Source: Thermoflexus hugenholtzii
GTDB taxonomy: Bacteria; Chloroflexota; Anaerolineae; Thermoflexales; Thermoflexaceae
Assembly: GCF_018771565.1 (NCBI RefSeq)
Contig: NZ_CP076326.1
Location: 1,674,001 to 1,738,000 of the forward strand
Length of the DNA stretch: 64,000 bases
Reading direction: 5' to 3'
Shown here: positions 1 to 64,000 of the stretch, one piece after another
Position numbering within the stretch: position 1 is the first letter of the stretch
How the letters are laid out: every line of letters starts with the position of its first letter
Translations under genes and position numbers: made by a program
The notes under the pieces: model-generated
Told to the model about the DNA's origin: nothing
What the model saw: only the letters and a program-made list of their open reading frames with translations
Database searches by the model: none

Positions 1-156
1 GGCGAGGGAGCCTTCGGGGAGGGCGAGGGAGTCCGCCTCCTCGGGGGAGCAGGTCAGCACCTCCCACTCCGGCGACAGGGCCTCCAGGAGGTCTGCCAGC
101 CCGAGGGGTTCCGCCTCCCGGATCACCACCAGGATCCGACCGCCGGGTTCCGCCAT
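1..156 (-). CDS. N-terminal fragment of a possible receiver-like protein (cut by window edge)
   Basis: Only the first 52 codons are in the window; the rest lies beyond position 1. The start begins MAEPGGRILVV, followed by a stretch that could form a beta strand, helix and strand (RILVVIREAEPLGLADLLEA, then WEVLTC). This is how CheY-like receiver domains often open, but the acidic pair after the first strand is not clear (VIRE instead of a V-D-D type motif). It lies 9 bases downstream of the 90-residue gene on the same strand and probably belongs to that operon. The function cannot be assigned; a degenerate receiver or a small alpha/beta domain are equally possible. Confidence 0.45.
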   Translation of the reverse strand, partial: MAEPGGRILVVIREAEPLGLADLLEALSPEWEVLTCSPEEADSLALPEGSLA

Positions 157-165
157 CCCGCGCCC

Positions 166-438
166 TCAGAACAGCAGATCCGTGAGATCCCGCTCGCGGA
201 GCAGACGCCGGCGCCACGCGTGGATCTGGGGCACGATGAAGGGGAGCAGGCGCATGCAGTAATAGGGCGGGATGATGGGGACGCCGACCAGATCCCCAAA
301 GGTGATGAGCAGGAAGAGATGCTCCATGGATCCCCGCTGTCGGATGTGCGCCCGCACCATGTCGTGCAGCGCCATCCCGTAAAGGATCTCCCCGATGGCC
401 CGCCCCAGACGCCGCACCGGATCCCATGCCACCGTCAT
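166..438 (-). CDS. Small hypothetical membrane-associated protein (90 aa)
   Basis: A short protein I cannot assign to a named family. The middle (about residues 35-70) is hydrophobic and Pro/Tyr-rich (GVPIIPPYYCMRLLPFIVP), flanked by Arg-rich segments, so it probably sits on or in the membrane with basic ends inside. A GGGAGGG Shine-Dalgarno lies 8 bases before the ATG, which favours a real gene. It is 34 bases downstream of the roadblock-nucleotidyltransferase gene and 9 bases upstream of the truncated gene at the window edge, so the set is probably co-transcribed. A role in a membrane complex with the roadblock proteins is only a guess from neighbourhood. Confidence 0.6.
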   Translation of the reverse strand: MTVAWDPVRRLGRAIGEILYGMALHDMVRAHIRQRGSMEHLFLLITFGDLVGVPIIPPYYCMRLLPFIVPQIHAWRRRLLRERDLTDLLF

Positions 439-472
439 CGCCCAGCCCTCCCTTCCGCGCAGATTCCACGGT

Positions 473-1645
473 TCACCCCATGGCCAAGTCCGGCCGCGGT
501 CCCTCCTCCACCCGGAGGGGCGTCTGATACCAGCGCGCCGCCTCCCCCAGGCGGGCCCGCATCTGCCAGCCCAGGCTCTTGGGGGCCGCCTCGATCGCCT
601 GGCGGATCCGCTCCAACCGTCGCTGGACCGGCTCCCGCGCCGCCTCCTCCCAGCCGGCGACGGCCCGGGCCGTCCGCTCCAGGTTCATGGTCACGGTGCG
701 ATACCAGCCCCAGTCGTCCGCGCAAAGCGCGACGATGGCCCGCAGGTCCACCGCCTCCGCCTGTTCCCCCTCCACGACCTCATGGTCCAGCAGGAGGACG
801 GCGATCTCCAGGAGGTCCGCCTCTCCAGCCTCCACGGCCTGCAGGCGGGAGAGCAGGAGATACGCCGGGGGCAGCGTAACCTCCTCCCGGGTCAGGACGG
901 AGGCGAACTCCAGGCGATGATACATCTCGTAGGCGTCCAGGAAGACGTCCACCGGCCATCCGGTCTCCGGCTTGCGGAAGTGCAGGCGCCGGGCGCCGTA
1001 GAAGGCGTTGAACCGGACGAAGGGCTCATACCCCTGATCCTGCAGGAAGGCTTCCACGGCCCGCCGCTCGCGGGAGGACCCCGCCAGCTCCAGCCCGACG
1101 AAGGCGGGGACCGGCAGGCGCTGGAGGGCGGAGGGGCAGTGATGGGCGACCCCCACGCTCCCCAGCAGCCGCAGGGTGATCCCCTGCGCTCGGGCGGCCT
1201 CCACCAGACGCCGGCCCTCCTGAACCAGATCCTGGATCACCGGGGAGACCCGCGGGACGGCAGGGCGAGGCCGGCGGGGAGCGGCCGGCCGCTCTGAGCG
1301 CTCCTTCAACGCCGCGGTCAGCGAGCGGATCACCGGGCCCAGGGCCAGGTTCAACAGCGGAAGGTTCACGGAACGAGCGCAGCAGAGGGCCAGGAAGCCG
1401 CCGGGCAACCGCCGGAGGATCAGGCGGCCTGCGGCGAACACCAGGTCCACCTCCTGGATGCGCCGTCGGGAGGTCTCCAGGGCCTCCATGGTCCGGGCGG
1501 CGATGCGCACCGCGGAGGCCAGGGCCTCCGGGGCGTAACGCTCCGGGAGCGTGTGGGCCAGGATCGTCCCCTCCTCCGTGAACAGGATCCCGCCCTCCAC
1601 GCCCGGGATGGCGTTCACCTCCTGCAACGCCTCCTCCACTCCCAT
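473..1645 (-). CDS. Roadblock/LC7 domain fused to a degenerate nucleotidyltransferase
   Basis: Residues 1-115 look like a roadblock/LC7 domain (GGILFTEEGTILA, then VDLVFAAGRLILRRLPGG). Such domains usually dimerise and bind small Ras-like GTPases, as MglB does. A Pro/Arg-rich linker follows, and residues 155-390 resemble a nucleotidyltransferase family seen in actinobacteria and Chloroflexota (LRLLGSVGVAHHCPSA, GYEPFVRFNAFYGARRL, WPVDVFLD, DDWGWYRT). In that family, as I remember it, an Asp-x-Asp pair follows the first motif. Here the matching stretch reads GLELAG (residues 184-189), so the metal-binding pair appears lost, although D233 remains. A pseudo-enzyme or ligand-sensing role is therefore more likely than catalysis. 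It is adjacent to a second roadblock gene on the same strand. Confidence 0.7.
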   Translation of the reverse strand: MGVEEALQEVNAIPGVEGGILFTEEGTILAHTLPERYAPEALASAVRIAARTMEALETSRRRIQEVDLVFAAGRLILRRLPGGFLALCCARSVNLPLLNLALGPVIRSLTAALKERSERPAAPRRPRPAVPRVSPVIQDLVQEGRRLVEAARAQGITLRLLGSVGVAHHCPSALQRLPVPAFVGLELAGSSRERRAVEAFLQDQGYEPFVRFNAFYGARRLHFRKPETGWPVDVFLDAYEMYHRLEFASVLTREEVTLPPAYLLLSRLQAVEAGEADLLEIAVLLLDHEVVEGEQAEAVDLRAIVALCADDWGWYRTVTMNLERTARAVAGWEEAAREPVQRRLERIRQAIEAAPKSLGWQMRARLGEAARWYQTPLRVEEGPRPDLAMG

Positions 1646-1687
1646 CCTCTGCCCCCTTTCCCCACACGAGAAGTCCGCCCTCAGGGC

Positions 1688-2341
1688 TCACGAGAGCCGG
1701 CCGGGGAGCTCGGCGAGCACCAGCGCCGGGGAGGCCTGGGGGGAAAGCACCAGGCCGACGATGAAAGGGGGATGGCGGAAGATCAGCAACCGGCGCTGAG
1801 GCTCCGCGACCACCGCGTGCTCGAAGGCCCCCATCGGGAGGAACCCGGCCAGGGTTTCGGCCGCGGCGGCCAGGTAGACCGTGAGGGCGCCTTCCGCTTC
1901 CCCCTTCCCTTCCGGGACATCTGCCGCCAGCACCACGCCATCCGGGCCGGCCACCACCACCCCCATGACGCCCTCGATGGCTTTCAGGCGGGAGACCATC
2001 TCCCCGGGGGGGAGCGAGCGCGGGCCTGTGGGCTCCGGAGCGGCGGCTCGCTGCATCCCTTCCAGGAGCAGATCCTGCCAGGGGCGATAGAGGGTGCGCT
2101 CGGGGCTGCGGACTTCATCCTCGAGGGTGAACTGCCCATCGGTCCAGCGCAGCAATCTCCACAACGCCGGCTCCCCTTTCAGCTCCCCGCACACCGCATG
2201 GACGAGCTCGCCGTCGGAGAAGTAGAGCTCGCCCTCCAGGTCCCCGTGGCGGAGCCGGAGCCGGGCCGCGGCCCGGGAGCGACACCCGGTTTCGATCAGC
2301 GCGGCCAGCGGGATCTCCCGCAGGCTCCCCGTGGTCGCCAT
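1688..2341 (-). CDS. DUF4388 (PATAN-like) and roadblock/LC7 domain protein
   Basis: The N-terminal half (about residues 5-90) has the DUF4388 pattern: a short sequence leading to LYFSDGELVHAVCG and GEPALWRLLRWTDGQFTLE. This domain is common in two-component and gliding-type signalling proteins. Residues 105-215 form a second roadblock-like domain (KAIEGVMGVVVAGPDGVVLAA, RRLLIFRHPPFIVGLVLS). AGAGGAGG sits 6 bases before the ATG. It is the first gene of the minus-strand operon that continues with the roadblock-nucleotidyltransferase protein 42 bases downstream, so two different roadblock proteins are made together and may form a heterodimer. No MglA-type GTPase is visible in the window. Confidence 0.75.
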   Translation of the reverse strand: MATTGSLREIPLAALIETGCRSRAAARLRLRHGDLEGELYFSDGELVHAVCGELKGEPALWRLLRWTDGQFTLEDEVRSPERTLYRPWQDLLLEGMQRAAAPEPTGPRSLPPGEMVSRLKAIEGVMGVVVAGPDGVVLAADVPEGKGEAEGALTVYLAAAAETLAGFLPMGAFEHAVVAEPQRRLLIFRHPPFIVGLVLSPQASPALVLAELPGRLS

Positions 2342-2394
2342 CGCCGCCTCCTCTTCCGGAGGATCGGCCGCGATGCGCCGGCGATGATGGCTCC

Positions 2395-2424
2395 AGTTTA
2401 TCCCGACTTCCCGGTCTCTGGCAA
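2395..2424 (-). promoter_or_regulatory. Possible sigma70-type promoter for the roadblock operon
   Basis: On the minus strand TTGCCA (2419-2424) and TAAACT (2395-2400) are separated by 18 bases and lie about 55 bases upstream of the DUF4388-roadblock start. The match is partial, but this is the most AT-rich stretch of the 127-bp gap between that gene and the WecA-type gene. Confidence 0.35.
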
Positions 2425-2468
2425 GAGCAACCTTACCTTAAAGGAAACCGTCCGGAAACGCGGGGACG

Positions 2469-3506
2469 TTACACCGGGCTCTCCGGGGGGGCCTGGCGGA
2501 GGACCCACAGGAGGAGGCCCGCCAGCAGCAGGAGGGCGAGGGCCTTGTAGAGGGCGGAGGGGATCAAGAGCGCGATCCCGCCGGCTATGGCGGCAAAGCT
2601 GTAGTAGGTCAAGAGGATACGCCCGGGGGACCATCCGGCGTCCAGCAGGCGGAAGTGCAGGTGATCTCGTCCGCCCTGGGTGGGCCGTCGCCCCCGGCGC
2701 CATCGGTAGGCGATCAGCCAGGCCACGTCGGCGATGGGCAGGGCCATCGCCATCACCACGGTGGCCACCTTCGCCCCCCCGATGATGGCCAGGACCCCCA
2801 GGACGTATCCCAGGAAGAGGGCGCCGGAGGACCCCAGGAACAGGCGGGCGGGCGGCCGGTTGAAGAGGAGGAACCCCAGGCAGGCGCCCGCCAGGGCGGC
2901 GGGCAGGAGCGCCACGCTGTGCTGGGGCGGGTCCAGCCGGTATCCGGCGTGCAGGAAGAGCACCGCCGCCACGATGGCCACCACCCCCCCGGCCAGCCCG
3001 TCCACCCCGTCCAGCCAGTTCACCGTGTTCATCATCCCTATCAGCCAGAAGACTGTGAGCAGCACCACCACCGGAGGCGGGAAATAAAGCGGCCGGCCGG
3101 TCAGGGGATTGTTCACGTATTCGATGAAGATGAGGAAAGGGAGGGCCAGCAGGGCGATGAGGGCCTGGCCGAGGAACTGGGGCCCCGGGGGGAGCTCCCG
3201 ACGGTCGTCGATCAGCCCCAGGATCAGGCTCAGGGTCCCCCCCAGCAGCAGCCCGGTCAGGCGGATGACCTCTTTCGGATCGAAACGGGGGATCGGCAAC
3301 AGCTGGGCGAAGAGGACCGTTAGGGTGAAGGCCAGCCAAAGAGCCAGGCCTCCGGACCGGGGGATCTCCCCGCGATGGCGTCGGCGTCCGCCCGGGCGGT
3401 CGATCATCCCCAGGCGGCGGCCGAAGCGCTCCGCCAGCGGCGACAGCGCGGCGGAGAGCCCGAAGGCCAGCAAGAACACGCTGAGGGCCGCCAGGGGGAA
3501 GCGCAT
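2469..3506 (-). CDS. WecA/MraY-type polyprenyl-phosphate sugar-1-phosphate transferase
   Basis: A 345-residue polytopic membrane protein of the family that transfers a UDP-sugar phosphate (usually GlcNAc-1-P) to undecaprenyl phosphate, the first step in lipid-linked glycan synthesis. Visible signatures are the cytoplasmic Asp pair in LGLIDDRREL, the motif NTVNWLDGVDGLAGG, and a C-terminal GGRDHLHFRLLDAG that matches the His-x-His motif of WecA and TagO proteins. About ten hydrophobic segments fit the family. The open frame extends further upstream, but the ATG at 3506 is preferred because the protein then opens directly with transmembrane segment 1. It lies 13 bases downstream of a membrane-anchored unknown. 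MraY itself is less likely because of the HLHFR motif and the lack of cell-wall neighbours. Confidence 0.85.
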   Translation of the reverse strand: MRFPLAALSVFLLAFGLSAALSPLAERFGRRLGMIDRPGGRRRHRGEIPRSGGLALWLAFTLTVLFAQLLPIPRFDPKEVIRLTGLLLGGTLSLILGLIDDRRELPPGPQFLGQALIALLALPFLIFIEYVNNPLTGRPLYFPPPVVVLLTVFWLIGMMNTVNWLDGVDGLAGGVVAIVAAVLFLHAGYRLDPPQHSVALLPAALAGACLGFLLFNRPPARLFLGSSGALFLGYVLGVLAIIGGAKVATVVMAMALPIADVAWLIAYRWRRGRRPTQGGRDHLHFRLLDAGWSPGRILLTYYSFAAIAGGIALLIPSALYKALALLLLAGLLLWVLRQAPPESPV

Positions 3507-3519
3507 TCGGCGTCCCCGC

Positions 3520-4173
3520 TCACTCTTCCGGGCTTCGGACGACCCGCTCGGCGATGCGGCGGAGCTGCTGGAAGACCTCCCGCGCGGGGAACTGACGGTC
3601 CATGGGGAAGCCGATGTGGATCTGCAGGTGATGGGGCTCGTTGCGCCGCACCGAGAGCCGGGCGACATAGGGGCAGAAGCGGGCGAGGTCGTTCAGGCAC
3701 TCGGTGATCACACGGGGCGCGTGCGGCCCATGATAAGCCAGGCGCCCGCCGGCCAGATCCATGGCCTCCCAATCCCGCCAGACGATGCGCTGAAGGATCT
3801 CCCGGCCCGTCCACATCGTGGGGTTGCCCCATTCCCCTTCGAAAGCCGGCGGCTGGCGCAGGCGCGCCCGCAGGATCATCAGATCCCGGCGCCCCCGCCA
3901 GCGGGAGAACAGCCAGAGGAACGGCACATCCCGGGGCTCGAAGACCAGCAGGATCTCCACCTCCCGGAACGGGGGCTTCGCCTCCCGCATCCCCAGGCGG
4001 ACCAGGGAGGTTCCCACCCACTGCAGGGTGGTCCGCTCGCTGAGGAGAGGAAGCCCCTCGCGCATCCAGCGCAGGAGGCGCTGGCCCTTGTGCACGTTCC
4101 ACTGCATCCCCAGGAAGAACCACCCGACCACCACCACGGCCAGGGTCATCGCCACCGGCACGCCCAGATCCAT
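3520..4173 (-). CDS. Membrane-anchored hypothetical protein (217 aa)
   Basis: One N-terminal transmembrane helix (about residues 5-23, ending GWFFLGMQ) is followed by a soluble domain of about 190 residues rich in Arg and Trp. The soluble part has alternating strands and helices, such as VEILLVFEPRDVPFLWLF and HLQIHIGFPMDRQFP, without a motif I recognise. The start is the first ATG, with a GGGCGGG stretch directly upstream. The gene precedes the WecA-type transferase by 13 bases on the same strand and is likely co-transcribed with it, so a role in envelope glycan assembly is possible but unsupported by motifs. Confidence 0.65.
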   Translation of the reverse strand: MDLGVPVAMTLAVVVVGWFFLGMQWNVHKGQRLLRWMREGLPLLSERTTLQWVGTSLVRLGMREAKPPFREVEILLVFEPRDVPFLWLFSRWRGRRDLMILRARLRQPPAFEGEWGNPTMWTGREILQRIVWRDWEAMDLAGGRLAYHGPHAPRVITECLNDLARFCPYVARLSVRRNEPHHLQIHIGFPMDRQFPAREVFQQLRRIAERVVRSPEE

Positions 4174-4304
4174 CCCGCCCGCTCCTTCCGCGGTTTCTTC
4201 CCATCATACACTAGAGATCCTTCGATCTGCCAGACCCCCGAGAGCAGAGCCGGCGCCGGGGATTTTCGGGATTGGAGAAATCGGGGCGGAAGCCACCTAC
4301 CGGA

Positions 4305-4362
4305 AGTGGGAGCGGCTTCAGCCGCGACGGAAGACGGAAGTCGGGGCTAAAGCTCCTCCTAC
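4305..4362. repeat. Interspersed imperfect palindrome (AGTGGGAGCGGCTTCAGCCG type)
   Basis: The left arm GTGGGAGCGGCTTCAGCC and the right arm GGGGCTAAAGCTCCTCCTAC are near-complementary around a GACGGAAGACGGAAGT core. Elements of this style (GTAGGAGCGGCTTCAGCC and its complement) recur in intergenic DNA of many GC-rich bacteria. It lies in the 289-bp gap between the membrane-anchored unknown and the alcohol dehydrogenase. The rest of that gap holds the terminator at 4400-4440 and otherwise nothing I can interpret. Confidence 0.55.
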
Positions 4363-4399
4363 GGAACCAATCCTCCGCTCTCAGAGGCCGCTACTGTCA

Positions 4400-4440
4400 G
4401 AAAAAAGTGAGGGAGGATCCGCGCAGGTCCTCCCCCACTT
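4400..4440 (-). terminator. Intrinsic terminator of the Liv/dehydrogenase cluster
   Basis: Read on the minus strand, a 15-16 bp stem (AAGTGGGGGAGGACC with GGATCCTCCCTCACTT, one or two mismatches, 5-base loop) is followed directly by a T run. It starts 23 bases after the stop codon of the alcohol dehydrogenase. It is the most canonical rho-independent terminator in the window and marks the end of the long minus-strand cluster. Confidence 0.85.
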
Positions 4441-4462
4441 ATCCTCTCTTCCTCGGAATCCG

Positions 4463-5599
4463 TTACGCGGCCCCCAGCCGCACCACCTGGCGCACCACCT
4501 CGCCGCGGGCCAGAGCATCAAACCCCTCATTGATCTCCTCCAGGCGGATCAGGCGGCTTAGGAGCAGGTCCACCGGGAGCCGGCCCGCCTGATAGAGGGT
4601 CAGGAACCGCGGGAGATCCCGACGGGGAACCGCCGAGCCCATATAGGAACCCTTGATGGTTCGCTCCTCGCCCACGATGCTCACCGCCGGGACGCTGAAC
4701 ATGCGCTCGGGATGCGGGAGACCGATGGGGATGGTGGTGCCCCCGCGGCGGGTGGCCTGGTAAGCCTGGATCAGCACCCGCTCGCTGCCGACGCTCTCGA
4801 AGGCGTAGTGGACCCCTCCCCCGGTGAGATCCCGAATCGCGGCGACCGGATCGGTCTCCTGCGCGTTCACCCCGTGGGTCGCTCCCGCTTTCCGGGCCAG
4901 CTCCAGCTTTTCAGGCCGGACGTCCACCGCGATGATGGGATAGGCGCCGGCCAGGTGAGCGCCCATCACGACGCTGAGGCCCACGCCGCCCAGCCCGAAG
5001 ACCGCCACGCTCATCCCGGGCTCCACCCGCGCGGTGTTCACCACCGCCCCCACCCCGGTCATCACCGCGCATCCGAACAGGGCCGCCTTCTCCAGGGGGA
5101 TCTCCGGATCGATTCGGATCAGGGATTCCTGGGCGGCCACGGTGAAACGGGAGAAGGCGGAGACGCCCAGATGATGGTGGAGGGGCTCCCCCGCGGCGTT
5201 CCGGAAGCGCCGCGCTCCGCTGAGCAGCGTTCCGGCCGCGTTCGCCCGGTTGCCGTTCTCGCACAGGACGGGGCGGCCAATGGCGCAGTAGAAGCACCGG
5301 CCGCACATGGGGACGAAGGAGAAGACCACGTGGTCCCCCGGCCGCAACTCATGGACGCCCGGGCCGACCTCCCGCACGATCCCGGCGGCCTCGTGGCCCA
5401 GGACCATCGGCATGGGCCGCGGCCGGGAGCCATCGATCACCGAGAGGTCCGAATGGCACAGGCCGGCGGCCGCCACCTCCACCAGCACCTCCCCGGGCCC
5501 CGGCCCCTCCAGCTCCACCTCCTCCACGGAAAGCGGCCGGGATTCGCGATAGGGCGCCGGCCGCCCCATCTCGTAAAGGACCGCTGCCAGCGTTTTCAT
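4463..5599 (-). CDS. Zinc-dependent medium-chain alcohol dehydrogenase
   Basis: A 378-residue MDR-family NAD(P)-dependent alcohol dehydrogenase that probably interconverts an alcohol and its aldehyde or ketone. The catalytic zinc ligands are C48 (LCHSD), H69-E70 (GHEAAG) and C177 (FGCAVMTG). The structural zinc site has the four cysteines C99, C102, C105 and C113. The Rossmann glycine motif GLGGVG is at 202-207. Length and the position of both zinc sites match class III-like and aryl-alcohol dehydrogenases. It lies 14 bases downstream of an aldehyde dehydrogenase, so the pair probably carries out alcohol-to-acid oxidation in sequence. It is the last gene of the minus-strand transport and catabolism cluster, just before a strong terminator. 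The substrate is unknown. Confidence 0.9.
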   Translation of the reverse strand: MKTLAAVLYEMGRPAPYRESRPLSVEEVELEGPGPGEVLVEVAAAGLCHSDLSVIDGSRPRPMPMVLGHEAAGIVREVGPGVHELRPGDHVVFSFVPMCGRCFYCAIGRPVLCENGNRANAAGTLLSGARRFRNAAGEPLHHHLGVSAFSRFTVAAQESLIRIDPEIPLEKAALFGCAVMTGVGAVVNTARVEPGMSVAVFGLGGVGLSVVMGAHLAGAYPIIAVDVRPEKLELARKAGATHGVNAQETDPVAAIRDLTGGGVHYAFESVGSERVLIQAYQATRRGGTTIPIGLPHPERMFSVPAVSIVGEERTIKGSYMGSAVPRRDLPRFLTLYQAGRLPVDLLLSRLIRLEEINEGFDALARGEVVRQVVRLGAA

Positions 5600-5613
5600 C
5601 CCTCACCTCCTGA

Positions 5614-7065
5614 TCACGGGGCGGGGCGGATGACCACCATGTGGACGTGGGTCATCTCCTCGATGGCATAGCGCACCCCTTCCCGCCCCAGTCCGCTTCC
5701 CTTCACCCCGCCGTAGGGCATATGGTCCGCCCGGAAGCTGGGGGTGTCGTTGATGATGATGCCGCCGAAATCGAGCCCCTGGACCGCCCGCAGCACCCGG
5801 TTGATATCCCGGGTGAAGACGGCTACCTGGAGCCCGTATTCGGTGGCGTTGGCGGCGGCGATGGCCTCCTCGAAGTCATGGGCCTCCAGCACCGAAGCCA
5901 CCGGCCCGAAGACCTCCTCCCGCACCACCCGCATCTCGGGCCGCACCCGGATCAGGACGGTGGGCCACACCACCGGCCCCTCCCGCCGGCCCCCGGTGAC
6001 GGCCTGGGCGCCGCCGCCCAGGGCCTCCTGGATCCATCCCTCCACCCGCATGGCCTCTCGCTCGTCGATGAGCGGCCCCACATCCACCCGCTCGTCCAGG
6101 GGATCCCCTACCACCATCTCGGCAGCGGCGCGGCTGAAGGTCTCCACCAGCGGCTCATAGATCCGGCGCACCCCGTAGATCCGCTGCACCGAGATGCACA
6201 CCTGGCCGGAGTTGTAGAAGGCCCCCACCGCCAGCCGCCGCGCCACCCAATCCAGATCCTGGACGTCCTCAGCGACGATGACGGGGGTGGTGTTGCCCAG
6301 CTCCAGGGTCAGCTTCTTGATCCCCACCACCCGGGTCAGGCGCTCCCCGACGGCGCGGCTCCCGGTGAAACTCACCTTCCCCACCCCTGGATGGGCCGCC
6401 AGCCACTCCCCGACGGTGCCCCCGGGCCCGAAGATCAGGTTGAAGCCTCCGGCCGGCACCCCGGCGGCCTCCAGGACACGGGCGAGCAGGACAGCGGTGA
6501 GGGGGGTGGCGCTGGCCGGCTTGAGCACTACGGCGTTCCCCGCCGCCAGGGCCGGGGCAACTTTGTGGGCCACCAGGTTGAGGGGGAAGTTGAAAGGCGA
6601 GATGGCGGCCACCACGCCCACCGGCCGCCGCACGTAGAACCCGAAATATCCCTCCCCCGCGGGCACCGCGTCCAGGGGGATCACCTCCCCCTCGATCCGC
6701 CGGGCCTCCTCCGCGGCGATGGTGAAGGTCCAGATGGCCCGCTCCACCTCCGCGCGGGCCCACTTCAGCGCCTTCCCCGCCTCCGCGGCGATCAGCCGGG
6801 CGAACTCCTCCTTCCGCTCGCGGATCATCCCCGCCGCCCGCAGCAGGATCTCCGCCCGCCGCCAGGCCGGCAGGGCGGCCATGGCCTTGGCGCCCTCCTG
6901 GGCCGCGGCCACCGCCGCCTCCACGTCTTCCCGCCGCGCCTCGGGCACCTCCCCGATCACCTCGCCGGTGTATTTGTCCCGCACCGGGATCGGCGCCCCT
7001 CCATCCACCCACTGGCCCCCGATGAAGAGCCGGGCCGGGCCGAAGGTCACACGCTCCCGCACCAT
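5614..7065 (-). CDS. NAD(P)-dependent aldehyde dehydrogenase
   Basis: A 483-residue member of the aldehyde dehydrogenase superfamily, oxidising an aldehyde to its acid. The expected residues are present: the oxyanion-stabilising Asn in SPFNFP (N159), the general-base Glu in LELGNTTP (E255) and the nucleophilic Cys in SGQVCIS (C290). PVGVVAAISPFNFP and FGPVASV are also typical. The form resembles lactaldehyde, glyceraldehyde-3-phosphate (non-phosphorylating) and phosphonoacetaldehyde dehydrogenases, but motifs alone cannot separate these. It is flanked by a cytoplasmic periplasmic-binding-like protein upstream and an alcohol dehydrogenase downstream, which suggests it oxidises a product of the compound imported by the adjacent Liv-type transporter. 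Confidence 0.9.
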   Translation of the reverse strand: MVRERVTFGPARLFIGGQWVDGGAPIPVRDKYTGEVIGEVPEARREDVEAAVAAAQEGAKAMAALPAWRRAEILLRAAGMIRERKEEFARLIAAEAGKALKWARAEVERAIWTFTIAAEEARRIEGEVIPLDAVPAGEGYFGFYVRRPVGVVAAISPFNFPLNLVAHKVAPALAAGNAVVLKPASATPLTAVLLARVLEAAGVPAGGFNLIFGPGGTVGEWLAAHPGVGKVSFTGSRAVGERLTRVVGIKKLTLELGNTTPVIVAEDVQDLDWVARRLAVGAFYNSGQVCISVQRIYGVRRIYEPLVETFSRAAAEMVVGDPLDERVDVGPLIDEREAMRVEGWIQEALGGGAQAVTGGRREGPVVWPTVLIRVRPEMRVVREEVFGPVASVLEAHDFEEAIAAANATEYGLQVAVFTRDINRVLRAVQGLDFGGIIINDTPSFRADHMPYGGVKGSGLGREGVRYAIEEMTHVHMVVIRPAP

Positions 7066-7157
7066 GGCGCGCCTCCTCGTTTGGAATAGGATCCCATCGC
7101 GCAGGGCCTCCGCTTCTTCAGGTTACCATGGATCCGGAAAGCCCTGAGCCCGACGGC

Positions 7158-8297
7158 TCAAAAGATCCCCACCTCCGGGGGCGGGGTGATGGCCTCGCCC
7201 GGGAACGTCCAGATGGGATCCAGGATGCGAAAGGGATAGTCCGGATGGGACTTGGTCTCCCCCCAGACCACATCCGCCACCACCTGATGGTCCTCCCGGC
7301 GCAGCATGATCCGACCCATGGGGGCCTCGTAGCCGATCCCCTCCAGGTAAGGGATCAGGCCTTCCGGCTCCAGCGTCCCGGCCCGCCGGATCGCCCCGGC
7401 CAGCAGGCGGAGGCCCAGGTAGGCGTTCTGGGCGTTGTAGCTGGGATAGCGGCCGTAGCGCCGGAAGTAAGCCTCGACGAAGCGCCGGTTCTCCGGGGTG
7501 TCCGGCCACCGAAACCAGTAACGCGTGCCCACCCACAGCCCCTGGGGCATCTCGTTCCCCAGGGCCTCCAGCACCTCCAGAGCGGCCCCCAGCTCCATAA
7601 AGACCGCGCAGCGCCGGAACAGCCCCAGGGCCTGCCCCTGGCGGATCAGGCGGACCAGGTCGCCGCCCCACGAGGAGATCCAGAGGGCCTCCGCCCCCGA
7701 GCGCATCGCCTGCCGGATCCAGGGGGTGAGGTCTTCCGCCCCCGGCGGATGGAAGATCCCTTCGGGGAGGAGCTCGGCCTCCGGTTTGAGCTCCCGCAGG
7801 AAGCGAGAGAAATAGGCCCAGGAGAAGTAACCGAAGGAATAATCCGGGCCCAGAGTGGTCCATGTGGCATACGGCAAAGGGGCCACCAGAAGGGCGCCCG
7901 CCCGGGCGTTCTGGGCCACATTGATGCTGCAGCGGAACACATAGGGGTTGAAGAGCTCGCCGGTGATGCGAGGGCTGGCGGCATGCGTGACCATCAGCAC
8001 GCACCGGAGCTCCGGGAGCAAGGGGACCACCGCCTCGGCGACGGCGCTGGAGTCGATGCCGATGAACAGGCGGACCCCGAGCTCTCGGGCCATGCGGCGG
8101 ACGACCTCCACGGCGTGGGCGGGGTTTTTCTCGTCCTCGATGAGCAGCTCCACCGGCCGCCCCAGGAGGCCGCCGGCGGCGTTGATCTCCTCCGCCGCCA
8201 GCTCCAGGCCCTGCCGCGCGGAGGCCCCATAGGCGGCGGCCGCCCCGGAGAGGGCATACAGGGCGCCGATGCGGATGGCTCGCTCCGAGAGGCCCAT
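7158..8297 (-). CDS. Leu/Ile/Val-binding-type protein without a signal peptide
   Basis: A 379-residue type I periplasmic-binding-fold protein of the LivJ/AmiC group: IRIGALYALSGAAAAYG opens the first lobe, followed by AAEEINAAGGLLGRPVELL, and a second lobe with SYNAQNAYLGLRLL. Unlike the two lipoprotein binding proteins in this cluster it has no hydrophobic signal and no lipobox at either candidate start. The ATG at 8297 is chosen because GGGGAG lies just upstream and it starts one base after the livF stop. An export-less member recalls AmiC, the cytoplasmic amide sensor of Pseudomonas. It may therefore sense the imported ligand rather than deliver it. A missed upstream signal sequence is unlikely, since livF occupies that DNA. 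Confidence 0.75.
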   Translation of the reverse strand: MGLSERAIRIGALYALSGAAAAYGASARQGLELAAEEINAAGGLLGRPVELLIEDEKNPAHAVEVVRRMARELGVRLFIGIDSSAVAEAVVPLLPELRCVLMVTHAASPRITGELFNPYVFRCSINVAQNARAGALLVAPLPYATWTTLGPDYSFGYFSWAYFSRFLRELKPEAELLPEGIFHPPGAEDLTPWIRQAMRSGAEALWISSWGGDLVRLIRQGQALGLFRRCAVFMELGAALEVLEALGNEMPQGLWVGTRYWFRWPDTPENRRFVEAYFRRYGRYPSYNAQNAYLGLRLLAGAIRRAGTLEPEGLIPYLEGIGYEAPMGRIMLRREDHQVVADVVWGETKSHPDYPFRILDPIWTFPGEAITPPPEVGIF

Positions 8298-8298
8298 C

Positions 8299-8958
8299 TC
8301 ACTCCCCTCCCCCGCCGGGATCCTGGATCTCCCCCCGCTCAATAGTGTAGATGCGCTCTGCCAGGGCGCTGACCCGGTGGAGGTCGGACTCGGCCACCAG
8401 GATGGCCATGCCCTCCGTCCGCAGGCCCCGCAGGATCTCCCTCAGACGAAGGGCCATAGCGGGCGCCAGCCCCTCAAAGGGCTCGTCCAGGAGCAGCAGG
8501 CGGGTCCCATGCATCAGCGCCCGGGCCAGGGCCACCAGCTTCTGCTGGCCCCCGCTGAGCTGAGCGGCCCGCCGCCCGGCCAGCTCCGCCACCTCCGGCA
8601 TCCGTTCATAGACCCAGCGGAGGCGCTCCGGAGCCCCAGGGAGGCCGATGGCCCACGCCGGCAGCAACAGGTTCTCCTCCACCGTCAGCGGCCCGATCAG
8701 CCGGCGGTCCTCCGGCATGTAGCCGATCCCCAGGGCGGCCCGTCGATGGGCAGGGAGGGGACGGAGATCCTGTCCCCCCAGGCGGAGGCTCCCGCCCTGG
8801 AGCGGGACCAGCCCCATGATGGTCCGCAGGGTGGTGGTTTTGCCGGCCCCGTTGCGGCCCACCAGGCCCGTGATCTGGCCCGGGAGGGCCTGCAGGCTCA
8901 CGCCCCGCAGGATCGGGAAGCCCTGCAGGGAGACGCGCACGTCCTCGAGCTCCAGCAT
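8299..8958 (-). CDS. livF: LivF-type ABC transporter ATPase
   Basis: A 219-residue ATPase of the branched-chain amino-acid (HAAT) importer family. Walker A is GRNGAGKTT, the signature is LSGGQQ, Walker B is LLLLDEPFEGLAP and the switch region follows (LVAESD, with Ser replacing the usual His region). The start at 8958 is preferred over the ATG at 8973 because GGGAG lies 8 bases before it, and the shorter form removes a 10-base overlap with livG. It probably drives uptake together with LivG, LivM and LivH encoded just upstream on the same strand. The substrate could be an amino acid, an amide or a related compound. Confidence 0.88.
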   Translation of the reverse strand: MLELEDVRVSLQGFPILRGVSLQALPGQITGLVGRNGAGKTTTLRTIMGLVPLQGGSLRLGGQDLRPLPAHRRAALGIGYMPEDRRLIGPLTVEENLLLPAWAIGLPGAPERLRWVYERMPEVAELAGRRAAQLSGGQQKLVALARALMHGTRLLLLDEPFEGLAPAMALRLREILRGLRTEGMAILVAESDLHRVSALAERIYTIERGEIQDPGGGGE

Positions 8959-8963
8959 AGGGC

Positions 8964-9710
8964 TTACTCCCATCCCAGCACCGCGCGGCGGATCTGGGCG
9001 TCGGCGAAAAGGGCCTGCGGATCGCCGTCCGCCACCACGCGGCCGTTATGGAAAACCAGCACCCGCTCGGCGTAGCGATACACCACCTCCATGTCGTGCT
9101 CCACGAAGAGGGTCGTCACCCCGGCGCGCCCCAGGACTTCCATCAGGACCTCCATGACCCCGAATTTGTCCTGGGTGCTCACCCCGCTGGTGGGCTCGTC
9201 CATCAGCAGCACCGTCGGCCGCAGGGCCAGCGCCATGGCCACGTCCAGGAGCTTCCGCCCCCCTTCCGGCAACTCCCCCACCGGCCGCCACGCATAGTCG
9301 GCGAGCTGGAAGGCACCCAGAAGCTCCATCGCCTCGGCCACCGCGTGTTCCCGCCCCAGCGGCCCCCAGAAGTCCAGCCCGCGACCGGAGCGGGCGGCGA
9401 TGGCCAGCAGGAGGTTCTCCAGAACGGTCAGCCCGGGATAAAGCTGGGGGATCTGGAAGGAGCGCACGATGCCCATGCGGGTGATGACCCGAGGCGGGAG
9501 CCCGGTGATGTCCGTCCCCCGATACAGGATGCGGCCCCGGTTCGGGCGCACGTAGCCGGTGATCAGGTTGAGGAACGTGGTCTTGCCGGCCCCGTTGGGC
9601 CCCACCAGGCCCACCCGCTCCCCGGAGCGGATCTGCACGTTCACGTCGTCCGCGGCCACCACCCGGCCGAAGGTTCGGGTCAGACCCCGCGTTTCCAGGA
9701 CCACGTCCAT
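8964..9710 (-). CDS. livG: LivG-type ABC transporter ATPase with unusual signature motif
   Basis: A 248-residue ATPase of the HAAT importer family. Walker A is GPNGAGKTT (residues 37-45), Walker B is VLLMDEPTSG, and the switch His is in LFVEHDMEVV. The signature motif, usually LSYGQQ or LSGGQ, reads LPEGGRKLLDVA. The central Ser is replaced by Pro and the Gln by Arg, which may lower ATP hydrolysis or make this the weaker site of the LivF/LivG dimer. The start overlaps the end of livM by 31 bases, showing tight coupling. With LivF, LivM and LivH it forms the first Liv-type system of the window. Confidence 0.88.
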   Translation of the reverse strand: MDVVLETRGLTRTFGRVVAADDVNVQIRSGERVGLVGPNGAGKTTFLNLITGYVRPNRGRILYRGTDITGLPPRVITRMGIVRSFQIPQLYPGLTVLENLLLAIAARSGRGLDFWGPLGREHAVAEAMELLGAFQLADYAWRPVGELPEGGRKLLDVAMALALRPTVLLMDEPTSGVSTQDKFGVMEVLMEVLGRAGVTTLFVEHDMEVVYRYAERVLVFHNGRVVADGDPQALFADAQIRRAVLGWE

Positions 9711-10648
9711 CCGGACATCCTCCGTGCGATGAGCTCGTAGAGGGACCAGAGCCCTCCGGGGGCGAACCCCACGATGGCCAGCATGACCAGACCCAGGCCC
9801 ATCTGCCAGGTGTAAGGGATGTATTTGTAGGCGTAGGTCCGGAGGAACTCGAAGACGATGGATCCCGCCAGCGGGGCGAAGACGTTCCCCGTCCCCCCGA
9901 GCAGAGCGACGAAGACGAACTCCCCCGAGGTGGTCCAGTAAGCCAGGTTCGGGTCAACGTGGCCCACGCTCATCGCGCTCAGGGCCCCGCCCAGCCCGCC
10001 CATGGCCCCCACGAGAAGCACCGTGATGTAGAGGGCGCGGCTCACCGAAAGCCCCAGGTATTCCACTCGCACCTCGTTGTCCCGAATGGCCCGCACGGTG
10101 TAGCCCAGGGGGGATCGGAGATACCGGAAGATCAGGAAGACCATCACCGCCGTGCAGGCGAGGGTGAGCAGGTAGAGGCCGGAGCCCAGGTGCTCCTCGG
10201 GGAGGCTCCAGCCCAGAAAGGTCGGAGGGGGAATGCGCAGCCCGTCGGTGCCGCCGGTGATCCGGTAGGCCTTCACCAGGATCCCGTAGAGGATCATGGA
10301 GAAGGCCAGGGTGAGCATGGCGAAGAAGATCCCCCGGTAGCGGGCCAGCAGGGGCCCGGTGAGGGCCGCGATCCCCAGGCCCGCTCCGGCCCCCAGGGCC
10401 ACCCCCAGCCCTGCATCCCGGATCCCCAGGTCCCGCGCGGCGAACCCCACCGCATAGGCCCCGGCGGCGAAGAAGAGCCCCTGCCCGAAGGAGACCAGCC
10501 CCGCCTGCATCAGCAGCGCCACCCCCAGCACCAGCAGCCCTCGGGCCAGGGCCAGGGTGAGCAGGAACCGGCTCCAGCCGGGCAGGAGGAGCCCCAGTCC
10601 GGCCATCCCCGCGATCAGGATCAGCCCTCCGAAGCGGCGGAGCTTCAT
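9680..10648 (-). CDS. livM: LivM-type ABC transporter permease
   Basis: A 322-residue integral membrane permease of the HAAT family, with about ten hydrophobic segments. The conserved region QAGLVSFGQGLFFAAGAYA after the second or third helix, and the late GYTVRAIRDNEVRVEYLG loop that contacts the ATPase, identify LivM. It overlaps livH by 4 bases at its start and livG by 31 bases at its end, so translation is coupled along the operon. It should pair with LivH to form the translocation pore at the cytoplasmic membrane. Confidence 0.88.
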   Translation of the reverse strand: MKLRRFGGLILIAGMAGLGLLLPGWSRFLLTLALARGLLVLGVALLMQAGLVSFGQGLFFAAGAYAVGFAARDLGIRDAGLGVALGAGAGLGIAALTGPLLARYRGIFFAMLTLAFSMILYGILVKAYRITGGTDGLRIPPPTFLGWSLPEEHLGSGLYLLTLACTAVMVFLIFRYLRSPLGYTVRAIRDNEVRVEYLGLSVSRALYITVLLVGAMGGLGGALSAMSVGHVDPNLAYWTTSGEFVFVALLGGTGNVFAPLAGSIVFEFLRTYAYKYIPYTWQMGLGLVMLAIVGFAPGGLWSLYELIARRMSGWTWSWKRGV

Positions 10649-11541
10649 ACCCGTCGCACCTCCTCCATCCCGAACAGGCCGTGCGGCCGAAGGAGCAGCA
10701 CCATCGCCATAACGAGATAGATGGCGAAGAGCTCCAGCTCCGGGATCCGGTGCACCATCAGGGAGCGGACCAGCCCCACCAGGAGGGCGCCGACCGCCGA
10801 GCCTTCCAGGCTCCCCAGCCCCCCGATCACCACCACCGCGAAGGCGAGGACAATCACCTCTACGGAGAGGCCGGGGACCACGGAGATCATCGGGGCGGTG
10901 AAGGCGCCCCCTAAGGCGGCCAGGACAGCCCCCAGGGTGAAGGTGAGCAAGGAAACCCGGGGGACATTCACACCCATCGCGGCGCTGATCTCAGGATCGT
11001 GGATCATCGCCACCACCAGCCGGCCGATGCGGGTGCCGCGGATGAAGAAATAAAGCGATCCGCCGGCCAGCAACGCGACCCCGAGCAACAGGAAGCTGTA
11101 GCCCGGATACGGGATGCCCCCCAGCCGGATGATCCCCAGCAACCCGTAGGGCTTGTAGGCGTAATAGGGGTTCACCCCCCACACGAGCTTCATGAGATCT
11201 TCCAGGATCAGGAAGAGGGCGTAGGTGGCCAGGAGCTGGTAGACGGGATCGCGTCCGTAAATCCACCGCAACAGCCCTCGCTCGATGAGGGGGCCGGCGA
11301 CCGCTCCCACCAGCAGGGCGGCCCCCAGCAGGGCCAGATAGCTCCCCATGGGCCAAAGCCCCCGGTCAAAGTAAAGGAGCACCACGGAGGCGGCCGCGTA
11401 GGCCCCCAGCGCGTAAAGGCTGCCATGGGCCAGGTTCAGGATCCGCAGCACCCCGTAGATCAGGGTGAGCCCCGCGGAGATCAGAAAGAGCCACGAGGCA
11501 TACACCAGCCCATCCGTCAGGATGATCAGCGCCGTCTCCAT
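10645..11541 (-). CDS. livH: LivH-type ABC transporter permease
   Basis: A 298-residue permease typical in length for LivH. The N-terminal LTLIYGVLRILNLAHGSLYALGAYAA motif region and the C-terminal VVVIGGLGSLEGSAVGALLVG stretch are hallmarks. Seven to eight hydrophobic segments are seen. The gene follows the lipoprotein binding protein after a 66-base gap that holds a strong hairpin, and overlaps livM by 4 bases. This order (binding protein, H, M, G, F) is the standard Liv operon order. Confidence 0.9.
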   Translation of the reverse strand: METALIILTDGLVYASWLFLISAGLTLIYGVLRILNLAHGSLYALGAYAAASVVLLYFDRGLWPMGSYLALLGAALLVGAVAGPLIERGLLRWIYGRDPVYQLLATYALFLILEDLMKLVWGVNPYYAYKPYGLLGIIRLGGIPYPGYSFLLLGVALLAGGSLYFFIRGTRIGRLVVAMIHDPEISAAMGVNVPRVSLLTFTLGAVLAALGGAFTAPMISVVPGLSVEVIVLAFAVVVIGGLGSLEGSAVGALLVGLVRSLMVHRIPELELFAIYLVMAMVLLLRPHGLFGMEEVRRV

Positions 11542-11558
11542 CCGCTCCCCTCCGCGTC

Positions 11559-11595
11559 GGGAGGGAGGCAGGGCCTGCCCCCTCGCCTCCCTCCC
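11559..11595 (-). promoter_or_regulatory. Hairpin between binding-protein gene and livH
   Basis: An 11-bp perfect stem (GGGAGGGAGGC with GCCTCCCTCCC) encloses a smaller GGGC/GCCC stem. It lies directly after the binding-protein stop codon and before livH on the minus strand. Hairpins at this place in ABC operons often slow 3' decay or partly terminate, raising the amount of binding protein relative to permease. No T run follows, so full termination is unlikely. Confidence 0.6.
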
Positions 11596-11607
11596 TTACT
11601 GGCTGAA

Positions 11608-13038
11608 TTACGGGCACTTCGCCCCGGGGAACCCCTGGGCGATCCAGTCGGGGGTCTTCATCCCGTCGGGCGGGTTCACGCACTCCGCGGGGAACTCCAC
11701 GACATCCGTGAGCTTCACCTCCCCGGTCGCCGGATCGAAGTCCCCGGTGATCCCCAGGACCACGGGCTCCACCGCCTGATGGCCCTTCCCCAGGGCCATG
11801 CGGATGATCCCGCTGGGGGTCTCGAACTCCAGATGCTCGAAGGCGGCGATCACCTGATCCACCGTCGGCCACTTCCCGCCGTTGGCGGCGATGGCCTTCT
11901 CATAGGCCGCCTTCACGCCCAGGATGGCCTGGGCGATGTGGTAGGAGGGATAGACCGGGCGGACCACATAGCGGTCCTTGTAGATCTTCACGAACCAGTC
12001 GTTGAGGGGCGTCTTCGGGGCCAGGGCCCCGTGGGGGCCCCGGGCGGCGATCACGATGCCCTTCGTGACATCCCGGCCCAGGCGGGGGAGGATGGTGTCC
12101 CCGGTGGTCAGGATGGCCATCGTCTGCTGGAAGAAGCCGCGAGGGGCGGCCTGGATCACAAAGGCCTCGAGATCACCGCCCCAGAAGCTGGAGTGGACCA
12201 CCTCGGGGCGGGCGGCGAGCAGGGCGGAGAGCTCCGTCGAATACTCGCCGGCATACAGCTTGGGGAAGTGCTCCCCGACCACCTGCACATCCGGCTTGAG
12301 CTTGCGGACGGAATCGCGGAAGGCGGCCCAGGAGTCCTGCCCCCAGGCGTAGTTCTGATTGATCCCTGCGATGCTGCGGAGGTTCGGCTTCATCCGCAGG
12401 ATGTAGCGGGCGGCGCCGACGTTCTCGATCACCTGATGGGCGTGGGTCCGGAAGACGTAGCGGTAATCCCGTTCCTCGAAGATCTGGTTGGTGCCGCAGT
12501 CAAAGAGCACGGTGAGGGTCTTGAGCTCCTCGGCCACCGGGGCCACCGCCAGGCAGTCGGCGCTGGAGATGTAGCCGATGACCAGGTCCACCTTCTCCTC
12601 CAGCACCAGACGGCGGAACTCCGCCACCTGCTTCTCCGCGCCGCCGGCTTCGTCTATGTAGATCGCCCGGATGGGCACGCCGCCGATCCCCTTCTGGTCG
12701 TAAGGCTTGGGCGCCTTGCCGGCGTTGAGGTTCTCGATCAGGACCTCCGCGGCGTTGCGGGCGGGCACCCCGAAGGGCGAGGCCGCCGGGCCGGAGAGGA
12801 AGGTCACGATGCCGATCTTGAGGGCGGCCGGGGCCCCGGGGACGGCGGGGGTCGGCGTGGGGGGTGCCGCCGTCGGGGTCGGGCCGGCCGGCACCGGGGT
12901 GGGGCTCGGCGCAGGAGCCGCCGCCGTCGGCGTGGGCGGTGCCGGAGGCGGCGTGGGGGTCGGCGTGGCCGCTGGGGCGCACGCCCCCATCAGAAAGGCC
13001 AGGATCACTCCGCTCCGCAACCAGCGACTCGGACACAT
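11608..13038 (-). CDS. Liv-type substrate-binding lipoprotein
   Basis: A 476-residue extracytoplasmic binding protein. The N-terminus has a basic start, a hydrophobic stretch and the lipobox FLMGAC with the lipidated Cys at about residue 20. About 50 residues of Ala/Thr/Pro repeats follow, probably a flexible linker over the cell envelope. The folded part begins LKIGIVTFLSGPAASPFGVPARNAAE and has the two-lobe type I binding fold (NQNYAWGQDSWAAF, SYHIAQAILGVKAA). It is the first gene of the first Liv set and should capture the substrate and hand it to LivH/LivM. GGAGGGG sits before the ATG. The substrate cannot be read from sequence; the neighbouring amidohydrolase suggests an amide-containing compound. 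Confidence 0.88.
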   Translation of the reverse strand: MCPSRWLRSGVILAFLMGACAPAATPTPTPPPAPPTPTAAAPAPSPTPVPAGPTPTAAPPTPTPAVPGAPAALKIGIVTFLSGPAASPFGVPARNAAEVLIENLNAGKAPKPYDQKGIGGVPIRAIYIDEAGGAEKQVAEFRRLVLEEKVDLVIGYISSADCLAVAPVAEELKTLTVLFDCGTNQIFEERDYRYVFRTHAHQVIENVGAARYILRMKPNLRSIAGINQNYAWGQDSWAAFRDSVRKLKPDVQVVGEHFPKLYAGEYSTELSALLAARPEVVHSSFWGGDLEAFVIQAAPRGFFQQTMAILTTGDTILPRLGRDVTKGIVIAARGPHGALAPKTPLNDWFVKIYKDRYVVRPVYPSYHIAQAILGVKAAYEKAIAANGGKWPTVDQVIAAFEHLEFETPSGIIRMALGKGHQAVEPVVLGITGDFDPATGEVKLTDVVEFPAECVNPPDGMKTPDWIAQGFPGAKCP

Positions 13039-13183
13039 GGTTCCCCTCCTTTCCTCAGAGCTTCACAAGGCGGGTTGGGCGCTGTCCTGAGGCATGCGAA
13101 CCGTCCTGCTCCGCACGAGAGGACCCTCCAGGGCGGCCCCTCGGGCGTTCGCCACCCCGGGAGAGGCCGGATCCGTCCCTTCT

Positions 13184-14788
13184 TCACCTGCCCTCATACA
13201 CCACCTGCCCTCCGACTACGGTGGCCCAGATGGGGATCGCCTCCAGGGCCTCCGGATCGGTTTCGAAGGGATCCGCGCCGAGGACGACCAAATCGGCCCA
13301 TTTGCCCGGCTCGAGGGTGCCCAGCTCGGCCTCGGCGAAGGCGGCGTAGGCGGCTCCTATGGTGTAGGCCCGCAGGGCTTCCTCCAGGGTCAACGCCTCC
13401 TGAGGCGCCAGCGCCCAGCCCTCCCGCGTCCGCCGGGTGACGGCGGCCTGGAGGCCCCGGAGGGGCGCGCCGTCCACCACGGGGCGATCGGAGCTCAACG
13501 CCAGCGGCACGCCCCGAAGGGAAGCCAGGGGATAGGTCCAGGCCATCCGCTCCTCCCCCAGGGCGGCCCGAAACCCCTCTCCGAGCTCGTAAAGGAAGCG
13601 GGGCTGGGTGACCACTATCGGCCGCAGGCGGCGGAGGCGGTGGAGCAAGTCGGGCGGCACGACGCCGCAGTGTTCAATGCGGGGACGGAACCGGGCCGCC
13701 TCCGGCCCCATCACTTCCTCGATGGCGTCCAAAGCCGCCTCGATGGCGCGGTCGCCGATGGCGTGCATGGCCACCTGCCACCCGCCCGCGTGGGCCCGGC
13801 GCACCCGCTCCACGAGCCCTTGGGGCTCCTGCACCAGCATTCCGGAGACGCCGGGGGGATCGGCGTAGGGCTGACGCAGGGCGGCAGTCCGGCCGATGAG
13901 GGAGCCGTCGATGAAGATCTTGATGGCCCCCAGCCGCAGGCGGTCGCCCCCGAACCCGGTGTGGAGGCCGAAGGCGAAGTCGAAGCGCTCGTCCTGCACC
14001 CGCAGGCGCTCCACGTCCACTAAGAGCCACACCCGCTGGGGGAGCAGCCCCTCGGCCACCGCCTCCTGGTAGGCCCGGAACTCCTCCGGGGCGATCCATC
14101 CCGCCCACGCGTCCTGGGCGGCGGTGATCCCCTCGGCGGCCATGCGGCGGCCGGCCGCGGTCAGGGCCGCCTTCACCTCCTCCAGAGTGTAAGGGGGAAG
14201 GACCCGCTTGATGAGCTCCTGGGCCGTCTCCAGGAGCACCCCCGTCGGCTCGCCGCCCTCGTCCCGGACGATTCGGCCGCCGGGGGGATCCGGGGTCTCG
14301 CGGGTGATCCCGGCCCGCTCCAGGGCCAGGGAGTTGGCCACCCCCATATGGCCCGAGATGTGGGAGAGCCAGACCGGGTGATGCGGAGAAACCGGGTCCA
14401 GATCGTAGCGGGTGGGATGGCGGCGCTCGGCCAGCTTGTTCTCGTTGTAGCCGCCGCCGCGGATCCAGCGGCCGGGGGGGATCCGGGCGGCGTGGGCCGC
14501 CACCGCCTCCACGACCTCGGCGATGCGGGTCGCCTCCCGCAAGTTGACCTCCACCAGGCTCAGCCCGAACAGGAGGATATGGCAGTGGGCGTCGTGGAAG
14601 CCGGGGAGCACCGTCGCCCCCCGGGCGTCCAGGACGCGGGTGCCCGGGCCGATCAGGCCCTCGATCTCCGCCGCGCGCCCGACGGCCAGGATGCGCCCGC
14701 GCCAGGCCGCCAGGGCCTCCGCCCGCGGGTTCACGGGATCCAGGGTGTAGATCCGGCCCCCTCGCACCACAAAGTCCGCGCGAACCAT
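13184..14788 (-). CDS. YtcJ-like metal-dependent amidohydrolase (amidohydrolase family 3)
   Basis: A 534-residue TIM-barrel metal-dependent hydrolase. The N-terminal small beta domain (DFVVRGGRIYTLDPVNPRAE) leads into the metal-binding HDAHCH motif (residues 65-70). Later motifs include VAMHAIGDRAIEAALDA, IEHCGVVPP and LSSDRPVVD, all typical of the YtcJ/AepA-like subfamily, which hydrolyses amides or formamides. Two adjacent ATGs occur (14791 and 14788). The second is chosen because GGGAGG would be only one base from the first. There is no signal peptide, so it acts in the cytoplasm. It lies between the two alpha/beta hydrolases and the first Liv binding protein and probably processes the imported substrate. 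Confidence 0.85.
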   Translation of the reverse strand: MVRADFVVRGGRIYTLDPVNPRAEALAAWRGRILAVGRAAEIEGLIGPGTRVLDARGATVLPGFHDAHCHILLFGLSLVEVNLREATRIAEVVEAVAAHAARIPPGRWIRGGGYNENKLAERRHPTRYDLDPVSPHHPVWLSHISGHMGVANSLALERAGITRETPDPPGGRIVRDEGGEPTGVLLETAQELIKRVLPPYTLEEVKAALTAAGRRMAAEGITAAQDAWAGWIAPEEFRAYQEAVAEGLLPQRVWLLVDVERLRVQDERFDFAFGLHTGFGGDRLRLGAIKIFIDGSLIGRTAALRQPYADPPGVSGMLVQEPQGLVERVRRAHAGGWQVAMHAIGDRAIEAALDAIEEVMGPEAARFRPRIEHCGVVPPDLLHRLRRLRPIVVTQPRFLYELGEGFRAALGEERMAWTYPLASLRGVPLALSSDRPVVDGAPLRGLQAAVTRRTREGWALAPQEALTLEEALRAYTIGAAYAAFAEAELGTLEPGKWADLVVLGADPFETDPEALEAIPIWATVVGGQVVYEGR

Positions 14789-14846
14789 CATCCCTCCCGT
14801 GCGCCGAGCTTCAACGCAGCCAGGCCTCCCCCTGAGCCATAGCCCT

Positions 14847-14864
14847 CGCATCCCATAGGATGCG
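14847..14864 (-). promoter_or_regulatory. Small intergenic hairpin upstream of the amidohydrolase
   Basis: A 7-bp stem CGCATCC/GGATGCG with the loop CATA lies in the 101-base gap between the alpha/beta hydrolase stop and the amidohydrolase start. It is too short to be called a terminator with confidence, and no T run follows. The rest of the gap shows nothing else. Confidence 0.35.
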
Positions 14865-14889
14865 GAGATGACTCAGAACCTGCGCTGCA

Positions 14890-15675
14890 TCATTGCTTCT
14901 CCTTCACCTCCCGGAGGAACCGCTCCAGCAGGGCGATGAAGGCGTCAGGGCGTTCCATGACCGGGGAGTGGCCGACGCCGTGCCAGATCTCCAGCCCGCA
15001 GCCCGGGATGCGGGTGAACAGCTCCACAATCCCCTCGAAGGGGATCACCACGTCCCGATCCCCCCACAGCACCAGGGTGGGCACCTTCAGCCCCGGGAGG
15101 AGATCCACCACGTGGAAACGGGCCATATCATCCAGGGTGTCGAAGTAGGCGGCCGGCCCCCAGCGCAGGGCGTCGGCCACCAGGGCCTCCATCACCTCCG
15201 GGGCCGGCGGGGTGGCGAAGGCCAGCTGGACCATCGCCCGGATCCCCTCCGGGTTGCCCTGCTGCGCCCGCACCCAGGCGTCCATCTGGGGATCCGTGCG
15301 GGTGCCGAAGGGGGCCAGAGGGTTGACCAGCATGAGGCCCTTTACACGCTCCGGGTGATCCAGGGCGTAGCGCAGGGCGACGCCGCCTCCCATTGAGTGG
15401 CCCACGAGAAAGAAGGGAGGCAGCCCGAGGGCCTCGGCGAAGGCGTGGAGATCCGCCGCGTAGCCGGCCAGGGTATGCCCGCCGGGGGCCGGCTCCGACT
15501 CCCCGGCCCCGCGCAGGTCGACGGCGTAGCCGCGAACGCCCGAAGGCAGCCGGTCCAGGACCGGCAGCCACCAGCGGTGGCTGCTCAGCCACCCGTGAAC
15601 GAAGAGGACCACCTCCTCGCCGGCCCCCCGGTCCACATAATGCATCCGCCCATCCCTCAAAGACACGAAAGGCAT
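14890..15675 (-). CDS. Alpha/beta-fold hydrolase
   Basis: A 261-residue serine hydrolase. The oxyanion motif HGW is at residues 27-29, the nucleophile Ser94 is in GHSMGG, the acid is probably D206 or D208 in LWGDRDVV, and the catalytic His236 is in GVGHSPVME. The length and the motif AVDLRGAGES resemble epoxide hydrolases, enol-lactonases and carboxylesterases. No signal peptide is present. It lies downstream of a second, related hydrolase on the same strand, within the catabolic cluster. The two share the opening MPFV and the overall layout, so a tandem duplication followed by divergence is likely. Confidence 0.85.
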   Translation of the reverse strand: MPFVSLRDGRMHYVDRGAGEEVVLFVHGWLSSHRWWLPVLDRLPSGVRGYAVDLRGAGESEPAPGGHTLAGYAADLHAFAEALGLPPFFLVGHSMGGGVALRYALDHPERVKGLMLVNPLAPFGTRTDPQMDAWVRAQQGNPEGIRAMVQLAFATPPAPEVMEALVADALRWGPAAYFDTLDDMARFHVVDLLPGLKVPTLVLWGDRDVVIPFEGIVELFTRIPGCGLEIWHGVGHSPVMERPDAFIALLERFLREVKEKQ

Positions 15676-15749
15676 TAGAGGACCTCCTTAAGGAGCAGGC
15701 AGGGGATCGAACAAGGCCAGGAAGGTGCCTCGCCCGATCCTGCTTGTCT

Positions 15750-16553
15750 TCACCCGATGAATTCGGCCAGCACTTGAGAGAACTTGTCCGGCTCCTCCAC
15801 CATGAGGGCATGGCCGCTGTTTTCGAACCACACCACCCGGCAGTTCTTCAGGCGCTTCGCCATATACTCCACCCAGCCCCAGTGGCAGACCTTGTCGTCC
15901 CGGCTGTGGCAGATCAGCACGGGGAGGTCCACCTGGTCCAGGAGGTCCCGCAGGTCCTCGGTGATCAGGGTCTTGAAATACTTGTAGCCCACATAAGCGG
16001 GCATCCGCAGCCAGTGCGAATAGAGGAACCAGGTTTTGGTGGCCTGCATGTCGGTTCGCTTGAAGTTGTTGTCGGCGAAGGCCGCCATCACCTCCGGCAG
16101 CCCCCGGCGGATCCCCTCCAGGGCGGCCTGGGCCTCCTCGGGGGTCATCCCGTAGGGCTCGGAGTCGGTGCGCACGAAGCGCGGGGTGGCCGGGGCCACC
16201 ATCACCAGCCGCGTCACCCGCCGGTCCCCGTTGAAGCGGGTCACGTATTTGAGGCCCACCCCCGCCCCCATGGACCAGCCCACGAAGGTCACATCCCGCA
16301 GGTCAAGGGCCTCCATGAAGGCCTGGAGGTCCATGCACATCTCATCGTAGGTGTATTCGGAATACGGCTTGTCCGAATCCCCGTGGCCCCGGAGATCCAC
16401 GCAGATGCACCGGTAGCGATCGTGGAGATCCAGCACCGCGTAGTTCCAGGTGTCCACGGTGGCGCTGTAGCCGGGGACGAAGAGGATGGGCTTGCCCCTC
16501 CCCCCGTCCCGGTAATGCATCCGGATCCCCGTCTTCAGCTCCACGAACGGCAT
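15750..16553 (-). CDS. Alpha/beta-fold hydrolase (paralogue of its neighbour)
   Basis: A 267-residue serine hydrolase with the nucleophile Ser94 in GWSMGAG, the acid in CHSRDDKVC and the catalytic His in NSGHALMVEEP. The segment ILFVPGYSATVDTW replaces the usual HG oxyanion motif with PGY. VDLRGHGDSDKP is typical of haloperoxidase-like and lactonase-like hydrolases. It directly follows the second Liv binding protein on the minus strand, with a 34-base perfect palindrome between them, so it is probably co-expressed at a lower level. An ester, lactone or amide taken up by the second Liv system is a reasonable but unproven substrate. Confidence 0.85.
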   Translation of the reverse strand: MPFVELKTGIRMHYRDGGRGKPILFVPGYSATVDTWNYAVLDLHDRYRCICVDLRGHGDSDKPYSEYTYDEMCMDLQAFMEALDLRDVTFVGWSMGAGVGLKYVTRFNGDRRVTRLVMVAPATPRFVRTDSEPYGMTPEEAQAALEGIRRGLPEVMAAFADNNFKRTDMQATKTWFLYSHWLRMPAYVGYKYFKTLITEDLRDLLDQVDLPVLICHSRDDKVCHWGWVEYMAKRLKNCRVVWFENSGHALMVEEPDKFSQVLAEFIG

Positions 16554-16584
16554 GGCTCCCTCCTTTCCCGGAGTAACGTAGGAT

Positions 16585-16618
16585 CCCGGTGGGGGAGATC
16601 CGGATCTCCCCCACCGGG
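16585..16618. promoter_or_regulatory. Perfect 34-base palindrome after the second binding-protein gene
   Basis: CCCGGTGGGGGAGATCC is followed immediately by its exact reverse complement. The palindrome begins 8 bases after the binding-protein stop codon on the minus strand. No T run follows, so it is best seen as an RNA-stabilising or partial-termination hairpin that favours binding-protein expression over the hydrolases downstream. Confidence 0.7.
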
Positions 16619-16625
16619 TTGGCCC

Positions 16626-17870
16626 TCACTCGCCGAAGAAGCCGGTGACGGGCACCCAGCGCCCTTTCTGGACCTGGACGATGGCGATCTGCTTGATGCC
16701 CTGGTGTTCGGTCTCGCTGTAGCTGAAAGGCGGGGTGAGGCCGGTGGTGAAGTTCTTCAACGACTCCAGGGCGGCGATGAACTTCTCCCGGGTGAGGTCC
16801 GGCCCGGCCCGCTTCAGGGCCTCGACGATGATCTCCGCCACCGCGTAGGAGGAGATGCTGTAGCCGCCGGGTTTCTCGTCCGGGAAGTATTTGGTCAGCA
16901 CCTCCCGGTATTTCGCCGCCTCCGGGGCGTTCTCCGGATCCACCAGCCAGGCCCCCGCGTAGACCCCCTCCGCCGCGTCGCCGGCCAGGGCCAGCAGGAT
17001 GGGATCGGCCAGCACGTAGGTCATCAGCCACTTGGGCTTGAAGCCGATCTTCTGGGCCTCCTTCAGCAGGCTGGCCGCCGGCACCTGGATGGCGTAGACG
17101 AAGACGAGATCCGGGTTGGCCTGCTGGAGCTTGAGGGCGTGGGCGCTGAAATCCTTCTCCGTCACCTCATAGGGGACCATGGCCACCGGCTCGATCCCCC
17201 GGGCCTTCAGGGCCGCCACGAAGCTCTCCGCCCCCTCCTTGCCGAAGGCGTCGTTCTGGTAGAAGACGGCGATGCGCTTCGCCTTCAGCTCCTCCACCGC
17301 GTATTTGGCCATCAGCCGCCCCTCCAGCTCATAGGTAGGCTGGATGCCGAAGACCGTCTTCTTGAACGGCTTCGACCACAGGGAGGAGCCGGAGGCCACG
17401 CCCACCACCGGGACGCCCTTCTCGATGGTGTAATCCAGGATGGCGGCGGTGGTGGCGGTGCCCAGAGGTCGGACGATGGCGAAGACCTCGTCCTGCTCCA
17501 CCAGCTTCTTGGCGGCCGCCACGGTGTTGGCCGGGTTGTATTGATCGTCCTCGATCCGCAGGTCGATCTTGCGCCCGTGGATGCCTCCCTGATCGTTCAC
17601 CCAGCGGAAGTAAGCCTCCATCCCCCGCGCCAGCGGCTTGCCGATGGTGGAGACCGGACCCGAGAGGGCGCAGATCATTCCCAGCCGGATGGTATCGGCG
17701 GTGACCCCGGGAACCTTGGGGGTCGGAGTGGGGGTGGGGGCGGGCGGCGGGGGCGTCGGCGTGGCCGGCGCCGGCGTCGGAGAGGGCGCGGCGGTGGGCG
17801 TGGGGGTCGCCGCCGGCGCGCAGGCCGCCAGCACGAATGCCACGATCCACAGCAGGCGGAAACCTTTCAT
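16626..17870 (-). CDS. Liv-type substrate-binding lipoprotein (second system)
   Basis: A 414-residue binding protein. The signal peptide ends in a lipobox (FVLAAC, Cys at residue 17), followed by a Thr/Pro/Ala-rich linker to about residue 52. The folded part starts VTADTIRLGMICALSGPVSTIG and includes WVNDQGGIHGRKIDLRIEDD, VFYQNDAFGKEGAESFV and a C-terminal QIAIVQVQKGRWVPV, all typical of type I HAAT binding proteins. Its gene is the last of the second Liv set (order H, M-G fusion, F, binding protein), unlike the first set where it comes first. The ligand is unknown. Confidence 0.88.
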   Translation of the reverse strand: MKGFRLLWIVAFVLAACAPAATPTPTAAPSPTPAPATPTPPPPAPTPTPTPKVPGVTADTIRLGMICALSGPVSTIGKPLARGMEAYFRWVNDQGGIHGRKIDLRIEDDQYNPANTVAAAKKLVEQDEVFAIVRPLGTATTAAILDYTIEKGVPVVGVASGSSLWSKPFKKTVFGIQPTYELEGRLMAKYAVEELKAKRIAVFYQNDAFGKEGAESFVAALKARGIEPVAMVPYEVTEKDFSAHALKLQQANPDLVFVYAIQVPAASLLKEAQKIGFKPKWLMTYVLADPILLALAGDAAEGVYAGAWLVDPENAPEAAKYREVLTKYFPDEKPGGYSISSYAVAEIIVEALKRAGPDLTREKFIAALESLKNFTTGLTPPFSYSETEHQGIKQIAIVQVQKGRWVPVTGFFGE

Positions 17871-17916
17871 CGCGCACCTCCTTTCCTGAAAGATTTCGGA
17901 AACCGCTTTTTCGCTT

Positions 17917-18630
17917 TTAACGGCCGAGGTACAGCGCTTTGACCTCGGGGTTCTCCCGGAGGACGCGGGCTTCTCCCTGGAGACGGATCTCTCCGTTCTG
18001 GAGGATGTAGGCCCGATGGGCCAGGGTCAGGGCCAGATGCGCGTTCTGCTCGGCGATCAGCAACGGGGTCCCGGCCTCGTGGATGGCCCGCAGGACCTCA
18101 AAGATGTGACGGACCACCAGCGGCGCCAGCCCCAGGGAGGGCTCGTCGAGCAACAACAGGCGCGGCCGGGCCATCAGGGCCCGCCCGATGGCGAGCATCT
18201 GCTGCTCCCCGCCCGAAAGGGTGCCGGCGAGCTGCCTCCGGCGCTCCCGGAGGATCGGGAACAGGTGGAAGACCTGCTCCAGATCCGCCCGCGCCGCCCG
18301 CAGATCCCGACGGCGCCACGCTCCCAGCCACAGGTTCTCCTCCACCGTGAGCTCCGGGAAGATCCCCCGGCCCTCCGGCACCAGCACGATCCCCCGCGCC
18401 ACCCGCTCCTCGGGCGGCAGGGGATGAAGGGGACGCCCTTCAAAGGCGATGGAACCGGCCAGGGGCGGCAAGAGGCCGGCGATCACCCGCAGGGTGGTCG
18501 TCTTCCCCGCCCCGTTCGCCCCCAGCAAGGCCACCACCTCCCCCTCCCGGACCTCCAGGGAGACCTCCCGGAGGGCGAGGATCGGGCCGTATCCGGCGGT
18601 GACCGCCGAAAGGGAGAGGACCACGCTCAT
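17917..18630 (-). CDS. livF: LivF-type ABC transporter ATPase (second system)
   Basis: A 237-residue ATPase with Walker A GANGAGKTT (about residues 37-45), signature LSGGEQQ, Walker B LLLLDEPSLGLAP and switch His-position residue in LLIAEQNA (Gln, as is usual for LivF). A longer open frame exists upstream, but the ATG at 18630 is the only start that matches family length and overlaps the previous gene by 4 bases (ATGA). It probably forms a heterodimer with the ATPase half of the LivM-LivG fusion. Confidence 0.9.
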   Translation of the reverse strand: MSVVLSLSAVTAGYGPILALREVSLEVREGEVVALLGANGAGKTTTLRVIAGLLPPLAGSIAFEGRPLHPLPPEERVARGIVLVPEGRGIFPELTVEENLWLGAWRRRDLRAARADLEQVFHLFPILRERRRQLAGTLSGGEQQMLAIGRALMARPRLLLLDEPSLGLAPLVVRHIFEVLRAIHEAGTPLLIAEQNAHLALTLAHRAYILQNGEIRLQGEARVLRENPEVKALYLGR

Positions 18631-20483
18631 GCCCTGCCCTCCCCGCTCTGGAGCGCCGTCGGCTGCGCATCCTCCTCTTCCCGCTCCCCCAGATAGGCCT
18701 CGATCACCAGCGGGTTCTCCGCCACCTCGGCGGGGGTCCCCTGGGCGATCACCCGACCGAAGTTCAACACGACAACCCGATCGCACAGCCCCATCACCAG
18801 GTTCATGTCGTGTTCGATCAGCAGGATGGAGCAGCCCAACGCTTCCCGGATCCCGCGCAGCAGCGCCTGCAGGGCTTGACGCTCCGCGGGATGCAGGCCG
18901 GCCGCCGGCTCGTCGAGGAGGAGCAGGCGCGGCCGGGCCACCAGCGCCCGGCCCAGCTCCACCCACTTGCGCTGGCCGAAGGCCAGGCTCCCCGCCGGGC
19001 GATCCGCCAGGGCCGACAGCCCGAGCCATTCCAGCACCTCCTCCGCCCGCTCCCGCAGACGCGCTTCCTCCCGCCTCACCGAGGGCCAGCCCGCCGCCAC
19101 GGCGATCAGACCCGCCCGCGTCTGAGGATGCTGGCCCACCAGCAGGTTCTCCCGGACCGTCAGGGCGGGGAAGATCTCTACGTTCTGGAAGGTGCGGGCG
19201 ATCCCCAGCCGGACGATCTCGTGGGGTCGACGGCGCAGGAGATCATGGCCCTCAAAGCGAATGGCGCCGGCGTCCGGGTCGTAGAAGCGGCTGATGAGGT
19301 TCAGCATCGTGGTCTTCCCGGCCCCGTTGGGCCCGATCAGCCCCACGATCTCCCCGGGCTCCACGGTGAAGCTCACCCGGTCAAGGGCCTGAAGCCCCCC
19401 GAAGCGCTTGGAGACCTCCACCACCTCCAGCCGCCCGCCTGCGGTGCTCCCCAGGCGGATCTGGGGCACGGAGACCAGGGGGCGCTCCCATCCTTCCTCC
19501 CCCGCCGGGGCCCTGGAGGGCATGGGGATCCATCGGCGTCCGCGCATGTGCATCGGGAGACGCCATAGGCCCCCGGGGAGGAACATCGCCGTCAGGATCA
19601 GGGCGGCCCCATACAGCACGTTGCGGACATCTCCCACCTCCGTCCGCCAGCCCAGCGCGGTCCCCAGGCCGCTGAGCAGATGGAACAGGACCGTTAAGGA
19701 GACGGCCCCCAGGATGGCGCCGGGCACCGAGGCCAGGCCGCCCACGATCAGGGCGCTGACCAGGAAGATCGAGTGCGTGAGGGTCAGCCCATCCGGGTCC
19801 ACGCGGCCGACCCGGTAGGCCAGGAGCCCGCCGGCGACCCCGGCGTAAAAGGCGCTGACGGCAAAGGCCAGGGTCCGGTAATGGGCCAGGGAGATCCCGG
19901 CCGCCTGGGCCGCCGCCTCCCGATCCCGCAGGGCGATCCAGGCCCGGCCGAACGGGCTCCGGATCAGCCGGATGGCGATCCCAGCGAGGAGGACCAGGAG
20001 GGTCCCGATCAGGAGATATTGGGCGGCGTCGCTGCGCAGGCTCCAGGGGCCCAGGGCCGGCGGCGGAACTTTCAGCCCCATGAAGCCGCCGGTGACCGGC
20101 TCCCAGCGCCGCAGGATCTCCACCACGGCCACGCCGAACCCCAGGGTCGCGATGGCCAGATACGGCCCGCTCAGGCGAAGGGCCGGTAGCCCCAGCGCCA
20201 GCCCGATCAGGGCGTTCAGGAGGCCCGCCGCCGGCAAGGCGAGCCAGAAGGGGACCTCCAGGCGCAGGCTCAGCAGGGCCACCGTATACGCGCCGATGGC
20301 CATAAAGCCGGCGTGGCCAATGGAGATCTGGCCCGCCACGCCTGTCAGGAGATCCAGCCCGATGGCCGCGATCGCCCAGATCCCGGCCAGACTGAGGATG
20401 TAGAGGAAATAGCTCGGCAGCGTGAAAGCGGTGACCCCGAGGATCCCCGCGATGAGCGCCCCCCAGACGATCCGCCGCGCCAT
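18627..20483 (-). CDS. LivM-LivG fusion: permease joined to ATPase
   Basis: A 618-residue protein with two domains that are usually separate. Residues 1-310 are a LivM-type permease (ISIGHAGFMAIGAYTVAL, IRSPFGRAWIALRDREAAAQAAG). Residues 311-350 are a Pro/Arg-rich linker. Residues 352-600 are a LivG-type ATPase with Walker A GPNGAGKTT (384-392), signature LAFGQRKWVEL, Walker B LLLLDEPAAGLHP and switch His in LIEHDMN. The reading frame is continuous with no stop or repeat at the joint. It overlaps livF by 4 bases and follows livH by 16 bases. Fusion fixes a 1:1 ratio of these subunits. Similar fusions are known in some HAAT systems, but the first Liv set here keeps them apart. Confidence 0.9.
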   Translation of the reverse strand: MARRIVWGALIAGILGVTAFTLPSYFLYILSLAGIWAIAAIGLDLLTGVAGQISIGHAGFMAIGAYTVALLSLRLEVPFWLALPAAGLLNALIGLALGLPALRLSGPYLAIATLGFGVAVVEILRRWEPVTGGFMGLKVPPPALGPWSLRSDAAQYLLIGTLLVLLAGIAIRLIRSPFGRAWIALRDREAAAQAAGISLAHYRTLAFAVSAFYAGVAGGLLAYRVGRVDPDGLTLTHSIFLVSALIVGGLASVPGAILGAVSLTVLFHLLSGLGTALGWRTEVGDVRNVLYGAALILTAMFLPGGLWRLPMHMRGRRWIPMPSRAPAGEEGWERPLVSVPQIRLGSTAGGRLEVVEVSKRFGGLQALDRVSFTVEPGEIVGLIGPNGAGKTTMLNLISRFYDPDAGAIRFEGHDLLRRRPHEIVRLGIARTFQNVEIFPALTVRENLLVGQHPQTRAGLIAVAAGWPSVRREEARLRERAEEVLEWLGLSALADRPAGSLAFGQRKWVELGRALVARPRLLLLDEPAAGLHPAERQALQALLRGIREALGCSILLIEHDMNLVMGLCDRVVVLNFGRVIAQGTPAEVAENPLVIEAYLGEREEEDAQPTALQSGEGRA

Positions 20484-20499
20484 CGCCCGCCCTCCCCGG

Positions 20500-21378
20500 C
20501 TACACCCGATGAGAGATCGGTCGGCCCAACAGCCCGGCCGGCCGCACCACCAGGACGGCCACGATGAGGGCGAAGGCGAGGGGCGTCTTGAGCTCGGTGG
20601 CGATGTATCCGGCCGCCAGGTTCTCCAGGATCCCCAGGAGCCACCCGCCGATCACCGCGCCGGGCAGGCTGGTCATCCCGCCCAGCACCGCAGCGGCGAA
20701 GCCCTTGATCAGGAGCGGCAGCATGGCGTTCGGCTCCAGATAGATCAGCGGCGCCGCCAGGATCCCGGCGATGGCCCCCAGCCCGACCCCCACCCCCCAG
20801 GCCAGGATCAGGATGCGGTCCACCGGGATGCCCATCAGCCGGGCAACTTCGGGGTTCTGGGTGACCGCCCGGAGGGCCAGGCCGGTGCGGGTGAACCGGA
20901 GGAAGGCGTAAAGGGCCAGGGCGAGCAGCAACCCCACCGCGAGGTTGAAGAGCTGCTCCCGGGTGATCACCGCCGGCCCCAGCCGCAGCGGAGGGCCGGA
21001 GACCAGCCCCGGGAAGGTGCGGATCTCATGGCCCCATAACAGACCCGCCAGCCCGTTGAGGACCAGCGCCAGGCCCAGGGTGAGAACCACCAGGGTGAGG
21101 GGGGTGGCCCGCCGGCGGCGCGCGGGCCGCAGGAGCCCTCGCTCCGCCAGGGCGCCCAGCGCCGCGCCGAAGAGAACAGCGCCTCCCAGCGCCAGGGGGA
21201 GCGGGGCATGGGCGCGGAGCAGGGTGTAGGCCGCAAAGGTGCTGACCATCGCCAGATCCCCGTGGCCGAAGTTCACCACCTCCGACGCCCGATAGATCAG
21301 CACCAGCCCCAGGGCCATCAGCCCATACAGGGCCCCCGCCGAAAGCCCTCCCGCCAGATACCGGATCAACAGATCCAT
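20500..21378 (-). CDS. livH: LivH-type ABC transporter permease (second system)
   Basis: A 292-residue permease with MALGLVLIYRASEVVNFGHGDLAM near the N-terminus and LGGMTSLPGAVIGGWLLG near the C-terminus, both LivH hallmarks. The ATG at 21378 is chosen over one 60 bases upstream because the product then begins directly with transmembrane helix 1 and a G-rich Shine-Dalgarno is close. It is the first gene of the minus-strand run and faces the MarR operon across a 294-bp gap. I see no convincing minus-strand promoter there. Confidence 0.9.
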   Translation of the reverse strand: MDLLIRYLAGGLSAGALYGLMALGLVLIYRASEVVNFGHGDLAMVSTFAAYTLLRAHAPLPLALGGAVLFGAALGALAERGLLRPARRRRATPLTLVVLTLGLALVLNGLAGLLWGHEIRTFPGLVSGPPLRLGPAVITREQLFNLAVGLLLALALYAFLRFTRTGLALRAVTQNPEVARLMGIPVDRILILAWGVGVGLGAIAGILAAPLIYLEPNAMLPLLIKGFAAAVLGGMTSLPGAVIGGWLLGILENLAAGYIATELKTPLAFALIVAVLVVRPAGLLGRPISHRV

Positions 21379-21610
21379 CCTGGCCCCCCGATCCTCCCGC
21401 CTGTCGGAAACGCCGCCCATCCGCCAGGCTTTGGCCATGTCTTCCCGGAAGACCGTTCCGGGGACGTTACAGCCGGGTTACAGAAAGAGGGGTCCACCGC
21501 GGTTCGGCGGCTGGGGCCGAGGGAGGCGGCGCGCGGGCCGGGCCGCCCCCTCGAGGCGAAGCGTCCACAACCGATGGATCGCCGGTTGGCCCCCGCGCTC
21601 CCCCACCCCC

Positions 21611-21639
21611 TTGACAGATCCCCGCGCCCTCGCTATAAT
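21611..21639 (+). promoter_or_regulatory. Consensus sigma70 promoter of the marR-glutaredoxin-protoglobin unit
   Basis: TTGACA (21611-21616) and TATAAT (21634-21639) match both consensus hexamers exactly, with the ideal 17-base spacing. Transcription should start near 21646, 27 bases before the marR start. The imperfect inverted repeat CTCC-8-GGAG (21649-21664, containing TAAGCAAT) lies just downstream of the expected start and overlaps the ribosome-binding GGAG. It is a reasonable place for MarR autorepression. The rest of the gap back to livH (21379-21610) shows two TTACAG-type words and no gene. Confidence 0.85.
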
Positions 21640-21672
21640 TACTTCGGACTCCTAAGCAATGGAGCGACGCCG

Positions 21673-22302
21673 ATGTCTCCCTTCAACCCGCGCGTGCGAT
21701 CGGAGCGGACGTCCGGGCAGATCGCCATCGCCCTCTACCGCATCGCCCAGGCCATCCAGCTCATGCTGCGCCGGGCCGGCCAGGCCCACGGCCTCTCCCC
21801 GGCCCAGGTCCAGGCCCTCCTCTTCCTGGCCTATGCCCGGCCGGGGGTGCGCACCATCGGCGGGCTGGCCCAACGCCTGCAGGCCACCATGGCCACCGCC
21901 AGCGAGGTCGCCGACGCCCTGGAGCGCAAGGGCCTGGTGGCCCGGGAGCCCCTCCCCGAGGACCGCCGCACGGTGACCCTCCGCCTCACCGTCGCCGGCC
22001 GGCGGCGGGTGGCCGCCCTCGAGCGCCTGCTGGATGATCTGGAGGAGGCGGTGGAAGCCCTCTCCCCTTCCGATCAGGAGGCCCTTCACCGCGCCCTGCA
22101 GCAGATCGTCCGCCGCCTGGCCGCCTCCGGCGCCATCGTGGTCTACGAGATGTGCTGGGGCTGCGCCTTCTTCCGCCCCTACGCCCACCCGGAGAACCCC
22201 GCCGCCCCGCACCACTGCGCCTTCATGGACGCCCCGCTGCGGGACGCGGACACCTACACCGAATGCCCGGACTTCATCCCCCGCGAGGAGGTGCCGGCAT
22301 GA
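21673..22302 (+). CDS. MarR-family regulator with C-terminal four-cysteine cluster
   Basis: A 209-residue winged-helix regulator. Residues 15-150 follow the MarR fold: the recognition region TIGGLAQRLQATMATASEV and the wing PEDRRTVTLRLTVAGRR. After the last dimerisation helix comes an extra tail with four cysteines, C161 and C164 (CWGC), C182 (HHC) and C198 (ECPDF). The spacing could bind zinc or an iron-sulfur cluster, which would make DNA binding respond to metal, redox state or nitric oxide. Plain MarR proteins are about 145-150 residues, so this tail is an addition. It is the first gene after a consensus promoter, and its stop overlaps the glutaredoxin start (ATGA). It probably represses its own operon. 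Confidence 0.85.
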   Translation: MSPFNPRVRSERTSGQIAIALYRIAQAIQLMLRRAGQAHGLSPAQVQALLFLAYARPGVRTIGGLAQRLQATMATASEVADALERKGLVAREPLPEDRRTVTLRLTVAGRRRVAALERLLDDLEEAVEALSPSDQEALHRALQQIVRRLAASGAIVVYEMCWGCAFFRPYAHPENPAAPHHCAFMDAPLRDADTYTECPDFIPREEVPA

Positions 22303-22586
22303 CCCATGGAGGCCCCTTGCCCATCCGGATGTATGCCCGACCGGATTGCGAGGACAGCGAGCTCGCCCGCGAACGGCTGCGGGCCCTGGGCATCCCTTTC
22401 ATCGAGATCAACATCGACGAGGATGAGGAGGCCGCCCGCTACGTGGAGCGCCTCAACCGCGGCTTCCGCAGCACCCCCACCATCGTGTTCGGGGACGAGG
22501 CCTTCTACATCGTGGAGCCCACCGTGGAGCAGCTGGACGAGGCCCTGCGACGGGCCGGATATGAGATCCCGATCCGCTCGCCATGA
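22299..22586 (+). CDS. Glutaredoxin-like protein with a CxxS site
   Basis: A 95-residue thioredoxin-fold protein. IRMYARPDCEDSELARERL is the first strand and active-site helix. The usual CxxC is CxxS here (C17, S20), a monothiol arrangement that suits reduction of mixed disulfides. STPTIVFGD carries the cis-proline TVP-type motif of glutaredoxins and NrdH. Translation is coupled to marR through an ATGA overlap. The pairing with a Cys-rich regulator suggests that it may reduce or reset the regulator or protect other thiols. Mycoredoxin-like and NrdH-like families are the nearest alternatives. Confidence 0.85.
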   Translation: MTHGGPLPIRMYARPDCEDSELARERLRALGIPFIEINIDEDEEAARYVERLNRGFRSTPTIVFGDEAFYIVEPTVEQLDEALRRAGYEIPIRSP

Positions 22587-22610
22587 GATCTTCAAAAAGA
22601 GGAGAACGCC

Positions 22611-22688
22611 ATGCCGCTGGTCGAACGACAGGCTCAGGTGATCTGGAAAGGGGATCTGCTGCAGGGAAGCAGTTGCTCAGCCCCCTAA
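22611..22688 (+). pseudogene. Truncated OsmC-type peroxiredoxin remnant
   Basis: A 25-codon open frame behind a strong ribosome site (AGAGGAGAA) reads [20 protein letters not shown] and then SCSAP and a stop. The opening strongly resembles the N-terminus of OsmC/Ohr-family organic hydroperoxide reductases, which start with a similar xVxWxGDLxxGxG pattern. Similarity ends at the point where the family continues with GxVxxxSGAF. A deletion seems to have removed the rest of the gene, leaving start and ribosome site. It could instead be a short leader peptide that happens to look similar. Confidence 0.55.
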
Positions 22689-22710
22689 CCTCAGGGAAGG
22701 AGGGAAACCT

Positions 22711-23151
22711 ATGCGACGCGCTGTCTGGGAGTTCAGCGCTGGCCTTCTCACTGCGCTGGCCTTTGGGGCGATGTTCTTTGCCGCATGCGCCCCCAGCGCC
22801 AGCCGCCCGCGATCCTTAAGCTACGACATCGTGATCGAAGCCTTCGATACCACAATCCCTGAGGCCACCATCGAAGGCGTCACCATCAAGAACGTCCGCG
22901 CCTTCAATGTGATCAACTCCCCCAGCGACATCGTGATCCCGGCAGGGAGCGAGGTCACCCTCCGGGTGACCAACAAGTCCCCTATTAGCGAGGGCTTCTC
23001 CATCGACCCCTTCAACATCCGGGAGGTGATCAAGCCCGGGGAGACGAAAACCATCACCTTCAAGGCGGACAAGATCGGCGCCTTCACGATCTGGTGCCAG
23101 CTGCACCCCCAGAACATCCACCTGCGCGGCACGCTCAACGTGATCCCATAA
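22711..23151 (+). CDS. Cupredoxin-domain lipoprotein
   Basis: A 146-residue exported protein. A hydrophobic signal ends in the lipobox FFAAC (Cys26). Residues 40-146 form a cupredoxin-like beta sandwich resembling cytochrome oxidase subunit II and nitrous oxide reductase C-termini: [48 protein letters not shown]. In CuA domains the last loop carries Cys-x3-Cys-x3-His. Here C129 and H137 align, but the second Cys position is Pro and H132 is new. A dinuclear CuA site is unlikely; a mononuclear copper site or loss of metal is possible. It probably sits on the outer face of the membrane as an electron carrier or copper binder in the protoglobin operon. Confidence 0.8.
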
Positions 23152-23161
23152 GTCGGATAGG

Positions 23162-23184
23162 GGGGAGCCTCAAAGCTCCCCTTT
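23162..23184 (+). terminator. Weak attenuator-type hairpin between cupredoxin and protoglobin genes
   Basis: GGGGAGC/GCTCCCC (7 bp, 6-base loop) followed by CTTT lies in the 70-base gap. The short T stretch makes partial termination more likely than a full stop. Confidence 0.5.
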
Positions 23185-23221
23185 CACGAATCCGATCCCA
23201 AATCCCAAAAGGAGGTCCGCC

Positions 23222-23812
23222 ATGTCCGTGCAGACCATCCCCGGTTATACCTATGGGACGGCCGAAGCGGCCCGCTCCCCCGTCTCGATGGAGGAGTTCG
23301 CCGACCTCCAGAAGGCCACCATGTTCACCGAGGAGGACGTCCGCTACCTGCGGATGGCCGGGGAGGTCCTGGCCGACCAGGTGGAGGACATCCTGGACCT
23401 CTGGTATGGCTGGGTGGGCTCCCAGCCGCACCTGGTCTACTACTTCTCGGGGCCCGATGGGCAGCCCGACATGAACTACCTCCAGGCCGTCCGCCGGCGT
23501 TTCGGCCAGTGGATCCTGGACACCTGCAACCGCCCCTACGACCGGGACTGGCTGAACTACCAGCACGAGATCGGCCTGCGCCACCACCGGACCAAGAAGA
23601 ACCAGACCGACGGGGTCCGCTCCGTCCCCCACATCCCGATGCGGTATCTCGTCGCCTTCATCTACCCCATCACCGCCACCATCAAGCCCTTCCTGGCCAA
23701 GAAGGGCCACTCCCCGGAGGATGTGGAGAAGATGCACCAGGCCTGGACCAAGTCGGTCATCATGCAGGTGGCCCTCTGGTGCTATCTTTATACTCGGGAG
23801 GGAGATTGGTGA
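23222..23812 (+). CDS. Protoglobin
   Basis: A 196-residue single-domain haem protein of the globin-coupled-sensor lineage. The proximal ligand is H115 in the diagnostic HEIGLRHH motif. The pair W61-Y62 (LDLWYGW) matches the distal Trp-Tyr pair of characterised archaeal protoglobins. The N-terminal extension GYTYGTAEAARSPVSMEEF is also characteristic. Protoglobins bind O2, CO and NO, and the known ones have no output domain, as here. A very strong ribosome site (AAAGGAGG) precedes the ATG. It is the last gene of the marR operon and is bounded by a hairpin on each side. Joint control with a thiol reductase and a copper-type protein suggests gas detoxification or sensing. There is no signal peptide, so it is cytoplasmic. 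Confidence 0.93.
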   Translation: MSVQTIPGYTYGTAEAARSPVSMEEFADLQKATMFTEEDVRYLRMAGEVLADQVEDILDLWYGWVGSQPHLVYYFSGPDGQPDMNYLQAVRRRFGQWILDTCNRPYDRDWLNYQHEIGLRHHRTKKNQTDGVRSVPHIPMRYLVAFIYPITATIKPFLAKKGHSPEDVEKMHQAWTKSVIMQVALWCYLYTREGDW

Positions 23813-23821
23813 TCCATCCCG

Positions 23822-23852
23822 GGGTGGGCCCCGGCCGGGCCGGGGCCCACCC
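23822..23852 (+). terminator. Strong hairpin ending the protoglobin operon
   Basis: GGGTGGGCCCCGGCC and its exact complement GGCCGGGGCCCACCC are separated by one base, starting 9 bases after the protoglobin stop. The stem is extremely GC-rich. No T run follows, but it lies in a 51-base gap and probably separates the operon from the MalT-like gene. Confidence 0.65.
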
Positions 23853-23863
23853 TGCCTCCGGCG

Positions 23864-26800
23864 ATGGCCCTGGAAGATCGGATCGCGCGCAGCCGGCTGA
23901 TCCCGCCTCGCCCCCGGCCCACCTGGGTGCGCCGTCCCCGGGTGGAGGCCCGCCTTCGGGAGGCCCTGGAGGCCCCCGTGGTGGTGGTGAAGGCCGAGCC
24001 GGGTTACGGCAAGAGCACCGCCGTGGCCCAGACGCTCCATCACGGCCCCTGGCCCTACCTCTGGTATAGCCTGACGGAAGCCGATCGCGACCCCCAGCGC
24101 TTCCTCGCCCACTGGATCTACGCGTTCCGCTCCCTGGACCCCCGGCTGGGTCGCTCCGCGGCCGAGCGGCTCCATGAACCCGGGGGCTTCGCCGCCCTGG
24201 ATGCCCTCGCCAACGAGCTGGTGGATCGCCTCCCCCGGGAGGTCGTCCTGGTCCTGGACGACTATCATCTCGCGGACAGCCCGGAGATCCGGGCCCTGCT
24301 CGAGCGATGGCTGGAGCAGCTCCCCCCGGCCCTTCGCCTGGTCCTCATCACCCGGCGCGATCCCGAGCTGCGGGGCGCCGCGCGGGCCCGGGCGCACGGA
24401 GAGCTCCGGGAGATCACCGCCGCCGACCTCGCCTTCGCCCCAGAGGAGGTGCGGGAGCTGTTCGCCGCCCAGGGGCTCCCGCTGAGCCCGGAGGCCGCCC
24501 GCCGGCTGGCCGAGGAGACCGAGGGCTGGATCATCGCCTTGTGGATGATCCTGCACCACCTGCGGGAGAGCGGACCCCAGGCGGTGGAGGTCCTGCTCGA
24601 TCGCCTGCCGGAGGCCCTGCCCGATCTGTTCGCGTATCTGGCTGAGGAAGTCCTGGACCGCCAGCCCGAGCCGGTCCAGCGCTTCCTGGTGCGAACCAGC
24701 ATCCTCCACGAGCTGACCCCATCCATCTGCGCGGCCATGCTGGAGGACCCGGAGGCCGGGCGCCTGCTTCCCCAGCTGGAGCGGCGGGGGCTTTTCCTGA
24801 TCAGCGCCGGCGAGGGCCGCTGGCGTTACCATCACCTCTTCCAGGAGTTCCTGCAACGCCAGGCCCAGCTCCGCCTGGGGGATCTGCGGCCGCTCCATCG
24901 GCGGGCCGCCGATTGTTACCAGCAACACGGGGAGCTCGAGGCCGCCATCGCCCACCTGCTGATGGCCGGCGCCTTCGAAGAAGCCGCAGGCCGTCTGGAG
25001 ACCTTGGCGGACCGTATGATCCGGCAGGGCCGATATCTTCAGCTGGCCGAGTGGGTGGATCGCCTGCCGGATTCGGTCCTGGCGGCGCACCCTCGCCTCC
25101 GGATCGCCCGGGCCGATGCCGCCCGTCTCCTCAGCCGCTTCGACGAGGCCCTGATGGGCTACGCCCGGGCCCGCCATGAGGCCGCCCGCCGGGGCGACGC
25201 CGCCGCCGAGGTCCAGGCCCTCATCGGCCAAGTCATGGTCTTCCTCGACACCGTCCAGCCCGCCCGGGCCGCCCCTCTCCTGCATGAGGCCTGGCGTCGG
25301 ATCCGTCCGCATCCGGGCGAACGGATCCGCCTGCTCGGGCTGATGGTGGAGAACCTCCTGAACGCCGGACGGCTGAGGCGAGCGGACCTCCTCCTGGAGC
25401 GGGTGCGCCAGCACGATCCCGGCGCCCTCTTCCCGGATGTCGAGCCCCGGCTGCGGATCCGCCAGGGCCGGCTGGCCCAGGCCCGCCTCCTCGTCGAGGG
25501 CCTCCTGCAAACCGCCCCCTGGGGACCGGATCGGCAGCGGATCCCTCGTTCCCATCGGGAGGCCACCGTCCTGCTCGCCTGGATCTGCGCCATGACGGGA
25601 GAAGGGGAAGCGGCCCGTCGCTACGCCGAGCACGGCCTGCAGCTGGGCCGGGAGCTCCGCTCGCCGATCGTGGAGTGCGTCGCGCTGGCCCGCCTGGGCC
25701 ACGGCTGGCTCTCCGGCCCCGATTACGATCTCCGTCGGGCGGAGGAGGCGTATCGGGCCTCCTTAGAGGTGGCCCGCAAGATCCGGGTCCCCCGCTTCGA
25801 AGCGGAGGCCCATCTCGGCCTCACCCGGGTGGAGGGCATGAAGGGGCGGCCCGGGCTGGCGTACGCCCACGCCGAGGAGGGCGCGCGGATCCTGCAAGAG
25901 GCAGGGGATGCCTACCTGACCGCCGCCATGCGGCTGGCCCAGGGGATCGCGGCCGTCCAGAACGAGGATCCCCGGGGCCCGAGCTGGCTGGAAGAGGCGA
26001 TCCGGATGGGCATCCGCTGTGGGGAGCGTTATCTGTGCACCCTGGGACGGCTCTGGCGGGCATGGGCGTGGCTTCGCCAGGGAGATCCGGAGGCCGCGCG
26101 GCCGTGGCTGGAGGAGGCGCTCCGGGTCGTCCAGGCGGAAGGCTATGATTTCATGCTCGCCGGAACCCCCTTCCTGGGCTTCCACGACGCCGGGTCGCGG
26201 ATGGCCCTGTTGCAGACGGCGCTCTCCGCCGGGCTGTTCCCCGCTTATCTGCAGGCCCTCTTCCCCCGGGTTCTCCAGGCCACTGCCTCGGGGGTGCCCT
26301 TCGGCCCCTGGGCGGTCCCCGAGGGGAGCCGGGGGCGCCATCCGCCCCTCTACGTGCAAACCCTGGGCCCCTTCCGGGTCTGGCGGGGGTTGTATGAGAT
26401 CCCGCCGGAGGCATGGGAGCGCAAACCCGCCCGCCGCCTCCTCCAGTTCCTCATCGCCCACCGCCGGCGCCCGGTGCACCGGGAGGAGGTGATGGAGGCC
26501 CTCTGGCCGGGGCGCGATCCCTCCAGCGCCGCCCTGGAGCTCCGGGTGACCCTCCATGCCCTCCACCGGGCCCTGGAGCCCACCCGGCAGCCGGGGGAGC
26601 CGCCGTTTTATGTGATCCGGGAGGGGGAGTTCCTTCGCCTGAACCCCCAGGCCTCCTTCCACATCGATGCCGATCTCTTCACGAGCCTGATCGACCGGGC
26701 CCAGCAACAGATCGCGGAGAGGCCGGAGCTCGCCCTGGGATGGCTCCGCCAGGCGCTGGCCCTCTATCAGGGGGAGTTCCTGGAGGAATGTCGCTATGAG

Positions 26801-27103
26801 GAGTGGGCTGCCCCGGAGCGGGAGCGGCTGCTCGCCCTCTACCTGAACGCCGCCGAGCGGGCCGCCCGCCTCCTGGCCGAGCGAGGGGCCTGGGCAGACG
26901 TGGCCGCCCTGGCCCAGGCCCTCCTGGAGCGGGATCCCTATCACGAGGCCGCTTGCGAGCTGCTGGTCCAGGCCTGGTGGGCCTTAGGGCGCCGCGCCCT
27001 GGCCCTCCGCACCCTGGAGCGCTTCCGCCGCCGCATGCGCCAGGATCTGGGCGTGGAGCCTTCGCTTTCCCTTCCTCTTCAGGCGGAGGATCCTTCAGGC
27101 TGA
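23864..27103 (+). CDS. MalT-like STAND ATPase with C-terminal BTAD-type DNA-binding output
   Basis: A 1079-residue regulator. The N-terminus (RSRLIPPRPRPTWVRRPRV) and Walker A GYGKST (47-52) open a MalT/LuxR-type NTPase domain, with Walker B VVLVLDDYH and the sensor region LVLITRRDPEL. Residues 350-800 are helical repeats of TPR type, used for ligand or protein binding. From about residue 828 (LYVQTLGPFRVWRG) there is an OmpR-type winged helix joined to a bacterial transcriptional activation domain (SFHIDADLFTSLI ... ERDPYHEAACELLVQAWWALGR). Typical MalT ends in a LuxR helix-turn-helix instead. The target and inducer are unknown; divergence or linkage to the protoglobin operon is possible but a hairpin separates them. 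Confidence 0.9.
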   Translation: MALEDRIARSRLIPPRPRPTWVRRPRVEARLREALEAPVVVVKAEPGYGKSTAVAQTLHHGPWPYLWYSLTEADRDPQRFLAHWIYAFRSLDPRLGRSAAERLHEPGGFAALDALANELVDRLPREVVLVLDDYHLADSPEIRALLERWLEQLPPALRLVLITRRDPELRGAARARAHGELREITAADLAFAPEEVRELFAAQGLPLSPEAARRLAEETEGWIIALWMILHHLRESGPQAVEVLLDRLPEALPDLFAYLAEEVLDRQPEPVQRFLVRTSILHELTPSICAAMLEDPEAGRLLPQLERRGLFLISAGEGRWRYHHLFQEFLQRQAQLRLGDLRPLHRRAADCYQQHGELEAAIAHLLMAGAFEEAAGRLETLADRMIRQGRYLQLAEWVDRLPDSVLAAHPRLRIARADAARLLSRFDEALMGYARARHEAARRGDAAAEVQALIGQVMVFLDTVQPARAAPLLHEAWRRIRPHPGERIRLLGLMVENLLNAGRLRRADLLLERVRQHDPGALFPDVEPRLRIRQGRLAQARLLVEGLLQTAPWGPDRQRIPRSHREATVLLAWICAMTGEGEAARRYAEHGLQLGRELRSPIVECVALARLGHGWLSGPDYDLRRAEEAYRASLEVARKIRVPRFEAEAHLGLTRVEGMKGRPGLAYAHAEEGARILQEAGDAYLTAAMRLAQGIAAVQNEDPRGPSWLEEAIRMGIRCGERYLCTLGRLWRAWAWLRQGDPEAARPWLEEALRVVQAEGYDFMLAGTPFLGFHDAGSRMALLQTALSAGLFPAYLQALFPRVLQATASGVPFGPWAVPEGSRGRHPPLYVQTLGPFRVWRGLYEIPPEAWERKPARRLLQFLIAHRRRPVHREEVMEALWPGRDPSSAALELRVTLHALHRALEPTRQPGEPPFYVIREGEFLRLNPQASFHIDADLFTSLIDRAQQQIAERPELALGWLRQALALYQGEFLEECRYEEWAAPERERLLALYLNAAERAARLLAERGAWADVAALAQALLERDPYHEAACELLVQAWWALGRRALALRTLERFRRRMRQDLGVEPSLSLPLQAEDPSG

Positions 27104-27151
27104 AGCGCCGCTCCAGGCCGGCGCCTTCCCGCGCCCCTCATCCGATCCCCC

Positions 27152-27345
27152 TCCTTCGGACATAGGGCTTTCCAGTTTTCTGAGCTTAGGCCCTTCTCTT
27201 CCTGAGCAGAAGGCCTTGAGGAGATGGTGGGGTGCGAGGCCTTCTAAGTTTGTGGGCAGGTGATCCCTCTCGGCCACAGGATACGTAGGGCAACTGCAAG
27301 CAGTTGCCCTACGTTCCGAAAAACTGGAAAGCCCTCCTTCGGACA
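27152..27345. mobile_element. MITE-like element with 15-bp terminal inverted repeats
   Basis: GGGCTTTCCAGTTTT (27165-27179) and AAAACTGGAAAGCCC (27320-27334) are perfect 15-bp inverted repeats spanning 170 bp. The 11-base word TCCTTCGGACA occurs on both sides (27152-27162 and 27335-27345), which looks like a target-site duplication, although two bases (TA) separate the left copy from the terminal repeat. There is no room for a transposase. Inside is the palindrome at 27283-27314. The element fills most of the gap between the MalT-like gene and the AbiEii-type pair. Confidence 0.6.
27283..27314. repeat. GTAGGGCAACTGC-type palindrome inside the MITE-like element
   Basis: ACGTAGGGCAACTGC, a two-base spacer AA, and the exact complement GCAGTTGCCCTACGT. 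A related palindrome with the arms GTAGGACAAC/GTTGTCCTAC is present at 58431-58458, so this is a dispersed family. Confidence 0.75.
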
Positions 27346-27427
27346 GCGGCCGCTGGCCCCGAATCCCTGAATCTGCGAAAATCAGAGAAGGGCCGCGCAG
27401 CCTTCGAATCCGATGCGGGAGGGACCG

Positions 27428-27724
27428 ATGAGGATCGAAGAACCTGCGGAGGAGCTTCCCGAAGGATCCGGGGCGGAGGCGGAGCCCGCGGAGCCCGGAC
27501 GGCCCCCGCGCCACCTGGTCTGGAGCACAGACCGCCTGGACCTCCGGGATCCCTTCCAGCGCAAATGGTATATCCGCCAAGTCCTCCTTCACGGCCGGGA
27601 GGAGGACCTCTGGACGCTGGACCTGAAAGAAGTGGCGGAGATCCTCGAGGAGCTGAACCTGCCATCTCCGCTCCACCGCCTCTGGGAGATGTTTCTGGAG
27701 AGGAAGGGTCTTGTTAAAAGATAA
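27428..27724 (+). CDS. DUF6922-like protein, probable antitoxin partner of the AbiEii-type gene
   Basis: A 98-residue protein. After an acidic, Pro/Glu-rich N-terminus (residues 1-27) comes RHLVWSTDRLDLRDPFQRKWYIRQVLLHGREEDLWTL (in short pieces: HLVWSTDRLDL, WYIRQVLLHG). This resembles small proteins often encoded just before AbiEii nucleotidyltransferases. An ATG lies 15 bases upstream at 27413, but GGGAGG is placed 5 bases before the ATG at 27428, so that start is preferred. The end overlaps the toxin start by 14 bases. I see no DNA-binding motif typical of AbiEi, so it is not AbiEi itself. A neutralising role is inferred from position only. Confidence 0.7.
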   Translation: MRIEEPAEELPEGSGAEAEPAEPGRPPRHLVWSTDRLDLRDPFQRKWYIRQVLLHGREEDLWTLDLKEVAEILEELNLPSPLHRLWEMFLERKGLVKR

Positions 27725-28428
27725 AGGTCTCCTCACCCCGGCCCAGAAGGAAGCGCTCATCCTCCTGGCCACCCTGCCCGACCAGGAGCACTTTTATTTG
27801 ACGGGCGGAACGGCCCTTGCGGAGTTCTATCTCGGACATCGGATTTCGTTTGATTTGGATCTGTTCACCACGCAAGAAGGCCTGGTGGGGCCTTTCTCCC
27901 AAGTGCTGGAAAGGCGATTCCGGGAAAAGGAATGGGGGGGTGAAAATCATCCGGCGCTTCGCCACGTTCGTGGAGATGCTCCTGGAGAAAGCCGGGGAGG
28001 AGATCCGTCTGGATCTGGCATTGGATGCTCCCTTTCGATTCGCTCCCCCTCTTCTATCAGAATACGGGGTTCTGGTCAACGCTTGGGAGGACTTAAAAGC
28101 GGAAAAAACCCTGGCCTATTACGGACGCGCAGAACCTCGGGATGCGGTCGACCTTTACTTTCTGCTTGAAGAGCATTCCCTGGAACATTTGATGGAGCTG
28201 GCTGCTCGGAAGGATCCGGGGTTTGACCGTTACGGGTTTGCCGTGGCCTTGAGCCGGGCCGAGGGATTCCCGGACGATCCCCAACGATGGCCGGTCCGGA
28301 TGGTCCGGCCCTTCGAGCCGAAGCGCCTGAAGGATCGCTTTCGTTCCCTGGCTGTGGATTTGATGGAGCGGTTAACCGGGGGGAACCCGATGGAAGGACC
28401 TGGCCCGCAGGAGAAGCCGGAAGGATGA
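27711..28428 (+). pseudogene. AbiEii/AbiGii-type nucleotidyltransferase, frame broken in a G7 tract
   Basis: The gene starts with TTG (27711) and encodes the family motif LTGGTALAEFYLGHRISFDLDLF with the catalytic Gly-Gly/Asp-x-Asp arrangement. At residue 74 the frame meets seven G (27934-27940) and continues out of frame. In the neighbouring frame the family sequence resumes at once (VKIIRRFATFVEMLLEK, LDLALDAPFRF, LAYYGRAEPRDAVDLYFLL) and runs to 28428. Removing one G restores a single product of about 238 residues. The break may be a true mutation, a phase-variable or slippage site, or a sequencing error. AbiEii toxins transfer nucleotides, in some cases to tRNA, and act in phage defence. 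Confidence 0.8.
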
Positions 28429-28488
28429 GTCGGTCGGTCGCCAAGCAGATGTTGAGGCTCGCGGAATTCCATCGCCGGGGGGTGTTCG

Positions 28489-28842
28489 ATGCAACGCTTT
28501 CTGATCCGCTGGGCGCTGAACTCGGTGGCCCTGTGGGTGGTCTCCCGGATCTACCCCGGGGTGTCCTTCCGGCCGGATGCCGGGCTGGAGGGCATCCTGC
28601 TGGCCGGGCTGGTGCTGGGCCTGGCCAACGCCCTGATCCGTCCCCTCCTGCTTTTCTTCACTTTCCCCCTGAACCTTCTCACCCTGGGGCTGTTCACCTT
28701 CGTCGTCAACGCCCTCATCCTCTATCTGGTCGCCGCCCTCACCCCTCTGGAGGTCGGCGGCTTCCTCCAGGCCCTCATCGGCGCCATCCTGCTCTCCATC
28801 GTCAGCTTCGGCCTGAGCCTCCTGGTGCGGGAGAAGAAATAG
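28489..28842 (+). CDS. Phage-holin-like four-helix membrane protein (PF04020 type)
   Basis: A 117-residue protein of four hydrophobic helices. MQRFLIRWALNSVALWVVS, the loop GLANALIRPLLLFFTFPLN and the last helix LIGAILLSIVSFGLSLLV match the widespread family named phage holin family IV or DUF360. Despite the name, members are ordinary chromosomal genes in many bacteria and do not imply a prophage. The role is unknown. It begins 60 bases after the AbiEii-type gene; that gap holds only a short open stretch with no family resemblance. The 3' end nearly touches the convergent membrane-protein gene. Confidence 0.85.
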   Translation: MQRFLIRWALNSVALWVVSRIYPGVSFRPDAGLEGILLAGLVLGLANALIRPLLLFFTFPLNLLTLGLFTFVVNALILYLVAALTPLEVGGFLQALIGAILLSIVSFGLSLLVREKK

Positions 28843-28857
28843 CCCAACAGTTCGGCT

Positions 28858-30312
28858 TCACCGCCTCCGCCAGATCTCGGCGGCGTCGTCCCGGTAGATC
28901 CGCTCCCAGCGGGGGGAGCCGGCCACGGCGGCCATCAGAGCCGGCTGTTCCGCCGGGCTGAGCATCAGCAGCCGGACGCCGTAGCGCGCCAGGCGCGCCT
29001 CCCAATCCGGCGCCGCCCCACTGATGGCCAGGTAATCCTCCCAGATCGCCATCGGATACAGCTCCAGCCGCGGGTCCACGAACACCGGATAGTCCGGCTG
29101 GGCCGCCCAGATCAGATAGCTCCCGAAGGAAAGGGCGTGGAAGAGCGGACCCGGCGGCCGCTCCCGCAACAGGAACGCCGTCGCCGCCACCGGCGTCTCG
29201 GCGGAGATCAGCCCCGCCTTGGCCGGGGGCAGCGGCCACATCCCCTTCCACCACGGCAGGGAGGCCGCCGCCATCACCCCCAGCACCCCCACGAACACTC
29301 CGTTCATCCACGGGATCCCCGCCCCCGCCCGCCCCCGAAGCCACCCCGCCAGCCGCTCCGCCACGGCCGGCGCGGCGACCATCCCGAACCACACAATCCC
29401 CCGGGAGGTCCAGAGCCCTAAGGCGGCGAAGGGGCCGAGCCGCAACAGAAGGCCCGGATCCGTCCGGCGGGGCGGCAGGAGCAGCAACGCCCCCACCCCT
29501 GCCAGACCGATGTAGAACAGCAGCCCGTGGCGGTCCAGCCCCGGCGGCGCCCACTCCGGCACCAGGCTCCGGAGCATCGGATTGCGGGCCATCATCGCCA
29601 GGTATTCATAGACGCCGAAGCCCCGCGGGTTCAGCCCCGTGCTGAGCAGGGCCAGCGCGAAGGCCTGCGCCCGCAGCCCCAGGGCCTCTTTCCCCGCTTC
29701 CTTGCGGAACACCCGCCATGCTGCCTCCGCCACGGCAAGGCCGGCCATCAACAACCCGATGGGGAAGGAGCCGTGGGTGTTCACCCAGAGGAGCATCCCG
29801 AGGGGGAAAGCCCACCGCCAGCGCGGGGAGCGCCCCAGCCCCGAGAGCGCCCGCAGGAACATGGCACCGGCCAGGAATCCGAAGGCCTGCGGCCGCACGT
29901 TCCAGTCGTCGATCCCCAGGGCCGCCGCCAGCAACGTCCCGGCCGCTGCCGCCCGCGGCCCACCCGCCTCCCACGCCGCCCACAGGATCAGCCCGTAGGC
30001 CGTTGTGATCAGCAAGCTGTGGAAGAACACGATGAGGGCAGGGCCGCCGGCGGCGTAAAGCCCGTAGTAGAGGACCTCCGCCAGCCAGAATATCGCGTAG
30101 GAGGGATACGGCGTCCCCGCCCGCGTGTAGGAGAACGTGTCCACGAGCGGGATGCGCCCGGTCCGCACGATCTCGCGGCCGACGGCCAGATGCCACCAGA
30201 AATCGTGGGGGCGGATGGGGTGGGTGTTGAGGAAGACGAAGATCCCCACCAGCACCGTGAACGCCAGCAGACGCGCCGGGGTGAGCCCCCTCAGGATCCC
30301 TCTCTGACTCAT
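28858..30312 (-). CDS. Polytopic membrane protein, possible GT-C-type glycosyltransferase
   Basis: A 484-residue protein with about ten to twelve hydrophobic segments. The first outer loop holds RPHDFWWHLAVGREI, an acidic-aromatic motif similar in place to the catalytic loop of GT-C glycosyltransferases. HNVRPQAFG-like and WVNTHGSFP motifs follow (here WNVRPQAFG and LLWVNTHGSFPIG). The C-terminal 100 residues form a soluble domain with VFVDPRLELYPMAIWEDYLAI. Similar proteins are common and unassigned in Chloroflexota. A role in lipid-linked sugar transfer is an inference. It has its own upstream gap of 115 bases and is convergent with the holin-like gene. Confidence 0.7.
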   Translation of the reverse strand: MSQRGILRGLTPARLLAFTVLVGIFVFLNTHPIRPHDFWWHLAVGREIVRTGRIPLVDTFSYTRAGTPYPSYAIFWLAEVLYYGLYAAGGPALIVFFHSLLITTAYGLILWAAWEAGGPRAAAAGTLLAAALGIDDWNVRPQAFGFLAGAMFLRALSGLGRSPRWRWAFPLGMLLWVNTHGSFPIGLLMAGLAVAEAAWRVFRKEAGKEALGLRAQAFALALLSTGLNPRGFGVYEYLAMMARNPMLRSLVPEWAPPGLDRHGLLFYIGLAGVGALLLLPPRRTDPGLLLRLGPFAALGLWTSRGIVWFGMVAAPAVAERLAGWLRGRAGAGIPWMNGVFVGVLGVMAAASLPWWKGMWPLPPAKAGLISAETPVAATAFLLRERPPGPLFHALSFGSYLIWAAQPDYPVFVDPRLELYPMAIWEDYLAISGAAPDWEARLARYGVRLLMLSPAEQPALMAAVAGSPRWERIYRDDAAEIWRRR

Positions 30313-30427
30313 CGCTCAGGCCATCCCGGATCTTTCCCACCCTCAGGCATGCCAGGCCGATTCGCCCCGAACCCAGGGAGGCCGAAATTTCACTTGTCTG
30401 ACACTTCCTGCAGATCCCCCCAATCAC

Positions 30428-30730
30428 TTAATCCCAAGCATAAAGGAGATCCTCCCGAACGTGCTTCCAGAGGTCGGGCTTCTGCGGAAGTGCTCCAGAG
30501 GTCAGAAGATCCACCTTCAAACCCAGGATCTCCTCCAGATAATCCCACAGTTCGAAGAACTTCAGCCCAATCGGCCGCTTCAGCCGCACCAGAAGATCCA
30601 CATCGCTCATCCCCGTTTGCTCTCCCCGGGCATAAGAGCCAAAGATCGCCAGATCTCGAACTCCGTAGCGCTCTCGGAGGATCTGCCGGTGTTCAATCAG
30701 GATCGCCCGGATTTCCTCCAGCGTCTTCAT
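30428..30730 (-). CDS. MNT-type minimal nucleotidyltransferase
   Basis: A 100-residue protein with the motif IFGSYARGEQTGMSDVDLLV, the GS-x10-DxD signature of minimal nucleotidyltransferases, and a third Asp in KVDLLT. In MntA/HepT systems such a protein is the antitoxin, which AMPylates a HEPN-domain RNase toxin encoded next to it. No HEPN gene is found on either side here, so this is an orphan or acts on a distant partner. GGGGGGAAG precedes the ATG, and a minus-strand TATAAT (30818-30823) lies about 90 bases upstream. Confidence 0.85.
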   Translation of the reverse strand: MKTLEEIRAILIEHRQILRERYGVRDLAIFGSYARGEQTGMSDVDLLVRLKRPIGLKFFELWDYLEEILGLKVDLLTSGALPQKPDLWKHVREDLLYAWD

Positions 30731-30929
30731 GATCTTCCCCCCACCGGAGATTCGTTTGCCTTATCGATCCCTCATGAGGATCCGTGGCCCCAACGATGAT
30801 CACCGATTCCCCTTGGGATTATAACCTCGATCATGACCTGCCCGAATCCTCCGTTACAGGGGACAGAAACCATCTGCGAATCCGGGCCCGAATACCTGAA
30901 TCGCCTGTCCGCCCTCGCCCGGATCAGCG

Positions 30930-31535
30930 CTCCGCGCCAGGCGTCGGCCTCCGCCGACGCAAAAGCTGCCCCTTCGGTCGGCGCAGGCCGACCGTCGGCC
31001 GAAGGCCTCCACGCCGATTGGAAATCGGCCTTCTGAGGCGCTTACGCGCCAGGCGTCGGCCTCCGCCGACGCAAAAGACCCCCTCCCGGTCGGCGCAGGC
31101 CGACCACCGGCCGAAGGCCTCCACAGGCCGAATTCATTCGACACACATGGCCGAAGGCCTCCACGCCGATTGAAATCGGCCTTCAGAGGCGCTCCGCGCC
31201 AGGCGTCGGCCTCCGCCGACGCAAAAGACACCTCCCGGTCGGCGCAGGCCGACCATCGGCCGAAGGCCTCCACGCCGATTGAAATCGGCCTTCAGAGGCG
31301 CTGCACGCCAGGCGTCGGCCTCCGCCGACGCAAAGGCCATCCCTTCGGTCGGCGCAGGCCAACCGCCGGCCGAAGGCCTCCACGCCGATCGAAATCGGCC
31401 TTCCAAGGCGCTCCGCGCCAGGCGTCGGCCTCCGCCGACGCAAAGACCATCCCTTCGGTCGGCGCAGGCCAACCGCCGGCCGAAGGCCTCCACAGGCCGA
31501 ATTCATTCGGCACACATGGCCGACCGTCGGCCATA
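30930..31535. repeat. Array of about 110-bp hairpin-rich repeats
   Basis: Five units begin with CGCCAGGCGTCGGCCTCC at 30935, 31047, 31197, 31306 and 31416, spaced 112, 150, 109 and 110 bases. Each carries nested inverted repeats: GCGTCGGC/GCCGACGC, GGTCGGC/GCCGACC and GCCGATT/AATCGGC. A GGCCGAATTCATTCG segment is inserted after unit 2 and again after unit 5. Sequence between units is not unique, so this is not CRISPR. The array is open in several frames on both strands, giving false proteins rich in EAFGR and ADAWR. It fills the space between the MNT gene and ruvB; 30731-30930 shows only the possible MNT promoter. Confidence 0.9.
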
Positions 31536-31607
31536 GACCTCCCCAGGGCGAATTCCTTCGACGCGCAAGCCCGGTGCGAAGGAGGGCCGGGAGGCCCTGG
31601 CGGGGGG

Positions 31608-31613
31608 TATAAT
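31608..31613 (+). promoter_or_regulatory. Possible -10 element upstream of ruvB
   Basis: TATAAT occurs 52 bases before the ruvB start, at the edge of the repeat array. No recognisable -35 hexamer lies 16-18 bases upstream, so recognition may need an activator or another sigma factor. Confidence 0.4.
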
Positions 31614-31664
31614 CGAATCCGGGAGCGGTCGGGATGCCCAGACCCGCCGCTCAGGAGGCGCGAA

Positions 31665-32777
31665 GTGGCGCGTCGGAAGGAGACGGTGGATCGCCCATCG
31701 CCGGAGCATCCGCCCGCGTCCGAGCCGGCCCAGCCGGAGCGGACGATCGCTCCCTATCGCCGCCCGGAGGAGCAGGCGATCGAGCTCGCCCTCCGGCCCC
31801 AGCGGCTGGAGGAGTTCATCGGCCAGGAGCGGGTGAAGGAGAACCTGCGCATCCTGATCGAGGCCGCCCGGGCCCGCGGGGAGCCCCTCGATCACCTGCT
31901 CTTTTACGGCCCCCCCGGCCTGGGCAAAACCACCCTGGCCACCGTCATCGCCGCCGAGATGGGCGTCCCCATCCGCATCACCTCCGGCCCCGCCATCGAG
32001 CGGGCGGGGGACCTGGCCGCCATCCTCACCAACCTGCGGGCCGGCGAGATCCTCTTCATCGATGAGATCCATCGCCTCCCCCGGGCCGTGGAGGAGATCC
32101 TCTACCCGGCGATGGAGGACTTCGCCCTGGACATCGTCATCGGGAAGGGGCCGGCCGCCCGCAGCATCCGCCTGAGCCTCCCCCGCTTCACCGTCATCGG
32201 CGCCACCACTCGCCTGGCCCTGCTCACCGCCCCGCTGCGCGCCCGCTTCGGCGCCATCTTCCGCCTGGACTTCTACGACCTGCCGGCGATGGAAACCATC
32301 GTCCGCCGCGCCGCCCGGGTGCTGGGGGTGGAGATCGACGCGGAGGGCGTGCGGGAGATCGCCCGCCGCGCCCGCGGCACCCCCCGCGTGGCCATTCGCC
32401 TCCTCCGCCGCGTCCGCGACTACGCCCAGGTCCGCGCCGACGGCGTCATCACCGGCGCCGTGGCCGCCGAGGCCCTCCGGCTGATGGACGTGGATCCCCT
32501 GGGGCTGGATGAGCTGGACCGCCGGCTGATGCGCACCATGGCGGAGAAGTTCGGCGGCGGCCCGGTCGGCCTGGAGACCCTGGCCGCGGCCCTCTCTGAG
32601 GAGCCGGACACGATCATGGATGTGGTGGAGCCCTACCTGCTGCAGCTGGGCTTCCTGGATCGCACGCCCCGCGGCCGGGTGCTCACCCGCCGCGCCTACG
32701 AGCACCTGGGCCTCCCCTACCCTGGCGAGGCCGCCCAGCCTCCCCTGCCCATGGAGCCGGCCGGATGGGACGGGTGA
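31665..32777 (+). CDS. ruvB: Holliday junction branch-migration ATPase RuvB
   Basis: A 370-residue AAA+ motor that, with RuvA, drives branch migration of Holliday junctions. Family landmarks in order: [19 protein letters not shown], Walker [30 protein letters not shown], Walker B FIDEIHRL, the RuvB-specific [12 protein letters not shown], sensor [18 protein letters not shown], and the C-terminal winged-helix [24 protein letters not shown]. The GTG at 31665 is chosen because AGGAGG lies 6 bases before it; the long upstream open frame runs through the repeat array and is not real coding sequence. RuvA is not in the window. The stop overlaps ruvX by 13 bases. Confidence 0.97.
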
Positions 32778-33202
32778 TGGCCCTGGATCTCGGGGAGAAG
32801 CGCATCGGGGTCGCCCTCAGCGACCCCACCCGCACCATCGCCCGCCCCCTGACCATCCTCCCGCGCGCCTCCCGGCGGGCCGTGGTGGAAGCTCTGCGCC
32901 GCCTGATCGCCGAGCATGAGGTGGAAGAGATCGTCATCGGCCTCCCCCGCAGCCTCTCGGGCGCGGAGGGACCCCAGGCCCGGTGGGTCCGTCGGGAAGC
33001 CGAAGCCCTGGCCCGCCAGCTGCCGGTCCCGGTGGTGCTGTGGGACGAACGCCTCTCCACGGTCACCGCCGCCGCCTATCGCGCCCTGCGGGGCGCCCGA
33101 CGCCGGGATCCTCTGGACGCCGAGGCGGCGGCGGTGATCCTTCAGGACTATCTGGAAGCGCAGCGGGCCCCCGCGCCCCGCGAAGATCTCCCATCGGAGT
33201 GA
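32765..33202 (+). CDS. ruvX: Putative pre-16S rRNA nuclease / Holliday resolvase RuvX (YqgF)
   Basis: A 145-residue RNase H-fold protein. The first acidic motif is [16 protein letters not shown], followed by [17 protein letters not shown], the second acidic motif [13 protein letters not shown] and the C-terminal [16 protein letters not shown]. These are the YqgF/RuvX hallmarks; the family processes the 5' end of 16S rRNA. The start overlaps the ruvB end by 13 bases, and mltG begins 7 bases after its stop. The ruvX-mltG neighbourhood is common across bacteria. Confidence 0.95.
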
Positions 33203-33208
33203 AGCCGC

Positions 33209-34369
33209 ATGGCCCGACGACGCGCCTCCCGCTCGCTCTGGCGATGGGTCCTGATGATCGGGACCGTGGTCTTCTTCTGCGGCGCCCTGGGGGCCGTCCT
33301 CCTCCCCCGCCTCGGACGCCCGGACGCGGGCGCCGGTCCGACCCTCTCGGGCTCTCCCCTGGATTGGGGGCTGGGCCTTTACCTGTTCCTGCGCCGGGAC
33401 GACCTGCAACAGCCCGCCGGCAACGATCCCACCCCGGTGACCTTCGTCATCCAGCCCGGCCAGTCTGTGACCGAGGTCGCCCAGGCCCTGGAGGAGGCCG
33501 GCCTGATCCGGGACGCCTTCCTCTTCCGGGCCTATGTGCGCTACCACGGCCTGGATCGGGAGATCCAGGCGGGGGAATACACGCTCCGCAAAACGATGAC
33601 CATCCCGCAGGTCGCCGAAGCCCTCCGCGCCGGCCGCAAGTCGGAATGGACGGTGCGCATCCGGGAGGGCCTGCGCCTGGAGGAGGTGGCCGAGGCCGTC
33701 GCCGCCCAGACCCATCTTTCGGCCTCCGCCGTCCTGTCCGCCGCGCGGGATGGGATGCGCTGGCGCGCCCGCTTCGCCTTCCTCGCCGACCTGCCGCCCG
33801 GGGCGACGCTGGAAGGCTATCTGTTCCCCGACACCTACCGGCTGGCCCGGGACGCCACGGCGGAGGATCTGATCGCGCGGATGCTGGAGAACTTCGGGCG
33901 CAAGGTGACGCCGGAGCGGATCGCCGCCGCCCGGACCCGGGGGCTCACCCTCCATCAGGTCGTCACCCTGGCCTCCATCGTGGAGCGAGAGGCCGTCCTC
34001 CCCGCGGAGCGTCCCCTCATCGCCAGCGTCTACCTCAACCGGCTGGCCATCGGGATGAAGCTGGACGCCGATCCCACGGTGCAGTATGCCCTGGGGTATC
34101 AGGCGGATCAGAAAACGTGGTGGAAGAGCCCCCTCACCTTAGACGACCTGCAGGTGGATTCCCCGTATAACACCTATCGCTATCCGGGGCTGCCTCCCGG
34201 GCCCATCGCCAACCCGGGCCTGGCGTCCATCGAGGCGGTCCTCAACCCGGCGCAGACGGATTATCTCTACTTCATGGCTGACTGCCTCAAGAAAGACGGG
34301 AGCCACTGGTTCGCCCGCACCCAGGAGGAACACCTCCGGAACTTCCAGCGCTGCCAGGGGTCGCCCTGA
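33209..34369 (+). CDS. mltG: Endolytic murein transglycosylase MltG
   Basis: A 386-residue membrane-anchored lytic transglycosylase that cuts nascent peptidoglycan strands and limits their length. A single N-terminal transmembrane helix (about 14-37) is followed by a LysM-like domain (VTFVIQPGQSVTEVAQALE) and the YceG domain. The catalytic Glu is in LASIVEREAVLP, and LNRLAIGMKLDADPTVQYALG, SPYNTYRYPGLPPGPIANPG and YLYFMADCLKKDGSHWFARTQEEH are characteristic. It closes the ruvB-ruvX-mltG operon, just before a bidirectional hairpin. Confidence 0.95.
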   Translation: MARRRASRSLWRWVLMIGTVVFFCGALGAVLLPRLGRPDAGAGPTLSGSPLDWGLGLYLFLRRDDLQQPAGNDPTPVTFVIQPGQSVTEVAQALEEAGLIRDAFLFRAYVRYHGLDREIQAGEYTLRKTMTIPQVAEALRAGRKSEWTVRIREGLRLEEVAEAVAAQTHLSASAVLSAARDGMRWRARFAFLADLPPGATLEGYLFPDTYRLARDATAEDLIARMLENFGRKVTPERIAAARTRGLTLHQVVTLASIVEREAVLPAERPLIASVYLNRLAIGMKLDADPTVQYALGYQADQKTWWKSPLTLDDLQVDSPYNTYRYPGLPPGPIANPGLASIEAVLNPAQTDYLYFMADCLKKDGSHWFARTQEEHLRNFQRCQGSP

Positions 34370-34370
34370 C

Positions 34371-34405
34371 CGGCCCGTTGGGAAGCCGACATCCCGGACG
34401 GGCCG
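34371..34405. terminator. Bidirectional hairpin between mltG and the response regulator
   Basis: CGGCCCGT/ACGGGCCG with an inner GGG/CCC stem lies in the 37-base gap between the two convergent genes and can serve both strands. No clear T run is present. Confidence 0.55.
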
Positions 34406-34406
34406 C

Positions 34407-35045
34407 CTAAATCAAGCCCCGGCGCATGGCAAACTGGACGAGCTCCGCGCGGTTCTTCAGGCCGAGCTTGCGCATCAGGTTCGCCCGGTGGAAATCCACC
34501 GTCTTCACGCTGATGAACAGCGTCTGGGCGATCTCCTGATAGCTCTTCCCCTGGGCCAGGAGGACCAGGATCTCCCGCTCCCGCTCGCTGAGGGTCTCCA
34601 GGGGATCTGTCGGCCCCTCCCCGGAGCGCCGCACCTCCTCCACCAGGAGGTCCGTCAGGCGAGGATCCATGTAGGTTTCACCGGCGTAGACCGCTCGGAT
34701 CGCCCGGATCAGGGTCTCATCCGGGGCCCGCTTGAGCACATAGCCAGAGGCCCCCGCTCGCAGCGCCGGCATCACATACTCCCGGTTCTCATGCTGGCTC
34801 AGGATCAGCACCCGGGTGCGGGGGGCAACGCGGACGATCTCGCGGGTCGCCGCCAGGCCATCCATCCCCGGCATCCCGATGTCCATCAGGACGATGTCCG
34901 GCTGCAGCCGGCGCGTCTGAAGGATGGCCTCATGGCCATCCGCCGCCTCGCCCACGACCTCGAAATCCGGATACAGCTGGAGCAGCGCCCGGATGCCGGC
35001 GCGCACGATCGCGTGGTCATCGACGATCAGAATGCGGATCCCCAT
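34407..35045 (-). CDS. NarL/LuxR-type response regulator
   Basis: A 212-residue two-domain regulator. The receiver has the acidic pair D9-D10 (IVDDH), the phosphoacceptor D55 in VLMDIGMPG, and the conserved Lys in SGYVLKRA. Residues 148-210 are a LuxR helix-turn-helix ([35 protein letters not shown] in family pattern, key words LSEREREIL and [16 protein letters not shown]). It is encoded 3 bases downstream of its likely partner kinase. Divergent placement of the molybdenum respiratory operon suggests that operon as the target. Confidence 0.93.
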
Positions 35046-35048
35046 CTC

Positions 35049-37370
35049 TTACCCTCCGATCGGCAGACGAACCCAGAGGCGTGTCCCCTGCCCGGGCGCG
35101 CTTTCGATCTTCATCTCCCCGCCCAGCAGCTCCACCCGTTCCTGGATCCCGAGCAACCCCCACCCTCGGCGGGCGCCGTTCCCTTTCTGGACCTCCGACC
35201 AGATGAAGCCGATCCCATTGTCCGCGATCTCGAGCTCGACCCATTCCGGCTGCAGGGCGAGGCGGATGCGCGCCTCGGTCGCCTCCGCGTGCTTGCAGAT
35301 GTTCGTGATGGCCTCCTGGGCGATCCGGAAGAGCGCCGTTTCGATCTCAGGGGGGAGGCGCGGAACGTGCTCCGGGATCTCGAAGATCACGCGGACGTCG
35401 CGCGCCTCAAGGCGCTCCCGGGTATACCATTTCAGGGCCTGGATCAGGCCCAGGTCGTCCAGAAGCGTGGGGCGCAGATCGTAGATGATCGTCTGAAGCT
35501 CCCGGATGGTCTCGCTGGCGGAGATCTTCAGACGATCCAGCAACCGGGGCACCTCCGAGGGCGCCTGGGTGATGGCCAGGCTGACCGTGTTCAGCCCGAA
35601 GACCAGCGCGCTCAGGGACTGGCCGATCCCATCGTGAAGCTCGCGGGCGATGCGGAGGCGTTCCTCCTCCTGGGCGCGCATCAGGCGGGCCAGCAGCTCC
35701 CCGCGGATCCTCTCCTTGCGGCGCAGCTCCTCCCAGAGCTGGGCGTTCTCCAGGGCCAGGCCGATCTGCTGCCCCACGGTCACCAGCAGCGCCATCTCCG
35801 CCTCATTGAACGCCTCCGGATCCCCTGCGGCCACCCCCAGAACCCCGCGGACGCGTCCTCCGATCGGGATCGGCACCGCAGCGTGGCAGATCAGGGGCAT
35901 CCCGAGAAGCGAACGGATGCGATAGATGGCGCAGCTGGACTCCGAGGCCCTCACCACCGCCGGCTGCCCATCCCTTAACACCTGGCCGCAACGGCACTCC
36001 GGGAAGCTGAACAACGACTCCACGGAAAGGGATACCGGCAACTCCGGGCCGTGCCAGACCGCCAGATAGGGCCGATCCCCTTCCCCCAGCATGCAGATCC
36101 AGCCGACCTGGAGCTCCAGGGCGTTCAGAACCTGTTGCAGGACGCGCCGCAGAAGGCGGTCCGGCGGGAGGGACTCCCCCATGGCCAGGGCCACCGCGTT
36201 CAGCGCCATCAGCTCGCGGTTCCGGCGGCGGAGGGCCTCCTCCCGCGCCTTGCGCTCGGTGATGTCCCGAGCGAACCAGACCAGGACCCATCGGCCTTGA
36301 TAGCGAATGCGGGTCCCCATGGTCTCCAGGACACGAGATCGACCCTCCCGGTCGGTCACCACCAGCTCGACCGGGGCGACGGGCTGCCCCTGGCGGAGGC
36401 TCTGCCAGAGCCGGGAGGCGATCCCCACCGAACGGGGAGGCAGGATGCTGGCCGCGTTCAACCCGAGGAGCTCCTCCGGCCGGCAGCCCAGCTGGCGGGC
36501 GAAGGCCTCATTGACGAAGAGCAGCTTCCCCTCCTCCGGGCCCTCCGCCCCGATCAGGGCGATGCCCTCGCCCACCGCGCTGGCCGCCATCAAGAGGTTA
36601 CGATAGCCCGCCTCGGAATCCTGCAGCCGACGGATCGCCTGCTGGATCTCATCGGCCATCTGGTTGAAGGCGCAGGCGAGATCCCCGATCTCCCCCCCGG
36701 GCGGCAGACGGACCCGCTCATCGAGGTGACCCTGGCCCAGGCGCTGAGCCTGACGGGCCAGCTCCACCAGGGGAGAAACCACCACGCGGCCGAAACCGTA
36801 GGCCATCCCGGCTGCGATCAGACAGCCGAGCGCGGTCAACCCAACCAGAAAGCGGGTCACCCAGGCCTGCAACGCGACGATGCGCGCCTCGCTGAGGCCC
36901 ACATGGATCTCCGCCGGGATCCCGTCCAGCGGCCGGTAGGCGAAGTCCCGCACCAGGCCGCGTTCCGTCTCCAACAAGAGGCCTTCACCGGCCGACTCGG
37001 GGCGAGCGGGGATCAGCCGCAGCAAATCGGCCGGGAAGCCATTCGGGAACGTGTGCACCACCCGCCCATCCGGGGCGACGGCGAAGGCGTAGATCACATC
37101 GCCGTTCTCCCGGACGACGGCGTTCAGGAGCTCCTGGACCGTAACCAGATCCATCTCCGCCAGGGCGTTGGCCAGGTTCTCCCCCAGCGCCCGCGTCAGG
37201 GACTGTCCGCTGCGGATCAGCTCCGCCCGCAGGGCGCGGGTGAGCAGCGCGTGGATGATGCCCGTGGTGATGACCCCCGCCGACACCACCAGGATCACCA
37301 GCGCCAGGATGAGACGCGTGGTCAGGCGCCGGGGCAGATAGCGGTCCAGCCACAACCAGAAACGACTCAT
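35049..37370 (-). CDS. Membrane histidine kinase with HAMP, PAS, GAF and HisKA_3 domains
   Basis: A 773-residue sensor kinase. Transmembrane helices lie at about residues 20-42 and 172-194 with an outer loop of about 130 residues. Next come a HAMP domain (VVSPLVELARQAQRLGQGHL), a PAS domain (SEAGYRNLLMAASAVGEGIAL), a GAF domain (PECRCGQVLRDGQPAVV, IPIGGRVRGVLGVAAGD), the dimerisation helix with the phospho-acceptor His in RIARELHDGIGQSLS, and a C-terminal ATPase domain (LFRIAQEAITNICKHA, GWGLLGIQERVELLGGEM). This is the NarX/NreB class. The ATG at 37370 starts one base after the stop of the phosphonate-binding-type gene, and a GGAG motif is near. The outer loop may contact that lipoprotein. 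Confidence 0.92.
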   Translation of the reverse strand: MSRFWLWLDRYLPRRLTTRLILALVILVVSAGVITTGIIHALLTRALRAELIRSGQSLTRALGENLANALAEMDLVTVQELLNAVVRENGDVIYAFAVAPDGRVVHTFPNGFPADLLRLIPARPESAGEGLLLETERGLVRDFAYRPLDGIPAEIHVGLSEARIVALQAWVTRFLVGLTALGCLIAAGMAYGFGRVVVSPLVELARQAQRLGQGHLDERVRLPPGGEIGDLACAFNQMADEIQQAIRRLQDSEAGYRNLLMAASAVGEGIALIGAEGPEEGKLLFVNEAFARQLGCRPEELLGLNAASILPPRSVGIASRLWQSLRQGQPVAPVELVVTDREGRSRVLETMGTRIRYQGRWVLVWFARDITERKAREEALRRRNRELMALNAVALAMGESLPPDRLLRRVLQQVLNALELQVGWICMLGEGDRPYLAVWHGPELPVSLSVESLFSFPECRCGQVLRDGQPAVVRASESSCAIYRIRSLLGMPLICHAAVPIPIGGRVRGVLGVAAGDPEAFNEAEMALLVTVGQQIGLALENAQLWEELRRKERIRGELLARLMRAQEEERLRIARELHDGIGQSLSALVFGLNTVSLAITQAPSEVPRLLDRLKISASETIRELQTIIYDLRPTLLDDLGLIQALKWYTRERLEARDVRVIFEIPEHVPRLPPEIETALFRIAQEAITNICKHAEATEARIRLALQPEWVELEIADNGIGFIWSEVQKGNGARRGWGLLGIQERVELLGGEMKIESAPGQGTRLWVRLPIGG

Positions 37371-37371
37371 C

Positions 37372-38286
37372 TCATGGCTCCAGCAAGCCGATCTCCCGGG
37401 CGATCCAATACAGATCCGCGTATTCCTCATCCCGAGCCGGGGCGAATCCCATGGGCATCTCGGACCGCTCCCAGTGATACAGGAAGGCCCGATCGCGCCC
37501 CCCGGGATCCAGGGTCAGAAGCGCCTCCCGAACCATCTGGGCTGTCTTCTCCGGCACCCCGGGCCCTGCGATGATGCCGCTGGACGGATACGGCTCTGAG
37601 AGGGCCAGGATGCGCACCAGCCCCCGTTCGGCGAGGGCCAGCGCCAGGGTGTCCTGCAGCCCCCCCGCGTCGTAGCGGCCGCTGATCACCGCGTTGGCGG
37701 TGGCCGCGTGGGAGTCATGGAAGGCATACGCGCGGAGGTCGCGCAAGGTGAGGCCTGCGCGCTGCAACATAAGGCGAGGGATTAAATGACCCTGGGTCGA
37801 GTTCGGGGAGCCGAAGGCGAAGGACCGCCCTCGCAGATCCGCAAGATCCCGGACCGGGCTATCCGGCGGGACCACGATGGCCGCCCGGTAAGTATCCTGA
37901 CCCTCCCGGTTGCGGCCCCGCACCAGGATCCGCGCCCCGCACCGGTGATACGCCTGCAGGTAGGTGACCGTGCCGACGATCCCGAAGTGCACCCGGCCTG
38001 CGCAGATCTCATCCGCCACGCTCTGCCCCCGCGGCGCGATCCGAAGGCGGAAGCGGAGCCCCGTCTGCCTCTCCAGCCAGCGGAGGAGGGAGGCGTTCAT
38101 CCGGATGTCCTCCTTGGGCTCCAGCCGCCGATCGAAGCCCCAGATCCATGGTCCGTCCTCCTCCAGGGAGACGCGGAGGGCCGTCGAAGGGAGGAGGGAT
38201 TCGGAGAGGCGAACCGGGATGGCAGGCTCCCTCTGACAGGCAACCAGCACGAAGACCAGGAAGATCTGCCAGGGCATCCCCCGCAT
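37372..38286 (-). CDS. PhnD-type binding lipoprotein, probable sensory partner of the kinase
   Basis: A 304-residue extracytoplasmic protein. The start at 38286 is supported by GGAGG 6 bases upstream. A short signal ends in the lipobox VLVAC (Cys17). The body follows the PhnD/phosphonate-binding pattern ([55 protein letters not shown] in short motifs, [11 protein letters not shown]). No transport genes are adjacent; instead it is followed by a kinase and a regulator. In the tetrathionate kinase TtrS a PhnD-like domain is fused to the kinase, and in TorT/TorS a separate binding protein signals to the kinase. A separate sensory lipoprotein is therefore the likely role here. Confidence 0.87.
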
Positions 38287-38322
38287 CAGAGCCTCCGCAG
38301 GATCAGACGCTATGCGCCCTGG

Positions 38323-38344
38323 CCCCGTTTCCATTGTAACGGGG
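38323..38344. promoter_or_regulatory. Inverted repeat in the divergent region, candidate regulator site
   Basis: CCCCGTT-8-AACGGGG is a perfect 7-bp inverted repeat in the 208-bp gap between the phosphonate-binding-type gene (minus) and the Fe-S subunit (plus). It overlaps a minus-strand TACAAT (38333-38338) that could be the -10 of the sensor operon. A site for the response regulator is plausible. No clear promoter for the plus-strand operon was found; TATGCT at 38452 lacks a -35. Confidence 0.45.
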
Positions 38345-38494
38345 ATGAAGATGAGTGGCTACGTCCCAGGATCCTTCCGGGTCCGGAACTGGGAAAATCC
38401 CCAGGTCTCCTTTCCGGAGGAGCCCCAGGCCCATGGAGGGCACAGGTCCTTTATGCTCGAAATCGAAGGAAAGCTTCGCTCGGGAGCGCATGCG

Positions 38495-39397
38495 ATGGTT
38501 CAAGAAACCCGCACTCGAAAGCCGGACCTGGCGACGCGGAGGGCGTTCCTGGCGCGGTTCGCCAGCGGGATCTTCGCCTCCCTGATCGCCCCTGCTGCCG
38601 CACAGGGGATCCTGGATCAGGTCGAGGCGGCTCCACCGGGCGCCCCGGTGGGGGAGCTGGAGCCACCCCCTGAGCTCCCGGAGGCGATGAGCGGGCAACA
38701 CCCCGTGGTGCGCATGATGGAGGATCTCCGGCGGGCGCTGCAGAAACCGGTGGAACAGCGGCGCTGGGCGATGGTCATCGACCTGCGCAAATGCGTGGGA
38801 TGCTATGCCTGCACGGTGGCCTGCATCTCGGAGAACAAGCTGCCGCCCGGCATCGCCTATCGGCCCGTGCTGACGGAGACCCGGGGGACCTATCCGCACG
38901 TCTCCCGGCGCTTCATCCCGCGGCCGTGCATGCAGTGCGAAAACCCGCCCTGCGTTTCCGTGTGCCCGGTGGGGGCGACGTGGAAGCGGGCCGATGGGAT
39001 CGTGGTGATCAACTATGACCAGTGCATCGGATGCCGCTATTGCATCACCGCATGCCCCTACGCAGCCCGCTCCTTCGACGCCGGATACTTCTACAGCGAT
39101 TTTGAGGGCGGCCAGCCACAACCCTATGAGCTGCTCCCCTCCCCAGAATACGGCCAGGGCCGCGTCCGACGCCGGGACGCCTCTCCCATCGGCAACGTGC
39201 GGAAGTGTCACTTCTGCCTCCATCGCATCGAGCGAGGGCAGCTGCCCGCGTGCGTGCTCTCCTGCATGGGGAGGGCCACTTACTTCGGGGATCTGAACGA
39301 TCCCCAGAGCCTGGTCGCGGAGCTGGTCAGCCAGCCCAACGTCATCCGTCTGAAAGAGGAGCTGGGCACGGAGCCCAAGGTCTTTTACCTGGTTTGA
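38495..39397 (+). CDS. Tat-exported four-cluster Fe-S subunit of a molybdopterin oxidoreductase (TtrB/PsrB type)
   Basis: A 300-residue protein. The Tat signal is [13 protein letters not shown] (from residue 13). Sixteen cysteines in four groups hold four cubane clusters: C100-103-106-110, C145-148-153-157, C177-180-183-187 and C238-241-253-257. This is the electron-transfer subunit layout of the DMSO reductase family (DmsB, PsrB, TtrB). The presence of a Tat signal on this subunit is typical of TtrB and related forms rather than DmsB. The ATG at 38495 is preferred, with GGGAG 8 bases upstream. It should carry electrons between the NrfD membrane subunit and the catalytic subunit, outside the cytoplasm. 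The catalytic gene starts 12 bases downstream. Confidence 0.9.
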
Positions 39398-39409
39398 GGG
39401 AGGTCCGGG

Positions 39410-42244
<2,835 letters not shown>

Positions 42245-42256
42245 GGAGAGCCGGTG

Positions 42257-42925
42257 ATGGAGCGTGAGCTGAAAGAACGCGAAGGTCTCTACAGCCTGCT
42301 GCGGGCCCTCTTCTCCTATCCCTTAACCGAAACGGTCTTGGGCGCGGTGGCGAGCCTGGCCCTGGAGCCAGGCTCGCCCATGGCCCCAGGGCTCCGGCAG
42401 CTGCAGCAGCGCATCCGGGAGGCCGTCGACGGCCGGGCTCTGGTCGAGGCTCTCAACGTTGAGATGACCCGGCTGATGGAAGGCCCCGGCCGCGTCCCCG
42501 CCCCCCCTTTCGCCTCGTTCTATCTGCACGGGGAGCGGCTGATGGGCCCCGCGGCGGCGGCCGCCCGTCGCTTCTACCTGCAGTGGTCCGCCATGCCGGA
42601 GACGGAATGGCGGATCCCGCCCGACCACATCGCCCTGGAGCTGGGTTTCCTGGCCTACCTGGCTCGACGGGCTGCTGAGGCAACCCATGACGCGGAGCGC
42701 TGGCGGATCCTGCAGGCCAGCCGGGAGTTCCTCCGCCGCCACGTCTTACCATGGCTGCCGCGCTTCTGCGAAGCCCTGGCCTCCAGCACCACCGATCCCT
42801 TCTTCATCGGGCTGGCCGCCTTCACCCACGAGGCCGTCCGGCTGGATCTGGAATGGCTGGACGCTGTCCTTGCAGAGCACTCTGATTCGCTGCCATCCGA
42901 CGAACGCACCGGGAGGTCCTCATGA
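42257..42925 (+). CDS. TorD-type chaperone for the molybdoenzyme
   Basis: A 222-residue all-helical protein of the TorD/DmsD family: REGLYSLLRALFSYPLTE at the start, PPFASFYLHGERLMGP in the middle and DHIALELGFLAYLARRA, with FLRRHVLPWLPRFCEAL later. Such chaperones bind the Tat signal of the catalytic subunit and hold export until the cofactor is inserted. An ATG (42257) is chosen over the GTG at 42254 because AAGGAG is 8 bases away. The end overlaps the NrfD gene by 4 bases (ATGA). It supports the view that the neighbouring enzyme is a live, exported molybdoenzyme. Confidence 0.88.
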   Translation: MERELKEREGLYSLLRALFSYPLTETVLGAVASLALEPGSPMAPGLRQLQQRIREAVDGRALVEALNVEMTRLMEGPGRVPAPPFASFYLHGERLMGPAAAAARRFYLQWSAMPETEWRIPPDHIALELGFLAYLARRAAEATHDAERWRILQASREFLRRHVLPWLPRFCEALASSTTDPFFIGLAAFTHEAVRLDLEWLDAVLAEHSDSLPSDERTGRSS

Positions 42926-44070
42926 GCCGAGCGGAGAAGATCACGCGGGGGATGAGCGCTGTCGAGAGGATCCTGTGGGGGATCGCCATCGCTGGCTTGG
43001 TGGCCGGCGCGGTGGGCCTGATTCAGCGCCTCACCGGCGGGCACACGGTCGCTGCCTATAACACCTACGTCCCCTGGGGGCTGTGGGTGGCCGTTTACAC
43101 GACCCTGGCCGGGATCTCCATCGGGGCCTTCGCCGTCGCTGCTCTCGGAGAAAGTTTCCGGGTGAAAGCCTTGCAGCCCCTGAGCGGGATCGCCCTCTTC
43201 GCCGCCCTGGCCGCCCTGGCCGGAGGGTTGCTGGCCATCTGGCTCGATCTCGGCCATCCTCTCCGCTTCTGGAAGCTTTACCTTTCGACCCAGCCCGCTT
43301 CGCTTATGGCCTGGATGGCCTGGTTCTACCTGATCTACGGGCTTCTCCTCCTGGCTCTGATTTATCTCAAGAAGGCCCAGCCGGAGAGCCCGGCCATCCG
43401 GCCGCTGTTCGGCCTCGGTCTGCTCCTGGCCGTGATCATGGGAGGCGCTGAGGGGGCGCTCTTCGGAGTGGTCAGCGCCCAGGGCCTGTGGGAATCCGCT
43501 CTGGTTCCCATCCGCTTCCTGGCCGATGGCGCATTGGGCGGAGCGGCCCTGGTTCTCTTCCTCTCGATCCTCCTGGGCCACGCCGACGCCGAAGCCCTCC
43601 GCTTCCTGCGAGGCCTGGTGCTGGGTCTGCTCCTGTTCACCCTCGTGCTGCTTTGGGCGGAATACTCCACCACCCTCTACGCGGGGGTCCCGAGCCGGGT
43701 GGAGGCCCTGCGCCTGATCCTCTTCGGGCCGTTCTCCTGGGTCTTCTGGATCTTCGAGATCGCCTTGGGGCTGGTCCTTCCGCTGATCCTGCTGCTCCTG
43801 CCCGGGGCTCGGCCTGCCGTCCTGGCGGCCGCCGGCGGGCTCGTGGCCTTCACCAGCCTCAGCGCCAAGCTGAACCTGGTGATCCCCGCGCTGGTGGTGC
43901 CTGAGTTCGAAGCCCTGCGCCTTGCCTTCACTGGCCCGGGCTTGAGCTTCGATTACTTCCCCACCCTCACCGAATGGCTGCTGGCCGTTGGCATCGTCTC
44001 CGCCGCCGCCTTGATCTTCCTGGCCGCCTACCGCCTGATCCCCATCGTCAGCCCATCCCACCCGTCCTGA
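42922..44070 (+). CDS. NrfD/PsrC-type membrane subunit of the molybdoenzyme
   Basis: A 382-residue protein with about nine to ten transmembrane helices. NTYVPWGLWVAVYTTLAGISIGAFAVAAL (key part YVPWGLWVAVYTTLAG) near the N-terminus is the NrfD hallmark, and LILFGPFSWVFWIFEIALG is typical of the later part. NrfD proteins exchange electrons with menaquinone and dock the Fe-S subunit. No haem ligands are evident. It completes a three-subunit plus chaperone set, and a strong hairpin follows 23 bases after the stop. Confidence 0.9.
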   Translation: MSRAEKITRGMSAVERILWGIAIAGLVAGAVGLIQRLTGGHTVAAYNTYVPWGLWVAVYTTLAGISIGAFAVAALGESFRVKALQPLSGIALFAALAALAGGLLAIWLDLGHPLRFWKLYLSTQPASLMAWMAWFYLIYGLLLLALIYLKKAQPESPAIRPLFGLGLLLAVIMGGAEGALFGVVSAQGLWESALVPIRFLADGALGGAALVLFLSILLGHADAEALRFLRGLVLGLLLFTLVLLWAEYSTTLYAGVPSRVEALRLILFGPFSWVFWIFEIALGLVLPLILLLLPGARPAVLAAAGGLVAFTSLSAKLNLVIPALVVPEFEALRLAFTGPGLSFDYFPTLTEWLLAVGIVSAAALIFLAAYRLIPIVSPSHPS

Positions 44071-44093
44071 GCCCCTCAGGGGCACCGAAGGGC

Positions 44094-44129
44094 GATCAGG
44101 GTCAGGCAGAGGTCCGCCTGACCCTGATC
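44094..44129 (+). terminator. Terminator-type hairpin after the molybdoenzyme operon
   Basis: GATCAGGGTCAGGC and GCCTGACCCTGATC form a perfect 14-bp stem with an 8-base loop, followed by CTCTTCCCCCC. The T content after the stem is low, but length and position support transcript termination. A small GCCCC-TCA-GGGGC hairpin precedes it at 44071-44083. Confidence 0.7.
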
Positions 44130-44206
44130 CTCTTCCCCCCGATCGATCCGCCCTGAAGCACGCCCCAACCCCCCAGGGCTTTCCCGCCTCCCCGGACCAT
44201 GCGGGC

Positions 44207-44234
44207 TTGACGGATCCTCGAAATCTGCTATAGT
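44207..44234 (+). promoter_or_regulatory. Promoter of the IclR-type regulator and ABC operon
   Basis: TTGACG (44207-44212) and TATAGT (44229-44234) with 16-base spacing. The region is clearly AT-rich against its surroundings. CTAT-8-ATAG (44228-44243) overlaps the -10 and could be the operator of the IclR-type protein encoded 36 bases downstream of the -10. Confidence 0.7.
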
Positions 44235-44269
44235 AAATCATAGTTTTCTTTAATGAACCGGAGGGTCCC

Positions 44270-45370
44270 TTGGCCTATATCCATCGGGTGCCGGCGGTGG
44301 AGCGGGCGCTGCGGATCCTGGAGTGGATCGCCGACCGGCCGGAGGGGGTTTCCCCTGCGGCGCTGCAGGCACGCTTCGGGTTCTCCCGCACCGGGCTCTT
44401 CGCGCTGCTGAACACCCTGAAGGCCCACGGTTACCTGGAGCAGGCCGGCCCTCGCGGGCCCTACCGCCTGGGCCCCCGATGGTGGGCGCTGGCCGCCCAA
44501 GCGCATCCCGAACAGGCGCTGCGGGAGCTGTTCCGGGCCGAGGCCCGCGGGTTCGCCGAGAGCCTCGCGCTGCTGCGCCCGGCCGGAGGGGAGGTGGTGG
44601 TCCTGGAAGCCGCCCTGGGCGCCTATCCCCTGGTGGGCCGCTGGGCCGTGGGGGACCGCCTTCCCCTTGAGGGGAGCGCCCCCGGATGGATTTTCCTGGC
44701 TGCCCATCGAACCGGCCCCCGCTGGGGGCGGATCCGACGGGAGGGGATCGCCCGCCGGCGCCTGGGCGCGCTGATCGAAGCGGCTGTCCCCATCTGCCCC
44801 GACGGCCGCCACCCGGTCGCCGCCCTGGCGGTCCGTCTGCCCGCCTCCCGGGCCCGCCCGGCCCTCTATGAGGCCCTGCGGGCGGCGGCCGCCCGCCTCT
44901 CCCTCCGGCTGGGCGCCCCCGCGTATCAGCCCTACGCCGCCGAGCCGGAAGGGCTCTCCCTGCGGCGGCTTCGCCCCGAGGAGATCGCCGCTTTCCTGGA
45001 AGGGCCATGGATCGCCCGGCTGGTCGGCCTGCGAGCGGACGGCCGGCCGTATGCGGTTCCGGTGTGGTATCTCTGGGAGCGCCCGGCGCTCTGGATCGCC
45101 GCCCTCCCGGGCTCCCGATGGCCGGGCTACATCCGGGCTCACCCCCAGGTCACGTTGCTCATCGATGAGCCCTGGCCGCCCCTGCGACGGGTCCGGGTGG
45201 AAGGCCGGGCCGTCCCCGATATCTTCCCGGAAGGCCCCGACGGCCTGGCCGCGCGGCTGGCCGCCCGCTACCGGCTCGAAAGCCCGCCCCCCGGGCTTCG
45301 GGAGATCTTCCGCATCCTCCCGGAACGGATGGAAGGCCGCCGCGGCGTGATCCCTCCCGCCGATCGATAG
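44270..45370 (+). CDS. IclR-type regulator with C-terminal PNPOx-like split-barrel domain
   Basis: A 366-residue three-part protein. Residues 5-70 are an IclR winged helix (VPAVERALRILEWIADRPEG, GFSRTGLFALLNTLKAHGYLE). Residues 85-215 are a shortened IclR effector domain (AVGDRLPLEGSAPGWIFLA). Residues 235-350 match the pyridoxamine 5'-phosphate oxidase/FMN-binding split barrel (GPWIARLVGLRADGRPYAVP, PVWYLWERPALWIAALPGS, RRVRVEGRA). The start is TTG with GGAGGG 4 bases upstream. The barrel could bind FMN, F420, PLP or haem and act as the sensing part. It is 10 bases upstream of the ABC ATPase and surely co-transcribed with the importer, which it probably controls. Confidence 0.85.
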   Translation: MAYIHRVPAVERALRILEWIADRPEGVSPAALQARFGFSRTGLFALLNTLKAHGYLEQAGPRGPYRLGPRWWALAAQAHPEQALRELFRAEARGFAESLALLRPAGGEVVVLEAALGAYPLVGRWAVGDRLPLEGSAPGWIFLAAHRTGPRWGRIRREGIARRRLGALIEAAVPICPDGRHPVAALAVRLPASRARPALYEALRAAAARLSLRLGAPAYQPYAAEPEGLSLRRLRPEEIAAFLEGPWIARLVGLRADGRPYAVPVWYLWERPALWIAALPGSRWPGYIRAHPQVTLLIDEPWPPLRRVRVEGRAVPDIFPEGPDGLAARLAARYRLESPPPGLREIFRILPERMEGRRGVIPPADR

Positions 45371-45380
45371 GGGGCCCGGG

Positions 45381-46133
45381 ATGCTGGAGATCCGGATGGA
45401 ACGCGTTCACCATGCCTTCCCGGCCCCCTCGGGCCGCTGGGTGATCTTCGAGGATCTGAACCTGGAGGTCCGCCCGGGCTCCTTCACCGTGATCGTGGGC
45501 CCCAGCGGATGCGGCAAGTCCACCCTGCTCCGCCTGGCGGCCGGCCTGCTGACGCCCACCGCCGGTCGGATCCGCATCGGGGACCTTTCCCCCGCCCAGG
45601 CCCGGGCGGCCCGCCGCATCGGCTGGATGGGCCAGCAGCCGGCGCTGCTGCCCTGGCGCACGGTGGAAGGCAACATCCGCCTCGCCCTGGAGGTAAACGG
45701 CCGCGCCCTCCGGCCGCCCCTTACGGTAGAGGAGCTCATCGCGATGGTCGGCCTGAAGGGGTTCGAGCGGGCTTACCCCCGGATGCTCTCGGGGGGCATG
45801 CAGCAGCGGGTCGCCCTGGCCCGCACCCTGGCCGCCGGCCCCGCTGTCTGGTTGATGGATGAGCCCTTCGCGGCCCTGGATGCCCTGACCCGAGCGCAGC
45901 TGCTGGAGGAGGTGGAGTGGCTGTGGCGCGCCTTCGGCGCCACCGTCCTCTGGGTGACCCATGACCTCCATGAGGCGGTCCGCCTGGGGGATGAGGTGGT
46001 GGTCCTCGCCGGCCGACCGGCCCGGATCCGAGCCCGCATCCCCCTCCCGGATCCGCGTCCGCGGACGGACGAGCGACGGATTGGGGAGTGGGTGGAGCGC
46101 GTTCGAGCAGCCCTGATGGGAGGCGCCGGATGA
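45381..46133 (+). CDS. ABC ATPase of an NMT1/THI5-type importer
   Basis: A 250-residue ATPase of the nitrate/sulfonate/taurine/thiamine-precursor group (SsuB/TauB/ThiZ). Walker A is GPSGCGKST, Q-loop GWMGQQPALLPWRTVEGN, signature LSGGMQQRVALAR, Walker B VWLMDEPFAALDALTR, switch His in VTHDLHEAV. It overlaps the permease start by 4 bases. It should energise uptake by the neighbouring permease. Confidence 0.92.
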   Translation: MLEIRMERVHHAFPAPSGRWVIFEDLNLEVRPGSFTVIVGPSGCGKSTLLRLAAGLLTPTAGRIRIGDLSPAQARAARRIGWMGQQPALLPWRTVEGNIRLALEVNGRALRPPLTVEELIAMVGLKGFERAYPRMLSGGMQQRVALARTLAAGPAVWLMDEPFAALDALTRAQLLEEVEWLWRAFGATVLWVTHDLHEAVRLGDEVVVLAGRPARIRARIPLPDPRPRTDERRIGEWVERVRAALMGGAG

Positions 46134-46927
46134 GCCCGATGGGAATGGAGCTTCCTCGCCTGCGTTCGGGGGCGCGGCTGGCCCCATGGGTGCCCCTCCT
46201 CGCCCTCCCACTGGCCCTGGCGGGGTGGGAGCTGATCGTCCGCGAGGCCCGGGTGCCGGTGTATCTGGTTCCCGCCCCCTCCCGCATCCTGGCCACGCTC
46301 TGGGCCGAGCGGGGGCTGTATCTCCAGGCGACGGGAGTGACCCTGGGGGAGGCCGCCGCCGGCCTGGCGCTGGGGATGGGCGTCGCCCTGGCCCTGTCCG
46401 TCGCCACGGCCTTCTGGCCGCCCCTGGAGCGGGCGATCATGCCCCTGGTGCTGCTGCTGAAGGCCATCCCGCTGGTGGCCATCGCCCCCATTCTCACGCT
46501 GTGGTTCGGCTTCGGGCCGCTCCCCAAGGTGCTGATGACCGCCCTGCTGACCTTTTATCCGGCGCTCGTCCCGTTGATGACCGGGCTGCGGGCGGTGGAC
46601 CCGGCGGCGCTGGAGCTGCTGCGGGCGTGGGATGCCTCGGCGTGGGAGATCTTCGTCCATCTGCGATGGCCCTCGGCATGGCCCTACGCCTTCGCCGCCC
46701 TGAAGACCGCCGTTCCCCTGGCTCTGATCGGGGCGGTGGTGGCCGAATGGACCGGGGCCTCGGGCGGGCTGGGGCGGGCCATGTGGCTGGCCCAGACCAA
46801 CCTGGACATGCCCCGCCTGTTCGCCGCCGCCATGATCCTGGCGGCGGTCAGCCTGGCGGGCTACAGCGGGGCCGCCCTCCTGGAGCGGCGCGCCCGCTGG
46901 TGGAGCCCGGAGGAGGCCCGCCTCTAA
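46130..46927 (+). CDS. ABC permease of the NMT1/THI5-type importer
   Basis: A 265-residue permease with about six transmembrane helices. PAPSRILATLW near the N-terminus and the ATPase-contact loop ALELLRAWDASAWEIFVHLRWPSAWPY (the EAA-like region) identify the SsuC/TauC/ThiX group. The ATG at 46130 overlaps the ATPase stop (ATGA) and has GGGAGG 6 bases upstream, so it is preferred over an earlier in-frame start. The binding-protein gene follows after 105 bases containing a dispersed repeat. Confidence 0.9.
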   Translation: MSPMGMELPRLRSGARLAPWVPLLALPLALAGWELIVREARVPVYLVPAPSRILATLWAERGLYLQATGVTLGEAAAGLALGMGVALALSVATAFWPPLERAIMPLVLLLKAIPLVAIAPILTLWFGFGPLPKVLMTALLTFYPALVPLMTGLRAVDPAALELLRAWDASAWEIFVHLRWPSAWPYAFAALKTAVPLALIGAVVAEWTGASGGLGRAMWLAQTNLDMPRLFAAAMILAAVSLAGYSGAALLERRARWWSPEEARL

Positions 46928-46951
46928 AGCCGCGCGTCCTCGGGCCTTCAA

Positions 46952-46984
46952 AAGGCGCTCCACGGATGATCCGCGTGGCACCTT
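46952..46984. repeat. 33-base interspersed palindrome, copy 1
   Basis: An imperfect palindrome beginning AAGGCGCTCCACGGATGATC and ending GTGGCACCTT, between the permease and binding-protein genes. It aligns over all 33 bases with the copy at 56433-56465 (27 identities). Two of the differences (positions 14 and 20) are paired changes that keep the stem. Confidence 0.75.
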
Positions 46985-47032
46985 GCGCGCAAAGGCCCGA
47001 TGCCTTTCATCCCATTCATCCCGGAGGTGGCG

Positions 47033-48061
47033 ATGCGGTTCTTCAACGGTTCCATCGGCACACGGCTTCGCGCGGGGTTCGTTCTGTGGCTGATCCTGAT
47101 GGCGGGGTGCGCCACGCCGGCGCCGCCGGCGACCCCCACCCCGGCCCTCCGGCACATGGTCTTCATGGCCGGCTATAAGCCCCAGGCCAACCTGCCCTTC
47201 GTCGGCGTGTATGTGGCGAAGGAGAAAGGCTACTTCGCCGCGGAAGGGCTGGACGTCGAGATCCAGCATTCCACCGGCCGCGGGGAGCATCTCCAGCTGC
47301 TGATGGCCGGGGGCGTTCAGGTGACCACCCAGGACGCGGCGGTGTTGCTCCAGCGGCGGGCGGACCCGGGGCTCCCTCTGGTCTCTATCGCCCTCATCGG
47401 CCAGCGGGGGCAGCAGGCCTTCGCCGCCCTGAAGTCCTCGGGGATGCGGACCCCTAAGGATTGGGAGGGCAAGAAGGTGGGTTACAAGGGGACGCCTCCC
47501 CCCGACCTGTTCGCCATCATGGAGGCGGCCGGGGTGGATCGAAATCGGGTGGAGCTGGTCAACGTCGGCTTCGACCCGCGGGTGCTGGTCCAGGGGCTGG
47601 TGGATGTGTATCCCCTCTTTAAGTCCAATGAGCCCTATCTGCTGCGGCAGATGGGCTACGAGCTGGTGATCTGGGACGCCGCGGACTATGGGGTGCCGAC
47701 CCTGGGGTTGACCTACGTGACCAGCGAGGAGCAGATCCGGCAGGATCCGGACCTGCTGGTCCGCTTCCTGCGGGCGGCGTTGAAGGGGATTGAGGACGCG
47801 CGGGCGAACCCGGAGGAGGCGGTGGACATCGTGCTCCGATACGCGCCTCAGGCGGACCGGGGCCACATGCGCTTCATGCTGGAGACGGAGCTCAAGGATG
47901 CGGAGTCGGAGGTGACGCGGGCCCACGGCCTGGGCTGGCAGACCCGGGAGCAGTGGGAAGCCCTGTATGAGGTCCTGCGGCGCTACAACGCCATCACGAA
48001 ACCCGTGGAGCTCGAGCGGGTCTTCACCAACGAGCTGCTCCAGAAGGCCCGGGGCCGATAA
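47033..48061 (+). CDS. NMT1/THI5-type substrate-binding lipoprotein
   Basis: A 342-residue binding protein. The signal ends in the lipobox LMAGC (about residue 24), followed by a short Pro/Thr linker. The folded part starts MVFMAGYKPQANLPFVGVYVAKEKGYFAAEGLDVE, here shortened to the key words FVGVYVAKEKGYF and VEIQHSTG; GVQVTTQDAAVLL and DVYPLFKSNEPYLL follow. These match the NMT1/THI5-like family, whose members bind thiamine-precursor pyrimidines, riboflavin (RibY type in Chloroflexota) or similar aromatic compounds. GGAGG lies 5 bases before the ATG at 47033. The split-barrel regulator upstream makes a flavin or vitamin ligand attractive but unproven. No riboswitch-like leader was found. Confidence 0.88.
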   Translation: MRFFNGSIGTRLRAGFVLWLILMAGCATPAPPATPTPALRHMVFMAGYKPQANLPFVGVYVAKEKGYFAAEGLDVEIQHSTGRGEHLQLLMAGGVQVTTQDAAVLLQRRADPGLPLVSIALIGQRGQQAFAALKSSGMRTPKDWEGKKVGYKGTPPPDLFAIMEAAGVDRNRVELVNVGFDPRVLVQGLVDVYPLFKSNEPYLLRQMGYELVIWDAADYGVPTLGLTYVTSEEQIRQDPDLLVRFLRAALKGIEDARANPEEAVDIVLRYAPQADRGHMRFMLETELKDAESEVTRAHGLGWQTREQWEALYEVLRRYNAITKPVELERVFTNELLQKARGR

Positions 48062-48083
48062 GCGACAACCCGACCTTCAAACA

Positions 48084-48122
48084 GCGGGTTGGGCAGGCGT
48101 CCATCGCCTCCGCCCAACCCGC
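48084..48122 (+). terminator. Hairpin after the NMT1/THI5-type operon
   Basis: GCGGGTTGGGC/GCCCAACCCGC (11 bp) continues inward with AGGCG/CGCCT, separated by a two-base bulge, with the loop TCCAT. It starts 23 bases after the stop. There is no T run. Confidence 0.65.
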
Positions 48123-48187
48123 CTGGATTCTCCGCTGGATCTCCCGAGCCTGTTCGCGCCGAACGAAGTCCAGCGGGGCTCTCGCCT

Positions 48188-48250
48188 CTCCCCAGGATAG
48201 AACGTCCCGGCGATCACGTTGTCCCGGCACATCATTGGGAGGCGATGGAA
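48188..48250 (-). pseudogene. Relic of an FAD-dependent oxidase gene
   Basis: On the minus strand this short stretch reads RLPMMCRDNVIAGTFYPGE. The intact FAD oxidase at 49209-50369 has RLPMMRLDDVIAGTFCPRD at the matching place. The DNA is also similar (AACGTCCCGGCGATCACG is shared). Flanking sequence in the same frame loses the resemblance, so this is a fragment of a second, decayed copy about 1.7 kb away. The surrounding gap (48123-48327) holds no complete gene. Confidence 0.65.
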
Positions 48251-48327
48251 GACCTCTGGTCTGAAATTGACGCATGCATGGTCCAGGAATATGATGTTTG
48301 GTGATCGCAAGGATTGGAGGGATCGCA

Positions 48328-48606
48328 ATGGGGATCAATGTGGTCTTCCCGGAAGAATTGCTGATCGCGCTCAAGATGGAGCCTGAGACTTTTCGGAAGC
48401 AGGCCCTGGTTTATACGCTCGGCAAGCTCTATGAAACAGGACAGATCTCCGGAGGGCTGGGCGCTCAGATCCTGGGTTGTGCGCGCTGGGAATTCTACCG
48501 GCTTCTCTCCGAGAACGGTTTCGCGGTGATCGATTATCCTCCTGAGGATCTGGAACAGGAGGCGGAAACCAGCCGCCAGCTCGCAGAAAGGATCCGTTCA
48601 CGGTGA
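48328..48606 (+). CDS. UPF0175-family antitoxin
   Basis: A 92-residue protein of the UPF0175 type: INVVFPEELLIAL, then FRKQALVYTLGKLYETGQISGGLGAQILGCARWEFYRLL (key words LYETGQIS and ARWEFYRLL), which forms a small helix-turn-helix-like fold. The family is usually paired with DUF3368 PIN proteins, as here. GGAGGG lies 6 bases before the ATG at 48328, so this start is preferred over the GTG 30 bases upstream. The stop overlaps the toxin start (GTGA). It should neutralise the PIN nuclease and autoregulate the pair. Confidence 0.88.
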   Translation: MGINVVFPEELLIALKMEPETFRKQALVYTLGKLYETGQISGGLGAQILGCARWEFYRLLSENGFAVIDYPPEDLEQEAETSRQLAERIRSR

Positions 48607-49094
48607 TCCGGATCGTTGTAGACAGCACTCCTCTGATCGCGCTTTCTTTCATCGGACGTCTCGATCTCCTGAAGGCCCTCTTTGATGAAGTGATCGTCCC
48701 TGCCTCCGTCTACCAGGAGGTGGTCGCTCAGGGACATGGGCGACCGGGCGAGGAGGAGGTTAGGCAAGCAGGCTGGCTGGTGGTCCGGGAGCCTGAAAGA
48801 AGCCTGCCCCTTCCTCCTATGCTCCTTGGTCTGGATCAAGGCGAGGTGGATGTGATCTTGCTGGCTCAAGAAGTCAAGGCCGATTGGGTGGTGATGGACG
48901 AGAGGCTGGGTAGAAAATTCGCCCGCGCCCTGGGACTCCAGGTAAAAGGAACCTTAGGAATACTGTTGGCCGCTTACCACGCGGGCCTCCTCTCACGGAG
49001 AGAGGCAGAAGAAGCAGTGGACAAACTCGCAAACAGCCCTCTTCGAATCCACCCTCGGCTGGTAGAGTGGTTTAAAGGACAGCTCTTTCCTTGA
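48603..49094 (+). CDS. DUF3368 PIN-domain nuclease toxin
   Basis: A 163-residue PIN-fold ribonuclease. Acidic metal ligands appear in IVVDSTPLIAL (Asp7), the Glu in SVYQEVV, LDQGEVDVILLA (Glu-Val-Asp) and WVVMDERLGRKFA. KGTLGILLAAYHAGLLS is the usual DUF3368 end motif. The start is GTG inside the antitoxin stop. Products of this family cut RNA and stop growth when the antitoxin is lost. The pair sits beside a gene relic, suggesting that it landed in a site of past rearrangement. The 114-base gap to the next gene shows no clear terminator. Confidence 0.88.
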   Translation: MIRIVVDSTPLIALSFIGRLDLLKALFDEVIVPASVYQEVVAQGHGRPGEEEVRQAGWLVVREPERSLPLPPMLLGLDQGEVDVILLAQEVKADWVVMDERLGRKFARALGLQVKGTLGILLAAYHAGLLSRREAEEAVDKLANSPLRIHPRLVEWFKGQLFP

Positions 49095-49208
49095 TCTTTC
49101 GACCCACTGTCTGTCAATAAACTTCTCTTCACCCCCATTAGCTCCTAACAGATGGCTTATTTTTCGCTTTAATAAGGATGTGATGGCCCCGGATTTCTTG
49201 TGGCTTTG

Positions 49209-50369
49209 TCAAATCACATTGTATTCCGCAGGAGGAGGGGAGGCCAGGAACCGCTCGTAACGCAGCGGGGCGATGTCCAGGGTGTGGGCCCGGCCGTCCA
49301 GGATCTCCTCCGCCATCAGCAGACCGGCGATGGGACCGTGCATCACCCCATGCCCGCTGAAACCCGCCACCACATAGAAGCCCTCCACCCCCGGGATGCG
49401 CCCGAGGATGGGATGCGCGTCCGGGGTCACCTCGTAGAGGCCAGCCACCCGGGCCCGCACCCCCGCCCGCTCCAGCAACGGCATCCGTGCCACCGCCGCC
49501 TCCATATGGATCAGCTCCCACTCCGGATCCGGCTGCTCCCGGAAGCCCGGAGGCTCGTCCCGATTGGACATCCCGGTCAGGATCCCCTCCCCCTCCCGAT
49601 GGAAATAAAGGCTGCGGGCGAAGTCGATGACCATGGGGAAGTCCTCCGGGATCTCCGGAATGGGCGTGGTGATCAGATACTGACGCCGATAGGGGCGGAT
49701 CGGAAGAGAGATGCCCACCATCTCGCCGATCTGCGCCGCCCAGGCCCCAGCGGCGTTGACCAGGACCGGCGCCGCGATCTCCCCCAGAGGAGTGATCACC
49801 CCGGCGATGCGCCCGCCCTGCAGCCGCACGCCCGTCACCGGCGTGTCCGTCCGCAGGATCCCCCCCAGGCGGCGGATCCCCGCGGCGTAGCCGTTCACCA
49901 GATCCATCGGGCTGAGCAGCCCATCCCGAGGGCAGAACGTCCCGGCGATCACGTCATCCAGGCGCATCATCGGAAGGCGGCGGCGGATCTCCTCGCCATC
50001 CAGCCACTCCGTGGGCACCCCCAGGCGGCGCTGGAGGGCCACCTGATCCCGGAAGACCGCCACATCCTCCTCCCGGGTGAGCAGGAAGAGATAGCCGCAG
50101 AAACGCATCGCCAGCGGCGCCCCGGGGTCCTCGGCGAAGCGCTCCATCATCGCGACGCTCAGGAGGGAGAGGCGGATGTTGATCTCCGTGGCGAACTGAT
50201 GGCGGAAGCCGCCGGCGGCTTTGCTGGTGGAGCCGCAGCCGAAGAAGGGGCCTTTCTCCAGGACGACCACGCGGAGGCCGGGCTGTTTCTTGAGGAGATG
50301 ATAGACCGTGCTCAGGCCCATCACCCCACCCCCCGCGATCACCACGTCCGCCGTGGCAGGCAGCGTCAT
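49209..50369 (-). CDS. FAD-dependent amine/amino-acid oxidoreductase (DadA/SoxB type)
   Basis: A 386-residue flavoprotein. The N-terminal dinucleotide motif is VVIAGGGVMGLSTVYHL; GSTSKAAGGFRHQF is the pattern of sarcosine oxidase beta-type and related enzymes, and the C-terminal GLYEVTPDAHPILGRIP with GFYVVAGFSGHGVMHGP is diagnostic for the DAO superfamily. The start at 50369 is supported by GGAGGGG. Possible substrates are sarcosine, glycine derivatives or D-amino acids. No partner subunits lie nearby, so it is likely a monomeric type. A decayed paralogue fragment is present at 48188-48250. Confidence 0.9.
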   Translation of the reverse strand: MTLPATADVVIAGGGVMGLSTVYHLLKKQPGLRVVVLEKGPFFGCGSTSKAAGGFRHQFATEINIRLSLLSVAMMERFAEDPGAPLAMRFCGYLFLLTREEDVAVFRDQVALQRRLGVPTEWLDGEEIRRRLPMMRLDDVIAGTFCPRDGLLSPMDLVNGYAAGIRRLGGILRTDTPVTGVRLQGGRIAGVITPLGEIAAPVLVNAAGAWAAQIGEMVGISLPIRPYRRQYLITTPIPEIPEDFPMVIDFARSLYFHREGEGILTGMSNRDEPPGFREQPDPEWELIHMEAAVARMPLLERAGVRARVAGLYEVTPDAHPILGRIPGVEGFYVVAGFSGHGVMHGPIAGLLMAEEILDGRAHTLDIAPLRYERFLASPPPAEYNVI

Positions 50370-50519
50370 CGCTTCCCCTCCATCCGCAGACTCGCCGGAG
50401 GCCATCCCGAACGCTGGGCCCATCATCTCTTCCCATTTTCCTCACAACGATGGCCGGCGGCCAGCCGCCTTGCCGGGTCCTCTTTCGAAGGGCCCTGCTT
50501 CTCTCCGGGCTCGCCAGGG

Positions 50520-50525
50520 TATAAT
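50520..50525 (+). promoter_or_regulatory. Possible -10 element upstream of the GH99-like gene
   Basis: TATAAT occurs 75 bases before the start at 50600. No matching -35 is seen. It sits in the 230-bp divergent gap between the FAD oxidase and the GH99-like gene; the rest of that gap contains no other recognisable element. Confidence 0.35.
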
Positions 50526-50599
50526 TCACCCAACCCGGAGGGACGACCACGAGCGCTGATCCGCCGAGCGTGCCGACTCTGAATCCGGAGGGATCGTCC

Positions 50600-51925
50600 A
50601 TGCGCAGAGGCCTGTGGGGGACGCTGATCCTGATCCTTCTGGCGGGTTGTTTTCCATCGTTCCCCTTCCGCGAGGGGGGATCCACGAGCACGCCGCCCGG
50701 AACGGCGACCCCTCCGCTCCCGCTCCACAGAGAAGCGGCGCCGATCCCCTCGTCGACCGTTTCTCCTTCGGCGACGCCTTCGCCGACGCGGGCGTATTCT
50801 CCCACGCCAACCCTTGCGCGTCCCACGCCCACCGCGGGCCCGACCCGCACCCCCGGCCCAACGAAGACGCCGCGCCCCACCCGAACGCCCGGGCCCGTGG
50901 CCACGCCGCGCCCATCCCCCACTCCCGCGCCCACCCGGACGCCCGCCGCGGGAGCTTCGGGGATCCACCCTGCGGTCCCCCCGATGGTCCTGGCCAACTA
51001 TTTCCCCTGGTATGATCCGGGGACCTGGTCCACCGGCTGCACGTCGGACAGCGATCAGCCGCGGGACGGGGTGTATCATTCCGACGATCCCGGCGTGATC
51101 GCCCGCCACATCGGCCAGGCCCGCGCCGCCGGCATCGACGGCTTCGCCGTCCACTGGTTCGCCCCCGGCAACCGCACCGACGCCAACTTCGAGAAGGTCC
51201 TGAACCTCTCCCCCGAAGGCTTCCAATCCACCATCACTTTTCTCTATCACATCCTTCCCGGGGCGAATCAGCAGGGGGTCATCGATGCCCTGCGCTACGT
51301 GATGGGCCGCTACGCCGCCCATCCCCGCTTCCTCCGCATCGCCGGGCGGCCGGTGATCCTGTTCAGCGACATGTATCGGGTCCCGGATCCCGCCGGCAAC
51401 CGCCCCGCCTCCGATAAGGACGTGGCCACCGCCGTGGCCCGCTGGGCGGCGATCCGGGAGGCGGTGGATCCGAACCACACGGCCTGGTGGATCGCGGAGG
51501 GCCTGCAGCCGGATTATCTCTCCGTCTTCGACGGGCTCTATGTCTACAAGATCGACCACGCCTGCTGCCCCAACGCCTACCGGGGGGCCTCCCGCTGGGC
51601 CGGATGGGTGCGGGACTGGGAGCGGCGGACCGGCCGGCCCAAGCTGTGGGTGGGCACGGTGATGCCCGGATGGGACGACCTGAACTCCGCCCAGCCCCAA
51701 TGCGCCGACCTGCGGGTGAGCAGCGCTCCCTTCGCCCGGGACCGGGAGAACGGGGCGTATTACGCGCGGACGTGGGAGGCGGTGCTGCCCACGCGACCCG
51801 ACTTCATCCTGATCCACTCTTTCAACGAGTGGGTGGAGGGCTCCTACATCGAGCCCAGCGTCCGCTTCGGCGATCTCTACCTGCAGCTCACCGCCCAGTG
51901 GGCCGCCCGCTACAAAGGGCGCTGA
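50600..51925 (+). CDS. GH99/GH71-like glycoside hydrolase lipoprotein
   Basis: A 441-residue exported protein. The lipobox is LLAGC (Cys about residue 17). Residues 25-125 are a long Thr/Pro/Arg-rich linker. The catalytic part (130-441) matches the glycosyl hydrolase 99-like barrel: MVLANYFPWYDPGTW, ARAAGIDGFAVHWFAPG, LFSDMYRVPD, PKLWVGTVMPGWDD and the end motif ILIHSFNEWVEGSYIEP, where the Glu of NEWVEG is conserved. Members act on mannans or similar glycans. The start is chosen by GGAGG 8 bases upstream of 50600. It is likely anchored outside and works on environmental polysaccharide or cell-surface glycan. Confidence 0.82.
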   Translation: MRRGLWGTLILILLAGCFPSFPFREGGSTSTPPGTATPPLPLHREAAPIPSSTVSPSATPSPTRAYSPTPTLARPTPTAGPTRTPGPTKTPRPTRTPGPVATPRPSPTPAPTRTPAAGASGIHPAVPPMVLANYFPWYDPGTWSTGCTSDSDQPRDGVYHSDDPGVIARHIGQARAAGIDGFAVHWFAPGNRTDANFEKVLNLSPEGFQSTITFLYHILPGANQQGVIDALRYVMGRYAAHPRFLRIAGRPVILFSDMYRVPDPAGNRPASDKDVATAVARWAAIREAVDPNHTAWWIAEGLQPDYLSVFDGLYVYKIDHACCPNAYRGASRWAGWVRDWERRTGRPKLWVGTVMPGWDDLNSAQPQCADLRVSSAPFARDRENGAYYARTWEAVLPTRPDFILIHSFNEWVEGSYIEPSVRFGDLYLQLTAQWAARYKGR

Positions 51926-52011
51926 GGGCCGAGGGGGAGGAGGCCATCCCCCTCATTCGCATCCTCGCGTTACAATGGCGGCAAACACGATCCTTCGCCT
52001 TGGAGGAAACC

Positions 52012-53301
52012 ATGGGCGGGCCGTGGGCGGTGGTGGCGGTGCTGTTCGCCTTCATGCTGCTGCATCAGACGGACAAGCTCCTGCTGGGCCCTCTGACCAC
52101 GGAGATCATGAACACCTTCCATATCGGGGAAGATCTCATGGGGCTGGCCTCCACGGCGGCGCTGCTGGTGGGCCTCTTCCTCTATCCGCTGTGGGGCTAC
52201 CTGGCCGATCGCTTCGCCCGGCCTGCCCTCATCGCCCTGGCCTCCTTCATCTGGGGGGCCACCACCTGGCTCAGCGCCATCGCCCCCACTTATCCCCTCT
52301 TCCTGCTCACCCGCGCCTCCACCGGGATCGATGACAACGCCTACCCCAGCCTCTACAGCCTGATCTCCGACTACTTCGGGCCCCAGCTCCGCAGCCGCAT
52401 CTACGGCTTCCTGCAGATGACCGGCCCCGTGGGCTACCTCATGGGCGTGGCCCTGGCCCTCGGCCTCAAGGACCTCATCGGCTGGCGCGCCATCTATCTG
52501 ATCACCGGCTCCCTGGGCCTGGTCATGGCCTTGCTGATCTGGCGGACCGTCCGCGAGGTCCCCCGGGGGCGCAGCGAGCCGGAGCTGGCCGCCCTGGCCG
52601 AGATCCCCGCCTACCGCTTCAACCTCAACGAGGTCCGCGCCCTGTTGCGCAAGCCCACCTTCCTCTTTCTGGTCACCCAGGGGTTCTTCGGGGTCTTCCC
52701 CTGGAACGTGATCTCTTTCTGGTTCTTCCGCTACCTGGAGGTGGAGCGGGGCTACAGCAACGCCCAGATCTTCGTGGTCATGGCCTCCGCGGTGATCGTG
52801 ATGTCCCTGGGGTATCTGGCCGGCGGGGCGATGGGCGACTGGCTGTTCCGACGCACCCTGCGGGGACGGCTCATTGTCTCCATGGCTGGGGTGCTGGCCG
52901 GCGCGGTCCTGCTGGCGATCACCATGTCCATCCCGCCGCAGGCCTTCGGGGCCTTCTGGGCGATGGTGATCCTCACCGCCTTCACCATCCCCCTGGCCGC
53001 CCCCAACGTCCTGGCCACGGTCTTCGACATCAGCCCGCCGGAGATCCGGGGCTCGGCCCATGCCCTGGAGTCCTTCATCGAGGGCAGCGGGGCCTCCCTG
53101 GCCCCCTTCCTCACCGGCCTGCTGGCTGTGCGGACCTCGCTGCACACCGCCATCCTGACGATCTGCGTGGGGACCTGGCTCCTGTGCGGCTTCCTCTTCG
53201 CCCTGGCCATCTGGTCCGCTCCCCGGGACATCATGGCGCTGCGGGCGGAGCTCCGCGCCCGCGCCGCGCAGGCCGGCGCGGGCGGGAGCGCGTCAGCGTA
53301 G
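52012..53301 (+). CDS. MFS transporter
   Basis: A 429-residue major facilitator protein with 12 predicted helices. The loop after helix 2 is GYLADRFARPALIAL, a variant of the family GxLaDrxGRr motif. Helix 4 carries TRASTGIDDNAYPSLYSLISDYFG. The long central loop falls at about residue 180-205. GGAGG lies 5 bases before the ATG at 52012; an upstream extension in the same frame lacks a good start. TACAAT (51971-51976) could be a -10. Substrate unknown. It may move sugars released by the GH99-like protein, but an 86-base gap and lack of specific motifs leave this open. Confidence 0.88.
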   Translation: MGGPWAVVAVLFAFMLLHQTDKLLLGPLTTEIMNTFHIGEDLMGLASTAALLVGLFLYPLWGYLADRFARPALIALASFIWGATTWLSAIAPTYPLFLLTRASTGIDDNAYPSLYSLISDYFGPQLRSRIYGFLQMTGPVGYLMGVALALGLKDLIGWRAIYLITGSLGLVMALLIWRTVREVPRGRSEPELAALAEIPAYRFNLNEVRALLRKPTFLFLVTQGFFGVFPWNVISFWFFRYLEVERGYSNAQIFVVMASAVIVMSLGYLAGGAMGDWLFRRTLRGRLIVSMAGVLAGAVLLAITMSIPPQAFGAFWAMVILTAFTIPLAAPNVLATVFDISPPEIRGSAHALESFIEGSGASLAPFLTGLLAVRTSLHTAILTICVGTWLLCGFLFALAIWSAPRDIMALRAELRARAAQAGAGGSASA

Positions 53302-53312
53302 GGATCCTGCTC

Positions 53313-53340
53313 AGGCGCCCCACCGAATCATGAAGCGCCT
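53313..53340. terminator. Short hairpin between convergent MFS and cofD genes
   Basis: AGGCGC/GCGCCT with a 16-base loop occupies nearly all of the 38-base gap and ends at the cofD stop. It is a weak candidate for a shared terminator. Confidence 0.3.
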
Positions 53341-54281
53341 CAACCTTCGGCGGGGAGGCCGGCGGCGACCCACTGCAGGATCTCCCGGGCCAAGCGAGCC
53401 CGCGCCTCCGGATCCAGGATCACCGTGTCCGTCACCAGCGGGCGGATCCCCATCGCCGCCACGGCCGGGGCCAGCGCCGCATCCGTCCGGTCCAGCACGA
53501 AGCCGTCCAGGAAGGCCTGATAGCGCCGGGCGACGGCGAGGGCGGAAGGAGCTTCCCCCAGCTCGGCCATCATCTTCGCCGCCGGCCCCTTCAGCGCTCG
53601 CCCCCCGAGGATCGGCGAGACGGCCACCACCGTCCGTTCCTTCAAGAGCTCCGGAACGCCCGGGAGGGCCAGGATCGGGCCGATGCTGACATACGGATTC
53701 GAGGGGGCGATCACCACCAGGTCCGCCTGCTCCAGGGCCGCCCGGGCCTCCGGAGCCAGGCGCGCCCGCTCCAGACCCTCCCAGCGAAACCCTCGCACGC
53801 GGGGCTGGCATCCCCGGCGCACGAAATACTCCTGGAACGGCAACGGCCCCTCCTCCGTGTCCACGATGGTGCGCACCGGCTCGTCGCTCATCGGCCAGAC
53901 GGCGACGCGCACCCCCAGGGCGTGGCAGAGGCGAGCGGTGACCTCGCTCAGCCGCAGGCCCTGCCCCAGCAGGAACGTGCGGTAGACGTGGGTGGCCAGA
54001 TCCCGATCCCCGACCCGGAACCAGGTTTCCCCGCCGTATCGCCCCAGCATCTCCAGGGCTCCCCAGGTGTCCCCGGCGATCCCCCACCCGGTCTCCGGGT
54101 TGGCGATCCCAGCCAGGGTATACATCACCGTGTCCAGGTCCGGGCACACCCGCAGGCCGTGCCACTCGAAATCGTCGCCGGTGTTCACCACCACCGCGAG
54201 CGACTCCGGCGGGAGGATGCGGGCGAACCCATCCGCCATGCGGGCTCCGCCGACGCCTCCGGATAAGACCACCAGGCGCAT
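53340..54281 (-). CDS. cofD: 2-phospho-L-lactate transferase CofD (coenzyme F420 synthesis)
   Basis: A 313-residue enzyme that joins the lactyl- or phosphoenolpyruvyl-phospho group to the deazaflavin Fo in coenzyme F420 synthesis. Motifs: VVLSGGVGGARMADG at the N-terminus, NTGDDFEWHGLRVCPDLDTVMYTLAG, ETGWGIAGDTW, and VVIAPSNPYVSIGPILALPG. GGAGG is 6 bases before the ATG at 54281, which is preferred over a start 48 bases upstream. No other F420 genes are in the window. The presence of F420 fits many Chloroflexota and gives one possible ligand for the split-barrel regulator at 44270. Confidence 0.92.
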   Translation of the reverse strand: MRLVVLSGGVGGARMADGFARILPPESLAVVVNTGDDFEWHGLRVCPDLDTVMYTLAGIANPETGWGIAGDTWGALEMLGRYGGETWFRVGDRDLATHVYRTFLLGQGLRLSEVTARLCHALGVRVAVWPMSDEPVRTIVDTEEGPLPFQEYFVRRGCQPRVRGFRWEGLERARLAPEARAALEQADLVVIAPSNPYVSIGPILALPGVPELLKERTVVAVSPILGGRALKGPAAKMMAELGEAPSALAVARRYQAFLDGFVLDRTDAALAPAVAAMGIRPLVTDTVILDPEARARLAREILQWVAAGLPAEG

Positions 54282-54307
54282 CGGTTCCTCCAGGCTTCCG
54301 CGTGGAT

Positions 54308-54348
54308 TTGACAGCCGACCCTCCTCCAATTATGGTGGAAATCACCAT
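54308..54348 (+). promoter_or_regulatory. Promoter of dnaG-rpoD with overlapping inverted repeat
   Basis: TTGACA (54308-54313) and TATGGT (54331-54336), 17 bases apart, point towards dnaG. The inverted repeat ATGGTG-5-CACCAT (54332-54348) overlaps the -10 and the expected start site, an arrangement typical of a repressor operator. The regulator is unknown. Confidence 0.65.
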
Positions 54349-54449
54349 CGGGCGAACACAGGCCTATCCCCTGTCGCGGCTCCTGCGCGCGAGGGAGAGG
54401 GGGCGGAGCGGAAGCCCCTTGCGCGGACGTCCCGGAAGGAACGGTGCCG

Positions 54450-56378
54450 ATGACCCGAAACGTCCCGCCCGGCCATTCCGTGATCGAGGAGATCAAGTCC
54501 CGACTGGACATCGTGGAGATCGTCGGGGAGACCGTCCCGTTGCGGCGGTCGGGGAAGAACTACATCGGGTTCTGCCCCTTCCACCACAACGTGCGCACGC
54601 CGGCCTTCGTGGTCTTCCCGGACACCCAGACCTGGCGGTGCTTCGGGGCGTGCAACACCGGTGGGGATGTTTTCCAGTTCGTGATGAAGCGGGACGGCCT
54701 GTCGTTCTCCGAAGCCCTGCGGGTTCTGGCGGAGCGGGCCGGTGTCCCCCTCACGCCGAAGACGCCCGAGATGGAGGCCCGGGAGCGGGAGCGCGCCCGC
54801 CTGCGGGAGGCGCTGGCGGCCGCCGCCCTCTTTTACCAGAGCCAGCTCCGCCAGCTGCCGGAGGCGGAGCCAGCGCGGGCGTATCTGGCCGCCCGGGGGT
54901 TGACCCCGGAGACCATCGAGCGCTTCGGCCTGGGCTACAGCCCCGGGGCCTGGCATGCCCTGCTGGATTACCTGAAGGGCCGCGGCTTCTCCACGGAGGA
55001 GCTCCAGGCCGCCGGGCTCATCGTGGTGCGGGAGGACGGAACGGCTTTCGATCGCTTCCGGGGACGCCTGATGATCCCCATCCGGGATCCCCAGGGCCAC
55101 GTGATCGGCTTCGGGGCCCGCGCCCTCTCCGGCGAGGAGCCCAAGTATCTGAACTCCCCCCAGACCCCCCTCTTCGACAAAAGCGCGGTGCTCTTCGCCC
55201 TGGACCTGGCCCGGGCGGAGATCCGGCGGACAGGGGTGGCGGTGATCGTGGAGGGCTACTTCGACGCCATCATGGCCCATCAGGCCGGCTTCACCAACGT
55301 GGTGGCCGCCCTGGGGACCAGCCTGAGCGAGGCGCAGCTGCGGCAGCTGCACCGTGGACTCCAGCGCCTGGTGCTGGCCCTGGACGCCGACCCGGCGGGG
55401 ATGCATGCGGTGCTGCGGGGGCTCGCCTCCGCCCGCGAGGCTTTCGCCGAGACCTCCCTGGAGCTCGGGCCGCGAGGGCTGATCCGCCTGAGCGGCCAGC
55501 TCGGAGTGGACCTGCGGGTGCTGACCCTGCCCGAAGGGATGGATCCTGACGAGCTGATCCGTCGCGACCCCCAGGCCTGGGCCCGAGCAGTGGAGACAGC
55601 CCGCCCGGTCATCGCCTTCCTGCTGGACTACCTGGCTGCCCGCTTCCCCCTGGAGGATCCCAAAGGGAAGGCGGCCTTCGTCCGCGAGGTGGTGCCCATC
55701 CTGGCCGCCATCCCCGATCCGGTGGAGCGGGACGTTTACATCCAGCAGGCCGCCCGCATGGCCCGGCTCAACGAGCGGGTGCTGCTGGAACAGGTGACCA
55801 GCCGCCGGATGGAGGAGACGGAACGGCGCCTCCGCAAAGCCCCTGCGCCCTCCCTCGCGCCGCAGAAGGAGCGGGGCGGAGGGGCGGAGGCGGAGGCGAC
55901 GCTCCTGGTCATGCTGGGCCTGGCCCCAGATCTCCTGCCCTACCTGCACGTCCGCTTCGCCGAGCTGGGGCTGGATCCCCTTTCCGAAGAGGATTTCATG
56001 GACTCCACCTTCCGCGCGCTGTTCCGAAACATCGCGGAGCTCGGGCCCGTGGAGGAGTGGCCGGAGGAGGAAGGGGAGCCGTTCCTGCGGGCGGCCTGGG
56101 CGAGGCTGCTGGAGCGCCGCAGGGCCCTGCTGCAGGGCTTCGACCCGGAGGACGAACGATGGGCGGAGGAGACGCTGCGCCTCGCCCTCTGGGTCCGCGA
56201 GCAGCGCCTGAAGGAGCTTCTCACGGATCTGCACGCCCTGGCCGACTCCGCGCCCGATTGGCCTCAAGAGGAATTCATGGCAAAATGGCAACGGTTGACG
56301 GAGGCGTTGAATCAGATCCAGCGCTTCCGCTACCGGCGCGCGATCCCGGAGGATCGACTGTCCACAACGGAGCGTTGA
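54450..56378 (+). CDS. dnaG: DNA primase DnaG
   Basis: A 642-residue primase that makes RNA primers for replication. The CHC2 zinc domain has C42-x2-H45 (FCPFH) and C64-x3-C68 (RCFGAC), with one extra residue in the second pair. The core has [22 protein letters not shown] and [16 protein letters not shown]. The TOPRIM acidic residues are in [15 protein letters not shown] and LALDADPAG. The C-terminal part (430-640) is the variable helicase-binding region, with [12 protein letters not shown] and a long helical end. ATG 54450 is chosen with GGAAGGA 9 bases upstream. It is followed by rpoD, as in the classic macromolecular-synthesis operon, but rpsU is absent. Confidence 0.95.
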
Positions 56379-56432
56379 TCGGGAATCCAGCGATGCAGGC
56401 CCGCAGGGCTCGCCCTCGAAGGGCCTGTTGTT

Positions 56433-56465
56433 AAGGCACTCCATGAATGATTCGTGTAGCACCTT
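56433..56465. repeat. 33-base interspersed palindrome, copy 2, with following hairpin
   Basis: Begins AAGGCACTCCATGAATGATT and ends GTAGCACCTT. It aligns without gaps to the copy at 46952-46984. Its right end starts a second hairpin, AGCACCTT-TCT-AAGGTGCT (56458-56476). Together they occupy the dnaG-rpoD gap (56379-56538) and could attenuate rpoD expression. No other element is evident there. Confidence 0.75.
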
Positions 56466-56538
56466 TCTAAGGTGCTCGACTGCAGGGGTCGCGACCACCG
56501 CCCGTTTGTCTGAGGCTATGGGAAGGGAGCGGATGCGA

Positions 56539-58113
56539 ATGACTCAGCCATCGTGGGAGAACGAAGAGCCGCGGGGCCTCGAGGAGGAGTGGCTGGAGGA
56601 AGAGGAGGGGATCCTGGAAGAAGAGGAAGAGGGGATCCCTGAGGAGCCACTCCCGGAGGAGCCCGAGGAAACGGAGCTGGAGGAGATCGAGAGCGAACCC
56701 ATCGAGGAGGAGATCGAGGCCCTGGGCGAATGGTGGGGTCCGGAGCTGGCCGAGGACCCGGTGCGGATGTATCTGCGGGAGATCAGCCGGGTTCCCCTGC
56801 TGGAGCCCACCCAGGAGCTGGATCTGGCCATCCGCCTCCAGGCCCCCCGGGTCCTCGACGCCCTCCGCAGTTCGCTCCGCAAGCCCTCCCAGGCCGATCT
56901 GGCCCTGGCGGTTTACCGGGACCTGGTGGCCACCTGGGCCCAGGCGGAAGCGACGGCGGCCCGTCTTCACCGCCCGATGCCGCGCCTGACCGACCTCATC
57001 GCCGACCTCAGCCGCCCGATCCCGGAGGCGCGGGCCACCTCCCTGGAGCCCTACCTGGAGCGCCAGCGGGGCGGCCGCCGCCTGGCCGAGCTGCTGCGCC
57101 TGCTCGTCCGGATCTACGCCGACCTGCTGCTGCTGCCTCCCGAAGTGCTCTCGTATCTCGCGGAGCACGCGGCTTCGGATCCCGCCCGACCCGGCTCCGG
57201 GCGCTCGCCCGCGGTCCAGTGGCCGGGGGAGCGGGCCCTCCGGGCCCATCTGCCTTCGGAGGAGCGGCTGAGCCGATGGTGGCAGCACGTGCGGGATCAG
57301 GCGGCGGAGGCCCGCTCCTATCTGATCCGCGCCAACCTGCGCCTGGTGGTCAGCGTGGCCAAGAAATACCTGGGCCGGGGCGTCTCCTTCCTGGACCTGA
57401 TCCAGGAGGGGAACCTGGGGCTGTTGCGGGCGGTGGAGAAATTCGATCCCGGGCGGGGCTTTAAATTCTCGACCTACGCCACCTGGTGGATCCGTCAGGC
57501 CATCACCCGGGCCATCGCCGATCAGGCTCGTACCATCCGGATCCCGGTGCATCTGGCGGAGTTCCTCAGCCGGGTGCTGCGCGCTCAGCAGAAGCTCCAG
57601 CAGACCCTGGGGCGGGACCCCACCCCGGAGGAGCTGGCCCTGGAGCTGGATCTGCTGTCCCCGCAGGAGGTGCTGGAGATCCAGGCCGCGTGGAACGCCA
57701 ACCAGCCCCTGCCCCCTTATCTGGCCCGCCGCCTCCGGGAGGCCACCCGGAAGGTGGAGCAGGCGCTGCGCTGGGCCGCTGAGCCCATGTCGTTGGAGAC
57801 GCCGGTGGGCGAGGAGGAGGACAGCGAGCTGGGGGACTTCATCGAGGATCACGGGACCCTCAGCCCGCTGGAGGAGGCCCACCTGAAGATGCTGCGGGAG
57901 CAGCTGCGGGAGATCCTGGACACCCTGCCCGAGCGGGAGCGGCAGGTGCTGGAGGTTCGCTTCGGCCTGAAGGACGGCCAGTGGCGGACCCTGGACGAGG
58001 TCGGGCAGATGTTCGGGCTGACCCGGGAGCGGATCCGCCAGATCGAGAGCAAGGCCCTGCGCCGGCTCCGCCATCCCCAGTTCAGCCGCAAGCTGAAGGA
58101 TTACCTGGCCTGA
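56539..58113 (+). CDS. rpoD: RNA polymerase primary sigma factor RpoD/SigA
   Basis: A 524-residue sigma70-family factor. The first 70 residues are extremely acidic (runs of Glu), a likely region 1.1 substitute that blocks DNA binding by free sigma. Region 1.2 is [18 protein letters not shown], regions 2.1-2.4 span [40 protein letters not shown] and [17 protein letters not shown], region 3 contains [11 protein letters not shown], and region 4.2 is [20 protein letters not shown] followed by ALRRLRHP. Regions 2.4 and 4.2 fit recognition of the TTGACA/TATAAT promoters found in the window. ATG 56539 is preferred because GGGAG is 9 bases away; 56533 is only 3 bases from it. Confidence 0.95.
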
Positions 58114-58119
58114 CACATC

Positions 58120-58145
58120 CGGGCCGCCCCCAATCCGGCGGCCCG
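58120..58145 (+). terminator. Hairpin after rpoD
   Basis: CGGGCCGCC/GGCGGCCCG, a perfect 9-bp stem with an 8-base loop, 6 bases after the rpoD stop. No T run follows. Confidence 0.6.
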
Positions 58146-58152
58146 CATCCGC

Positions 58153-58299
58153 TCATCCCAAAGGCCGTCCCTTCTGAGCTTTGATTCGGGCAAGGGCTTC
58201 CCGGATGGGGATGAGCCGCTCCCTTTGCCACAGTTCGTCCACCCACAACACAAAGCCTGGGATCGCCGCACTCCGCAACACCCCGCCAGCCCATATGGG
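58153..58299 (-). pseudogene. Possible gene remnant with coding-like character
   Basis: This 48-codon open stretch on the minus strand has no start codon of its own behind a ribosome site, yet reads like a protein C-terminus: FVLWVDELWQRERLIPIREA, then LARIKAQKGRPLG and a stop. The pattern (hydrophobic strand, Arg/Glu helix, LIPxxREAL) resembles the last part of PIN/DUF3368 or similar small proteins, but I cannot assign it. It occupies much of the gap between rpoD and the small membrane protein. Confidence 0.25.
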
Positions 58300-58333
58300 T
58301 CAATTCGCCATGCCTTCCACACTCCTGCTCCTT

Positions 58334-58390
58334 GATGAAGGATCCTCCCCGGACCTACCCGCCCTCTTGAAAAGGAAGGAGCAACTTCGG
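58334..58390. repeat. Interspersed repeat GATGAAGGATCCTCCCC, copy A
   Basis: GATGAAGGATCCTCCCC, then ACCTACCCG and, after a variable middle, AAGGAAGGAGCAAC with TTCGG. The same words in the same order occur at 59039-59117. The two copies flank the 159-residue gene. Confidence 0.65.
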
Positions 58391-58398
58391 GCAGCGTA

Positions 58399-58472
58399 TA
58401 TGTCCTAATTTTGTCAGGCCCGGCCGCTTTGTAGGACAACGACTCGCAGTTGTCCTACGATTTTGGGACATA
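58399..58472. repeat. Nested inverted-repeat element with GTAGGACAAC palindrome
   Basis: Outer arms TATGTCC (58399-58405) and GGACATA (58466-58472) enclose inner arms GTAGGACAAC (58431-58440) and GTTGTCCTAC (58449-58458). The inner palindrome is a variant of the one inside the MITE-like element at 27152-27345. The overall layout, outer repeat plus inner palindrome, is also the same, on a smaller scale. Confidence 0.65.
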
Positions 58473-58546
58473 CCTTCCGGCCGAGCTGCCGGGGCAGGGA
58501 GCCTGTCCCCATCCCCTCAGGCCCCTTAAGCCCTCGACGTCCCTCT

Positions 58547-59026
58547 TTAGTCCATCGTGAACGCGTGGATCTCCCACGCCTCGCCGGACCCGACCGCGCG
58601 CGTGCGCAACTCGATGGAGAAGGCGTATTTCTCCCCGCTCGCCGTCGTGAGAGTTCCTTCCAGATGGGCCTGTCGGACCCCATTCTTCACTTCCACGCTC
58701 CAGCGGGAGAAAGACCACTCGACCGGCAGGCGATCGCCCCCATGCCGCCGGGCCAGCTCCTCCGGCCCGCCCAGCTGCCCCTGAAAGGACGGAGCGCAAC
58801 GGGCGTAGGCGTCCTCCCACCGTTCATCCCGCAAGGCGGAGAGGAACTGCTCCGCGACCTCCCGGGCCGGCCGGACCTCTCCCGCCATCAAGCCGACGGT
58901 CCCCAGCAGCGCGACGCCCAGGCCGCTGACCATACAGAACGCCCAGAGACACATGGGAAGCGCCACGAGGCCGCCGATCACCGCCCACCATTTCCACGAA
59001 GAGGACGTCAAACCCTGTCCCAGCAT
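58547..59026 (-). CDS. Membrane-anchored NTF2-like (DUF4864/DUF4878-type) hypothetical protein
   Basis: A 159-residue protein. A transmembrane helix (about residues 14-45, WKWWAVIGGLVALPMCLWAF, followed by a second hydrophobic stretch) leads to a soluble domain resembling NTF2-like folds: VAEQFLSALRDERWEDAYARCAPSF, then WSFSRWSVEVKNGVRQAHLE and FSIELRTRAVGSGEAWEIHAF. Such domains often bind small ligands or simply act as partners. GAGGAGG lies 6 bases before the ATG at 59026. It has no operon partner and lies between two copies of an interspersed repeat. No function is proposed. Confidence 0.75.
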   Translation of the reverse strand: MLGQGLTSSSWKWWAVIGGLVALPMCLWAFCMVSGLGVALLGTVGLMAGEVRPAREVAEQFLSALRDERWEDAYARCAPSFQGQLGGPEELARRHGGDRLPVEWSFSRWSVEVKNGVRQAHLEGTLTTASGEKYAFSIELRTRAVGSGEAWEIHAFTMD

Positions 59027-59038
59027 TCGCGCCTCCTC

Positions 59039-59117
59039 GATGAAGGATCCTCCCCTCATCTACCCGTCCTCTGTGAACGCCGTGTGAACATCCCATCGAA
59101 GGAAGGAGCAACCTCGG
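59039..59117. repeat. Interspersed repeat GATGAAGGATCCTCCCC, copy B
   Basis: Shares GATGAAGGATCCTCCCC, TACCCG and GAAGGAAGGAGCAAC with copy A at 58334-58390, with about 20 extra bases in the middle. It lies between the small membrane protein and the secD promoter. Confidence 0.65.
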
Positions 59118-59130
59118 ACGGTGTGGGTGC

Positions 59131-59159
59131 TTGCTTTCCCTCCTCTGGATTCATATAAT
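59131..59159 (+). promoter_or_regulatory. Promoter of secD-secF
   Basis: TTGCTT (59131-59136) and TATAAT (59154-59159) with 17-base spacing, giving a leader of about 105 bases before secD. The leader shows no riboswitch fold that I can recognise. Confidence 0.7.
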
Positions 59160-59271
59160 CGAACCGCTCCCCAAGCCCGATCACCGGGAGAGCCGGGAGG
59201 AAAGGGCGAAAACCCGCCGCATCCTCCTGTCGCCTGAACAAGGTCAACCTGATCCGAGGGTGAATTTCCCG

Positions 59272-60690
<1,419 letters not shown>

Positions 60691-60752
60691 AACGTTCGCA
60701 CAGACACCAAGGTTACGCCCAAAATGAACTTTTCTGACAGCGAGGCGAAGGG

Positions 60753-61682
60753 ATGATCGACATCATCGGCAAGCGATACTGGTATTTCGCCCTCTCCCTG
60801 CTGGTCATCGTGCCGGGCCTGATCTCCCTGGCCCTCTACGGATTGCCCCTGGCCATCGATTACACCGGCGGCTCGATGCTGGAGCTCCGTCTCCCCGCGG
60901 GGGCGGCGCCCTCCAGCGAGGAGGTGATCCGGATCGTGGGGCAGGCGACCGGCTTCCCCACGGCCGACATCCGGGCCCAGCCCTCCCTGCAGGGGACGCT
61001 GATCATCCGCACCCGGGAGATGGATGCGGCGACCCAGGCCCGGGTGATGGAAGCCCTGCGCGCCCGCTACGGCGACGTCGTCCTGGAACGCTTCGAATCC
61101 GTGGGCCCCACGGTGGGGGCGGAGGTCACGCGAGGCGCCCTGGTGGCGGTGGCCATGGCCTCCCTGGCCATCATGCTCTACCTCACCTTCGCCTTCCGCC
61201 AGGTCCCCCACGCCTTCCGCTACGGCGTGGCCGCGGTCCTGGCCCTGCTGCACGATGTGGCGGTGGTGGTGGGCACCGCCTCGATCTTCGGGAAAGTCTT
61301 CGGGTGGGAGGTGGACGCCCTCTTCCTCACCGCCGTGCTCACCATCATCGGCTTCTCCGTGCACGACTCCATCGTGGTCTTCGACCGAATCCGGGAGAAC
61401 CTGCTCCGCTACCGCGGCGAGCCCTATGAGCGGATCGTGAACCACAGCATCCTGCAGACCCTGGACCGCTCGATCAACACCCAGCTGACGCTGATCTTCA
61501 CCCTGGTCGCCCTGCTCCTCTTCGGGGGGACGACGATCCGGCAGTTCATCGCCACCTTGCTGATCGGGATGATCAGCGGGACCTACTCCTCGATCTTCAA
61601 CGCGGCCCCTATCCTGGTGGTCTGGGAGAAACGGGAGTGGCGGACGTGGTTCCGCCGGCCGGCGGAGCAGCCGGTCCCGTAA
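60753..61682 (+). CDS. secF: Protein translocase subunit SecF
   Basis: A 309-residue partner of SecD with six helices. The N-terminal GKRYWYFALSLLVIVPG, the outer-domain start GLPLAIDYTGGSMLELRLP (family DFTGGxxxE motif), the central GAEVTRGALVAVAMASLAIMLYL and the C-terminal FSVHDSIVVFDRIRENL with NHSILQTLDRSINTQLT are all present. It lies 62 bases after secD and is followed by a bidirectional terminator. Confidence 0.95.
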   Translation: MIDIIGKRYWYFALSLLVIVPGLISLALYGLPLAIDYTGGSMLELRLPAGAAPSSEEVIRIVGQATGFPTADIRAQPSLQGTLIIRTREMDAATQARVMEALRARYGDVVLERFESVGPTVGAEVTRGALVAVAMASLAIMLYLTFAFRQVPHAFRYGVAAVLALLHDVAVVVGTASIFGKVFGWEVDALFLTAVLTIIGFSVHDSIVVFDRIRENLLRYRGEPYERIVNHSILQTLDRSINTQLTLIFTLVALLLFGGTTIRQFIATLLIGMISGTYSSIFNAAPILVVWEKREWRTWFRRPAEQPVP

Positions 61683-61702
61683 GAACGATGCGCTTTGGAA
61701 AC

Positions 61703-61738
61703 GCCGGGGGGGCCTTCCCCAGATGGCCTCCCCGGCGG
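61703..61738. terminator. Bidirectional terminator between secF and the amidase
   Basis: CGCCGGGGGGGCC and GGCCTCCCCGGCG form a 13-bp stem with one mismatch and a 10-base loop, in the 65-base gap between convergent genes. Confidence 0.65.
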
Positions 61739-61747
61739 ATCCCCCTC

Positions 61748-62524
61748 CTACCGGCCTTCCAGAAAGCAACGCAGACCCTCCACGATGCCCTCCACCACCC
61801 GCTCCCGCCCCTCGGTGAGGATCCTCCGATCGAGGTAGAGAAACCCGGTCTCGATGATGGCCGCGGGGGTGCGGGGATCGATCTCCCGGAAGGCATGGTA
61901 ATCGGTCATGTCGTAGGTGATGCTGTTTGCGTGGAAGCGCAGCCCGGTGCGCTGCCCGTAGGCGGAGATCAGGCAAGCCACCAGGCGATCGCTCTGCTCC
62001 GGAACGGCGTCGGCCTGGGCCCGGGCCACCTTGAAGCCGGTCGCCTCATCGTTGATGTATTCGCAGGAGTCCGCGTGGATGGAGAGCAAGGCCGCCGCCC
62101 GATAGCCGTTCAGCCGCTCGTCGAACTCCTCCAGGATGTCCACCGAATACCCCAGGTCCTCCAGGCGGCGGGCCACCTCCCGGGCAATGGCAGTGTTGAC
62201 CTCGACCTCGGTGAGCCCGTCGGCGCAGACCGCCCCGCTGTCATGCCCCAGATGTCCGGCCACCAGACCCACCCGGGGGGTTCGGGCGGAGGAGGCGGGC
62301 TGGGGCGCCAGGTAGGGTTCGGGGCCGAAGGGGACGATCCGCAGGCCCCGGACGATCCCCAGGCCGCTTAGGAGAGCGCCCAGGATCAGCAGGGCGATCC
62401 ATCCGAGGCCGGGCAGGGCCCTCCTCGACCGCCCAGCGGAGCGCTCCGGGCGAGGAAGGGCCATCGGCGGTCGGGCGCGCCGATGGGGGCCTTTCGGAGC
62501 CGAGCGGATCTCCCGTGTTTTCAT
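61748..62524 (-). CDS. Membrane-anchored N-acetylmuramoyl-L-alanine amidase
   Basis: A 258-residue zinc amidase (Amidase_3 fold) that cleaves peptide stems from peptidoglycan. A basic N-terminus and one transmembrane helix (about 40-60) are followed by the catalytic domain: the first zinc His in VAGHLGHDSGAVCADGL, Glu in LTEVEVN, the second His in LLSIHADS and the catalytic Glu in AAIIETGFL. Variation (GHLGHDSGA rather than GHGGxDxGA) is modest. A later start at 62464 is possible. It lies 9 bases downstream of the PotC-like permease on the same strand, an unusual pairing that may be chance. Confidence 0.85.
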   Translation of the reverse strand: MKTREIRSAPKGPHRRARPPMALPRPERSAGRSRRALPGLGWIALLILGALLSGLGIVRGLRIVPFGPEPYLAPQPASSARTPRVGLVAGHLGHDSGAVCADGLTEVEVNTAIAREVARRLEDLGYSVDILEEFDERLNGYRAAALLSIHADSCEYINDEATGFKVARAQADAVPEQSDRLVACLISAYGQRTGLRFHANSITYDMTDYHAFREIDPRTPAAIIETGFLYLDRRILTEGRERVVEGIVEGLRCFLEGR

Positions 62525-62533
62525 TTTCCGCCG

Positions 62534-63742
62534 TCACGAGCGACGCTGAGCGATCAGGGAGAGCACCACAAAAGTCAAGGAGGCGCCGAAGAGCAGAGAG
62601 GAGACCGCGTTGAGCTCCGGGGTGATCCCGAGCCGCACCTTGGAATAGAGCAACACCGGCAGAGTGGTCGAACCGGGCCCGGTGACGAAGAAAGTGATGA
62701 CGAAATCATCGATGGAGAGGGTGAAGGCCATCAGCGCCCCGCCCAGGATCCCCGGCATCAGCAGAGGCAGGGTGATCCGGCGGAAAGTCTCCCACTCGTT
62801 CGCCCCCAGATCCTGAGCCGCCTCCTCCAGCGTGCGATCATAAGTGGCCAGCCGGGCGCGGACGATCACATACACGAAGGGGATGCAGAAGGCCACGTGG
62901 GCGATGAGGATGGTCCAGAGACCGAGAGGCGTGCGGGTCAGGACGAAGAAGAGCAGCAGTCCCACCCCCATCACGATCTCGGGGATGATGATGGGAAGAT
63001 AGAGCAGGCCCTCGAGGAAGGCCTTTCCGAAGAAGCGATGGCGATCCAGCCCCAGGGCCAGCATCGTGCCCAGGATGGTGGAGATCAACGTGGCAAGGAA
63101 GGCGATGAGGAGGCTGCGCCCGGCCGCCCCTCGCACCAGCTCATCCTGGAGCACCCGCTGATACCAGACCGTGGAAAAACCCTGCCAGACCGTGGAGATC
63201 GGCGAGGCGTTGAAGGAAAAGAGGACAAGGATGAAGATCGGCACATACAGAAACAAGAAGGTCAGCCCGATCATCCCTGCCCGCCATTCAGCGGCGAAAC
63301 GGAAGACAGGGACCGGCCAGGGCTCCACCCGCAGGAAGCGGCGCAGCACATGCTCGCGGTTGATATCCAGCAGGACCAGGAACAGGAAGACCAGGGTGAG
63401 AGAGCCCCAGGTCAACAGATGCCGCAGGATCCGCCCCATCCGGCCGGGGCGACGCCACAGGTAGCCGCACAGCAACAGCAGGCCATAGAGGGCCAGCCAG
63501 CCGCTGGCCAGCGAAACCCATCCGGGACCCTCCGGGCCCGTCCACATCCGGGCCAGACGGAGCAGGTCGCCCAGCACCCCCAGACCGGTCAGCCAGGGGA
63601 TGAGGGTCCCGAGGGCGCTCCCCAGATGCAGCAGCACCAGGCCCACGGCCGTCCACTCCAGCCCTTCCACCAGATACAGCACCAGGGGCGGCCACACGCG
63701 CGCCGCCGCGCGCTCCGGCCGGGTGACCGCAGGGACGCTCAT
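62534..63742 (-). CDS. PotC-type ABC permease with N-terminal membrane extension
   Basis: A 402-residue permease. Residues 155-402 are a typical PotC (spermidine/putrescine or related) permease: FLYVPIFILVLFSFNASP, LYLPIIIPEIVMGVGLL and the ATPase-contact loop LEEAAQDLGANEWETFRRI. Residues 1-153 are an extra hydrophobic part with about three helices (around 20-40, 78-95 and 108-126). Normal PotC has about 260 residues. The start overlaps the preceding PotB-like gene by 4 bases (ATGA), so the extension is truly translated. Its role is unknown; it may be a fused membrane protein or regulatory region. Confidence 0.85.
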   Translation of the reverse strand: MSVPAVTRPERAAARVWPPLVLYLVEGLEWTAVGLVLLHLGSALGTLIPWLTGLGVLGDLLRLARMWTGPEGPGWVSLASGWLALYGLLLLCGYLWRRPGRMGRILRHLLTWGSLTLVFLFLVLLDINREHVLRRFLRVEPWPVPVFRFAAEWRAGMIGLTFLFLYVPIFILVLFSFNASPISTVWQGFSTVWYQRVLQDELVRGAAGRSLLIAFLATLISTILGTMLALGLDRHRFFGKAFLEGLLYLPIIIPEIVMGVGLLLFFVLTRTPLGLWTILIAHVAFCIPFVYVIVRARLATYDRTLEEAAQDLGANEWETFRRITLPLLMPGILGGALMAFTLSIDDFVITFFVTGPGSTTLPVLLYSKVRLGITPELNAVSSLLFGASLTFVVLSLIAQRRS

Positions 63743-64000
63743 AGCACACGCTCCCTTCCGCCGACGCGCAGGTAGATCATCGTCGCCGCCAGGACCATGG
63801 CCATCAAGATCAAAGAGAGGGCAGACCCGAAGGGCCAGTGGCGCACCGTGAGGAACTGATACTGAATGACGTTGCCGATCATGATCGTTTTGGCCCCGCC
63901 CAGGAGATCCGGGGTGATGAAGGCCCCCACGGAGGGGATGAAGACCAGAGTGGAGCCGGCCAGGACCCCCGGGAGGGTGAGGGGCCAGATCACCCGCCGG
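63739..64000 (-). CDS. PotB-type ABC permease, C-terminal part (cut by window edge)
   Basis: The last 86 codons are visible. IWPLTLPGVLAGSTLVFIPS, then VGAFITPDLLGGAKTIMIGN and IQYQFLTVRHWPFGSALSL match the end of PotB/PotH-type permeases. The 5' part lies beyond position 64000. It overlaps the PotC-type gene by 4 bases. The binding protein and ATPase of this polyamine-type importer are expected further upstream outside the window. Confidence 0.88.
   Translation of the reverse strand, partial: RRVIWPLTLPGVLAGSTLVFIPSVGAFITPDLLGGAKTIMIGNVIQYQFLTVRHWPFGSALSLILMAMVLAATMIYLRVGGRERVL

Follow-up and report, generated by a model that had tools for sequence, protein, structure and literature searches.

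Intergenic hairpin arrays of Thermoflexus hugenholtzii as probable REP-like elements of a subclass 1.2 TnpA transposase

Introduction

Upstream of ruvB in Thermoflexus hugenholtzii stands an array of composite hairpin repeats, which raises the question of whether the array belongs to ruvB or to a system of its own. A preliminary description had placed five units between a nucleotidyltransferase gene and ruvB and speculated on a link to RuvAB, for which cruciforms are substrates. The window in which we followed this up is a stretch of 64,000 nucleotides (G000:C1:1674001-1738000) from the single-contig, 3.32 Mb genome of the species, called G000 below. REPs with domesticated transposases are known chiefly from Proteobacteria. 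We find that an array beside ruvB is in itself ordinary, and that the array family is not.

Results and Discussion

Anatomy of the array beside ruvB

The five-unit array is real and lies where it had been placed. Hairpin C (GCGTCGGCCTCCGCCGACGC) occurs at window positions 30941, 31053, 31203, 31312 and 31422, with spacings of 112, 150, 109 and 110 bp, and Tandem Repeats Finder reports the array in two rows, scoring 505 and 585. The start reported at 30930 held; the end, reported at 31535, had to be moved to about 31562, and the three hairpins per unit of the earlier description became five or six on counting. The features, in window coordinates, are:

30428..30730, minus strand: nucleotidyltransferase gene (PF01909/PF18765), neighbour only
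30930..31562, plus strand: the ruvB-side array, five composite hairpin units; one of a family whose G000 members of 100 bp or more number 36
30941..30960, plus strand: hairpin C of unit 1, GCGTCGGC CTCC GCCGACGC
31013..31105, plus strand: hairpins A-B-C-D, A loop TGGAA
31127..31142, plus strand: extra F hairpin of the second unit (GCCGAATTCATTCGAC)
31165..31254, plus strand: complete unit, hairpins A-B-C-D, A loop TGAA
31274..31364, plus strand: next unit, hairpins A-B-C-D
31384..31441, plus strand: last unit, hairpins A-B-C
31496..31511, plus strand: F hairpin of the last unit (GCCGAATTCATTCGGC), the outer hairpin A inverted
31546..31562, plus strand: terminal F hairpin; F is the last recognised outer hairpin in 36/36 arrays
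31608..31613, plus strand: TATAAT, candidate -10 element of ruvB, a promoter assigned by eye
31665..32777, plus strand: ruvB, neighbour only

The 150-bp spacing of the second unit is due to its extra F hairpin at 31127-31142. Unit 1 is without an A hairpin and has a partial B; the orthologous array of G004, the closest congener, begins with A. Folded as single-stranded DNA, a single unit forms five local hairpins (z = -4.6), with none of 200 shuffles equally good. The open frames noticed earlier do run across the array on both strands and are spurious, and annotators should expect long spurious frames of this kind from such arrays. Elsewhere in the window, a 54-bp tandem repeat of 2.3 copies lies at 12847-12968.

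A family of intergenic arrays built from inverted dimers

The preliminary description had proposed looking for similar arrays elsewhere, and they were found. A search of G000 with its own ruvB-side array gave 83 matches in about 38 places. Of these, 36 are arrays of 100 bp or more (array counts omit the two of the 38 loci that fall below this length); they total 23.5 kb and 168 C hairpins and reach a length of about 1.5 kb. The arrays are built from the following modules:

module A: GCCGATTGAAATCGGC
module B: GGCGCnnnGCGCC
module C: as given above for the five copies beside ruvB
module D: GGTCGGCGCAGGCCGACC
module E: GGCCGAAGGCC
module F (optional): GGCCGAATTCATTCGGC

The order A-B-C-D-E, with F optional, is identical and of a single polarity in all G000 arrays. 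When hairpins A and C are considered, the first one scored is A in 34 of the 36 arrays and C in two, including the ruvB-side array; a D-E half stands ahead of some arrays. All 36 are intergenic, with none inside called genes. A CRISPR identity was rejected, the G000 arrays inspected being without unique spacers.

The modules of one half of the unit mirror those of the other. When A-B-C was aligned with D-E-F in reverse complement, 46 of 58 positions were identical and the score was 71; 2,000 dinucleotide-preserving shuffles had a mean of 17.4 and a maximum of 40, and the direct orientation scored 13. Therefore, the unit consists of two three-hairpin half-elements, A-B-C and D-E-F, joined as an inverted dimer. 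A unit from the cyanobacterium Tychonema is likewise an inverted dimer (38/49 identical).

A single-copy TnpA between two arrays

A Pfam search of G000 for Y1 transposases gave four hits. The gene that concerns us here stands among the arrays:

G000:C1:1827594-1828028 (L050:14695-15129), minus strand: tnpA1, 144 aa, one copy, between two arrays

Its orientation opposes the polarity of both flanking arrays, its neighbours are pyrimidine nucleoside phosphorylase and ThyX, and no tnpB was noticed among the ORFs beside it. TnpA1 belongs to Pfam Y1_Tnp, scores 58 bits against NCBIfam transpos_IS200 (cut-off 55) and 25 bits against REP_Tyr_transpos (cut-off 80), and is matched by sequence by solved IS200-type TnpA chains, including ISHp608, at E about 1e-7 to 1e-5. 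The catalytic residues H55, H57 and Y115 are invariant (12/12). With its motifs DHLH, WQ and YIQRQKEHH, it is the sole TnpA of G000 with Y---Q--HH, and the next Y1 relative in the genome is 25% identical.

In Quentin et al. 2018 (PMC6006769), TnpAY1 subclass 1.2 is characterized by Y---Q--HH, WQ and DH[IV]H, a length of about 148 aa and low copy number, with emphasis on Cyanobacteria and Bacteroidetes; the table there has "no" under REP for this subclass and gives its role as none known. Judged by these motifs, TnpA1 is a member of subclass 1.2, although its HuH motif, DHLH, has L where DH[IV]H is expected. Two other assignments were rejected. TnpAY1 class 2 (RAYT) would call for Y---NP in place of YIQRQKEHH, and the REP_Tyr_transpos score lies below cut-off; an IS200/IS605 insertion sequence would come in several near-identical copies, and G000 has a single copy of the subclass 1.2 gene.

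Within the genus, tnpA1 homologues occur in G003 (82% identity) and G008 (78%), with arrays on both sides in each. Array-derived frames aside, TnpA1 is the only protein common to the tnpA1 loci of G000, G003 and G008. The orthologous site of the G000 gene holds one A-to-F monomer without tnpA in G004, and neither array nor tnpA in G001, G005 and G008. Therefore, as the tnpA1 loci are unrelated and the G000 site is empty or monomeric in congeners, the association of tnpA with arrays has been made or moved more than once. Empty, single-copy and expanded multi-copy states are thus all present at one orthologous site among close relatives, with an array length of about 1.2 kb in G000 and about 0.15 kb in G004. 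Together with the five units of G000 against two in G004 at ruvB, this bears out the earlier suggestion of an unstable, expanding locus.

No tnpA1 homologue was found in array-bearing G004 and G001; G006 has arrays, and the search for tnpA1 there gave one marginal hit (E 9e-4). Three further families of the class have single A-to-E/F elements whose stems are altered yet still pair (L025, L028 and L030). In two of the genomes concerned, G014 and G024, no close tnpA1 homologue was found, and that of the third, G020, is flanked by a different array.

Hairpins beside tnpA in Chloroflexota and Cyanobacteria

A class-wide search returned TnpA1 hits in 117 of 249 genomes, some IS200 proteins among them. 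We scanned named genomes and obtained 80 tnpA loci, 39 of them cyanobacterial, with Y---Q--HH present in 75 of the 80 TnpA1 relatives. Perfect 8-bp hairpins reach 2.66 per kb at up to 1 kb from tnpA vs 0.36 per kb at 2-3.5 kb, a comparison confounded by the greater share of intergenic DNA in the near windows, to which the same-class control below is a partial answer. By a stricter test, which asks for two or more repeated hairpins per kb, 25/80 near windows qualified vs 0/78 far ones.

Many of these hairpins share an apex. TNAA-apex hairpins with stems of at least 7 bp, counted on the TNAA-reading strand (TTAA on both), number 281 in 148.6 kb near tnpA, at 53/80 loci, vs 13 in 197.1 kb farther off, at seven loci, or 1.9 vs 0.07 per kb; 27/80 loci have none within 1 kb of tnpA. 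A side list of tetraloops drops loops with pairable ends, TNAA included, and hence provides no TNAA control. The flanking hairpin repeats themselves are lineage-specific, and TNAA loops recur on unrelated stems in two phyla.

Spread through the host genome is uneven. Matches to the Tychonema unit number 78 in the genome it comes from, 71 and 52 in two genomes of Microcoleus and two in a Xenococcaceae genome; a Spirulinaceae genome and five Chloroflexota gave none. The arrays beside tnpA in G020 and G039 turned up at the tnpA locus and nowhere else in those genomes; in G033, the G020 array has 13 weak matches. General dispersal of tnpA-side repeats was accordingly dropped as a rule: it holds in Thermoflexus and Oscillatoriales and fails in G020 and G039.

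These data bear on the first alternative, that the repeats are autonomous or relics, spread by replication slippage and recombination, and that an IS200-like transposase simply lands by preference in hairpin-rich DNA. Arrays persist in G001 and G004 without tnpA1, their copy number varies in place, and hairpin DNA is a plausible target of a Y1 transposase. Such a preference should also place other IS200-like genes in hairpin DNA. Within the same class, Y1 genes with Y---Q--HH (32 rows representing 31 loci, as L270 and L194 are one locus) have 2.24 hairpins and 1.20 TNAA hairpins per kb around them, vs 0.36 and 0.03 for 18 IS200-like loci without that signature, of which one has TNAA hairpins and none has repeated hairpins. 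The IS200-like proteins also form their own FastTree clade (0.946), with no subclass 1.2 member inside; the base of the 1.2 set is poorly supported (0.311). Given this control and the recurrence of TNAA loops on unrelated stems in two phyla, we regard autonomous spread as unlikely.

Comparison with known systems and a proposed mechanism

The arrays consist of many-copy intergenic palindromes in inverted dimers and tandem clusters, as do the REPINs and BIMEs that accompany RAYTs (TnpA-REP, class 2), and, as in the REPtron of E. coli, a single-copy Y1 transposase stands between copies of its own repeat family, on both sides in G000, G003 and G008. Unlike these systems, the Thermoflexus transposase is of subclass 1.2, the half-elements have three hairpins, the arrays extend to about 1.5 kb and no GT[AG]G guide stands at the hairpin foot. 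A conserved guide tetranucleotide adjoining the hairpins was looked for and none was found: among 1138 hairpin occurrences, GT[AG]G stands 0-2 nt 5' of two and CGTC of one, and membership in the GTAG or CGTC REP super-families was rejected. The placement as a variant of the REP/REPtron theme rests on anatomy and distribution.

Other comparisons are partial. IS200/IS605 elements share Y1_Tnp, a transpos_IS200 score over cut-off and hairpin ends, but TnpA1 has one copy per genome, multi-unit arrays around it and a separate clade in the tree. With subclass 1.2 as described in PMC6006769, TnpA1 shares DHLH, WQ, Y---Q--HH, a similar length (144 aa), low copy number and an occurrence in Cyanobacteria; unlike that description, hairpin repeats here flank tnpA, and the genes are common in Chloroflexota. 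Clustered REPs in a Chloroflexota genome have a precedent in the GTAG-23 REPs of Thermomicrobium roseum, reported by Di Nocera et al. 2013 (PMC3733652). In literature mostly outside subscription journals, including PMC6006769, PMC3733652 and PMC12306157, we found no earlier report tying subclass 1.2 to repeats.

The arrays are probably REP-like elements of a subclass 1.2 TnpA, amplified in tandem where they stand and scattered by TnpA. Counting against this reading are the arrays of G001, G004 and G006, which have no clear tnpA1 in their genomes, the confinement of the G020 and G039 arrays to the tnpA locus, the 27/80 loci devoid of TNAA hairpins, the mere 25/80 that qualify by the stricter test, and the missing guide tetranucleotide. 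TnpA1 may recognise the hairpins on single-stranded DNA, as its TnpA relatives suggest, and might cut and join them in the manner of TnpA-IS200 and TnpA-REP. This activity would scatter monomers and aid their amplification: single copies would be seeded in intergenic DNA and then amplify in place, and the resulting arrays would grow, shrink and be tolerated there. More broadly, it seems rather likely that subclass 1.2 supplies the enzyme for an ancient superfamily of REP-like elements in Cyanobacteria and Chloroflexota, with pairs of inverted multi-hairpin half-elements, TNAA apices, no GTAG guide, and single copies that are seeded and then amplified into long arrays. If the link is true, subclass 1.2 gains candidate substrates open to in vitro study, and REP-like systems reach two more phyla, another enzyme class and other hairpin rules.

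Stem covariation and possible roles for RNA and ruvB

The stems are nearly invariant within G000 (one double change, 0.26 expected), too little variation to judge, and we therefore compared them between species. Across 20 A-B-C-D units, drawn from seven genomes of Thermoflexus and from three further families of its class, 96.4% of cells are paired, a percentage inflated by the hairpin-favouring patterns with which the units were chosen, which do not inflate compensatory changes; slid structures reach at most 39.9%. Eleven pairs changed on both sides vs a shuffled mean of 3.3 (none of 500 shuffles as high), and the covariation score was 0.207 vs 0.077 shuffled. Thus, the stems covary between species. 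When 131 units were given to RNAalifold, the predicted structure was long-range, did not resemble the local hairpins and showed no covariation.

Covariation and stable folding (z = -12.5 for the whole ruvB-side array as RNA, 20 shuffles) would also suit the second alternative, in which the arrays are structured RNA, terminators or protectors of mRNA ends and selection on RNA maintains the hairpins; 27 of the 36 arrays occupy gaps between codirectional or convergent genes. This distribution (23 codirectional, 9 divergent and 4 convergent) shows no preference over that of the remaining gaps, 80 bp or longer, in the same stretches (76, 29 and 6; P = 0.50), and a promoter or terminator role judged by orientation was dropped on that ground. 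Stem mismatches within G000 comprise 37 G.T and 37 A.C, so nothing indicates selection on the RNA of one strand, and this single test lends no support to the structured-RNA source proposed in the preliminary description. With no Rfam match over the gathering threshold in the window and nine arrays in divergent gaps, an RNA role appears quite improbable.

Returning to the REP-like reading, the ruvB site itself looks like one landing place of many. Its array is shared by G000 and G004, where RuvB is 97% identical and the array has two units, and is absent in all six other congeners compared (G001, G002, G003, G005, G007 and G008); a single motif match in G001 is spurious, and G006, with weak paralogous hits and no true ruvB, stands outside the count. 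The TATAAT box, 46 bp past the array end, is conserved whether or not a congener has the array. An action of the array on ruvB, as a cruciform RuvAB substrate or a supercoiling-sensitive promoter element, gains something from that short distance, and is scarcely credible for an array that six of six other congeners do without and that has 35 counterparts of 100 bp or more at unrelated loci. The array probably plays no part in how RuvAB works, and lies upstream of a conserved -10 box.

A second Y1-linked repeat system in G000

A second Y1 protein, at G000:C1:304772-305101 (L052 1363-1929), is a RAYT of the canonical kind, with 121.5 bits against REP_Tyr_transpos (cut-off 80). Canonical REPs (GGAGCGGCTTCAGCCGCGA and its variants) stand on both sides of it, and G000 therefore carries an ordinary REPtron that serves as an internal yardstick. 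The REP pattern matches the genome 91 times forward and 84 times in reverse, some of these matches being one palindrome read twice, and a control pattern has 0. One copy of this RAYT-linked family lies in the window at 4309-4327 (G000:C1:1678309-1678327). Two Y1-linked repeat systems thus occur within one genome.

The two families meet at L010, where the arrays at G000:C1:1937864 and 1942446 start exactly where a canonical REP (GCCGCTCCT/GCCGCTCCTAC) ends, as if one element had been joined onto the other. Within the array at G000:C1:239754-240192 (L034) lies a palindromic element with ends GGGTGTGTCCCAA / TTGGGACACACCC and CCTCCCA on both flanks; it resembles a small transposon, and similar pieces adjoin other arrays.
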